Below are positions 1 through 28,624 of a stretch of DNA of 28,624 nt, one piece after another. This DNA comes from a virus. The stretch spans positions 1 to 28,624 of the IMG/VR virus record IMGVR_UViG_3300046804_000492. One strand, given 5' to 3'. Position 1 is the first letter of the stretch. Each line of letters begins with the position of its first letter. The notes beneath the pieces were generated by a model. It did not search any database. It was not told the origin of the DNA and saw nothing but the letters and a program-made list of their open reading frames with translations. Both the position numbers and the translations under genes were made by a program.

Positions 1-76
1 GTTCTGCTTCGTAGTGTGCTACGAAATCGGGTAGTCTACTGATATCGTTACTGACTATTGTTAACCAATTTGCCAT
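1..76 (-). CDS. 5' end of an unidentified phage gene (truncated by window edge)
   Basis: An ATG at 76-74 directly follows the TAA stop of the upstream gene (TAAATG junction), so the two are translationally linked. The 25 visible residues begin MANWLTIVSNDISRLPDF and run open to the window edge. Its position at the end of the UvsX operon would suit a small recombination or replication accessory protein, but 25 residues are too few to assign it. No function is claimed. Confidence 0.6.
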   Translation of the reverse strand, partial: MANWLTIVSNDISRLPDFVAHYEAE

Positions 77-328
77 TTAGTCCCATTCTTCGTCTTGGTA
101 TTCGTCTTCTTCGTAATCTTCGTATTCTTCTTCTTGGAAGTGTTCGTCTGCATAATCTTTCAGAGCCTTAGTAATATCTTTATCTCTAAACTCATCCTTG
201 ATAGCATCAATTTCAAAGTTATTTTCAATAAGATATGTAACTAAAGAGTCTGCCGCTTCACGGCGGTCATTAAAATCAATATGCTCTCTTAAAACTTCCC
301 AGACTTCGCTTACTGAACTTAGATTCAT
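77..328 (-). CDS. Small acidic protein of the UvsX operon, unknown function
   Basis: 83 residues from the ATG at 328-326; an in-frame GTG one codon upstream (331-329) could also serve. An AGGA element lies 5 to 8 bases upstream. The ATG overlaps the TGA of the preceding gene (ATGA-type junction), showing translational coupling with the 61-residue gene and UvsX. The N-terminal half looks helical (VWEVLREHI, SLVTYLIEN) and the last 20 residues are almost entirely Glu, Asp and Tyr. Such acidic tails are common in phage proteins that mimic DNA or contact basic partners, but this is only suggestive. I do not recognise a named family. Confidence 0.8.
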   Translation of the reverse strand: MNLSSVSEVWEVLREHIDFNDRREAADSLVTYLIENNFEIDAIKDEFRDKDITKALKDYADEHFQEEEYEDYEEDEYQDEEWD

Positions 329-513
329 CACTGTGATCCTATCTTTGTCTTAATTTGATTAACTAATTCTTTTCCTAAGTCAGTATAAAACTGATCCTCA
401 GAAATTCCGATAGGTAGTTGTGTCGCCAAGTCTATAGCTAGTTGCCCTGTAAACTGCACCTTAGGTCCAAATGTTTGGTCATCAGATACAATCTCTGCTG
501 TTGTGATAATCAT
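328..513 (-). CDS. Small protein translationally coupled to UvsX, unknown function
   Basis: 61 residues, start ATG at 513-511 overlapping the UvsX TGA by the ATGA arrangement; it ends in TGA overlapping the next start. The sequence is mixed alpha/beta in character (MIITTAEIVSDD, then an amphipathic C-terminal helix ending KTKIGSQ). There are no cysteines, signal peptide or membrane segment. Its place between UvsX and the acidic protein makes a recombination or replication accessory role plausible, but nothing in the sequence proves it. Confidence 0.75.
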   Translation of the reverse strand: MIITTAEIVSDDQTFGPKVQFTGQLAIDLATQLPIGISEDQFYTDLGKELVNQIKTKIGSQ

Positions 514-1601
514 TCTGTAGTGTCTCCTTCATCAGTGGTTTCTACAGTATTACTTATCTCAGCTTTATCATTTCTTAATGGGAAGTCTTTCATCACAGTA
601 TCCAAACAACCATCTGTGTTTGCTTCCCATGCTTTACGGAACTTCTTAATTACTTCACCGTCAACAGTAGTGTATACTAAGCTGTTACCCTCTTTCTTTA
701 AGAGTTCTTGCTTTTCAATCATGTCAACTAGACCACTGTATGGGCTCATACCTGTCTTGTAAGGAATCTTCACTTGCACACCCTCGAAAGGTTTTGCATA
801 GCGAGTTTTCATAATCTTACAACCAGCACGAATACCGTTTACTTCTGTAACCTTGTTGCCATCTTCATCTTCTTTCAACTTCATCTTTTTCATCGCAACA
901 ACGATTGACGATGCGTAAATGAAACCTTGACCACCAGAGATTTTGTCATCAGGGTCAAACATATCTTGTGAGGCATAAGTGTGATTAGTTGCCACTAAGC
1001 CGATGCCTAGACTACCGAACATGTTAACACAGTTACGAACAAGTGCTGTAAGTGCTTTAGGCTTGCGACCCATATCACCTTTCAAGTCACCTGCATCAAA
1101 CTGATTAACGTCAGTTGGTGTCAACAACATACCCAATGAATCGATGATGAACAGAACTTTAGGTCTGTCTTCGACGGGCAATGCTTTGTAATCAGTAACA
1201 AACTTACTGATTGTCTTGGCTACGTCATCAATCATAGCCATGTTTAATTTTAATAATTTTGATTCATCAGTATCAACACCGAGATTATGCAACCAATCTT
1301 CGTCCAGAGCATTCTCCGAGTCGATGAGGATAACAAATATCCCTTGTTCTTGTGCGTGTTTGACAAGGTTACCTGAACAAATGTAACTCTTGCCCGCACC
1401 GCTTTCTCCAGCGAATACAGTAACTTTACCAAGAGGTACACCTTTATTAAAGTCACCACTGATAAGATAGTTAAGTGCGTAATTACCTGTGCTGATCCAA
1501 TCAGTAGGGTCATTGAATCCAACGCTTAATCCTTCAATACTTTTTGTAATGTCCTTGCGGAACTTGCTAATGTCAAATGGTTTTCCCAATTTGTTCTCCA
1601 A
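510..1601 (-). CDS. uvsX: UvsX-type RecA-like recombinase
   Basis: 363 residues, close to T4 UvsX (391). It forms filaments on single-stranded DNA and catalyses strand exchange in phage recombination-dependent replication and repair. The Walker A motif GESGAGKS lies at about residues 65-72, and the Walker B strand FIIDSLG at about 151-157. A block around ATNHTYASQ and ISGGQGF matches the RecA-type DNA-binding loop region. The start is unusual: no in-frame ATG occurs before residue 121, so the TTG at 1601-1599 is the best start. It lies inside the 3' end of the upstream gene, just after an in-frame TAG. The gene overlaps its neighbours on both sides, forming a UvsX operon. The T4 partner gp32 is two genes upstream. 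The family call is firm; the exact start is less so. Confidence 0.95.
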   Translation of the reverse strand: MENKLGKPFDISKFRKDITKSIEGLSVGFNDPTDWISTGNYALNYLISGDFNKGVPLGKVTVFAGESGAGKSYICSGNLVKHAQEQGIFVILIDSENALDEDWLHNLGVDTDESKLLKLNMAMIDDVAKTISKFVTDYKALPVEDRPKVLFIIDSLGMLLTPTDVNQFDAGDLKGDMGRKPKALTALVRNCVNMFGSLGIGLVATNHTYASQDMFDPDDKISGGQGFIYASSIVVAMKKMKLKEDEDGNKVTEVNGIRAGCKIMKTRYAKPFEGVQVKIPYKTGMSPYSGLVDMIEKQELLKKEGNSLVYTTVDGEVIKKFRKAWEANTDGCLDTVMKDFPLRNDKAEISNTVETTDEGDTTE

Positions 1602-1803
1602 TCTTAAATTCTTTGTCTAATAGTTCAGGACATTTTTGTGTCAATAACTCAATCTCGTAATCTTGAGGGAAATGACGCAATGCATGTCTTGCTCGGTCAC
1701 GAACTATGCTCGGGACCCTAGGTGTTTTGCCAGGGTCACATAGTTCTTCCAAGAGCTTTTTACCTGCCTTAAGGGCGCGGTATCTTTCGTCTGGTAGTGT
1801 CAT
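1573..1803 (-). CDS. BPSL0761-like small protein
   Basis: 76 residues from an ATG preceded by AAGGAG, ending in TGA within the start region of UvsX (about 29 bases of overlap). The N-terminus (MTLPDERYRALKAGKKLLEEL), the PRVPSIVRDRARHALRHFP segment and the length resemble small bacterial proteins of the BPSL0761 family from betaproteobacteria; this is from memory of the family pattern and was not searched. The family has no known activity. Its presence between gp32 and UvsX suggests capture of a host-type gene into the phage recombination operon. Basic residues are abundant in the centre (RDRARHALR). Confidence 0.75.
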   Translation of the reverse strand: MTLPDERYRALKAGKKLLEELCDPGKTPRVPSIVRDRARHALRHFPQDYEIELLTQKCPELLDKEFKIGEQIGKTI

Positions 1804-1817
1804 GTGTACTCCTTAAA

Positions 1818-1833
1818 GGGGACCGAAGTCCCC
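1818..1833 (-). promoter_or_regulatory. C(UUCG)G hairpin between gp32 and the downstream gene
   Basis: On the minus strand the sequence GGGGAC-TTCG-GTCCCC forms a perfect 6-bp stem closed by a UUCG tetraloop. It starts 8 bases after the gp32 stop and is followed by TTTAAGGAG, the ribosome binding site of the next gene. C(UUCG)G hairpins are known to be frequent in T4 intercistronic regions. With only three U residues after it, mRNA stabilisation or partial termination is more likely than full termination. Confidence 0.75.
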
Positions 1834-1841
1834 ATTACCTA

Positions 1842-2855
1842 TTAGGCTTTGTTTTGACGAGCACGAATCATTGCTAGAATGTCTTGTGCTTTTTCACTAC
1901 TTGCTGATGTTGTTGGGACTTGAACTGGTTGACTTGCTTGAGCAGGTTCATCATCACCATCCCACGGTTCTTTAGCTTCTGCTACGGGTGCTGTTGCGGG
2001 TGCTTGTGCTACTGGAGCTGAAGCTGGTGTTGAATCCGCGGTTGAACCTGCTGAAGGAATATCTAAACCATAAGGCTTGTAGTATTGACCCCAACGGTCT
2101 GGGTCATATGCTTGACCATCAACTGATGCTTCAAACATTTCTTTGATGATGCGTAGTTCTGCTTCAGTTGGTTGCTTCGGTAAGAAGTCACGCAAGTTAA
2201 ACAAACCATGTGCATTAATTGCTTCTAGTTCAGCCTCTGTCAATGGGCTTTCACGGCGTGCCCATGAACTAGTTGAATAGTCGGCATAGCCACCTTTAGA
2301 AGTTTTCTTGATGTTGAAATCTAGACCACGCATGTAATCAGTTGGCATTTCAAGGATTTCAGGATCCATGATACCACCTTTGATGATTGGGAAGATTTGT
2401 GATGTGATAGCAAAGCGGCGAATTGGGTTCGCTGGTACCTTGTCATCACCTAGTGGGTTTTGACGAACAAAACCTTGGAAGATGTATGAACGCTTCTTCC
2501 AATACTTGTTTGCCATTTCTTTCAATGACTCGTCTTTATACCAAGGACGAACTTCTGCTAACACTGGGCAAGAGTTTGGTACATACATATCGTTACAAGG
2601 AACTTGAACGATAACTTGCTTAACGTTAGGTTGACCCTTGACGCCATTGAATGGCAATTTGATAATATTCTTTTCGACCCAGAAGAATTCATTTTTAGAA
2701 TCACCGTCTGGCAAGAAACGTACGGTAGCTGTTGTACCTTCGTCAATGTTCCAGTGGGGGTAGATAGAGTTATCTGATTGGGCGTTGCCTGTGTTGCCCT
2801 TAGACTTGTTTTCTTGTGCTGCCAAACGAGCACGAATTTCTGCTAATGATGCCAT
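1842..2855 (-). CDS. 32: gp32-type single-stranded DNA-binding protein
   Basis: 337 residues, near the T4 gp32 length (301). It coats single-stranded DNA during replication and recombination and works with UvsX. The core segment around residues 85-132 contains C87 and C96, followed by RPWYKDESLKEMANKYWKKR and SYIFQGFVRQNP, the conserved gp32 core pattern. T4 binds zinc through three Cys and one His; only two Cys are visible here, so zinc binding may be altered. The C-terminal third is a low-complexity Ala/Pro/Thr/Gln linker with a short acidic patch, ending in a helix (AQDILAMIRARQ). The start ATG has AAGGAAA upstream and a roughly 100-base leader with its own promoter. Confidence 0.93.
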   Translation of the reverse strand: MASLAEIRARLAAQENKSKGNTGNAQSDNSIYPHWNIDEGTTATVRFLPDGDSKNEFFWVEKNIIKLPFNGVKGQPNVKQVIVQVPCNDMYVPNSCPVLAEVRPWYKDESLKEMANKYWKKRSYIFQGFVRQNPLGDDKVPANPIRRFAITSQIFPIIKGGIMDPEILEMPTDYMRGLDFNIKKTSKGGYADYSTSSWARRESPLTEAELEAINAHGLFNLRDFLPKQPTEAELRIIKEMFEASVDGQAYDPDRWGQYYKPYGLDIPSAGSTADSTPASAPVAQAPATAPVAEAKEPWDGDDEPAQASQPVQVPTTSASSEKAQDILAMIRARQNKA

Positions 2856-2974
2856 AATATATTTCCTTATAAAATTTTGAGATGGTCTCTGTTGTAATAG
2901 TCGCCACTACCTATTAGTGACTAACGCAAACTATAGTTTAGCAAATCTATTTGCTTGCGTCAATAGTATTTATG
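2856..2974 (-). promoter_or_regulatory. gp32 leader with overlapping sigma70-type and T4-late-type promoters
   Basis: On the minus strand, TTGACG (2963-2958) and TAAACT (2940-2935) are separated by 17 bases, a good sigma70 promoter. A CATAAATA box (2974-2967) lies just upstream. The spacer holds a perfect inverted repeat GCAAAT-AG-ATTTGC. The transcribed leader contains a second possible hairpin around GTCACT and AGTGGCGAC. T4 gene 32 is autoregulated through a leader pseudoknot and unstructured operator, so a similar operator here is plausible but not shown. Confidence 0.6.
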
Positions 2975-3000
2975 CCTGTTATGGTAAAATAGAAATTTAT

Positions 3001-3870
3001 TTACCCCAATTTACATAATTCTAACCCACTTAGTATCTCACCATCCATTAACATCTGGAATGGATGCTTCCCCCAGAATTCATTTTGAATCCAGCATCTG
3101 TTTTCTTTATCGAAATCAAACCAAGGACTGAACCCCAACACAAAGTTAATTCGGTCAACGGTTGTCTCTCCTTGGTGATAAACTCTATGACCCATGCCAG
3201 TATCCCATGAATAGGCTTTGCCGAGTTCTAGGTGGTAAGGTTTCTCACCTATCATTTGGAACAAGTAGTTTGATTCTGTTGTTATAGGAATATTGATCCT
3301 GAGGTTAAGGAAAATGTCTTCATCACGATGCCATGAAAGGGTGTCAAAGACTGGGTTCTGTTTACCGGCAGTTATCACACCTAACCTACTTCGTATCATT
3401 GTTCTCTTGCATCTGGAGTCTAAAAATTCTTTGACATAACCATAGTTATATAACCTAGTTTTTTCAGTAAACCCATATGTGTCCAAGTAACTATTCTTTG
3501 TGTTCTTAACATTTACTGTATTGTAATCATAAAATTGAGTAATTTTATTTTGTGGAGTGCCTAACGTTCCCCCATCTTTATCAATATTATCTTGGTGTTC
3601 TGGATTGTACACAAAACTCAATCCACCATACTTATTATTCATTTTACCCAAGTCGCTACTCGCCCAGGCTCTAAACCCGATTTCATCTAATGCTTTTTTA
3701 GTGTCGGCTACTAACTTGTCTTGGTCGTAGTCTTTGATAAACATTTCTATCTTATTTGCGGGAATATCTTTTTTAATCTGTTCCCATTTTTCTTTACTGT
3801 TAGTATTAAACAGAATGTGTCTATCAACTGGAATGTCTTTTACATCATCTAAATAAATTTTAATAGTCAT
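3001..3870 (-). CDS. 2-oxoglutarate/Fe(II)-dependent oxygenase-like protein
   Basis: 289 residues from the ATG at 3870-3868; an earlier in-frame ATG at 3894 falls inside a terminator hairpin and is unlikely. The sequence carries an HxD iron motif in LSWHRDEDIF (about H181, D183), a distal His in GHRVYHQGE (H228 or H232) and an Arg (R240) suited to bind the 2-oxoglutarate carboxylate. This is the order expected of cupin-fold hydroxylases of the aspartyl/asparaginyl beta-hydroxylase or prolyl hydroxylase type. The N-terminal 150 residues are not recognised. Substrate unknown; T4-like phages often carry such genes. A TTTAAATA box ends four bases before the ATG and there is no clear Shine-Dalgarno, so the message may be nearly leaderless. 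Confidence 0.7.
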   Translation of the reverse strand: MTIKIYLDDVKDIPVDRHILFNTNSKEKWEQIKKDIPANKIEMFIKDYDQDKLVADTKKALDEIGFRAWASSDLGKMNNKYGGLSFVYNPEHQDNIDKDGGTLGTPQNKITQFYDYNTVNVKNTKNSYLDTYGFTEKTRLYNYGYVKEFLDSRCKRTMIRSRLGVITAGKQNPVFDTLSWHRDEDIFLNLRINIPITTESNYLFQMIGEKPYHLELGKAYSWDTGMGHRVYHQGETTVDRINFVLGFSPWFDFDKENRCWIQNEFWGKHPFQMLMDGEILSGLELCKLG

Positions 3871-3874
3871 CACG

Positions 3875-3882
3875 TATTTAAA
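3875..3882 (-). promoter_or_regulatory. T4-late-type promoter box TTTAAATA
   Basis: TTTAAATA on the minus strand, one base different from the T4 late consensus TATAAATA. It ends four bases before the ATG at 3870 and immediately follows the terminator of the upstream unit, a logical place for a new transcription start. Confidence 0.45.
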
Positions 3883-3884
3883 CA

Positions 3885-3908
3885 AAAACCTCACATCAGT
3901 GAGGTTTT
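3885..3908 (-). terminator. Rho-independent terminator between 3913-5250 and 3001-3870 genes
   Basis: A perfect 10-bp stem AAAACCTCAC / GTGAGGTTTT with a 4-base loop, followed on the minus strand by TGTTT after a run of five T. It begins 5 bases past the TAA of the upstream gene. Because the stem is symmetric it could also act on the plus strand. Confidence 0.85.
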
Positions 3909-3912
3909 GTTG

Positions 3913-5250
3913 TTATTTTATTAACTGCTTGATTCTTTCTAGTTCACGCATTGTACTTTCGGATAAATCATCTTGTACTGCGTATTCTAGTTCGTCTAAT
4001 CCAATAAGACCTGATTCTACATCTCTAATCATTTCATCCTTGTTAGCAGAAGGTTCGACTTTACTAATATACAAGTCAATCAATTCCAATGTTTCAGGTG
4101 GTAATGTGCTTGAGGAAACTTTTGTTTTTACTTGAGCGTTTGCTTTCTGTCCTACACGCTTTACCATATCTTGGTATTCGTCATCGTAGTCTGCTTCAAC
4201 ATTTTTATCAAACAATGTGTTGTTCTCGTCCAAATCATCTTCTTGTAATTGTGATCCGATTAGGTCTGATGCCCATTCTTCGAGTTCGGCAACTTCTGTC
4301 ATCTTAACATCTTCACCGATGTTCTTTTTAAGTTTACCTAAAATAGGCATGACTGATTCAATGCGAGGATCCAATGAGCTAGATTTAAACATTTCTGATA
4401 AATCTTCCGAGACTTCATCTTCCATCAATGATGGGGTCCAAGATTCAAAATAATTATTGTAGCCTTTCTTACCGGCTAACTTGTGTAATGTTTCACGTAA
4501 GTTTTGATAATGGTTAACACCTTCAGTAACTAAACGTTGCACTGATTCGTTAAACTGTTTGCTACGAGTGGCACGGACAAAGCCTGCCATCTTAGAATAT
4601 TCTTCGCATAGGCTAGTAATGTGTTGACCTCTTTCGTCATAAGGTGTACCACCTTCTGCGATATGTCTTGCATAAACTCTTGCTAATCCTGGCTTAGTTG
4701 TAGGAGCTAGGAATCTTTCACCTTGTGCATTTTCAATGAAGATTTTAGCAACGTTGCGATATCGTTGTTCACCTTCTTCTATGGGTCTGTTATGTTGGAT
4801 GATAATCTTACATTCAGGAATGTTATCGCTATAACTCTTAGACTTACCCATTGGGTAATAACCTTCATCTAGTTTTTTAGTGTGTGCTCGTTTAGCCATA
4901 TCGTATTTTAACCTATCCATATATCTTGTATCAAAACTTAATTGGTTGTTGTGTGCGAATAGTGACAATTTCTTCAACAACTGGTGCCAAGATTCTGAAT
5001 CAGTGTCTCCTGATTTTGGACTGTTTTCTACATCTTTACCGTAGTAGACAATCAATTGGCGCAAACCGTCAATCGTCAATGTTACTTTACCGTAATCTAC
5101 ATCATCTTTGACGAAATTGAATTGAAAAACTTCTGCTTCTTCTGGGACTGGCATTTCTTTACCAGAACTGTCATATAAGACAGGGTCATATCCTCTACTT
5201 TGCAAGAAAGCGAATAAGCTGTTGTTTAGTGAATCTTGATTTTTTGGCAT
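3913..5250 (-). CDS. Conserved phage protein next to the terminase, probably virion-related
   Basis: 445 residues, start ATG at 5250 with a GATAAATA box about 21 bases upstream and only a weak ribosome site. No named domain is recognised. The middle part (about residues 130-260) is basic and looks folded: a KSKSYSDNIPECKIIIQHN segment, then RYRNVAKIFIENAQGERFLAPTTK and YARHIAEGGTPYDERGQHI. The C-terminal half is highly acidic and helical, with many Glu/Asp clusters. Its position directly after the terminase and its late-type promoter suggest a structural, head-assembly or DNA-packaging role. That is inference from context. Confidence 0.85.
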   Translation of the reverse strand: MPKNQDSLNNSLFAFLQSRGYDPVLYDSSGKEMPVPEEAEVFQFNFVKDDVDYGKVTLTIDGLRQLIVYYGKDVENSPKSGDTDSESWHQLLKKLSLFAHNNQLSFDTRYMDRLKYDMAKRAHTKKLDEGYYPMGKSKSYSDNIPECKIIIQHNRPIEEGEQRYRNVAKIFIENAQGERFLAPTTKPGLARVYARHIAEGGTPYDERGQHITSLCEEYSKMAGFVRATRSKQFNESVQRLVTEGVNHYQNLRETLHKLAGKKGYNNYFESWTPSLMEDEVSEDLSEMFKSSSLDPRIESVMPILGKLKKNIGEDVKMTEVAELEEWASDLIGSQLQEDDLDENNTLFDKNVEADYDDEYQDMVKRVGQKANAQVKTKVSSSTLPPETLELIDLYISKVEPSANKDEMIRDVESGLIGLDELEYAVQDDLSESTMRELERIKQLIK

Positions 5251-5271
5251 GTTTTGATAATCCGAATAATG

Positions 5272-5279
5272 TATTTATC
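5272..5279 (-). promoter_or_regulatory. T4-late-type promoter box GATAAATA
   Basis: GATAAATA on the minus strand, matching the T4 late consensus in seven of eight positions, about 21 bases upstream of the ATG at 5250. It overlaps the TGA stop of the terminase gene. Confidence 0.6.
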
Positions 5280-6825
5280 ACCCTAGGATCGCAAAGAAGG
5301 GTAAGGGAAGCACAATATCCTCATGGTCTCTAATCTGTTCTTCTAGACTATAATGATAGTCTCCTAAATCCTGAATCATTCGTGTAGTTAATAATACTGC
5401 TGCCACTAAGTCGTCAGTTTCACCGATTTTGGCAGCAAAACTGTCTTTACTCGCAATGTAATTCTTTAATTCAGAAATCAAACTGTGACTATGAATCTTC
5501 ATCCTCTTTGATTCTAATAGATGCTTAAACTTTGTACACGCAGCCATCTTAGTTTTGTGTGTTGTTGTAAAACCCTTGCGCTTCTTACCGGGCTCTGAAA
5601 GAAAGATACCCGGTATGTTTGCTTCTCCGTATTCAGCTAATGAAATCAAAGCACCCTCACCCACAGTATTGTTCTCAACTGAATAATAAATGTTGTTGGG
5701 TTCGTTTGTACATTCACTAATGTACTTGCAGATTCCTGCTAAAAGTTTAATTTGCTCAGGGATAGTAGTTTTGTTGTGCTTCCACTCACCAACTTGAGTG
5801 GTTGAGTTTGCTTCAAAAATTTGAATGGCTGCATAGTCTCCACCTGTACCAATAGCAGGATCTAATGCAACTGTATAAATCTTATCTTTCTCTGGTTTCT
5901 TGTACCATCGAATCTGACCTTGACGATGTGTAGGTTCACTGCCTTCTAAATCAATCAGTGTGTTGGGATTGATTAGAGTTTCGTCAGCAATAATGAACTC
6001 ACAACCAATCTCTCGGCGGAATCTATCCTCACCTAATTGAGCCTTCATTTTAGCAGCCCATTCTTCGTCACGTTCTGGATGTTCTTGCCAGTGAGCACGA
6101 TATGCTTTAAAGCCGTTCACACCCACGTCAGTTTTATTACCAAACTCATCTTCGCATTTGTTGGCACCCTTCCAGATAAGAGCGAACTGGTCTTCGTCTG
6201 AGTTAGGAGTACTTGTGATAATCGCTTTACCACCTGTCGCTAGAGTAGGTGTAATAGCAGTCCAGAATTCTGTAGCGATACTTGGCCGAACGAATGCAAA
6301 TTCGTCTAGGTATAACAATGTAATAGACATACCACGACCAGTGTTTTCAGTAGTTGTCGCTGAAACGATACGTGATCCATTCTCAAAGTCTAACGAGCCT
6401 TTGTTGTATGTTGTTACACCTGCTTTAATGTGGTCAGGACAGTTTTCGTATGCGTAGCGAACACGTTGCATAATTTCTTGTGCACCTGTGTATTTGTGTG
6501 CCGCAATAAGAATAGTTGAATCAGGTACAAACATAGCATACCACAATAGATAACCGGCAGCACTTGTTGACTTACCTGTTTGTCGTGGCATCAATGAGAT
6601 ACTATAACGATTCTGATGGTAGTTCTCAATCAATCGTTTCTGATATTCCCATGGATGATAATTCATACTACCCTTTGTAGGGTGTTGAATCATAAAGAAA
6701 TTGTCCATGAAGTACATTGGACCCGTGTCAGGATCACAACACTTGATAAAGTCATCTAACTCTTTATCGTCTTTGAACTTTGTCTTGACATATGGAGTTT
6801 TTACTAAGGTAGGTGTATTTGCCAT
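5278..6825 (-). CDS. 17: Large terminase subunit (T4 gp17-like)
   Basis: 515 residues. It is the ATP-driven DNA-packaging motor and headful nuclease that docks on the portal. Walker A is RQTGKS at about residues 81-86, the form usual in gp17 relatives. Walker B with the catalytic Glu is LLYLDE at about 170-175, followed by the ATTTENTGRG/ITSTPN coupling region. The C-terminal RNase H-like nuclease shows VALDPAIGTGGD (D322, D330), SVEN (E384) and TDDLVAA (D471, D472), the expected acidic cluster. It is shorter than T4 gp17 (610) but complete in both domains. The ATG is preceded by an ACTAAATA box only five bases away, with no Shine-Dalgarno. Confidence 0.96.
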   Translation of the reverse strand: MANTPTLVKTPYVKTKFKDDKELDDFIKCCDPDTGPMYFMDNFFMIQHPTKGSMNYHPWEYQKRLIENYHQNRYSISLMPRQTGKSTSAAGYLLWYAMFVPDSTILIAAHKYTGAQEIMQRVRYAYENCPDHIKAGVTTYNKGSLDFENGSRIVSATTTENTGRGMSITLLYLDEFAFVRPSIATEFWTAITPTLATGGKAIITSTPNSDEDQFALIWKGANKCEDEFGNKTDVGVNGFKAYRAHWQEHPERDEEWAAKMKAQLGEDRFRREIGCEFIIADETLINPNTLIDLEGSEPTHRQGQIRWYKKPEKDKIYTVALDPAIGTGGDYAAIQIFEANSTTQVGEWKHNKTTIPEQIKLLAGICKYISECTNEPNNIYYSVENNTVGEGALISLAEYGEANIPGIFLSEPGKKRKGFTTTHKTKMAACTKFKHLLESKRMKIHSHSLISELKNYIASKDSFAAKIGETDDLVAAVLLTTRMIQDLGDYHYSLEEQIRDHEDIVLPLPFFAILG

Positions 6826-6830
6826 AACAA

Positions 6831-6838
6831 TATTTAGT
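6831..6838 (-). promoter_or_regulatory. T4-late-like box ACTAAATA abutting the terminase start
   Basis: ACTAAATA on the minus strand, six of eight positions matching TATAAATA. Exactly five bases (TTGTT) separate it from the terminase ATG. In T4 the late box covers about -13 to -6, which would put +1 at the A of this ATG. Confidence 0.4.
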
Positions 6839-6846
6839 TAGGAATG

Positions 6847-8658
6847 TTAGTCGTTATACCAAACAATAGCTGAACTGACTTTTTGTATTGCCGCAGTAGA
6901 CAATATAGCTATGGTTGCTTGACTGCCAGGTGGAATAACTACACGATATTGGCTTAGGTCATATTGAGTAACTGATCCTGTATTACCGACTACAAAAGTA
7001 ACTATTGGAAAGTATGCACCCTGTGTGATAGTTCCGTTAGTGTAACTGACTGTTACCGTCTGGGAGTCTTGTGTAGTGTAATTGTCTACACCTGTTGCTA
7101 GTGCAACAATGGGTTCAACAAAAACATAAATTTGACTAGGGTCATTACATTGTGTCGCTACAGTGATATCATCTAGTAATAATTCTTTTGTGTTTATTGT
7201 TCCGTTGTACGTGTATGGGTTTTGAATTGAAAGTATTTGATGCAATAAGTTTTGAGTTAATGATGTAGCAGTTGTAGTTGCTGACCCTGTATAACAATTA
7301 CGATTGGTAATGCCCTCAAGACCCATCATCATATCAGCAACTTTAACTGTCACTGCACTTGACCCGCCTTGATTCAGTGCCAACATACCTATCTTAAACG
7401 CAGGGTTAATCAACTCTAATGTATCTTCATCTGTTTGTAAGTGTTGGTATACTAATTCAAACTGACCAGTGCTTGGATTCAATATAAAGAAGTTGACACC
7501 TGCCCAACTGTACTTCATTTCAAACTGATTGTACTTTGACGAATCAAACCATACAGGTAAGTTAAAGTCTGTACCATCGTACCACCATTCATTAGTTGCC
7601 GCAACACCAGCCTGTACTTCTGCAATTGAACCACTGAACGTTCCACTGCCACTAACACTAAATGAACCGTTTAATGCACCTACTGCATTATACAATAGCT
7701 CAACTGTGTTATCTCGTTGATTAGCTAACCATAATCCGCCAAAAGCTGATTGTGAAATCTGTTGTGCTACTTGACCGGTTGTTAAACCTGCGCTGATTGC
7801 AATCACATAAGCAACACCGTTAAGTGTCACCGTCACATTTTGAGCGCCTGAATATGAATTTACAGTGATTCTGTATATAGGCGCTCTACCACTGTGCGTA
7901 TGTAAAAATCCAAAGGTAGTGTTGTTATATCCAAACCAATAGGCATTTTCTTGATTGTTCATTCCCAATCGCTGGCTAGTATTAGCAGTCGGGGTGTCAA
8001 ACTTACCATACCAACGAGCAATTAAACTTTGACCAGGCTTGTATGTATTGAAACGTTTACTGCGTATTAGTCCATAACTGCCTAGTGTTGATGTAGATGA
8101 TACTTGATAGCAACTACCGCTAGTGGTTGTATTGCCGCCGCCTGCTGTATATGTTTGAACATCTTTGTTATAGATACCGTAACGGCCATCTATTTGTACT
8201 ACGGGTGTAATAGGAACCGCATAGGGTTCACCAAAGTAATCACCAACTGACAACGCAGGAACTGTTGTTACTGTGCCTGTTATACCCACGTTACCTGCAA
8301 CTTGCCATGGGTCAGTTCCTTGGGTAACACTAGCATTAATGTTTCCTGATGTTACAACTACATTACCACTTACGTTAGAATTGATGTTTCCAGAAGTAAT
8401 GACTACATTACCACTTACGTTAGCGTTAACATTTCCACCAACGACCCAAGGGTCAGTACCTTGATGTACAGTAACATTACCTGAATCAATAGTTACATCA
8501 CTAACAAGAATATCACCGGCATTTAATGTGATACCATGAACATGCGTACGGAGCTCCGGCTCACCGTCGCCGTTATATTGCAATGCTTTATGTAGGTTTA
8601 AAAGATTAGGTTCATCCGGGTGAACGTAATCTGTTGAGTTGGGATTTCTAACTCCCAT
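6847..8658 (-). CDS. Virion fibre or adhesin-like protein with N-terminal beta-repeats
   Basis: 603 residues. The N-terminal 140 residues are built of short Asn/Val/Ser repeats (GNVNANVSGNVVITSGNIN and variants, twice with TDPW), typical of beta-helical fibre shafts. The remainder is rich in Thr, Asn, Tyr and Gly with few charges, as in phage tail fibres and baseplate-attached structural proteins. A region around residues 265-345 (SYSGAQNVTVTLNGVAYVIAI to GSGTFSGS) resembles repeated virion beta-sandwich segments. The C-terminal part (about 450-603) may form a capping or binding head. No catalytic motif is seen. It starts two bases after the stop of a small virion gene and lies next to the terminase, supporting a late structural role. 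Confidence 0.75.
   Translation of the reverse strand: MGVRNPNSTDYVHPDEPNLLNLHKALQYNGDGEPELRTHVHGITLNAGDILVSDVTIDSGNVTVHQGTDPWVVGGNVNANVSGNVVITSGNINSNVSGNVVVTSGNINASVTQGTDPWQVAGNVGITGTVTTVPALSVGDYFGEPYAVPITPVVQIDGRYGIYNKDVQTYTAGGGNTTTSGSCYQVSSTSTLGSYGLIRSKRFNTYKPGQSLIARWYGKFDTPTANTSQRLGMNNQENAYWFGYNNTTFGFLHTHSGRAPIYRITVNSYSGAQNVTVTLNGVAYVIAISAGLTTGQVAQQISQSAFGGLWLANQRDNTVELLYNAVGALNGSFSVSGSGTFSGSIAEVQAGVAATNEWWYDGTDFNLPVWFDSSKYNQFEMKYSWAGVNFFILNPSTGQFELVYQHLQTDEDTLELINPAFKIGMLALNQGGSSAVTVKVADMMMGLEGITNRNCYTGSATTTATSLTQNLLHQILSIQNPYTYNGTINTKELLLDDITVATQCNDPSQIYVFVEPIVALATGVDNYTTQDSQTVTVSYTNGTITQGAYFPIVTFVVGNTGSVTQYDLSQYRVVIPPGSQATIAILSTAAIQKVSSAIVWYND
8341..8436 (-). repeat. 45-bp tandem repeat inside the fibre-like gene
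   Basis: GTTTCC-starting units at 8341 and 8386 (plus strand) are 45 bases apart. They share the block ACATTACCACTTACGTTAG, and a third divergent start (ATTTCC) lies at 8431. Each unit encodes 15 residues of the fibre repeat, so this is a coding repeat and not a CRISPR. Confidence 0.75.
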
Positions 8659-8659
8659 G

Positions 8660-8866
8660 TTATGCTACCCAAGGGCGTCCTTCGATTAAGCCGCCCACGT
8701 TAGGATTATCAACTACTGTGTTACCTGAATACTGTGTTGGTAGTTCAGTTAAATCATAGTTAGGTCTATCTCTACCTTCTGCTAATCTCTTTTCAGCAGC
8801 CAGGTCTAGCTTTGCTTTCTGTCTAGCTTCACGTGTAGGTAAGTGAGAAATTCCGTTCAATGACAT
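8660..8866 (-). CDS. Small virion-cluster protein, unknown function
   Basis: 68 residues, starting MSLNGISHLPTREARQKAKLDLAA (written in part) and ending GGLIEGRPWVA. The N-terminal half is a charged helix and the C-terminal half is Asn/Pro/Gly-rich. Small proteins of this shape commonly sit next to tail or fibre genes in T4-like environmental phages; the pattern is familiar but I cannot name it. It starts one base before the stop of the MRATEFI gene and ends one base before the fibre gene start, so it is co-translated with the structural operon. Confidence 0.8.
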   Translation of the reverse strand: MSLNGISHLPTREARQKAKLDLAAEKRLAEGRDRPNYDLTELPTQYSGNTVVDNPNVGGLIEGRPWVA

Positions 8867-8867
8867 A

Positions 8868-9134
8868 TCATTTTCCTTTGTACTGCATGTTTGGATACAT
8901 GCTCAGACTATCTGACCTAATGTCGCTAGGATGTTTTGGTTTATTAATATCATTACCAATAGAAAAAACAACTTCTGATGAAGTTACCTGCTCGTCTGGT
9001 GTGTTGGAATATTGCCTGCGCTGAGTTGTTTCAGGTTCTGCAACTTCATCCTCATAGTCGTTGACTTGAGTTTGTTTTTCGTCTACGCTGTCGATTAAAT
9101 CTAATAACCCGCGGATAAATTCAGTAGCTCTCAT
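8868..9134 (-). CDS. Small virion-cluster protein with MRATEFI N-terminus
   Basis: 88 residues beginning MRATEFIRGLLDLID, followed by an acidic, Gln/Thr-rich and probably disordered middle and a basic C-terminus (MQYKGK). The N-terminus matches that of the gene at 10448-10840 (MRASEFI), and the resemblance extends into the promoter and 5' DNA. A GATAAATA box ends five bases before the ATG and no Shine-Dalgarno is visible, so the late transcript would be leaderless. Function unknown; the context is virion structural. Confidence 0.8.
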   Translation of the reverse strand: MRATEFIRGLLDLIDSVDEKQTQVNDYEDEVAEPETTQRRQYSNTPDEQVTSSEVVFSIGNDINKPKHPSDIRSDSLSMYPNMQYKGK

Positions 9135-9138
9135 CTAC

Positions 9139-9414
9139 TTATTTATCGTAGGGCTTCTCTCCCGTAAGATGAGGTTTAGCGAACCACAGTCTAAACCATT
9201 CATCTGTGCCGGGTCGTATGTTGTTTTCACGTTGAATTTGCCCTAGATTACTACCTTGAATACTCATTTCTTCTCCGTAGCTAGTTTTTTCATGGACACC
9301 GGCTAGTCGTTTTAAATCATCTAAATTATCAGTTAATTGAGCATAAGGTTGAACGGACTTGAGTTTATCAAATCCGTTCATTAATTTAGATTGCTTAAAT
9401 GGATCAAAATCCAT
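9139..9414 (-). CDS. Small virion-cluster protein, unknown function
   Basis: 91 residues, start ATG at 9414 overlapping the TAA of the upstream gene (TAATG). It begins MDFDPFKQSKLMNGFDKLK, is charged and mostly helical, and ends with a Trp/Pro-rich segment (WFRLWFAKPHLTGEKPYDK). No domain is recognised. Overlap and co-orientation place it in the structural operon. Confidence 0.78.
   Translation of the reverse strand: MDFDPFKQSKLMNGFDKLKSVQPYAQLTDNLDDLKRLAGVHEKTSYGEEMSIQGSNLGQIQRENNIRPGTDEWFRLWFAKPHLTGEKPYDK
9140..9147 (-). promoter_or_regulatory. T4-late-type box GATAAATA abutting the MRATEFI gene
   Basis: GATAAATA on the minus strand, five bases (AGTAG) before the ATG at 9134. With T4 spacing the transcript would begin at the A of the start codon. 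It lies at the end of the preceding gene. Confidence 0.55.
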
Positions 9415-9674
9415 TATCTAAGTCCGAAAGCCCCTGGTGCTAATTCTAATATGCTAACTAAACCTTCAGTAGAAACTGCTTTAATTGATATAGACTTATT
9501 TGCTACTAAAATACTTTCTTCTACTCTTCCTGCAGGAATAATAGTATCTTGGTCTGTTGCATCATTCCCATTTATTGAAATGTAGATATCAACTGTAGTA
9601 GCTAAACGAATTCTATCAGCCTCAAGATCCTGTGTAGTACTAGTACTAGTTGCTGTAATGTTGAAGTTTGCCAT
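9414..9674 (-). CDS. Small beta-rich virion-type protein
   Basis: 86 residues, start ATG at 9674 with AAGGA upstream and an AATAAATA late box about 20 bases away. The sequence is Thr/Ser/Ile/Val-rich with an alternating beta pattern (ATTVDIYISINGND, SISIKAVSTEG). It resembles small head-decoration or fibre-accessory proteins in composition, but no family is recognised. It ends in TAA overlapping the next ATG. Confidence 0.78.
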   Translation of the reverse strand: MANFNITATSTSTTQDLEADRIRLATTVDIYISINGNDATDQDTIIPAGRVEESILVANKSISIKAVSTEGLVSILELAPGAFGLR

Positions 9675-9693
9675 AATGTAAATCCTTATATTG

Positions 9694-9701
9694 TATTTAT
9701 T
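9694..9701 (-). promoter_or_regulatory. T4-late-type box AATAAATA
   Basis: AATAAATA on the minus strand, 19 bases before the ATG at 9674, with an AAGGA ribosome site between them. Confidence 0.55.
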
Positions 9702-10401
9702 TAATATCCAACGGTCTAGTCTTCTGTACTAAAATTGAATAGTAACTTTCTTTTACAGGTCTACTAGTAGGTCCGCCTTCAGGAGGATTCTGAATTGGCA
9801 TATTAATTTCAAATTCAATTGTATCATTTTTTACTAGAGTAAATCCAGTACGTTGCAACAAAGCTGACAACTGCGTGAATCCGAAAATACTATAATGGTT
9901 TAGATTGTACTCATGTTTTCTTTCGCAATCGGGTGCTGGTACCTCAATGTACATTAACCCGTTGTGTTTTAGAATACGATTGTATTCCATCAATGTGAAG
10001 ATTGGGTATGGACTGTGCTCAAGTGCATGACGCAAAAAGATAAAGTCAACTGATTCATCAATGAAACCGTCTTTCTGTGGCAAGAAACTTAAATCATATT
10101 CTTTTACCGTGTGACCTTTTTCTCTACACAATTTAACATCACCGTCACTTAATGTGATACCAGTAACATTAGTGTAGTTACGTGTTTTCATTGCATCCAA
10201 GAAATAACCGGGACCGCAACCCAAATCTAAAATGGTTGCATCCTTAGCAATATTCAATGGATCAATATATTTTTCAACTACGTAATGTGTAAGTTGTTGG
10301 TGGAATTGTGAGTCACCTTCATCATAGATGTGGGCAGTGTATAGCCACTCGTTGTAAAATTTGAGTTTTACTAAATCTAGGGTGTTGTTAATATCTTGCA
10401 T
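9697..10401 (-). CDS. Class I SAM-dependent methyltransferase
   Basis: 234 residues. Motif I ILDLGCGPGYF (about residues 57-67) binds S-adenosylmethionine. A Methyltransf_11/23-type fold follows, with LRHALEHSPYPIFTLMEYNRIL (motif II-like) and GLMYIEVPAPD (motif III). The HALEH sequence is the common variant of the HVLEH motif of small-molecule and glycan methyltransferases. It is located in the structural block rather than with DNA-modification genes. The target could be a surface sugar, a virion protein or a nucleotide; nothing here decides. ATG at 10401 with AGGA upstream and a GATAAGTA box about 21 bases away. Confidence 0.88.
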   Translation of the reverse strand: MQDINNTLDLVKLKFYNEWLYTAHIYDEGDSQFHQQLTHYVVEKYIDPLNIAKDATILDLGCGPGYFLDAMKTRNYTNVTGITLSDGDVKLCREKGHTVKEYDLSFLPQKDGFIDESVDFIFLRHALEHSPYPIFTLMEYNRILKHNGLMYIEVPAPDCERKHEYNLNHYSIFGFTQLSALLQRTGFTLVKNDTIEFEINMPIQNPPEGGPTSRPVKESYYSILVQKTRPLDIK

Positions 10402-10422
10402 TGTTATCCTATAAGTTTTAAT

Positions 10423-10430
10423 TACTTATC
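10423..10430 (-). promoter_or_regulatory. Late-like box GATAAGTA
   Basis: GATAAGTA on the minus strand (two mismatches from TATAAATA), 21 bases upstream of the methyltransferase ATG, in the only short intergenic gap here (10402-10447). Confidence 0.3.
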
Positions 10431-10447
10431 TGGATAATATGAGATTA

Positions 10448-10840
10448 TTATTTTTTCTTCTTTGATTTGCCGTAACCCTTAAACCCGATTACTGCGCTTT
10501 TGGTGTTAGTATCTTCGGGCTCCATACTCTTTGAATATGGTACGATTTCTTTACTGTCTGTAGGGACTGTTTTAGAAGCTGCTACAAACATGTTGTATTC
10601 TTCTTCTGTGTATGGGTGAATCGTATTGTACTTTTCTGCGAATGAAGCAGCATCCATTTCTACAGCATCTTGGCTCTTACCGTCAGCCATTGCCATAGCC
10701 ATCCATAGACGGTTCATGTGATAGACACGGTCATATCCACCCACGTCACGGGCACGGTAAATGCCTATGTTGGCTTGTGCGTGGTCTTTACGCATATTAC
10801 CAATCGTTTTTCCCTCTGTGATGAATTCAGATGCTCTCAT
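10448..10840 (-). CDS. Virion-cluster protein with MRASEFI N-terminus
   Basis: 130 residues from the ATG at 10840; an upstream in-frame ATG at 10891 would place 17 extra residues across the promoter and the end of the previous gene, so the later start is preferred. It begins MRASEFITEGKTIGNMRKDHAQAN and ends with a Lys-rich tail (GYGKSKKKK). The centre is Met/Ala-rich and helical. The N-terminus and upstream DNA resemble the gene at 8868-9134. GATAAATA lies seven bases upstream with no Shine-Dalgarno, implying a leader of about two bases. Function unknown. Confidence 0.78.
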   Translation of the reverse strand: MRASEFITEGKTIGNMRKDHAQANIGIYRARDVGGYDRVYHMNRLWMAMAMADGKSQDAVEMDAASFAEKYNTIHPYTEEEYNMFVAASKTVPTDSKEIVPYSKSMEPEDTNTKSAVIGFKGYGKSKKKK

Positions 10841-10847
10841 ATCTATA

Positions 10848-10855
10848 TATTTATC
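10848..10855 (-). promoter_or_regulatory. T4-late-type box GATAAATA abutting the MRASEFI gene
   Basis: GATAAATA on the minus strand, separated by seven bases (TATAGAT) from the ATG at 10840. Predicted start of transcription is about two bases before the start codon. Confidence 0.55.
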
Positions 10856-10856
10856 G

Positions 10857-11633
10857 TTAATTGATGATTTGGTAAGAGATTTTATGCTCAATCGTAGCTG
10901 ACATGAACGGAGTAACTGTTACTCTTAAATTACCTGATTGAACGTATGCGTTGTATCGTGTGACACAATTACCAGCGAATGTAGTGCCATATGCAGTATA
11001 GTTACAACTAACCCTAGAAGGGACACAAGTAACTGCAATAGTTACTGATTGACTATATCTGTCAACTGGTTGAACTGATGTAATTTGTATGGTGCCTGAT
11101 TGCACCTCAGATGCTGGAATCTCAAATACAATCTGGTCAGCTAGATTAGAGGTAGTCGTCACTGACAATGAACCCACAGTAGTAACATTACCCAGGGTGA
11201 TATTACCTGATGTGTATATGTTGTTGCTTGTTATGTTATTAATCAAGAAATCTGCTGTTTGATTAGTGTTTGCAACATTAAATGTAACTTGATTGTTTGT
11301 TTCCTGCACGCCGACATTACCGATTGCCAGTGCTGTGCTATCAAAGTAAACTGATTTGAATGGTGAGTCAGGTGTACCTAAACTTGAGTTTGCAGAATCT
11401 GCCGGTTTTATTGTAGTACCTATAGTTAGTGTACCGGTAGCTACATCGTAATTAAAAGCAGGATCCGAAAAGAATGAATCGTTGCTATTAATTTGAATCT
11501 CGCCTGTGTTACCAGAGGCTCCCAAACCAGCCATTTGACCGAAATTATTATTGATTCTTTCAAATGCGATACGTAACGGGCTGCCCGTTCCATCGTTCGG
11601 TAACAGACCAAGGTCAACTAATTCTACTGACAT
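10857..11633 (-). CDS. Fibre-type virion structural protein
   Basis: 258 residues. The N-terminal segment LVDLGLLPNDGTGSPLRIAFERINNNFGQM resembles the N-terminal attachment region found in many T4-like environmental phage fibre and baseplate wedge proteins. The middle is Asn/Thr/Gly/Ile beta-repeat (TSNNIYTSGNITLGNVTTVGS), as in fibre shafts. The C-terminal 80 residues contain three Cys and form a beta-rich tip (VTIAVTCVPSRVSCNYTAYG). ATG at 11633 has AAGGA and a GATAAATA box 17 bases upstream. The most likely role is a tail-fibre or whisker-like structural protein. Confidence 0.75.
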   Translation of the reverse strand: MSVELVDLGLLPNDGTGSPLRIAFERINNNFGQMAGLGASGNTGEIQINSNDSFFSDPAFNYDVATGTLTIGTTIKPADSANSSLGTPDSPFKSVYFDSTALAIGNVGVQETNNQVTFNVANTNQTADFLINNITSNNIYTSGNITLGNVTTVGSLSVTTTSNLADQIVFEIPASEVQSGTIQITSVQPVDRYSQSVTIAVTCVPSRVSCNYTAYGTTFAGNCVTRYNAYVQSGNLRVTVTPFMSATIEHKISYQIIN

Positions 11634-11650
11634 ATATCATCCTTATAATC

Positions 11651-11658
11651 TATTTATC
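11651..11658 (-). promoter_or_regulatory. T4-late-type box GATAAATA (leftward)
   Basis: GATAAATA on the minus strand, 17 bases upstream of the fibre gene start with AAGGA between. It forms a divergent pair with the plus-strand box at 11682. Confidence 0.6.
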
Positions 11659-11681
11659 ACGATAGTTCTTAGTATTTTGGG

Positions 11682-11689
11682 CATAAATA
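11682..11689 (+). promoter_or_regulatory. T4-late-type box CATAAATA (rightward)
   Basis: CATAAATA on the plus strand, 21 bases before the nuclease ATG, with the ribosome site AAGGAG at about 11700-11705. It is the only clear rightward promoter in the window and supports late expression of the nuclease. Confidence 0.6.
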
Positions 11690-11710
11690 TACTACTATTA
11701 AGGAGCATTT

Positions 11711-12535
11711 ATGCAAAAAATCATATTAGGACTAGCAATGTTTATATCTATGTCCGCACAAGCATGGGACCAAAGAGCCCCGTTACCCGTTCAACAATGT
11801 CAAGTTCATAGCCCGTATGGATTTGCAAACACACAGCGTCAAGTTGCACCTATTTGCCGTGAAGGTTATCTAGTTGCTTATGACGCACCTGTTAAAATTC
11901 CGGCTTATGTAGCTTACACATTAAAGCCTGAAAACGCATTAGGTTGCTTCCCAAGAACAAACGCCTTCGTGGCTGACCAGTCTTTAAATGGCACAGGTGC
12001 AAGACCTGATGACTATGCTGGTACAGGATACGACAAGGGACACGCGGCGCCGGACGGTGACCTATCTTATACTCAGCAAGTGGAATATGAAAGTTTTTTA
12101 ATGACAAACATGTATCCACAGCATGGAAGTCTAAACCGTGGAATCTGGAAGTTACTGGAAACTTCAGTACGTGGCTGGGCAGTTCAAACGAACCAAAGCT
12201 ATACTATATTCGTTGGAGCTATGTATGGCGCTGGTGATGAAACTATTGGTGCAGGTAAAGTTATCGTTCCGCATGGCTTCTACAAGATTGTAATCAACAA
12301 TCAAACAGGGCAAGTTGCTGGTTGGAGATTCCCTCACACTAAACCATATGTTAACTTGGGTAATGACTTAACTAAGTTCCGTATACCAGTTGCTGATATT
12401 ATGAAAGAAGCAGGAGTTCAATATAAGTTCCCAGCCAATGCGAAAGAATTGAATCCCGGACAAGAATGGCCCGTTAACTTCGGTGATTTGACTAAGGCAA
12501 AACGTGCTAAATGCGGTTCGAATGCGGCAGATTAA
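11711..12535 (+). CDS. Secreted DNA/RNA non-specific endonuclease (NUC1, beta-beta-alpha-metal)
   Basis: 274 residues and the only gene on the plus strand. An N-terminal signal peptide (MQKIILGLAMFISMSAQA, cleavage after about residue 18 or 19) predicts export to the periplasm. The catalytic motif appears as DKGH at 108-111 (the DRGH family motif). Downstream come N133, N142 and E150 in MTNMYPQHGSLNRGIWKLLE, which fit the metal-binding Asn and helix Glu of the Serratia nuclease family. It probably cleaves DNA or RNA in the periplasm or on release: clearing host DNA, attacking competitors or recycling nucleotides. It lies tail-to-tail with the spanin genes with no gap. A late promoter and AAGGAG precede it. 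Confidence 0.9.
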   Translation: MQKIILGLAMFISMSAQAWDQRAPLPVQQCQVHSPYGFANTQRQVAPICREGYLVAYDAPVKIPAYVAYTLKPENALGCFPRTNAFVADQSLNGTGARPDDYAGTGYDKGHAAPDGDLSYTQQVEYESFLMTNMYPQHGSLNRGIWKLLETSVRGWAVQTNQSYTIFVGAMYGAGDETIGAGKVIVPHGFYKIVINNQTGQVAGWRFPHTKPYVNLGNDLTKFRIPVADIMKEAGVQYKFPANAKELNPGQEWPVNFGDLTKAKRAKCGSNAAD

Positions 12536-12802
12536 TTACTTGCCGATTTTGTCGTAATTGATTTTGTTGATTTCATACCATTCGATCCATACGTCTGTTT
12601 TCAAAGCGCATTCATAGTATGTTGAATAGTTGATATTGATAGTCTTACTGACATCACTCAATTTTGCCCCCTCTTGAAGTTTCTTTAAGTCGGGGCATTT
12701 TTCCATAGCTCCTGCCTTAGTAGGTGCTTCGGGGAACTTAGGGATAACAGGTGGAGTCGTGCAACCTGCAAGTAACAATAGTGATAATACTAATACTCTC
12801 AT
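12536..12802 (-). CDS. Outer-membrane lipoprotein spanin subunit (Rz1-like)
   Basis: 88 residues with a short N-terminal hydrophobic signal and lipobox LLAG-C (Cys14 as lipidation site), then a Pro-rich stretch (TTPPVIPKFPEAPTK), which is the hallmark of o-spanins. The remainder is periplasmic with two further Cys. Its start overlaps the TGA of the i-spanin gene by four bases. The pair would bridge inner and outer membranes and fuse them at lysis. The spanin call rests on architecture and neighbour, not on sequence identity. Confidence 0.75.
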   Translation of the reverse strand: MRVLVLSLLLLAGCTTPPVIPKFPEAPTKAGAMEKCPDLKKLQEGAKLSDVSKTININYSTYYECALKTDVWIEWYEINKINYDKIGK

Positions 12803-13227
12803 TTTGCTCTCTCCGCTGATTGATTGTGTGCGTCTACGAATGGTTTAGGTATTACGCAAGTGTTATCGTACTTAGTAACTTCCCTATCGATGTAGCGAGT
12901 AATATACTCTTTCTTTGTTTTAATCTTTTCTCTAACTTTGTCTGACTTCGTAGCTAACTTGTCATTTAGTTCTTTATTAGCTTGTTCGTATTCAGCTGCC
13001 TGTTTTTTAGCTTCCTCAACCCTTGCTTGCATAACATTGTAATCATACAATGCCCCTTCCAAGAACAAAGATAATGTAAGAACTACAAGTCCTCCCCATT
13101 TTAATAGGGTAGTGTATTGTTTTATGAATGAGACTTTTCCCAAGAAAAAGCCCATCAATACTGCTAGTAAACTAGCAATAAGCATTGTATGGTATAACCA
13201 GTTTGGGGTAATTTCAAAGATTAACAT
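12799..13227 (-). CDS. Inner-membrane spanin-like protein (Rz-like)
   Basis: 142 residues with two N-terminal hydrophobic segments (about 12-32 and 43-62), followed by a long charged coiled coil (ARVEEAKKQAAEYEQANKEL onward) and a basic C-terminal tail. This fits an i-spanin that is anchored in the inner membrane and extends across the periplasm to the lipoprotein partner encoded immediately downstream. Classical Rz has a single membrane segment, so the second hydrophobic stretch is unusual. CATAAATA ends exactly five bases before the ATG and there is no Shine-Dalgarno, predicting a leaderless late message. Confidence 0.7.
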   Translation of the reverse strand: MLIFEITPNWLYHTMLIASLLAVLMGFFLGKVSFIKQYTTLLKWGGLVVLTLSLFLEGALYDYNVMQARVEEAKKQAAEYEQANKELNDKLATKSDKVREKIKTKKEYITRYIDREVTKYDNTCVIPKPFVDAHNQSAERAK

Positions 13228-13231
13228 AATT

Positions 13232-14191
13232 TTATTTATGCCGTTTGGGGAGGATGATATCTAGAGTACAAACGCATGAATTTTGAGTGCATATCAGTGG
13301 ATTTTTTGCAAAAACTTGACTATCATAAATTGACCAACGTTCTCCCAAGCCGCAAACTGCCCGTTGAATAGTCTCATGGTCGATGCGTATATTTGTCGTT
13401 CCTGCGAAACAGTCATATCCGTAAAAATCATCCTCTTTTCGCTTTATGAAATTTATAGCTTGGTCGGTTTTCTCTGTTCCGTCATTGTAAGTATACTTGA
13501 TTTCCCCACTGTGATATGAGTATTCTTTGGGAATCTTGGGCATAGTTTTTAAGTGAAGATTAGATTTTACAAAACTGTTGTTTAGCAGTATTTGTTGTTG
13601 TTCTTCTGTATACTTGTCCATACCTAAATCATCATTAACTTGTTGTAAGTTTGCATTTACTGAACATTCTTGCTTGAATGTTTCAAATGCTATCATTGCA
13701 TCATCAAAGAATTCAGGTACGCAAGTTATATTAACGGATGTGAATGTAGGTGCATCTCTGAACAAGTTAATAACATCAACCATCTCTCTAAGATTTGAAG
13801 TTTGTTCAGGGTGGTAAGTGAATGCAATAATGTCTACACAGTTTGCAGCTTTTAACTCTTGCCAATAACGCATAGTTCTAGAACCATTAGTTATAATATA
13901 AGTAAAGTTTCCTGTACTTTTGATATACGTTAATAGGTCTATAAGTTTGGGATAGAGTGTAGGTTCGCCTCCTGTTATCTTGTACCATAATTTCTTTCCT
14001 ACACTCTCGTTGATAGTTTTATCTATCACTTGTTTGTAAGTATCATATGGAAGAAATCGTTTATTACCTGATTTAAAGTCGGCGTGACAAAAACTACAAT
14101 CAAAATTGCAAGTATTACCAATCATCCACTCAACTATATTAGTTGTTCTATTCTCTAGTGGTTCTACGGTGATGGGGAATATCTTACTCAT
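13232..14191 (-). CDS. Radical SAM enzyme
   Basis: 319 residues from the ATG at 14191, which overlaps the stop of the aminotransferase gene; a GTG 21 bases earlier is less likely. The 4Fe-4S motif CNFDCSFC (C28, C32, C35) and the GGEP motif (KITGGEPTLYPKL) define the radical SAM core. The C-terminal region holds further Cys (YDCFAGT, AVCGLGE, ICTQNSCVC), which could bind an auxiliary cluster as in SPASM or Twitch proteins. The substrate is unknown. Co-translation with a DegT-type aminotransferase and an epimerase suggests modification of a sugar or a small metabolite for a surface glycan. A CATAAATA box just downstream drives the next gene. Confidence 0.88.
   Translation of the reverse strand: MSKIFPITVEPLENRTTNIVEWMIGNTCNFDCSFCHADFKSGNKRFLPYDTYKQVIDKTINESVGKKLWYKITGGEPTLYPKLIDLLTYIKSTGNFTYIITNGSRTMRYWQELKAANCVDIIAFTYHPEQTSNLREMVDVINLFRDAPTFTSVNITCVPEFFDDAMIAFETFKQECSVNANLQQVNDDLGMDKYTEEQQQILLNNSFVKSNLHLKTMPKIPKEYSYHSGEIKYTYNDGTEKTDQAINFIKRKEDDFYGYDCFAGTTNIRIDHETIQRAVCGLGERWSIYDSQVFAKNPLICTQNSCVCTLDIILPKRHK
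13233..13240 (-). promoter_or_regulatory. T4-late-type box CATAAATA abutting the i-spanin gene
   Basis: CATAAATA on the minus strand, five bases (AAATT) before the ATG at 13227; it overlaps the stop of the radical SAM gene. Places the lysis genes under late control. Confidence 0.55.
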
Positions 14192-15248
14192 AGAATTTAA
14201 GAACACAGTCACGTATAAAATCTACTTCATAGTCACGTAGTTCAGGATAGATGGGTAAAGATACAACACCTCTGGATAACATTACGCTTGTGCCAAGCAT
14301 ATCCGGTTTAGTTAATCCGGTAGCTGCCGGTAAATCACCCAACACATATTCATAATGAATTTTTGTTTGTATGCCTTCTAATATACAGTGTGTATGAAGT
14401 GAATTTCTCTGATCCATATAGAGCACAAACTTCTGATGTGCATGGGGATCCTCTGTATCATTCAAACAAGTAAGAGGAAGATTCCTAAACGAATCACACC
14501 AGTACTTTGAAATTTCTTGCCTGCGTTTTTGCCAAGCATCTATGTATCTAGCACGTACTAAAATTTGAGCACAGTCTAGTTCGCTCATCTTTGAGTTAGT
14601 ACCAACGTCATGGAAGTAAGGCTTACAATTATCCCTATAACTTGACGCATACAGATATAACTTTTCATCGTTTGTTACGATGGCGCCACCGTTACCGCTA
14701 CTGTTTAGATTCTTTGTAGGATCGAAACTGATTGCCATACCAGATCCAACATCACCACCTGCAACTAACCAATGTTGTGCACCATCAACAATAACACCAT
14801 ATGCGGTCGAGTAACTAGAATCGGCATGTGGCTTACGACCGGCATAACCCATCCAACATTCGTACACTCCACCTTTAGTATCAGATACTATGATACCATT
14901 CTTATCAGTATCGCTTAATTCAATGTCCCAGCCAGCAGTTAAGAATGCGTTAAGTGTTGCAGGATATGTTAGATTAGGCAAGAGAACTTTGGGGTTACTG
15001 TCCATTGTCTCATGGTGTTTTATTTTCTTCCAACGAGCAATAATCTCTAACGCTTGTGTACCACTGTGTACTGTGATAGCGTATTTTGTTTTTGTTTTTA
15101 TACGCAACCAACTTTCAAATTCTTTAGTGAATTTGCCACCCATAAGATTACCATCACGGAGTGCAAGGTCGGTTGCATCTAGCAACTCATCTTTCAAATA
15201 CTCATACTGTCTTTTTAGACCAAAATGGGGAATTTGCGAGCCAGTCAT
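14184..15248 (-). CDS. DegT/DnrJ/EryC1-type aminotransferase (PLP-dependent)
   Basis: 354 residues with the fold-type I layout of sugar aminotransferases. SGTQAL (about 62-67) lies in the phosphate-binding region. VIVDGAQHW provides D155, which pairs with the pyridine nitrogen. SFDPTKN provides the Schiff-base Lys at about K179, followed by GNGGAIVTND, the usual G-GGA pattern. These enzymes convert keto-sugars to amino-sugars. It overlaps the epimerase gene by 47 bases and the radical SAM gene by eight, so the three are one translational unit. A role in remodelling a surface glycan or making a modified sugar is the simplest reading. The N-terminal region is slightly short compared with host enzymes (about 370-400). 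Confidence 0.88.
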   Translation of the reverse strand: MTGSQIPHFGLKRQYEYLKDELLDATDLALRDGNLMGGKFTKEFESWLRIKTKTKYAITVHSGTQALEIIARWKKIKHHETMDSNPKVLLPNLTYPATLNAFLTAGWDIELSDTDKNGIIVSDTKGGVYECWMGYAGRKPHADSSYSTAYGVIVDGAQHWLVAGGDVGSGMAISFDPTKNLNSSGNGGAIVTNDEKLYLYASSYRDNCKPYFHDVGTNSKMSELDCAQILVRARYIDAWQKRRQEISKYWCDSFRNLPLTCLNDTEDPHAHQKFVLYMDQRNSLHTHCILEGIQTKIHYEYVLGDLPAATGLTKPDMLGTSVMLSRGVVSLPIYPELRDYEVDFIRDCVLKFYE

Positions 15249-16173
15249 AATATATTTGAAAACCTTCTTCTACGTCAACTTTCGGATCGAACCCAAAGTC
15301 TCTACGTGCCGCATCGATGTTCAATGCACCTCTACTGGGGAAGTCTAAGTCTCTATCTCCTACTTCAATAGAACCTTTACCAACAATCTTAACTGCAAGT
15401 TGTGCGGCTTCAAGAAGTGTACGACTGTGTGATTTAGTTATATTGTAGGTTTTGTTTTCTGTGTTGTCTGAGAGGGCAGCTGCCACGATTCCGTCTGCGG
15501 CATCGTCAACGAAGGTGAAGTCAAGGGTCTCTCCGGCTCCATTGACTCTAAGAGTATCGCCCCGCATAGCGCGGAGTATAAATTTGCTGATGACGCGGTC
15601 TTCAACGTCAAGTGGACCATATACAGCAGAGGGGCGTATAATAGTATGACACAAATTTGTACGGCGAGTATAGTCTTTAACAAGCCATTCACCTGCGAGT
15701 TTGAGGATTCCATATTGTCCTTGTGGTTTACAGTCATAATCTTCTTTCACATCGTCAGTAAAGTCTCCATACACCATTGACGAACTGATGTATATAAATT
15801 TACGAACGTCATAGTTATTACTAGCTTCTAGTAAATTAATCAAACCTTCGCTCATTACTTTGCTACCCCAAGCAGGATTAGCATTAACTACTTTTTGTCT
15901 AGGAAAACTAGCCATGTGAATAACAATCTCTGGTTGCTCGAGGTTAAAGATTCTATCAACTTCACGGCTGCTAGTAATATCATAACGATAGATACCACTA
16001 GTGTCACTGATATTCTTTAATCTTTCTTCCATGAGATAATCAATCTCTGGTTGGGGGATAATTCCATAGTTTGTTCTCGTATCCATCACTGATACGATGT
16101 GACCTTGGTCTTGCAAACGTTTAACAACGTTGTGGCCTATTAGTCCCAATCCACCTGTTACTAAAATGTTCAT
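15202..16173 (-). CDS. NAD(P)-dependent nucleotide-sugar epimerase/dehydratase
   Basis: 323 residues, short-chain dehydrogenase (extended) fold. GGLGLIG at 7-13 binds NAD(P). ISSSMVYG supplies the catalytic Ser at about 131-132, and QYGILK supplies Y154 and K158 of the YxxxK motif. Length and motif spacing fit GalE/RfbB-like enzymes acting on nucleotide sugars. The start overlaps the TGA of the preceding gene. With the adjacent aminotransferase and radical SAM protein it makes a compact sugar-modification operon. The substrate cannot be read from sequence. Confidence 0.9.
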   Translation of the reverse strand: MNILVTGGLGLIGHNVVKRLQDQGHIVSVMDTRTNYGIIPQPEIDYLMEERLKNISDTSGIYRYDITSSREVDRIFNLEQPEIVIHMASFPRQKVVNANPAWGSKVMSEGLINLLEASNNYDVRKFIYISSSMVYGDFTDDVKEDYDCKPQGQYGILKLAGEWLVKDYTRRTNLCHTIIRPSAVYGPLDVEDRVISKFILRAMRGDTLRVNGAGETLDFTFVDDAADGIVAAALSDNTENKTYNITKSHSRTLLEAAQLAVKIVGKGSIEVGDRDLDFPSRGALNIDAARRDFGFDPKVDVEEGFQIYYDWLANSPFWSKKTV

Positions 16174-16454
16174 TCGAATCTCAACTTATAATATGTTAAT
16201 TGTTTTGGAGTGAAATATGCTTTGATTGTGTACATATATCCATATGTTGGGTGGTCCCAACTACGCAACCACATGGGTTCAGGTGCACTGTTTTTCATAA
16301 TATACTTACCGGCTTCTGTTTGTTGCCATTCGTATATAGGTTGTGCTACCATGATATCAGGATCTTCTACATCACCCATTCTTATTTTATGGACAATATA
16401 TTCTATTGTCCTAGCGTCTTCATCAGACTGCCATTGTTGCTTTAAGTTGTCCAT
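16170..16454 (-). CDS. Small conserved-type phage protein, unknown function
   Basis: 94 residues, start ATG at 16454 inside the 3' end of thymidylate synthase (32-base overlap), ending in TGA overlapping the epimerase ATG. The sequence is rich in Trp, Tyr and Met (PMWLRSWDHPTYGYMYTIKAYF), mixed alpha/beta, without signal or membrane segments. No family is recognised. The position couples nucleotide metabolism to the sugar operon. Confidence 0.75.
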   Translation of the reverse strand: MDNLKQQWQSDEDARTIEYIVHKIRMGDVEDPDIMVAQPIYEWQQTEAGKYIMKNSAPEPMWLRSWDHPTYGYMYTIKAYFTPKQLTYYKLRFE

Positions 16455-17334
16455 GTGATTGATAGTTTTCTAATTGAATGTCTTGCATTGTGATTTGAAA
16501 GATATTAGTTTTATCTGAATTCAAACGCAATGTAGGAGTTGGAAATTCTTCTCTAGTTAATTGTTCTTTAACTTGTTCAATGTGTGATTCATAGATATGA
16601 GTATCACCCATTGAGATAATCAATTCACCTACTTTGTAACCTAAGTGATGTGCCAATAAATGAGTAAGAAGCGCATAAGAAGCAATGTTGAAAGGTAAAC
16701 CCAAGAACACATCAACACTACGCTGATACATATGGCAACTAAGTTCTTTGTCTTTGCTAACATAGAATTGTGACATTACGTGACACGGTGGTAAGGCCAT
16801 TTGGTCTAACTCTCCCGCGTTCCACGCATTGATTATGTGCCTACGACCATTCGGGTCTTTTTGTAGACTTTCCAATAAGTTCTTGAGTTGATCCGTCTCT
16901 TTGACATGGAAGTTACCCTCGCGGTTGTATTGACTACCGAAGTCGTCTTTAAACGTTTCCTGTTTGTGGTGAACTGGGGTTTTCCAGTGACGCCATTGTA
17001 CTCCATATACACGACCGAGGTCTCCCTCGTATTGTGCTTTAGGTTTCCAATAGGGTGCAAGTGCGTTTGGTGTCCAAATTGTGACACTACCTTCTCTGTT
17101 GCCATGTGTGATTTCAGCCAGTCTACGCTCATCACCTGAGCCTTCAATAAACCATAGTAACTCGCCACAGACAGCTTTCCAAGCAAGTTTCTTAGTGGTG
17201 ATGGCAGGGAATCCTGTACGCAAATCAAAGCGCAGACTACGGCCAAAAACACTACGGGTGCCAACACCAGTTCTATCATCTTTCTTTTCTCCGTTCTCTA
17301 AAATATCTTCTAGCAAATCGTGATACTGTTTCAT
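16423..17334 (-). CDS. thyA: Thymidylate synthase (ThyA type)
   Basis: 303 residues from the ATG at 17334, which overlaps the DHFR stop (ATGA). It converts dUMP to dTMP using methylene-tetrahydrofolate, feeding phage DNA synthesis. Signature features: DDRTGVGTRSVFG at the N-terminus, the active site PPCHVMSQF with C184, QRSVDVFLGLPFNIASYA (the folate/dUMP region) and GDTHIYESH near the C-terminus. An insertion around residues 92-140 relative to E. coli ThyA (264) is present, as in longer T4-type enzymes. The tight coupling to dihydrofolate reductase matches the metabolic need to regenerate tetrahydrofolate. Confidence 0.96.
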   Translation of the reverse strand: MKQYHDLLEDILENGEKKDDRTGVGTRSVFGRSLRFDLRTGFPAITTKKLAWKAVCGELLWFIEGSGDERRLAEITHGNREGSVTIWTPNALAPYWKPKAQYEGDLGRVYGVQWRHWKTPVHHKQETFKDDFGSQYNREGNFHVKETDQLKNLLESLQKDPNGRRHIINAWNAGELDQMALPPCHVMSQFYVSKDKELSCHMYQRSVDVFLGLPFNIASYALLTHLLAHHLGYKVGELIISMGDTHIYESHIEQVKEQLTREEFPTPTLRLNSDKTNIFQITMQDIQLENYQSHGQLKATMAV

Positions 17335-17774
17335 TTTCTTTTCCAAATTTCGTAAGTGTGGTCTGCATTAGTCTCTGTACTAACGCAAGTAAACTCTTGT
17401 TCTAATTTTAACAAATCAATGAAAGTATCGCAAGTGTATTCGGTAAAAGTCCTAGTAGCATGAATCTCGTCCAAGTACTGCCAATAACTCTCAATCATCT
17501 TGGCACCACCGATGAGCCATACTTCTTTTTCTTTTGCTATCACATCATCATCTGGATTAGTGATGCTGTCAACCGGGCGGCTCGTCTTTACCCAGTTAGT
17601 TCTATTAGGTAAGGGTTTTTTCGGTAAACTGTCCCAAGTGTTGCGACCCATAAGAACAATCTTATTTGTTGTCAACTCCTTGAATCTTGGTAAATCGCCC
17701 TCGATTTTACTCCAGGGCAACTTACCATCATAACCGATTCCTCCTTTAGGATCAAAGGCTATAATTAACTTCAT
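17331..17774 (-). CDS. folA: Dihydrofolate reductase
   Basis: 147 residues. It reduces dihydrofolate, the by-product of thymidylate synthase, to tetrahydrofolate using NADPH. The N-terminus IIAFDPKGGIGYDGKLPW includes the Met20-loop pattern with the conserved Trp. KIVLMGRNTWDSLPKKPLPNR is the NADPH-binding helix region, and EVWLIGGAKMIE is the second glycine-rich segment. The acidic active-site residue in the EGDLPRFKELT region is visible. Start and stop overlap both neighbours by four bases (ATGA), giving a folate operon with thyA. Confidence 0.95.
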   Translation of the reverse strand: MKLIIAFDPKGGIGYDGKLPWSKIEGDLPRFKELTTNKIVLMGRNTWDSLPKKPLPNRTNWVKTSRPVDSITNPDDDVIAKEKEVWLIGGAKMIESYWQYLDEIHATRTFTEYTCDTFIDLLKLEQEFTCVSTETNADHTYEIWKRK

Positions 17775-18067
17775 AATCTTCCAAGTATTTTATCTGTCTC
17801 CGGTTGTACTACTTCTGCAATAGTCTCTACACTTAGGATGAACTCAACGCTAACAATCATAGGATCTAATTCGTAAAGTTTACGACTTACCACCTCTTCT
17901 ACCTCTTCAGGCTCTAACCCCTGTTTCAGTAAATTCTGGATGTTGATTGTCTGTTGCTTCTTCCCTAACATCTTTATAATAATTTTTTTAATGAATTGAA
18001 CAGGAACATGCTTTTTTTCTACGCTCTCTAAAAGTTGTTCCCATTTACTCAAATTGTCGGGAGTCAT
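17771..18067 (-). CDS. Conserved T4-like phage protein, unknown function
   Basis: 98 residues. It contains VPVQFIKKIIIKMLGKKQQTINIQ, GLEPEEVEEVV and a C-terminal VQPETDKILGRL. This arrangement resembles a small protein often found in T4-like cyanophages and related environmental phages (recalled, not searched), where it lies near structural or DNA-metabolism genes. No catalytic motif. It ends in TGA overlapping the DHFR ATG, and its ATG lies four bases past the stop of the upstream AT-hook protein. Confidence 0.78.
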   Translation of the reverse strand: MTPDNLSKWEQLLESVEKKHVPVQFIKKIIIKMLGKKQQTINIQNLLKQGLEPEEVEEVVSRKLYELDPMIVSVEFILSVETIAEVVQPETDKILGRL

Positions 18068-18071
18068 TATA

Positions 18072-18752
18072 TTATAGTGCTGGAGCTTTTACCTTTGCAG
18101 GACGACCTCTACCTCTTTTAGCTGGTGTTTCGGCTGTTACTTGAGTTGCTGTAGGAATACCTAACATATCGTTAGCTTGTTGTTCCAAACGTGCGCTCTC
18201 GGCTAACAAACCTTTTGCTTCCGCTGCCATACGTTGTGCTTGTTGTAACAAATTGTTTGCTAATGCACTATCACCTAAAATACCATCAGCTTGACTTACT
18301 GCTTCAACTTGTTGACCACGATGACGACGGGCAATTTCGACTGGGTCTTGAATACCACGTGTTGAATCTAATTCTGCTAAACGCTTAACAGCTTCTTCGC
18401 CTTGTTGCATCTCATCCAAAATCTTATTCAACTCATCCAAACGAATAGTAGTATTTGAATTTGGTGTCATTACAATTTGACTTGTTTGCACTTTCTTAAT
18501 CAATCCTTGACTATGCAATACTTGCAAAATGTACTTACCATCAGCCGTGTGTTGACGATTCAATGCGTCCGCTAAGTTTTCACTTTGTTGACCAATTGTA
18601 CTTTCGATACATTGCATCATCGGATCGTGAATGTGACGATTTAATAAATCTGTATATGTAACCAACGCCATATGTGGTTCGCCGGGCACTTCTCTGAAAA
18701 TCACAGCAACTTTGCGTTCACCGTGTTTACCGACATGTCGTAAAAAACTCAT
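18072..18752 (-). CDS. Phage protein with coiled coil and C-terminal AT-hook-like motif
   Basis: 226 residues, ATG with AAGGAG upstream. The N-terminal 60 residues look globular (SFLRHVGKHGERKVAVIFREVPGEPHMALVTY, written in part). Residues about 110-195 are Ala/Gln/Glu-rich helices with heptad character (ANNLLQQAQRMAAEAKGLLA). The last residues contain KRGRGRPAK, an AT-hook-type DNA minor-groove binding motif. This suggests a DNA-binding protein with a helical oligomerisation domain, perhaps a scaffold or nucleoid-like factor. Function otherwise unknown. Confidence 0.78.
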   Translation of the reverse strand: MSFLRHVGKHGERKVAVIFREVPGEPHMALVTYTDLLNRHIHDPMMQCIESTIGQQSENLADALNRQHTADGKYILQVLHSQGLIKKVQTSQIVMTPNSNTTIRLDELNKILDEMQQGEEAVKRLAELDSTRGIQDPVEIARRHRGQQVEAVSQADGILGDSALANNLLQQAQRMAAEAKGLLAESARLEQQANDMLGIPTATQVTAETPAKRGRGRPAKVKAPAL

Positions 18753-18766
18753 ATTATTCTCCTTAT

Positions 18767-18777
18767 GCCCATTGGGC
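18767..18777 (-). promoter_or_regulatory. Small hairpin before the AT-hook gene
   Basis: GCCC-AAT-GGGC on the minus strand, a short 4-bp GC stem lying just before the AAGGAG ribosome site of the gene starting at 18752. Could protect the 5' end of the message; weak evidence. Confidence 0.3.
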
Positions 18778-18806
18778 TAAAGATATTTAATATGAATTAG
18801 ACTAGT

Positions 18807-19064
18807 TTAATTATTTCCTGACCAACGCAATTCATATATCATTGCTTCGCTAGGATCTTCAAAAAAGATATAGGTTTTCCAATCTAAAGAACCATCTAAT
18901 GTATTTTGGTCAGTTACACCATATCTACCGTGCAAAGAAGTCAATACCCATTGTTTAGATTCTGTGGTTACGGGTGTATGTGCTTTAACAAAGTGCCGAG
19001 GTATGTTCGGGGTCACCTCTCTGACCCCGAACCAAGCATAAGGATTTAACTCCTTATTAATCAT
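18807..19064 (-). CDS. Small protein, unknown function
   Basis: 85 residues from the ATG at 19064 (a GTG one codon earlier is possible). It overlaps the end of the small membrane protein gene. Trp-rich, mixed alpha/beta (LNPYAWFGVREV, WVLTSLHGRYGVTD, DWKTYIFFED, MIYELRWSGNN). No motif recognised; no signal or membrane segment. Confidence 0.72.
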   Translation of the reverse strand: MINKELNPYAWFGVREVTPNIPRHFVKAHTPVTTESKQWVLTSLHGRYGVTDQNTLDGSLDWKTYIFFEDPSEAMIYELRWSGNN

Positions 19065-19182
19065 CACTCTTTCGAATCCCGTCTAGCATGTATTTTAGAA
19101 TCCAATAGAAGGCATAAACCACGCCTCCTAGAATTAGCACCATAATGATAGTACCAATAGTTTCACCGAAAATTTCTAGCAT
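19057..19182 (-). CDS. 41-residue single-pass membrane protein
   Basis: ATG at 19182 with AAGGAG-like spacing from the VWA gene stop region, ending in TAA. The 41 residues form one hydrophobic segment (TIGTIIMVLILGGVVYAFYWIL) flanked by an acidic N-terminus and a basic C-terminal tail (KYMLDGIRKSDD), consistent with an inner-membrane protein with the C-terminus inside. It starts nine bases past the VWA gene stop and overlaps the next start, so it is part of that operon. Function unknown; a small membrane partner or holin-like role cannot be excluded. Confidence 0.65.
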   Translation of the reverse strand: MLEIFGETIGTIIMVLILGGVVYAFYWILKYMLDGIRKSDD

Positions 19183-19191
19183 GATTACTCC

Positions 19192-20463
19192 TTACTTTTC
19201 ATCATATAATGCGAACTGACCGAATGGGGGATGCGGGTCCTTATCTCCATGAATAATCCATGTAGTATCGCAATAGTCGGGGTCACCCCAAGAACCGCAA
19301 GGATAACCATCAGTAAACACAATAAGTCGTTTAGGTACATTTCCTGCCTCTTTCAAATAATCAAAGATAACATCAAAGTCAGTGCCACCGCCACCTTTGG
19401 GTTCGTATGTGTCGATAGAGTCCATGTTCTCGCTAGTGAAATCTTGCGGATTGTAAGTATCTGTATCGAAACAGAATACATGAACTTTATAACCATCGAA
19501 CGATTCCATCATGCCAGCAATCTCACCCAAGAATGCCTGAGCTTGTGCATCACTAATTGAACCTGACATGTCAAGAGCAACTACTACATCAATTTCTTCA
19601 CCTGGTGTCATGCCTGGCATAACTGCGTCCATGTGCCAACCTCTGCGTGATGGGCGCATCCAAGAATAGTCTGTGCGAATTGCACTAGTCAAGTTTGTTT
19701 GAATCAACTCACGCCAGGGCATAACTGGGTCAGTTACTTGACGAACAAGACGCTCAACACCTAAGGGCAATGAACCTGCTTCTGCTGATTGTGCGGCGTT
19801 GATAATTGCTTGACGCATTTCTTGACGAATACGGTCTTTTTCTTCTTGTGAAAGTTTTGGGCGACCTTTGCCTGGGCGCTCATCTCCGTCATCACCCTCG
19901 TCACCATCACCATCCATGTGTTCATCTAGCAACTGGTCAATCAAGTCATCCATGCTAATCTTCTGCACATTCTTCATCAAGTCATCATAGACTTCTTCTG
20001 CTGGCTTGCCATCATATTTTTGTTCATACAAGCAAGGTACAGTAGTAATGAACTGACCAACTTTGTGACGCTTCAAGTCGGCGTTAACACAATAGTCATC
20101 GGCAATGTTCCACATTTGAGGGTCACGATGATTACGGCGACCCATATGGTCATATACAACGTGCAATACTTCGTGTGCTACCAAAAACTCAACTTCTTTT
20201 GGCTTCAACATCATAATGAAGCGGCTATTGTAATAAAATGTTTGACCGTCAGTAGCCGCTGTACCACACCATTCGTCTGCGTTAACAAGTTTCAAACGAG
20301 TAGCTAAGTTACCAAAGAATGAATGACGCAAGAGTAGACCGATACGTGCTGATACAAGTCGCTCACGTGCATCGTGGTCTACTTTATTATCAGTGGGACC
20401 AATCAAGTTATCAAACTTTTTGTTGCGGGTCTTTTTCTTAGATTTGTCGATTACATCACTCAT
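19192..20463 (-). CDS. VWA-domain protein with N-terminal zinc-metallopeptidase-like domain
   Basis: 423 residues. The N-terminal part has HEVLH at about 97-101 (HExxH) in FLVAHEVLHVVYDHMGRRNH, as in DUF2201-type metallopeptidase-like domains. An acidic, disordered linker (DGDGDEGDDGDE) follows near residue 185. The C-terminal von Willebrand factor A domain has the MIDAS motif DMSGS at about 298-302 and a distal FTDGYP. Such VWA proteins act with MoxR-family AAA+ ATPases as metal-dependent chaperone or maturation pairs; the MoxR gene lies just upstream in transcription order (20769-21893). Expressed from its own sigma70-type promoter with AGGAG upstream of the ATG. Confidence 0.88.
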   Translation of the reverse strand: MSDVIDKSKKKTRNKKFDNLIGPTDNKVDHDARERLVSARIGLLLRHSFFGNLATRLKLVNADEWCGTAATDGQTFYYNSRFIMMLKPKEVEFLVAHEVLHVVYDHMGRRNHRDPQMWNIADDYCVNADLKRHKVGQFITTVPCLYEQKYDGKPAEEVYDDLMKNVQKISMDDLIDQLLDEHMDGDGDEGDDGDERPGKGRPKLSQEEKDRIRQEMRQAIINAAQSAEAGSLPLGVERLVRQVTDPVMPWRELIQTNLTSAIRTDYSWMRPSRRGWHMDAVMPGMTPGEEIDVVVALDMSGSISDAQAQAFLGEIAGMMESFDGYKVHVFCFDTDTYNPQDFTSENMDSIDTYEPKGGGGTDFDVIFDYLKEAGNVPKRLIVFTDGYPCGSWGDPDYCDTTWIIHGDKDPHPPFGQFALYDEK

Positions 20464-20486
20464 GTTTACTCCTGTTTAATGACTAT

Positions 20487-20515
20487 ATTATAACACATTC
20501 AGGATTAAATTGCAA
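20487..20515 (-). promoter_or_regulatory. Sigma70-type promoter for the VWA gene
   Basis: Minus strand: TTGCAA (20515-20510), 17-base spacer, TATAAT (20492-20487). The -10 is a perfect consensus. The promoter overlaps the 3' end of the 55-residue gene; transcription would start about 17 bases before the VWA ATG (20463). Confidence 0.75.
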
Positions 20516-20672
20516 GCCCGCGGAAACCTTTGTCGTATGCGATAAGTGCATAGGGTAGTGCCTTATCCAAATGGTATAGCTGGATACCTTGATCCTTACT
20601 CAATCCTTTTGCACGGATTCGTTGACCGATTGCGTAGAAGTATTTGTTACCTGAGTATTTTACTCGTTTCAT
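20505..20672 (-). CDS. 55-residue basic protein, unknown function
   Basis: An ATG at 20672 is preceded by AAGGATTT and the frame runs 55 codons to TAA. The residues begin MKRVKYSGNKYFYAIGQRIR and end DKGFRGLAI; the protein is basic and aromatic with no Cys. It lies between the MoxR terminator and the VWA promoter. Composition and ribosome site argue for a real gene, but no family is recognised. Confidence 0.65.
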   Translation of the reverse strand: MKRVKYSGNKYFYAIGQRIRAKGLSKDQGIQLYHLDKALPYALIAYDKGFRGLAI

Positions 20673-20687
20673 ATTAAATCCTTAGAG

Positions 20688-20765
20688 AAAAAAGGGCGAG
20701 AATATTCACACTATCCTCGCCCATAAAAGTGTCTTGCGACACTAGGGAGTCAACTTTATGTTGAC
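20688..20765 (-). terminator. Three tandem hairpins ending in a Rho-independent terminator after the MoxR gene
   Basis: Read on the minus strand: GTCAAC-ATAAA-GTTGAC (20765-20749); AGTGTC-GCAA-GACACT with a GNRA loop (20743-20728); then GGGCGAG-15 nt-CTCGCCC (20722-20694) followed directly by six T (20693-20688). The last element is a classical intrinsic terminator. The first two may protect the MoxR message 3' end. The first begins three bases past the MoxR TAA. Confidence 0.88.
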
Positions 20766-20768
20766 GAA

Positions 20769-21893
20769 TTAGGAGCCTGCATCAACGATGTACTTGCCAT
20801 ACTTCTTATGGAACTCGTCAAAGTTCTTCAACTGAGTTGGCTCGATTGGGAGTTGATATGTTTTCAACGCAATCTTAGCACCCATAACGACCAACTCAGT
20901 TTCAAAGTTGTCCATCATATATTGAATGAAGTTGTATGCCATTTCGTGGAACTTTTTATTGTCTACACGCTTGTTAGTGATGGCATCTTTCAATTCGTAG
21001 CACATTGAAATAGTCAATGAGTACATAGCAGAAATTTCTTTCACTGCCAAAGTTTTGACTTTGCCTTCCAAGATATCTTGCGGGTCGGGCATCTTGCCTG
21101 CAACTTTGCGGTGAGCCATGAACTTAACAGCAAGACCGTCACCAACTGCACCTGCAACCAAGTTAAACAATGAATCACTATCAATGTTATCTTCGTCATT
21201 CAACAAGTCACTAACGAAACACCATGAACGAGGTGTAGCGAATGCACGGCTTGAAGATTTGGCATCAAAGTCGTACATGTCATTCTTAGCAAAAGACAAG
21301 TAACCAACAACGTCTTTGTGAATGCCTTCGTTAACAGCCCACAACTGCCATGCATTAAAGTCTGGGCGCATTTCTAAGTGAACGAAACGGTTAGCGAGTG
21401 GCATGGGCATACGATATGTAACACCTTTGTCACTGTCGCGGTTACCTGCGGCGATGATAACAACATTATCTGGGAGTTTGTACTTACCTACACGACGGTT
21501 CAAGATAAGTTGATAACCTGCAGCCTGAACAGCTGGGGGTGCTGAGTTCATTTCGTCAAGAAACAAAACTACAGTCTTAAACTTGCTTGCGAATTCTTCG
21601 CTTGGCAAATCGACTGGCTCAGCCCAATCCATCTTACCGTTCTCTTTGTTGAAGAATGGGATACCACGAATGTCAGTAGGTTCCATTTGTGCCATACGCA
21701 AGTCAATCATAGCTTCTTTAGAGCCACCGAGTTCAACTGCTAGTTGTTGAACAACATCAGACTTACCGATACCGGGAGGACCCCACAAGAACACGGGGCG
21801 TTTTGCTTTCATAGCCTGCTTGAGAGAACGAGCGGCTTGAATTGCTGTGATTGTGTGATTGTCGCTCACTGCGCTTGCACTAGATTTTGACAT
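20769..21893 (-). CDS. MoxR-family AAA+ ATPase
   Basis: 374 residues. Walker A GPPGIGKS at about 38-45 and Walker B VVLFLDEMN with D113/E114; sensor-like AAGNRDSD and an Arg-rich segment follow (MPLANRFVHLEMRPD), typical of MoxR ATPases. These proteins use ATP to remodel or mature partner complexes, usually together with a VWA protein encoded alongside. That pairing is seen here (19192-20463), separated by a terminator and a small gene. T4-like phages often carry this pair, but its phage role is unsettled. The start has AGGAG eight bases upstream and a near-consensus sigma70 promoter. Confidence 0.92.
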   Translation of the reverse strand: MSKSSASAVSDNHTITAIQAARSLKQAMKAKRPVFLWGPPGIGKSDVVQQLAVELGGSKEAMIDLRMAQMEPTDIRGIPFFNKENGKMDWAEPVDLPSEEFASKFKTVVLFLDEMNSAPPAVQAAGYQLILNRRVGKYKLPDNVVIIAAGNRDSDKGVTYRMPMPLANRFVHLEMRPDFNAWQLWAVNEGIHKDVVGYLSFAKNDMYDFDAKSSSRAFATPRSWCFVSDLLNDEDNIDSDSLFNLVAGAVGDGLAVKFMAHRKVAGKMPDPQDILEGKVKTLAVKEISAMYSLTISMCYELKDAITNKRVDNKKFHEMAYNFIQYMMDNFETELVVMGAKIALKTYQLPIEPTQLKNFDEFHKKYGKYIVDAGS

Positions 21894-21934
21894 ATAGTTA
21901 ACTCCTGTTTTTTATGTCGTTGAAAAGAAACTGT

Positions 21935-21963
21935 ATTATATGTGATTTGTGATTTATCGTCAA
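21935..21963 (-). promoter_or_regulatory. Strong sigma70-type promoter for the MoxR gene
   Basis: Minus strand: TTGACG (21963-21958), 17-base spacer, TATAAT (21940-21935). Eleven of twelve hexamer positions match consensus. The -35 overlaps the last codons of the SprT-like gene. Expected start of transcription is about 35 bases before the MoxR ATG. Confidence 0.88.
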
Positions 21964-22415
21964 GCCTTTGCTTTGCCCTTTTTATTGCTTTTAATAAGAG
22001 CTTTAGACAAACTTTCGACTAGACTGTGTTCACGACCAATGGCTTCGATTTCCCAAGGGCGCTGTAAGTATTCTTTGTTGACACGCTTACCGAGCCAATA
22101 ATGGTGAACACCATCACCACGCTTTTTAGGCTCTTGGCGGTAGTGCCCTCGAATCATTTGTTTTACATGCACCATTTCGTGTGCAAGTGTATACAACAAA
22201 CGACCAAAGCCCAAGTAACTATACAACCCTATAGTGATTTCTGCTTTGCCAGTGCGGGCGCACAATCCAATGCTTCCTTCACTTTTGAGAGTAGGGTCAG
22301 TAACGATTGTAACTTTGTACTTACTATTTGTAAGTTTCAGTTCGGACGCATAGAATTCTGCTAATTTGTGCAACAATTCTTTGCGCTTACCATGTGTGAG
22401 AATTTCAATTTCCAT
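21960..22415 (-). CDS. SprT-like zinc metallopeptidase
   Basis: 151 residues. The zinc motif HEMVHVKQ (HExxH) sits in LLYTLAHEMVHVKQMIRGH at about residues 76-94, as in SprT/Spartan-like domains, with a further His-rich stretch (GDGVHHYW) and the Glu of RPWEIEAIGREH as a candidate third ligand. In eukaryotes SprT domains cut DNA-protein crosslinks; phage versions are uncharacterised. The C-terminus is Lys-rich. The TATACT -10 element ends only six bases before the ATG, so the message should be leaderless. Confidence 0.85.
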   Translation of the reverse strand: MEIEILTHGKRKELLHKLAEFYASELKLTNSKYKVTIVTDPTLKSEGSIGLCARTGKAEITIGLYSYLGFGRLLYTLAHEMVHVKQMIRGHYRQEPKKRGDGVHHYWLGKRVNKEYLQRPWEIEAIGREHSLVESLSKALIKSNKKGKAKA

Positions 22416-22421
22416 GCTGTA

Positions 22422-22450
22422 AGTATAACAGGATTTGGATTTATTGTCAA
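22422..22450 (-). promoter_or_regulatory. Sigma70-type promoter abutting the SprT-like gene
   Basis: Minus strand: TTGACA (22450-22445, perfect), 17-base spacer, TATACT (22427-22422). Only six bases (TACAGC) separate the -10 from the ATG at 22415, so initiation at the usual distance falls on the start codon. Confidence 0.88.
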
Positions 22451-22475
22451 GTTTTAAAAATGAATACTTTTGTAC

Positions 22476-22730
22476 TCAATTCATAAGTTGTGCTATGAGC
22501 AGGAGTTTTTCAAAGTGGTCGATGGCTTTGTTGATTTTATCGACCTTGTCTTTTGTATACTCCGGTTTATGAATACGCCTTGCTTCGACCTCAGCTTTGC
22601 TTAACTCAGTTACCATTTCATCAAGGTTCCTGAGCATTCTTCTGAGGTCACGATTGTAGGGTAGTTGATTGAGTTGGATCGTTAATTCAACCCCAACAAC
22701 TCCCCAATCTAATGCAGTTTCAATCTTCAT
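22476..22730 (-). CDS. Small helical protein, unknown function
   Basis: 84 residues, ATG at 22730 overlapping the TGA of the zinc-ribbon gene (ATGA). Strongly helical and charged (RDLRRMLRNLDEMVTEL, YTKDKVDKINKAIDHFEKLL), with coiled-coil character and no Cys or membrane segment. It ends 25 bases before the SprT promoter. No family recognised. Confidence 0.75.
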   Translation of the reverse strand: MKIETALDWGVVGVELTIQLNQLPYNRDLRRMLRNLDEMVTELSKAEVEARRIHKPEYTKDKVDKINKAIDHFEKLLLIAQLMN

Positions 22731-23530
22731 GCAAAGATTTCAAGTGCAGTGCCACACTCAGTACAAAACTTTGCTGTCGCTTTGTTTTGCTTACCACAAG
22801 TTACACACTTTGGTTTCATCTTAACATTCACTGGTTGTAACACAGGCTTGTTGTCTGCGGTTTCACCTAATAACTTCAATACGATTGTATGTTTTTGAGA
22901 TTCTAACACACCCATTGTAGTTGTAGTGAATGATTGCGTAGATTTACTACCAGGAACAGTGATGCCAACATCATTCAATGTTTGTGCTTGTGCTGTGTTA
23001 AGGCTCGCGCCTGATGCTGTGATCCAACCTCTATCCAATGACGCACTGCCGCTGATATTTGTAGCACTGTAAGTTGCGCCCATTGGTGAAGCCCAATCAC
23101 CGGTAGTAGTACCGTAGTGACTATCATAAGTTTGACCACGCAATATACTACTGTTGAAGAACGGTTGATATTTTGTTTCGTATAGTTCAAACTGATATTC
23201 AATACGAACTAAGCCATCTTCTAGTTTGATACCACGATGTTGTTCTACTGCACCTGTTCGTTCAATAAACTTGAACTTGTTACCTTCTTTAAGATTACCA
23301 TTCTTAATTGAGCGTTCCAAGTCAACTTCTTGACCTGCATTAAGAACAAGACCGCCCGGAGTCATGTCTTCACCGTCAATGAATACATTGACTAATGCTC
23401 GTTTTGTGTTGAGGTTTTTGAGTAAGAAGCTATATTCGCTACCGAAGGGAATATAAACTGTGTCTTTAAATTCGCGGAGAATTTTACCATTGGCTTTTAG
23501 GCTCGCCACGAGCTTGTTTGAGTACATCAT
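22727..23530 (-). CDS. Beta-rich phage protein with C-terminal zinc ribbon
   Basis: 267 residues from the ATG at 23530, preceded by AAAAGGAAACAA; a GTG seven codons upstream is less likely since it precedes the ribosome site. Residues about 1-110 are beta-rich (DTVYIPFGSEYSFLLKNL, ALVNVFIDGED). The middle is Gly/Ser/Thr-rich (GTTTGDWASPMGATYSATNISG). The last 30 residues carry a two-knuckle zinc ribbon, CVTCGKQNKATAKFCTECG. It may be a virion or scaffold-like protein; the zinc ribbon could bind nucleic acid or a partner. A CATAAATA box 75 bases upstream, with hairpins in the leader, suggests late expression. Confidence 0.78.
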   Translation of the reverse strand: MMYSNKLVASLKANGKILREFKDTVYIPFGSEYSFLLKNLNTKRALVNVFIDGEDMTPGGLVLNAGQEVDLERSIKNGNLKEGNKFKFIERTGAVEQHRGIKLEDGLVRIEYQFELYETKYQPFFNSSILRGQTYDSHYGTTTGDWASPMGATYSATNISGSASLDRGWITASGASLNTAQAQTLNDVGITVPGSKSTQSFTTTTMGVLESQKHTIVLKLLGETADNKPVLQPVNVKMKPKCVTCGKQNKATAKFCTECGTALEIFA

Positions 23531-23584
23531 TTGTTTCCTTTTACTGCACACAGACTAAGTGCATTTTGGTTAAAGTCTGTTAGA

Positions 23585-23603
23585 TTGCTAGACCACCTAG
23601 CAA
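23585..23603 (-). promoter_or_regulatory. Leader hairpin of the zinc-ribbon gene
   Basis: Perfect 7-bp stem TTGCTAG / CTAGCAA with a 5-base loop, just after the CATAAATA box and about 55 bases before the ATG. No T run follows on the minus strand, so it is more likely a 5' stabiliser or control element than a terminator. Confidence 0.45.
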
Positions 23604-23605
23604 TG

Positions 23606-23613
23606 TATTTATG
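23606..23613 (-). promoter_or_regulatory. T4-late-type box CATAAATA
   Basis: CATAAATA on the minus strand, seven of eight matches to the T4 late consensus, in the gap between the membrane-protein gene (stop 23649) and the zinc-ribbon gene. Confidence 0.5.
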
Positions 23614-23648
23614 ATATCAGATTGTTGATTAAAAAGAAAGAGTTTTGG

Positions 23649-23903
23649 TCAAGAAAAGTCCCAACGGGTTCCTTTTAGTTTGACACCGACATAAGTCCCT
23701 ACTATTCCACCTATGACCGCAGGAACTAGTAACCAAACATCTCTAGTGTATCCTACTACTATTAGTGCCCCAAGAAGGTACAACACACCTGCCCAAAGAC
23801 TAGCGGCGATAGCACGACTTTTCTCTACTGCTGTCAAGTAGTAAGTGTAAAACATGTCAGTAAAGAACATTGCCAAGAAGGCTGCAAGGTATTCCCAAAT
23901 CAT
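23649..23903 (-). CDS. Three-helix integral membrane protein
   Basis: 84 residues from the ATG at 23903, which overlaps the TGA of the preceding 43-residue gene; a longer frame back to 23984 would overlap that gene and is rejected. Three hydrophobic stretches are visible (about 3-22, 33-52 and 57-75: WEYLAAFLAMFFTDMFYTYY, AGVLYLLGALIVVGY, VWLLVPAVIGGIVGTYVGV). The family is common in T4-like environmental phages as a small membrane protein of unknown role. A holin function is possible but not supported by neighbours. Confidence 0.75.
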   Translation of the reverse strand: MIWEYLAAFLAMFFTDMFYTYYLTAVEKSRAIAASLWAGVLYLLGALIVVGYTRDVWLLVPAVIGGIVGTYVGVKLKGTRWDFS

Positions 23904-24031
23904 TTTTGTTCTTTCACTACTACTTCTTTTTTGATAGGTTCGGGGAAGTAAGGTTCGATGATATAGTGGTTTGAACCCCACCAACCCAGCGCAGACAATG
24001 CGCCGATTACAATGTATTCTAGTGCAAGCAT
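23900..24031 (-). CDS. 43-residue membrane-anchored protein
   Basis: The ATG at 24031 overlaps the TAA of the amidotransferase gene (TAATG) and the TGA overlaps the next ATG (ATGA). N-terminal hydrophobic helix (MLALEYIVIGALSALGWWG) followed by a short polar tail ending IKKEVVVKEQK. Coupled overlaps on both sides support expression. Function unknown; it may act with the three-helix protein encoded right after it. Confidence 0.65.
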   Translation of the reverse strand: MLALEYIVIGALSALGWWGSNHYIIEPYFPEPIKKEVVVKEQK

Positions 24032-24675
24032 TATTGTTCCATAAGTTTATTAACGAATTCTAATAGTAATGTATGTTGGTGACCCCCATGCCAATGAGGT
24101 TTCATCCAACTATAACTGTCAAACCAAAACTTTTCACTTTCAGGATGACATCCTATTAGCCCGATTCTATTTTGAATAATAGCCATCGGATCGTTATTAC
24201 TGTATGTAGCAATAGTTTCAAACTTCAAATTATTTCCCACTAACGCACAGCCATCATAGAAGAACATCTTTTCTTGTTCTTGTTCCCATGTGACGGGCAT
24301 TGCTTTTGCGTGTGGTCTTCGTGTGTCTGTACCGGGTCGTGTGATATATTGAACAGCGTCAACTTCATCTAGTATGTTAAAGTAATGACTGCCTGCCCAG
24401 TATGCACCCATACAAATGCCGAGGTATCGTCCACCTCGGCTTATAAAGTCTCTGACTGCTTTCTTGTTGTGTTTCAATAGAGTGTCGAAACTGTCACTAT
24501 CCCCTATGCCCCCAGGGAAAGCAACTATGTCAAAGTCATCAAAGAAACCTTCTTCCATCTCATTCTTTGAGAACAGTCTAAAGTCATAGTGTTCACCCAA
24601 AGCCCTAATCATTCCGTTAGCGCATTGTACGGACGCTTTTGGATCGTAAATGAATAGAGCTATTTTGGGCTTCAT
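24031..24675 (-). CDS. Class I glutamine-amidotransferase-like protein (BPL_N type)
   Basis: 214 residues with the class I GATase fold. FPGGIGD (54-60) forms the oxyanion strand, the nucleophile elbow is LGICMGAYWAG with C88, and GCHPES supplies H177 and E179, the full Cys-His-Glu triad. The pattern resembles the BPL_N-type domain found near biotin ligase and in phage genomes. Without an associated synthetase domain it may hydrolyse glutamine or another amide for an unknown acceptor. It follows the recoded gene by seven bases. ATG at 24675. Confidence 0.82.
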   Translation of the reverse strand: MKPKIALFIYDPKASVQCANGMIRALGEHYDFRLFSKNEMEEGFFDDFDIVAFPGGIGDSDSFDTLLKHNKKAVRDFISRGGRYLGICMGAYWAGSHYFNILDEVDAVQYITRPGTDTRRPHAKAMPVTWEQEQEKMFFYDGCALVGNNLKFETIATYSNNDPMAIIQNRIGLIGCHPESEKFWFDSYSWMKPHWHGGHQHTLLLEFVNKLMEQ

Positions 24676-24682
24676 CAGCTAT

Positions 24683-25264
24683 TTAGCTATACTCAAAGGG
24701 TGTATCAGGATCACTGTAATCAACATCAATGGTCATACCCTTAACATTGTCATATTCCTGATAGTATGTTTCGTTTGGCATCAATACCCTAAACTGTTCT
24801 CCGTATTTAAGAGTAAGAAAGGTTACATCTGACTTATTCAGTATGTCACAAATAACAAATCCTGTAGCACATCGTCCTAAGATATTCTTAAAAGGGCTGT
24901 GCTTAACTTCATTGTTTTGCAATGCTATATGAATTTCAGTACGAGGTCTAAACATGATACGAGTTATGCCTAGCTTTTGATTGCGTAGACGGAACTTGTC
25001 GTAGATTGTTAGTTCGGTGAGTGTTGCTTCGTTCTGCTCGTTGATAACTACCAACGCATTTTTGAACTTGAGTGAACCTTTTGTGTGTGAATTGTCTGGG
25101 GTCTCTTTTGTACTCCAATGTAGCTGTGCGTCTACATGATTCACATAGTATGTCTCGCCATGAAATTTTAAGACCCACATGGGAATGGTCTCGTCTTGTA
25201 AGTGTGCTTTATTAAAGTGGAAGACTACCTCTTTACATGCGAATTCAATCTATTGTTGTGTCAT
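24683..25264 (-). CDS. Conserved T4-like phage protein with an in-frame UAG at codon 5 (stop-codon recoding)
   Basis: The ATG at 25264-25262 has an excellent ribosome site (AAAGGAG, 7 bases upstream) and a TATAAATA late box. The frame reads M-T-Q-Q-[TAG]-I-E-F-A-C-K-E-V-V-F and then runs open through MWVLKFHGETYY to a TAA at 24683: 193 codons, with the TAG at 25252-25250. The 30 codons between the TAG and the next ATG (25180) contain no stop and look like true protein. The latter ATG lacks a ribosome site and would delete part of a continuous domain. The sequence resembles a conserved protein of T4-like cyanophages and pelagiphages (recalled pattern, not searched). The window's CUA-anticodon tRNA could decode the TAG. 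Two CAA codons precede it, so Gln is a natural guess for the inserted residue. A sequencing or assembly error is the main alternative. Confidence 0.8.
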
Positions 25265-25291
25265 TTTGTTTCTCCTTTATTATGACATTAA

Positions 25292-25299
25292 TATTTATA
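25292..25299 (-). promoter_or_regulatory. Perfect T4-late consensus TATAAATA
   Basis: TATAAATA on the minus strand, eight of eight matches, 27 bases upstream of the ATG at 25264. It overlaps one arm of the hairpin at 25294-25320. Confidence 0.7.
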
Positions 25300-25320
25300 T
25301 GGGGACTAGCCCCATATAAA
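25294..25320 (-). terminator. Long perfect hairpin between the recoded gene and 25321-25581
   Basis: 11-bp perfect stem TTTATATGGGG / CCCCATATAAA with a 5-base loop. It begins immediately after the TGA of the gene at 25321 on the minus strand. No U run follows beyond the A/T-rich stem arm, so termination is uncertain; a 3'-protecting or processing structure is possible. Its distal arm contains most of the TATAAATA box. Confidence 0.6.
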
Positions 25321-25581
25321 TCATTTCTGTTTACTGTTGATTTCAGGGACGGGTTCGCCGCTTACTGGATCAAGAGTTGGGGCAATCTTTGATGCTTCTT
25401 CTGGAGTTAAGAATCTAGGTTGTTCATTAAACCAGTGAGGAGTAAATGACCATCCGAAACTCTTCCAATACTTGTGGATAAGATTGTTAGCAACTATAGT
25501 TGCCGCAAGAATAATTAGCAATCCCATTGCATAGAGGATACTGCCTGCTAAAAAGACAGCCGCATTATCCATATCCATCAT
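25321..25581 (-). CDS. Single-pass membrane protein, unknown function
   Basis: 86 residues, ATG at 25581 overlapping the rubredoxin TGA (ATGA). A hydrophobic segment (AVFLAGSILYAMGLLIILAATIVANNLI, residues about 8-35) is followed by a Trp-rich interface stretch (YWKSFGWSFTPHWF) and a Pro/Glu/Lys-rich cytosolic or periplasmic tail. Coupling to the rubredoxin gene hints at a membrane-associated redox function, but no cofactor motif is visible. Confidence 0.75.
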   Translation of the reverse strand: MMDMDNAAVFLAGSILYAMGLLIILAATIVANNLIHKYWKSFGWSFTPHWFNEQPRFLTPEEASKIAPTLDPVSGEPVPEINSKQK

Positions 25582-25706
25582 AGAGCCTCGTAATCCTCTT
25601 TACCTACGCCGCATTCAGGGCATTCAAATGTATCGGGAAGTTCATCCCATTTGCCTTCAGTTGCTTCATCGTGAACGTGTCCACATACAATACAAACGTG
25701 ATCCAT
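25578..25706 (-). CDS. Rubredoxin-type iron protein, 42 residues
   Basis: ATG at 25706 overlaps the rubrerythrin TAA (TAATG). The 42 residues contain CIVCG near the start and CPECGVGKEDYE near the end, the two CxxC(G) knuckles of rubredoxin that hold a single Fe(SCys)4 centre. The usual length is about 52, so the loop between the knuckles is shortened (HVHDEATEGKWDELPDTFE between). Rubredoxin is the normal electron donor to rubrerythrin, encoded immediately upstream. Together they would form a small peroxide-reducing system. Confidence 0.88.
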   Translation of the reverse strand: MDHVCIVCGHVHDEATEGKWDELPDTFECPECGVGKEDYEAL

Positions 25707-26155
25707 TATAGTGAGTCCTTTACTTGTTGATATGCTTCTGCATGACGCTTTTCTACTTTTTGTAGTGCGGCGAAACGCTTCTCTGCTTTCTTAAGAACTG
25801 CTTGAAATTGCTCCGCATGTTCTTTAGATTCTTGGATTTGATGTTGCGCTTCTAATTGAGCCTGAACATTACCCTCATGCTCTGCGGCACGATGGAATTC
25901 AGGATACATTGTAGTGAATTCGTAAGTTTCACCTTCGATTGCTTTCTCTAAGCATTCTTTGGTACTTGGCTTACCAATCAACAATTCTAAGTGACCCCAT
26001 GCGTGTAGCAATTCTTGGTCAGCGGTGTGTTCAAAATGTTTTGCAACATCTTCAAAGCCTTCAGCACGTGCAAGTTTCGCAAAGTAGCGATACTTGATGT
26101 GTGCCATGCTTTCACCTGCTAGTGCGCTTTCTAGATTTTTTAGTGTCAACGACAT
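25706..26155 (-). CDS. Rubrerythrin-like diiron protein (no C-terminal rubredoxin domain)
   Basis: 149 residues, four-helix bundle of the ferritin-like class. Helix motifs carry the two diiron ligand sets: GESMAH (E in helix 1), TADQELLHAWGH (ExxH), EGETYEF and YPEFHRAAEHEG, then QESKEHAEQF (ExxH). Rubrerythrins reduce hydrogen peroxide. Here the rubredoxin domain normally fused at the C-terminus is a separate gene that overlaps its stop. ATG at 26155 with AAAGGAAC upstream. It overlaps the 3' end of the preceding gene by 44 bases. Confidence 0.9.
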   Translation of the reverse strand: MSLTLKNLESALAGESMAHIKYRYFAKLARAEGFEDVAKHFEHTADQELLHAWGHLELLIGKPSTKECLEKAIEGETYEFTTMYPEFHRAAEHEGNVQAQLEAQHQIQESKEHAEQFQAVLKKAEKRFAALQKVEKRHAEAYQQVKDSL

Positions 26156-26552
26156 TAGTAGTTCCTTTTAATGATTTAAGTCGGTCGAGTAAAGATTCTG
26201 TCTTAGTGACTTCTTTCACAACCTTCTTGGGTTTTTGGTGCGCTTGATGGGAATCGAACCCACTACGTACTGGTTTAGAATCAGTTGCCCCTGCCTTCGG
26301 GACTTCAAGCGCAATTTCTTTCAAACGAGACACCTCGTGATGTTTTGTAATTATAACATGTTTTACTTCATCGTCAATCTTAATGGGCAAATCAAGATGA
26401 ACTGTGATGAAGGGACCATCAGTCTCATTAAGTTGGTTATCGTTACCAACTGTACCGATGAAGGGTATGCCTTGATAGCGTCCTAAGATTCTATCTCCTA
26501 GGTGGTAGGTTGCTTTATAACTAACTGAGGCAAAATATTCTTCATAGGTCAT
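26112..26552 (-). CDS. Conserved-type phage protein whose frame runs through a tRNA gene
   Basis: 146 residues, ATG at 26552 overlapping the upstream small gene. Residues 1-80 look like a real folded protein (YFASVSYKATYHLGDRILG, IPFIGTVGNDNQL, DGPFITVHLDLPI, VKHVIITKHHEV). Residues about 81-106 are the translation of a tRNA gene on the same strand (26236-26312), and the frame stays open into a Lys-rich tail (KPKKVVKEV to KKSRKRTSR) that overlaps rubrerythrin. The ancestral protein probably ended near the tRNA, and the tail may be a by-product or a genuine extension. Function unknown. Confidence 0.65.
   Translation of the reverse strand: MTYEEYFASVSYKATYHLGDRILGRYQGIPFIGTVGNDNQLNETDGPFITVHLDLPIKIDDEVKHVIITKHHEVSRLKEIALEVPKAGATDSKPVRSGFDSHQAHQKPKKVVKEVTKTESLLDRLKSLKGTTNVVDTKKSRKRTSR
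26236..26312 (-). tRNA. tRNA with CUA anticodon (amber-decoding / suppressor type)
   Basis: 77 bases with encoded CCA. Acceptor stem GCGCTTG/CAAGCGC pairs 7 of 7, A73. T arm GTGGG-TTCGATT-CCCAT (one G.T pair). Anticodon arm ACTGA-TTCTAAA-CCAGT: four pairs plus an A.C mismatch at 31.39; loop U33, anticodon C34-U35-A36, A37. The anticodon CUA pairs with UAG. D arm GTCCC-GAAGGCA-GGGGC keeps the GG pair but has an unusually long stem and A8 rather than U8. Short 5-base variable region (ACGTA), so not a Leu/Ser/Tyr class II tRNA. The amino acid is unknown. It lies within the coding frame of 26112-26552. Confidence 0.88.
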
Positions 26553-26643
26553 CTTTAGCTTTCGGTGGTCTTGAACTTACGATTATACACGAAAGAGCAA
26601 AACTTGCAATAACTATGGCTAAACACATTACAATGGCAAACAT
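26542..26643 (-). CDS. 33-residue membrane or lipoprotein-like peptide
   Basis: ATG at 26643 preceded by AAAGGAATC, CATAAATA late box 18 bases upstream, ending in TGA just inside the next gene. The 33 residues are a hydrophobic segment (MFAIVMCLAIVIASFALSC) followed by a short basic tail (IIVSSRPPKAKDDL). The LSC ending of the hydrophobic stretch could be a weak lipobox. Small size and overlap suggest a translational leader or membrane peptide for the tRNA-containing gene. Confidence 0.6.
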   Translation of the reverse strand: MFAIVMCLAIVIASFALSCIIVSSRPPKAKDDL

Positions 26644-26661
26644 AATAGATTCCTTTAAGTA

Positions 26662-26669
26662 TATTTATG
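26662..26669 (-). promoter_or_regulatory. T4-late-type box CATAAATA
   Basis: CATAAATA on the minus strand, 18 bases upstream of the 33-residue gene, right after the terminator of the beta-barrel gene. Would drive the unit containing the tRNA, rubrerythrin and rubredoxin. Confidence 0.55.
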
Positions 26670-26672
26670 GTA

Positions 26673-26692
26673 AAAGGCTCCGAAGAGCCTTT
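26673..26692 (-). terminator. C(UUCG)G-capped terminator after the beta-barrel gene
   Basis: Minus strand AAAGGCTC-TTCG-GAGCCTTT, an 8-bp stem with UUCG loop ending in a run of four T, 24 bases past the TAA of the outer-membrane gene. Confidence 0.82.
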
Positions 26693-26716
26693 CGCTTTTA
26701 AAAGAATCTAATCAGA

Positions 26717-27268
26717 TTAGAAACCGATTGAGATACCTGCGCCGAATGCGTTTTCTTTGATAGTTTGACCTGAACGGCTTGCATTCAAATTAAATGCAAT
26801 ATTCTTAGCAACTGGAATTGAGTAAGTTGCGAAACCGACCGTTTGCTTTGTACGAGCACCAACTTCAGTAGAACCTACACGAGTTTTGATACCAGTCAAC
26901 AAGAAACCTGGACCTGCTTTCAAGCCATACGTTGCACCAACTAGACCATAGTTGTATGGTGTACCGCCGTTAAAGCCATTGTCATGACCTGCGCCAATGA
27001 ATGGAGTAACACCTTTGAAGTTAACGCTGTTCTTAGCACCAGTAACTTCAACACTGCTCAACATACCTGAATTATCTTTCATAGTAGCAGTGCGACCTTG
27101 AAGCCCCAACTGGTAATCACCGAAGCCTTTGCCTGCACGAATATATTGTGCTGTGCTGTCGCCTGAGCCATTACGACCTAGAACATTATCAACATCAACT
27201 GAAACATAGTCAGCGGCAAATGCACCAAATGATAGTGCTGTTAAGATTGCGAATGCAAATTTTTTCAT
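26717..27268 (-). CDS. Outer-membrane beta-barrel protein with signal peptide
   Basis: 183 residues from the ATG at 27268 (AAAGGA upstream; a TTG two codons earlier is less likely). The N-terminal signal (MKKFAFAILTALSFGAFA, from the next Met) has an AFA-A cleavage site and predicts export. The mature part is Gly/Asn/Thr-rich with alternating hydrophobic strands (YQLGLQGRTATM, YGLVGATYGLKAGPGFLLTG, TVGFATYSIPVAKNIAFNLN) and ends in Phe (GAGISIGF), the terminal aromatic recognised by the Bam machinery. It looks like a host-type small porin or OmpW/OprF-like barrel placed in the phage outer-membrane expression set, perhaps to alter receptor exposure or permeability. Confidence 0.82.
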   Translation of the reverse strand: MKKFAFAILTALSFGAFAADYVSVDVDNVLGRNGSGDSTAQYIRAGKGFGDYQLGLQGRTATMKDNSGMLSSVEVTGAKNSVNFKGVTPFIGAGHDNGFNGGTPYNYGLVGATYGLKAGPGFLLTGIKTRVGSTEVGARTKQTVGFATYSIPVAKNIAFNLNASRSGQTIKENAFGAGISIGF

Positions 27269-27295
27269 TTTCAATTTTCCTTTAGTTTATGAAAT

Positions 27296-27454
27296 TTACC
27301 AATGTCTAATGACACCGGCTACAATAAACATATTGGTTATGATATAACACAATACGATTAGTGTCCGTATGATAGCAACTTTGTCTGCTGTGGCGTTATC
27401 GTTATGGGCTTTTTCTCCTAGAGCCTTTGCCCATAATACCCATGCTTTACTCAT
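27296..27454 (-). CDS. 52-residue membrane protein
   Basis: ATG at 27454 overlaps the end of the upstream gene (GATGAGTAA). N-terminal amphipathic part (MSKAWVLWAKALGEKAHNDNA), then a hydrophobic helix (IIRTLIVLCYIITNMFIVAGV) and a short RHW tail. Similar short membrane proteins occur in T4-like environmental phages. Function unknown. The TAA is followed by the beta-barrel leader. Confidence 0.68.
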   Translation of the reverse strand: MSKAWVLWAKALGEKAHNDNATADKVAIIRTLIVLCYIITNMFIVAGVIRHW

Positions 27455-27755
27455 CCTGGTCATTGTGACCTAGTCCGTTGCTATGTTTATCTGTTGTTTT
27501 GTCCAAGTCTTGGAACAAGCGTTTTTCTTGTGCTGTTAGTTTGTCTTTATGGGTCTTGCGAGGGTTGCCACACAAGTAACACTTGGGGTTACCGCAATCC
27601 ATAGTGTGATGTTTTGCTAAACGGTGAGGTTCTTTAATAGCTTTATCACGGTTAGTTAAACCATGCGCTTTAGCAATCTTCACTTGTCGAGCAATGTGAA
27701 CGTCTGTCTTATGACGGCGTTGAGAGTTAATAAATTTAGCTGTATCGTTACTCAT
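27447..27755 (-). CDS. Cys-rich small phage protein (CGNPKCYLCGNPRK type)
   Basis: 102 residues. A very basic N-terminal half (RRHKTDVHIARQVKIAKAHGL) precedes MDCGNPKCYLCGNPRKTHKDK, whose three Cys plus nearby His (LAKHHTMDCG) can bind zinc. This pattern recurs in many T4-like environmental phages (recalled, not searched). The acidic tail ends NDQDE. A TATACT element lies six bases before the ATG, so a leaderless message is likely. Nucleic-acid binding is possible. Confidence 0.8.
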   Translation of the reverse strand: MSNDTAKFINSQRRHKTDVHIARQVKIAKAHGLTNRDKAIKEPHRLAKHHTMDCGNPKCYLCGNPRKTHKDKLTAQEKRLFQDLDKTTDKHSNGLGHNDQDE

Positions 27756-27761
27756 AGTGCT

Positions 27762-27789
27762 AGTATATAGTATTCTAGGACTAGTGCAA
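27762..27789 (-). promoter_or_regulatory. Sigma70-like promoter abutting the Cys-rich gene
   Basis: Minus strand: TTGCAC (27789-27784), 16-base spacer, TATACT (27767-27762). Six bases (AGCACT) then ATG at 27755. The -10 matches five of six; the -35 is weaker. Confidence 0.55.
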
Positions 27790-27798
27790 CAAAAAAGG

Positions 27799-27963
27799 CT
27801 AATTTATTTTCGTGTGTACGCACAAAGGGTCTTTGCACAACCCAATACGTTTAGTGTCACAATCAGGACAATTCTTTATTGTTGCCCATCTTGGCATAAA
27901 TTGCGGTTTCTCATCTTTACCAGGTTTGTCTAAACGACTAAAACACATTGTAGTTTCTTGCAT
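27799..27963 (-). CDS. Small Cys-rich protein ending in UAG
   Basis: 54 residues from the ATG at 27963, preceded by AGGAGAATTTCT; upstream in-frame codons back to a GTG at 28002 precede this ribosome site and are rejected. Four Cys arranged as CPDC and CKDPLC suggest a zinc knuckle (IKNCPDCDTKRIGLCKDPLCVHT). It is the only gene in the window ending in TAG (27801-27799). The following 45 bases in frame carry three more TAG codons before a TAA that lies inside the next gene. Function unknown. Confidence 0.65.
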   Translation of the reverse strand: MQETTMCFSRLDKPGKDEKPQFMPRWATIKNCPDCDTKRIGLCKDPLCVHTKIN

Positions 27964-28022
27964 AGAAATTCTCCTATACATATACAACGCCTTACGTTTC
28001 ACTTACGTTGACATAGGCAATA

Positions 28023-28048
28023 AGAATGGGCACCTAAGTGCCCATTCT
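28023..28048 (-). terminator. Hairpin at the end of the tmRNA coding piece
   Basis: 11-bp perfect stem AGAATGGGCAC / GTGCCCATTCT with a TTAG loop on the minus strand, followed by TATTGCC. It directly follows the P5-like pairing of the tmRNA, so it probably terminates the permuted tmRNA transcript or defines its processed 3' end. Confidence 0.75.
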
Positions 28049-28204
28049 GAGTTTCTGTTACGAGGTATGTCTTACCCTAGGCAACTCACGCTGCCAATGC
28101 GTAAACGGAATCGTTTGCGTCTATTTTGTTTTCTTCTTTTTACATCGTTGCTGATGTGCTGTCCACTCTGTTACTCTTTGCCCTGTCGAAACCATGGCAG
28201 GCCC
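28048..28204 (-). ncRNA. ssrA: Coding piece of a permuted two-piece tmRNA
   Basis: Starts GGGCCTG (28204-28198), which pairs with CAGGTCC of the acceptor piece, including G3.U70. Then GGTTTCGACAGG, the conserved tRNA-like D-loop substitute of tmRNA. An ACATC/GATGT stem comes before the A-rich resume region AAAATAGAC. The tag frame (28118-28086) reads GCA AAC GAT TCC GTT TAC GCA TTG GCA GCG TGA: ANDSVYALAA, ending in the ALAA degron that ClpXP recognises. A TGAGTT/AACTCA pairing closes the region after the tag. The 3' boundary is approximate. tmRNA rescues ribosomes stalled on broken mRNA and tags the product. Confidence 0.92.
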
Positions 28205-28217
28205 ATCATAAAGAAAC

Positions 28218-28532
28218 TTACTTGACTTTGACAATAGTAACAGTACCATTGTCGTAATCAATTAAATCTACCATACCAGGATAGCGTTGCTTCAATGCAA
28301 TATCAAAACGATTAAATTCTTCAATTGCATTATCGTCATACGCCATTAATGCTTGTGCATCTTCTGGTGTAATATTTAATGAAGCCATGATCCAATCGGC
28401 AGGATTAGGTGCGTCTTGTTCTTCATCTAGACCTTCGTCTTGAATGGAATTCCAAACACTTCTTGTAACTGGTTGCCAATTTAACTTAGCAATCTGTCCC
28501 AAGTATCCCGATGTTAGTTCACTTATCTTCAT
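28218..28532 (-). CDS. Protein gene lying between the two halves of the tmRNA
   Basis: 104 residues from the ATG at 28532, with AAGGAAG ending only four bases earlier and starting one base after the tmRNA acceptor CCA. The sequence MKISELTSGYLGQIAKLNW, the acidic middle (QDEGLDEEQDAPNPADWIM) and the beta-type C-terminus (LIDYDNGTVTIVKVK) look like a genuine protein. The stop TAA lies 13 bases before the coding-piece 5' end. Function unknown. Its mRNA would be released from the tmRNA precursor by processing at both ends. Confidence 0.8.
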   Translation of the reverse strand: MKISELTSGYLGQIAKLNWQPVTRSVWNSIQDEGLDEEQDAPNPADWIMASLNITPEDAQALMAYDDNAIEEFNRFDIALKQRYPGMVDLIDYDNGTVTIVKVK

Positions 28533-28544
28533 CAAACTTCCTTA

Positions 28545-28624
28545 TGGTGGACCTGGCGGGAGTCGAACCCGCGTCCAGAACACTTTTCTCTTTGCTTCAT
28601 ACAGCAATAACTTATATTCTACGT
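28545..28624 (-). ncRNA. ssrA: Acceptor piece of a permuted two-piece tmRNA (partial, runs off the window)
   Basis: Minus strand ends GGACGCGGGTTCGACTCC then CGCCAGGTCCACCA: T-arm GCGGG-TTCGACT-CCCGC, 3' acceptor strand CAGGTCC, A73 and encoded CCA at 28547-28545. This is nearly identical to the bacterial tmRNA 3' end. Upstream, TGCTGT and TGTTCT can pair with ACAGCA and AGAGTA of the coding piece as helix P2. It lies 5' of the coding piece on the same strand, i.e. in permuted order. Its own 5' end lies beyond the window. Confidence 0.92.

Follow-up and report, generated by a model that had tools for sequence, protein, structure and literature searches.

Gene and features at the locus

The window, i.e., the whole stretch of 28,624 nucleotides that was analyzed, contains on its minus strand a reading frame that begins ATG ACA CAA CAA TAG ATT GAA TTC and then stays open up to a TAA ending at position 24683. 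The ATG, the AAAGGAG motif and the early TAG of the original prediction were recovered at exactly the expected coordinates on this strand, and the tRNA with a CUA anticodon that had been placed about 1 kb away lies 972 nt upstream of the ATG. The main elements are the following:

24683..25264, minus strand: UAG-gated gene coding for the FHFNK protein, 193 residues if the UAG is read (from the translation and 77 relatives)
25178..25180, minus strand: internal in-frame ATG, the next one after the UAG
25181..25249, minus strand: 23 codons from the UAG to the internal Met, translated as judged from pN/pS in 51 distinct sequences
25250..25252, minus strand: in-frame UAG at codon 5, next base A, the same in 77/77 relatives
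25262..25264, minus strand: start codon ATG (from the sequence and the relatives)
25272..25278, minus strand: Shine–Dalgarno sequence AAAGGAG, 7-nt spacer to the ATG, also present in relatives
26236..26312, minus strand: tRNA with CUA anticodon, encoded CCA, A73 and G1–C72 (ARAGORN; Rfam RF00005, 42.9 bits)
28086..28606, minus strand: complete permuted (two-piece) tmRNA encoded by the phage, a neighbor of the module (Rfam RF04321, 109.3 bits)

The "Pyl" label that ARAGORN assigns to the tRNA reflects its CTA anticodon only. Many relatives likewise encode permuted tmRNAs, whose tags include ANDEIFALAA. Other minus-strand frames beside the module include a small rubredoxin-like frame recognized by eye (25584-25706), a rubrerythrin/ferritin-like gene (PF02915, 25706-26155) and an open frame of 146 codons (26112-26552), protein-like at both ends, that wholly encloses the tRNA(CUA) gene.

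The gene had been described as conserved and with a recognized body. The 77 relatives bear out its conservation, whereas the family could not be recognized, as the FHFNK protein gave no Pfam or PHROG match above the cut-off and did not match PF01981 (peptidyl-tRNA hydrolase 2, Pth2). A confident all-beta model was predicted for its N-terminal domain (pLDDT 93.8), sequence and fold searches of the PDB returned nothing significant, and no relatives were confirmed in the bacterial genomes searched.

Conservation of the early UAG

IMG/VR was scanned with only the part of the protein that follows the internal Met, which kept the UAG from biasing the search, and this first round yielded 77 loci. All of them have TAG at the same place, preceded by ATG plus one to four in-frame codons and followed by A, and in all of them the frame upstream of the internal Met is open back to the TAG. 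The residues before the TAG vary (MA, MS, MK, MTK, MTQ, MTQQ, MSQQ, MSKQ, and others), so that the leader peptide, whose conservation had been raised as a check, is free to change in both length and sequence while its frame and the position of the stop are kept. None of the 77 relatives starts at the Met at 25180 or carries a sense codon in place of the stop, the two outcomes named beforehand as contrary to readthrough, and a search among close relatives found no sense codon at that position either. Moreover, TAG is never the terminal stop in the 76 relatives whose gene end is present.

The stretch after the TAG had been claimed to be protein-like, and for the 23 codons up to the internal Met this is corroborated by their pattern of variation, which falls mostly at third codon positions (mean pS 0.64, pN 0.084, ratio 0.13; 51 distinct sequences), while the UAG itself never changes across the same alignment. 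Such purifying selection implies that the stretch is translated, by ribosomes that either get past the UAG or initiate directly at it. A start at Met25180 was also considered and rejected, given the coding selection upstream of that residue.

A scan for a Shine–Dalgarno site followed by ATG, an early stop and a long open frame gave 178 matches with TAG versus 16 with TAA and 26 with TGA, nearly all of the 178 belonging to the FHFNK family or to Pth2. This excess, together with the 77/77 conservation, indicates that the early TAG is not due to chance. A second search, using as query the distant member from Rhizobium phage RHph_I1_18, returned 62 FHFNK loci, some of them on first-round contigs; most carry the TAG, while a group of about 11 does not. 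Members without it start directly at that point or have the UAG in an upstream Pth2 gene. Overall, the early UAG occurs in FHFNK and Pth2 relatives from well over a hundred other phages, with the caveat that the loci cannot be treated as independent and that close relatives enter some of the counts. The base after the UAG is a purine in 147 of 149 distinct sequences, and a purine after a stop codon is a leaky context reported to favor suppression.

Pth2 as the leading gene of the operon

In the TAG-less FHFNK members examined, the adjoining upstream gene encodes Pth2, as identified by PF01981 matches of two members of this operon-leading gene (3e-20 and 2e-9). These upstream genes bear an early TAG themselves, e.g., MT-TAG-INNQKLRVV, MTH-TAG-IDNKLRVV, MK-TAG-VNEKLRVV, and MKNM-TAG-IKSNEKLRVV. 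Since FHFNK has lost its own UAG wherever a UAG-bearing Pth2 gene leads, the stop guards the first gene of the operon. A Pth2 profile scan produced 80 loci, 78 of which were inspected; ATG, a few codons and UAG directly before the Pth2 core were detected by script in 77 of them and by eye (MNN-UAG) in the remaining one, L304. Translation cannot begin downstream of the UAG at locus L131, where no Met is near the start of the Pth2 domain and the first internal one falls deep within it. Many Pth2 leaders have no Shine–Dalgarno site, as would be expected for phages of Bacteroidota, an assignment suggested by sequence style. The early TAG is also present in the huge-phage genomes LR756500, LR756501, and LR745206. 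A viral scan with the Pth2 of Sinorhizobium phage Phosso as query gave no confirmed relatives.

The mycobacteriophages Myrna, ScoobyDoobyDoo, Phabba, Cane17, JustHall, and NoodleTree have Pth2 preceded by [A/G]TG-TAG-GTG and followed, a few hundred bases on, by a tRNA(CUA). The GTG following the TAG has the better Shine–Dalgarno spacing, and a start at this codon would fit these cases at least as well as readthrough.

A further frame was observed at L167:5301-5975, where MA-TAG-IEYSSIIDKYIIM leads into a different protein that resembles a homing endonuclease by eye; the FHFNK gene downstream of it has a TAG of its own.

Co-occurrence with a suppressor tRNA

The association with tRNA(CUA) was assessed in distinct loci flanked by 4 kb or more upstream and 2 kb or more downstream, identical neighborhoods being counted once. 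In the FHFNK family, 52 of 68 loci have the tRNA, and among the Pth2 loci 30 of 43 do; in a control phage Pth2 family that lacks early stops, it was found in 2 of 27 (Fisher p 4e-10 and 3e-7, respectively). It is always on the same strand as the gene, at a median distance of 747 bases (FHFNK) or 269 bases (Pth2), and the next commonest anticodon of the FHFNK set occurs in 15 loci. ARAGORN called no tRNA(CUA) in 13 of the 43 well-flanked Pth2 loci, which include a divergent Pth2 group within L351-L370, where the tRNA may be encoded elsewhere or be absent. Several UAG loci lacking the tRNA are contig ends; at L097 it was missed by ARAGORN and seen by eye, and at L191, L195, L202, L206, and L216 uncalled tRNAs gave Rfam matches at pattern hits. 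A73 is present in most of the tRNA(CUA) genes that encode the CCA, which is weak evidence against glutamine as the amino acid inserted. A freshwater-2 RNA motif (Rfam RF02980) lies near the tRNA(CUA) and upstream of the gated gene at L097:5561-5639, minus strand.

Cultured phages and the exchange of stop codon and anticodon

In phage Phosso, MKY-TAG-VEEKLRV precedes Pth2 and lies some 160 bases ahead of the start given in the annotation; the phage also has a tRNA(CUA) annotated as "Undet". In RHph_I1_18, the FHFNK gene is an unannotated frame of 82 residues, MSEFM-TAG-NESCREV..., and the tRNA(CUA) begins about 12 bases after its end. Agrobacterium phage Atu_ph07, a relative of Phosso, instead has TGA in Pth2 (MIGEHF-TGA-INYEELGYE). 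It encodes a tRNA with a UCA anticodon that is missing from the annotation (MF403008 430713-430787; L268:1714-1788), and neither of two pattern searches across the full record turned up a tRNA(CUA) accepted by ARAGORN. Stop codon and suppressor anticodon have changed together, which we regard as the strongest single piece of evidence, albeit one case. A second, ungated Pth2 was noticed at L378, in a record of the same length as that of Atu_ph07.

Use of UAG elsewhere in the genomes

None of the 40 window ORFs of at least 80 amino acids ends in TAG (24 end in TAA and 16 in TGA), and TAG makes up 27% of the stop triplets in the window DNA. No other conserved long ORF of the window was seen to be broken by UAG. 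A 186-kb relative that shares the MTQQ leader uses TAG to end 4 of its 144 ORFs, has FHFNK as its sole early-UAG ORF, and encodes three tRNAs (CUA, Gln, and Glu) as well as a tmRNA. ORFs ending in TAG amount to 10.7% in the control Pth2 phages versus 3.5% in FHFNK loci. Since UAG is rare as a stop and a single early-UAG gene, FHFNK, was seen in the window and in the 186-kb relative, the codon is nearly set aside for FHFNK, and the phage is not one with the general reassignment of UAG known as code 15.

A putative amber lock

The conserved TAG, the selection on the codons behind it, the co-occurrence with tRNA(CUA), and the TGA/UCA exchange all support the earlier proposal that the UAG is translated by means of the phage tRNA, which would be the simplest account of these sequences. 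It is very probable that the phage, while using the standard code, has an operon expressed only via its own suppressor tRNA, an arrangement that can be termed an amber lock. Ribosomes would start at the ATG, make four residues and reach the UAG, where, without help, release factor 1 would terminate translation; once made and charged, the phage tRNA(CUA) would decode the UAG to give the full protein. The lock would sit at the first gene of a small operon, FHFNK in phages like that of the window and Pth2 in others, in which FHFNK follows without a UAG of its own. Expression would accordingly depend on tRNA(CUA), and "switch", the word originally used for such an early UAG, would be a reasonable description.

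Concerning its purpose, Pth2 frees tRNA from peptidyl-tRNA, and Pth2 as well as FHFNK appear to be linked to the rescue of ribosomes or tRNA. Their output could be tied to the level of the suppressor, so that readthrough activity would induce the proteins handling its side effects. This feed-forward link between suppression and rescue is the most likely purpose, while a simple timing device or a mutual dependence of tRNA and operon would fit as well.

Several other explanations have to be weighed against the amber lock. The placement of an early stop, with a purine after it, in a gene from a family acting on peptidyl-tRNA, and the UAG loci without a detected tRNA(CUA) could also suit a termination sensor comparable to that of prfB, in which the leakiness of the UAG, increasing when release factor 1 is short, would set the level of expression and tRNA(CUA) would merely tune it. 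However, the strong co-occurrence with tRNA(CUA), the pairing of UGA with tRNA(UCA), and the avoidance of UAG at other genes point to the suppressor tRNA, making such a sensor unlikely. Alternatively, the UAG could end a mini-ORF, after which ribosomes would re-initiate on the following codon (AUU in many cases) or on a near-cognate start just downstream. AUU does serve, if rarely, as a start codon; AUU, AUC, AUA, or GUN follows the UAG in 130 of 149 distinct sequences, and the well-spaced GUG of the mycobacteriophages agrees with this explanation too. Nevertheless, other members have ACU, ACA, AAC, AGC, CUU, GAA, or AAA at this position (AAC in RHph_I1_18), and re-initiation needs no tRNA(CUA) and leaves the exchange in Atu_ph07 unexplained. 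Re-initiation is disfavored by these non-start codons and is considered quite improbable. A general reassignment of UAG, by which the UAG of the window would be one among many, is in keeping with the presence of tRNA(CUA) and the avoidance of UAG as a stop, and the gated huge phage LR756501, with two tRNA(CUA), may be recoded; yet the intact long ORFs of the window and the lone early-UAG ORF of the 186-kb relative render this explanation very improbable. Finally, sequencing error or gene decay can practically be dismissed, since independent contigs and cultured isolates carry the UAG with conserved coding sequence downstream, and no support for either was found.

Returning to the amber lock, it is probably widespread: diverse standard-code phages of Proteobacteria, likely of Bacteroidota and perhaps of mycobacteria, would set one stop aside as a private codon for their own suppressor tRNA, making the Pth2/FHFNK operon conditional, and stop and anticodon could change together. 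Non-recoding phages can carry suppressor tRNAs to which no purpose has been assigned, and the early stop in one operon offers a concrete candidate target for them. These observations also expose mis-annotated genes, as Pth2 has been called too short in Phosso and Atu_ph07 and the gene of RHph_I1_18 was missed, and they make the regulatory question testable in cultured phages.

Comparison with known systems

The arrangement of an early UAG with a suppressor tRNA was not found described in the open-access literature searched. The conserved stop within an open frame (77/77) and the coding selection behind it are those expected of in-frame readthrough. In bacteria, an early in-frame stop controls prfB, a gene of the translation machinery that codes for RF2. 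However, prfB operates by +1 frameshifting and senses its own product, whereas here the frame of the ATG continues unchanged past the UAG in the 77 first-round relatives, and the gene for a suppressor tRNA lies close by.

Code 15 phages, namely crAss-like, Lak, and other jumbo phages (PMC9523058, PMC13037316), are alike in that a phage tRNA(CUA) makes UAG a sense codon. The window phage shares with them the tRNA(CUA) and the avoidance of UAG as a stop, but their UAG codons are spread over many genes, while here the code is standard and one UAG stands at the start of one operon. Regarding phage Pth2 (PF01981), the operon-leading gene of many relatives matches this family, although the window's own gene is not a Pth2, and the annotated versions leave out the UAG and the leader.

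The suppressor tRNA(CUA) of Stenotrophomonas phage Summit has been reported with its purpose stated as unknown (PMC9022506). Upstream of it, Summit likewise has a leader with a Shine–Dalgarno site and ATG-AAG-UAG, except that the frame closes five codons after the UAG. The same micro-ORF, MK-TAG-VYKPP-TAA, with a strong Shine–Dalgarno site, is found in Summit (L416:2442-2468), DLP_3 (L417:662), and DLP_5 (L418:664), ahead of a small gene that has tRNA(CUA) behind it, and may be the same lock in leader-peptide form. The tRNA of DLP_3, annotated as tRNA-Glu (MT110073 49181-49254; L417:1093-1166), has a CTA anticodon by eye. Lastly, according to Ueda et al. 2002, as cited in PMC3985003, the tmRNA system copes with the readthrough caused by amber suppression; gated phages often encode a tmRNA near tRNA(CUA), a link that consists here of proximity only.

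Follow-up and report, generated by a model that had tools for sequence, protein, structure and literature searches.

The stretch of DNA analysed here (the window; 28,624 nucleotides, positions 1 to 28,624 of IMG/VR virus record IMGVR_UViG_3300046804_000492) carries a tRNA gene with the anticodon CUA, an open reading frame (ORF) that runs in frame through this tRNA, and, about 1 kb downstream of the tRNA, a gene with an in-frame UAG close to its start, here called the client gene. The features are as follows.

26236..26312, minus strand: tRNA, anticodon CUA, with an A31.C39 mismatch, encoded CCA and discriminator A73 (ARAGORN, Rfam RF00005, compensatory changes).
26112..26552, minus strand: ORF of 146 aa, in frame through the tRNA (108 relatives; same arrangement in six lineages).
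24683..25264, minus strand: client gene with UAG at codon 5, M T Q Q [UAG] I E F A C K E V V F H F N K and onward (conservation directly after the UAG).
25250..25252, minus strand: in-frame UAG codon of the client gene, followed by AUU (UAG in 57/57 distinct homologues).
25265..25280, minus strand: Shine-Dalgarno region ATAAAGGAGAAACAAA of the client gene (spacing to the ATG kept).

The record is a fragment of a T4-like phage, with relatives of terminase, UvsX and gp32, as a sequence-only reading of the same DNA had proposed. The proteobacterial host named in that reading is likewise supported and is probably a betaproteobacterium, since a permuted tmRNA lies near the tRNA and beta-type tmRNAs are found in relatives. 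Phage-encoded permuted tmRNAs occur in the window (28086-28606, minus), in the related contig L002 (1544-2027) and in other carriers, recurring near the CUA tRNA in many of them; the intervening segment of the window's tmRNA holds a 105-aa ORF (28218-28535) without known family. The ORF that bears the tRNA overlaps the start of a phage rubrerythrin gene immediately downstream (25706-26155, minus), which has a short rubredoxin-like ORF (about 25580-25709, minus) beside it.

ARAGORN called a tRNA-CUA at exactly 26236-26312 on the minus strand, and Rfam RF00005 gave it 42.9 bits, where the gathering score is 29 (E = 3.9e-6, whole window); it is the sole tRNA present in the 28.6-kb record. Both calls agree with the earlier prediction of a phage tRNA that reads UAG, and the 7/7 acceptor stem, the loop TTCTAAA, the T arm and the encoded CCA were all as first described (GCGCTTG AA GTCC... 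ACTGA TTCTAAA CCAGT ... CAAGCGC A CCA). An anticodon loop slipped by one base, giving UCU (Arg), would leave the stem unpaired and was rejected; the CUA assignment held. The irregularities pointed out before are also real, namely the A.C at pair 31-39, an A instead of U at position 8, and an unusual D arm. Stem changes are compensatory in the relatives L002, L007, L013, L128 and L243, and between the window and L002, L007, L128 and L243 the acceptor, D and anticodon stems are altered on both sides with the structure kept. All 53 distinct related tRNAs start with GCG and end with CGC-A73 and an encoded CCA. Pair 31-39 is mismatched (C.A, A.C or C.C) in 46 of these 53, versus 5 of 140 other tRNAs from the same loci; a pattern with A31 and C39 fixed served to find part of the window's family, but the trend is not circular, since the search with the client protein supplied most members. 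Opened anticodon stems have been reported to favour stop-codon reading, there at the top pair 27-43 (PMC13092985). The gene at 26236-26312 is thus a real tRNA, predicted from its letters to read UAG. The sequence-only reading had not remarked on the same-strand ORF around it or on the in-frame UAG gene farther downstream.

The 146-aa ORF that contains the tRNA consists of a conserved N-terminal domain (about 80 aa), a linker of 25 codons encoded by the tRNA, and the tail SLLDRLKSLKG. A wider search returned 108 relatives of the protein, most of them 79-113 aa long and without a tRNA. The same layout, with the tRNA in frame and a tail ending in [ST]LL[DE][RN]LK.LKG, is found in six lineages (the window, L002, L007, L013, L128 and L243), among which L002 encodes an 81% identical protein with the embedded tRNA and compensatory stem changes. 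Beyond the tRNA the tail has pN/pS values mostly below 0.5, and L013 and L128 differ there by five third-position changes and one first-position change; the tail is conserved as protein, so translation probably continues across the tRNA sequence. Third codon positions hold 49% of the differences inside the tRNA and 36% in free relatives, a small contrast that is suggestive only. A structure model of the protein is folded and confident over residues 1-80 and of low confidence from residue 81, with a short helix in the tail (121-128). In the window's clade, a single RNA stretch may thus both encode a flexible linker and fold into a tRNA, and in the open-access literature searched we found no tRNA encoded in frame within a protein-coding gene.

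The client gene was first exposed by reading downstream of related free CUA tRNAs, where an ATG, a few codons, TAG and ATT GA. precede a conserved protein. In the window it begins ATG (25264) ACA CAA CAA TAG ATT GAA, with AAAGGAG as a good Shine-Dalgarno site before the ATG; in the standard ORF list the gene opens too late, at the Met within MWVLK. Searching with an alignment of 11 members gave 294 relatives; 80 of these were retrieved, and every homologue reaching the 5' end (78 loci, 57 distinct sequences) has UAG at the same site, with no second UAG in any of the 78 genes. In all 57 distinct homologues an A follows the UAG, the codon being ATT in 49, ATC in five and ATA in three. By comparison, among the 90 codon columns after the UAG only four hold a single codon (ATG, TGG, AAA, TGG), and three of these encode the one-codon residues Met and Trp. 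Protein conservation starts right after the UAG, with I, E and then VVFHFNK (11 aligned relatives; 78 loci), which indicates that the stretch is translated. An in-frame stop with protein-level conservation beyond it is one feature expected of programmed stop codon readthrough. The distance from ATG to UAG varies from one to eight codons (UAG 2-9 codons into the gene), and the Shine-Dalgarno site stays near the ATG. In the isolate Rhizobium phage RHph_I1_18 the client domain reads MSEFM[UAG]NESC and is directly followed by tRNA-Pyl(cta); this UAG-bearing domain (L330 3001-3204) is unannotated, though it lies beside the annotated tRNA. Pfam, PHROGs, PDB and BFVD gave no family, fold or function for the client, and the patterns used found no relatives in bacterial or archaeal genomes. 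A 'freshwater-2' Rfam match upstream of the client was set aside, as it scores below the cut-off; the single locus with a passing match has it elsewhere. Phosso (L331) and Atu_ph07 (L332) carry the client domain without a UAG, in a fusion that begins with another N-terminus; the gene after it looks like a kinase-phosphatase in both, and Phosso also has an annotated peptidyl-tRNA hydrolase gene nearby.

ARAGORN placed a CUA tRNA within 6 kb of the client in 68 of the 80 fetched loci. The remaining 12 comprise seven cut at the client, two with a CUA tRNA (in L268 it was identified with Rfam and by reading; in L274 it lies about 9 kb from the client) and three fragments of 11-21 kb in which none was seen (L279, L284 and L286), so that 70 of the 73 loci not cut at the client carry one. 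Seven related large phage records have no client gene, and no CUA tRNA was seen in their scanned parts (G010 and G012 were scanned only partly). In G013 (364 kb), the main array of 45 tRNAs includes no CUA, but a separate CUA tRNA sits beside a UAG-bearing client. G002, G003 and G005 (44, 135 and 133 kb) yielded no tRNA other than the CUA one; G001 (33 kb) has the CUA tRNA and one further weak Rfam match. Atu_ph07, whose client domain lacks the UAG, has no CUA among the 30 tRNAs scanned.

From the tRNA, the UAG gene, the invariance of its UAG, the co-occurrence of the two and the ORF overlap, all of which can be read in the sequences, we infer charging, readthrough and a gating role. At a probability of about 0.8, we propose a phage tRNA dedicated to gating one gene through programmed readthrough of UAG, with the code itself left unchanged. 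The tRNA would be the reading half of a two-part module with the client gene: once made and charged, presumably by a host synthetase, it would compete with the host release factor 1 (RF1) at the client's one invariant UAG. Without the tRNA, translation of the client would end after a few residues, making client expression dependent on tRNA accumulation, and a build-up of the tRNA would allow the client to be made, as an amber gate or timer. A UAG followed by A is a context that favours suppression. Gating is favoured by the invariance of the UAG (one standing for an ordinary residue should drift to sense codons), by the conservation after it, the linkage to the tRNA, the lone tRNAs of G002, G003 and G005, the lack of any other recurrent start-proximal UAG gene in five carrier records, the Shine-Dalgarno site on the ATG, and the arrangement in RHph_I1_18. 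Against it stand the three client contigs in which no CUA tRNA was seen, the continued use of UAG as a stop in 3.5% of genes, and a client without recognised family or fold. Suppressor tRNAs of phages, and readthrough, have precedents; the open-access literature searched yielded no tRNA reserved for a single gene with an invariant UAG near its start.

The main rival reading, which we consider quite improbable, is that a very short upstream ORF stops at the UAG and translation of the protein re-initiates at the following AUU, the tRNA being unrelated. AUU is known as a weak start codon in bacteria (infC), and it follows the UAG in 49 of the 57 distinct homologues; the other eight, however, have AUC or AUA, and RHph_I1_18 has AAC. 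Re-initiation is further at odds with a Shine-Dalgarno site that tracks the ATG and not the AUU, and it leaves unexplained both the near-perfect association with the CUA tRNA and the fact that the stop is always UAG, never UAA or UGA.

A pyrrolysine-like special residue needed at the site would also account for an invariant UAG and a dedicated tRNA, as with the UAG of mttB and tRNA-Pyl; this would be kept for chemistry instead of regulation. The discriminator of tRNA-Pyl is G73, and all 53 relatives here have A73. A search that recovered 14 of 14 positive controls gave no class II core of the PF01409 (PylRS) type in seven carrier records, of which several are fragments; a host enzyme, or one of an unfamiliar kind, could still do the charging. 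The site lies only 2-9 codons into the protein, behind variable residues. We regard this explanation as very improbable.

The sequence-only reading had also raised a reassignment of UAG in the phage's code, often to glutamine. Neither part is borne out: UAG still stops, coding density is not raised when UAG is read as sense (code 15), only one recurrent start-proximal UAG gene was seen, and glutamine is not shown, the discriminator being A73 in 53/53 relatives. Genome-wide reassignment, as known from some crAss-like phages, fits the presence of a CUA tRNA and the lower share of UAG stops in client-bearing phages (3.5% of genes, versus 6.5% in relatives lacking the client; p = 0.003 by Fisher's test, the loci being partly redundant). 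Several clear genes nevertheless terminate in UAG, and a scan for start-proximal UAG in five carrier records (28-135 kb) returned the client as the only recurrent match. The phage shares the CUA anticodon with recoded code 15 phages, but not their many in-frame-UAG genes or improved density. Some UAG-ended genes in frame with the next look like cases of UAG overlapping a Shine-Dalgarno site. One of them, a DnaE-like gene in G003 and G005 with the next gene in frame, was considered for readthrough and rejected, its UAG being probably ordinary because it overlaps the Shine-Dalgarno site (TAGGAG). Reassignment across the genome is therefore largely refuted and, in our judgement, highly improbable.

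That the tRNA is unused in translation (a decoy, integration scar or relic), its in-frame position in the ORF being chance, has a near-negligible probability: the non-U position 8 and odd D arm of the window's copy would fit, against compensatory stem changes across relatives, invariant ends with A73-CCA in 53/53, linkage to the UAG gene, and a translated sequence past the tRNA that is conserved as protein.

Programmed readthrough of a start-proximal UAG may extend to a second arrangement. A pattern search gave eight contigs in which a CUA tRNA precedes MEK.SA[UAG]IRPP-stop and, after that, another gene. More broadly, short leader ORFs with an in-frame UAG followed by Ile and ending Pro-Pro-stop were seen directly downstream of a CUA tRNA in L019, L058, L245, L374-L378, L075, L380 and L379, the next gene beginning M[CS]IELKIK in most. 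Two of these are isolates: DSS3_MAL1 (L380), with the leader MKS[UAG]IRPPP-stop, and BUCT-ZZ01 (L379), with MGGDAS[UAG]INLKPP-stop and a CUA loop visible upstream. We would put at even odds the broader idea that amber-tRNA gating is a general form of phage gene control, acting on a single UAG gene in one group and on a ribosome-stalling leader in another. Other groups of CUA tRNAs (L036, L042, L043, L069, L070 and phage DLP_5) showed no start-proximal UAG gene beside the tRNA. Phosso has two CUA tRNAs (L414 6731-6806 and L418 484-559) without an obvious start-proximal UAG gene adjoining, and these are not explained by the gating model.

CUA tRNAs occur in many phages whose genomes are not recoded, and here the sequence alone suggests a purpose, a single target gene. 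That client is conserved across many phages and is usually misannotated, either started late, as in the window, or omitted, as in RHph_I1_18, a warning that standard gene callers miss start-proximal UAG genes. Phage control by stop-codon readthrough becomes directly testable in cultured phages. If the model is true, the tRNA would in some phages control a ribosome-stalling leader M..[UAG]I..PP-stop before another gene, and in the window's clade the regulator tRNA would itself be embedded in frame in a protein-coding gene.

Among known systems, the pyrrolysine system resembles the present one in pairing a dedicated tRNA-CUA with a conserved in-frame UAG in specific genes (there methylamine methyltransferases), and ARAGORN labels the tRNA-CUA here 'Pyl'; the pyrrolysine system differs in that A73, an ordinary cloverleaf and a UAG at the very start of the gene are found here. 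Stop-reading tRNAs with a 4-bp anticodon stem (PMC13092985) share a broken anticodon-stem pair, there the top pair 27-43 and here pair 31-39, next to the loop. The jumbo phage RsoM2USA offers another suppressor tRNA in a phage of a betaproteobacterium, and its report names no target gene for the CUA tRNA (PMC8504454). Recoded (code 15) gut phages carry suppressor tRNAs, some with theta ribozymes (PMC10879173), and code 15 has proteomic proof (PMC9523058); no theta-type ribozyme was found at the window's tRNA. As in those phages, a phage tRNA-CUA is read here as overcoming termination for certain phage genes, with the tRNA level proposed as the switch in both cases (PMC10879173). Unlike the gut phages, with their many recoded late genes, the carriers described here are aquatic T4-like phages of probable betaproteobacterial hosts, in which UAG remains a stop elsewhere and one gene has one invariant UAG.
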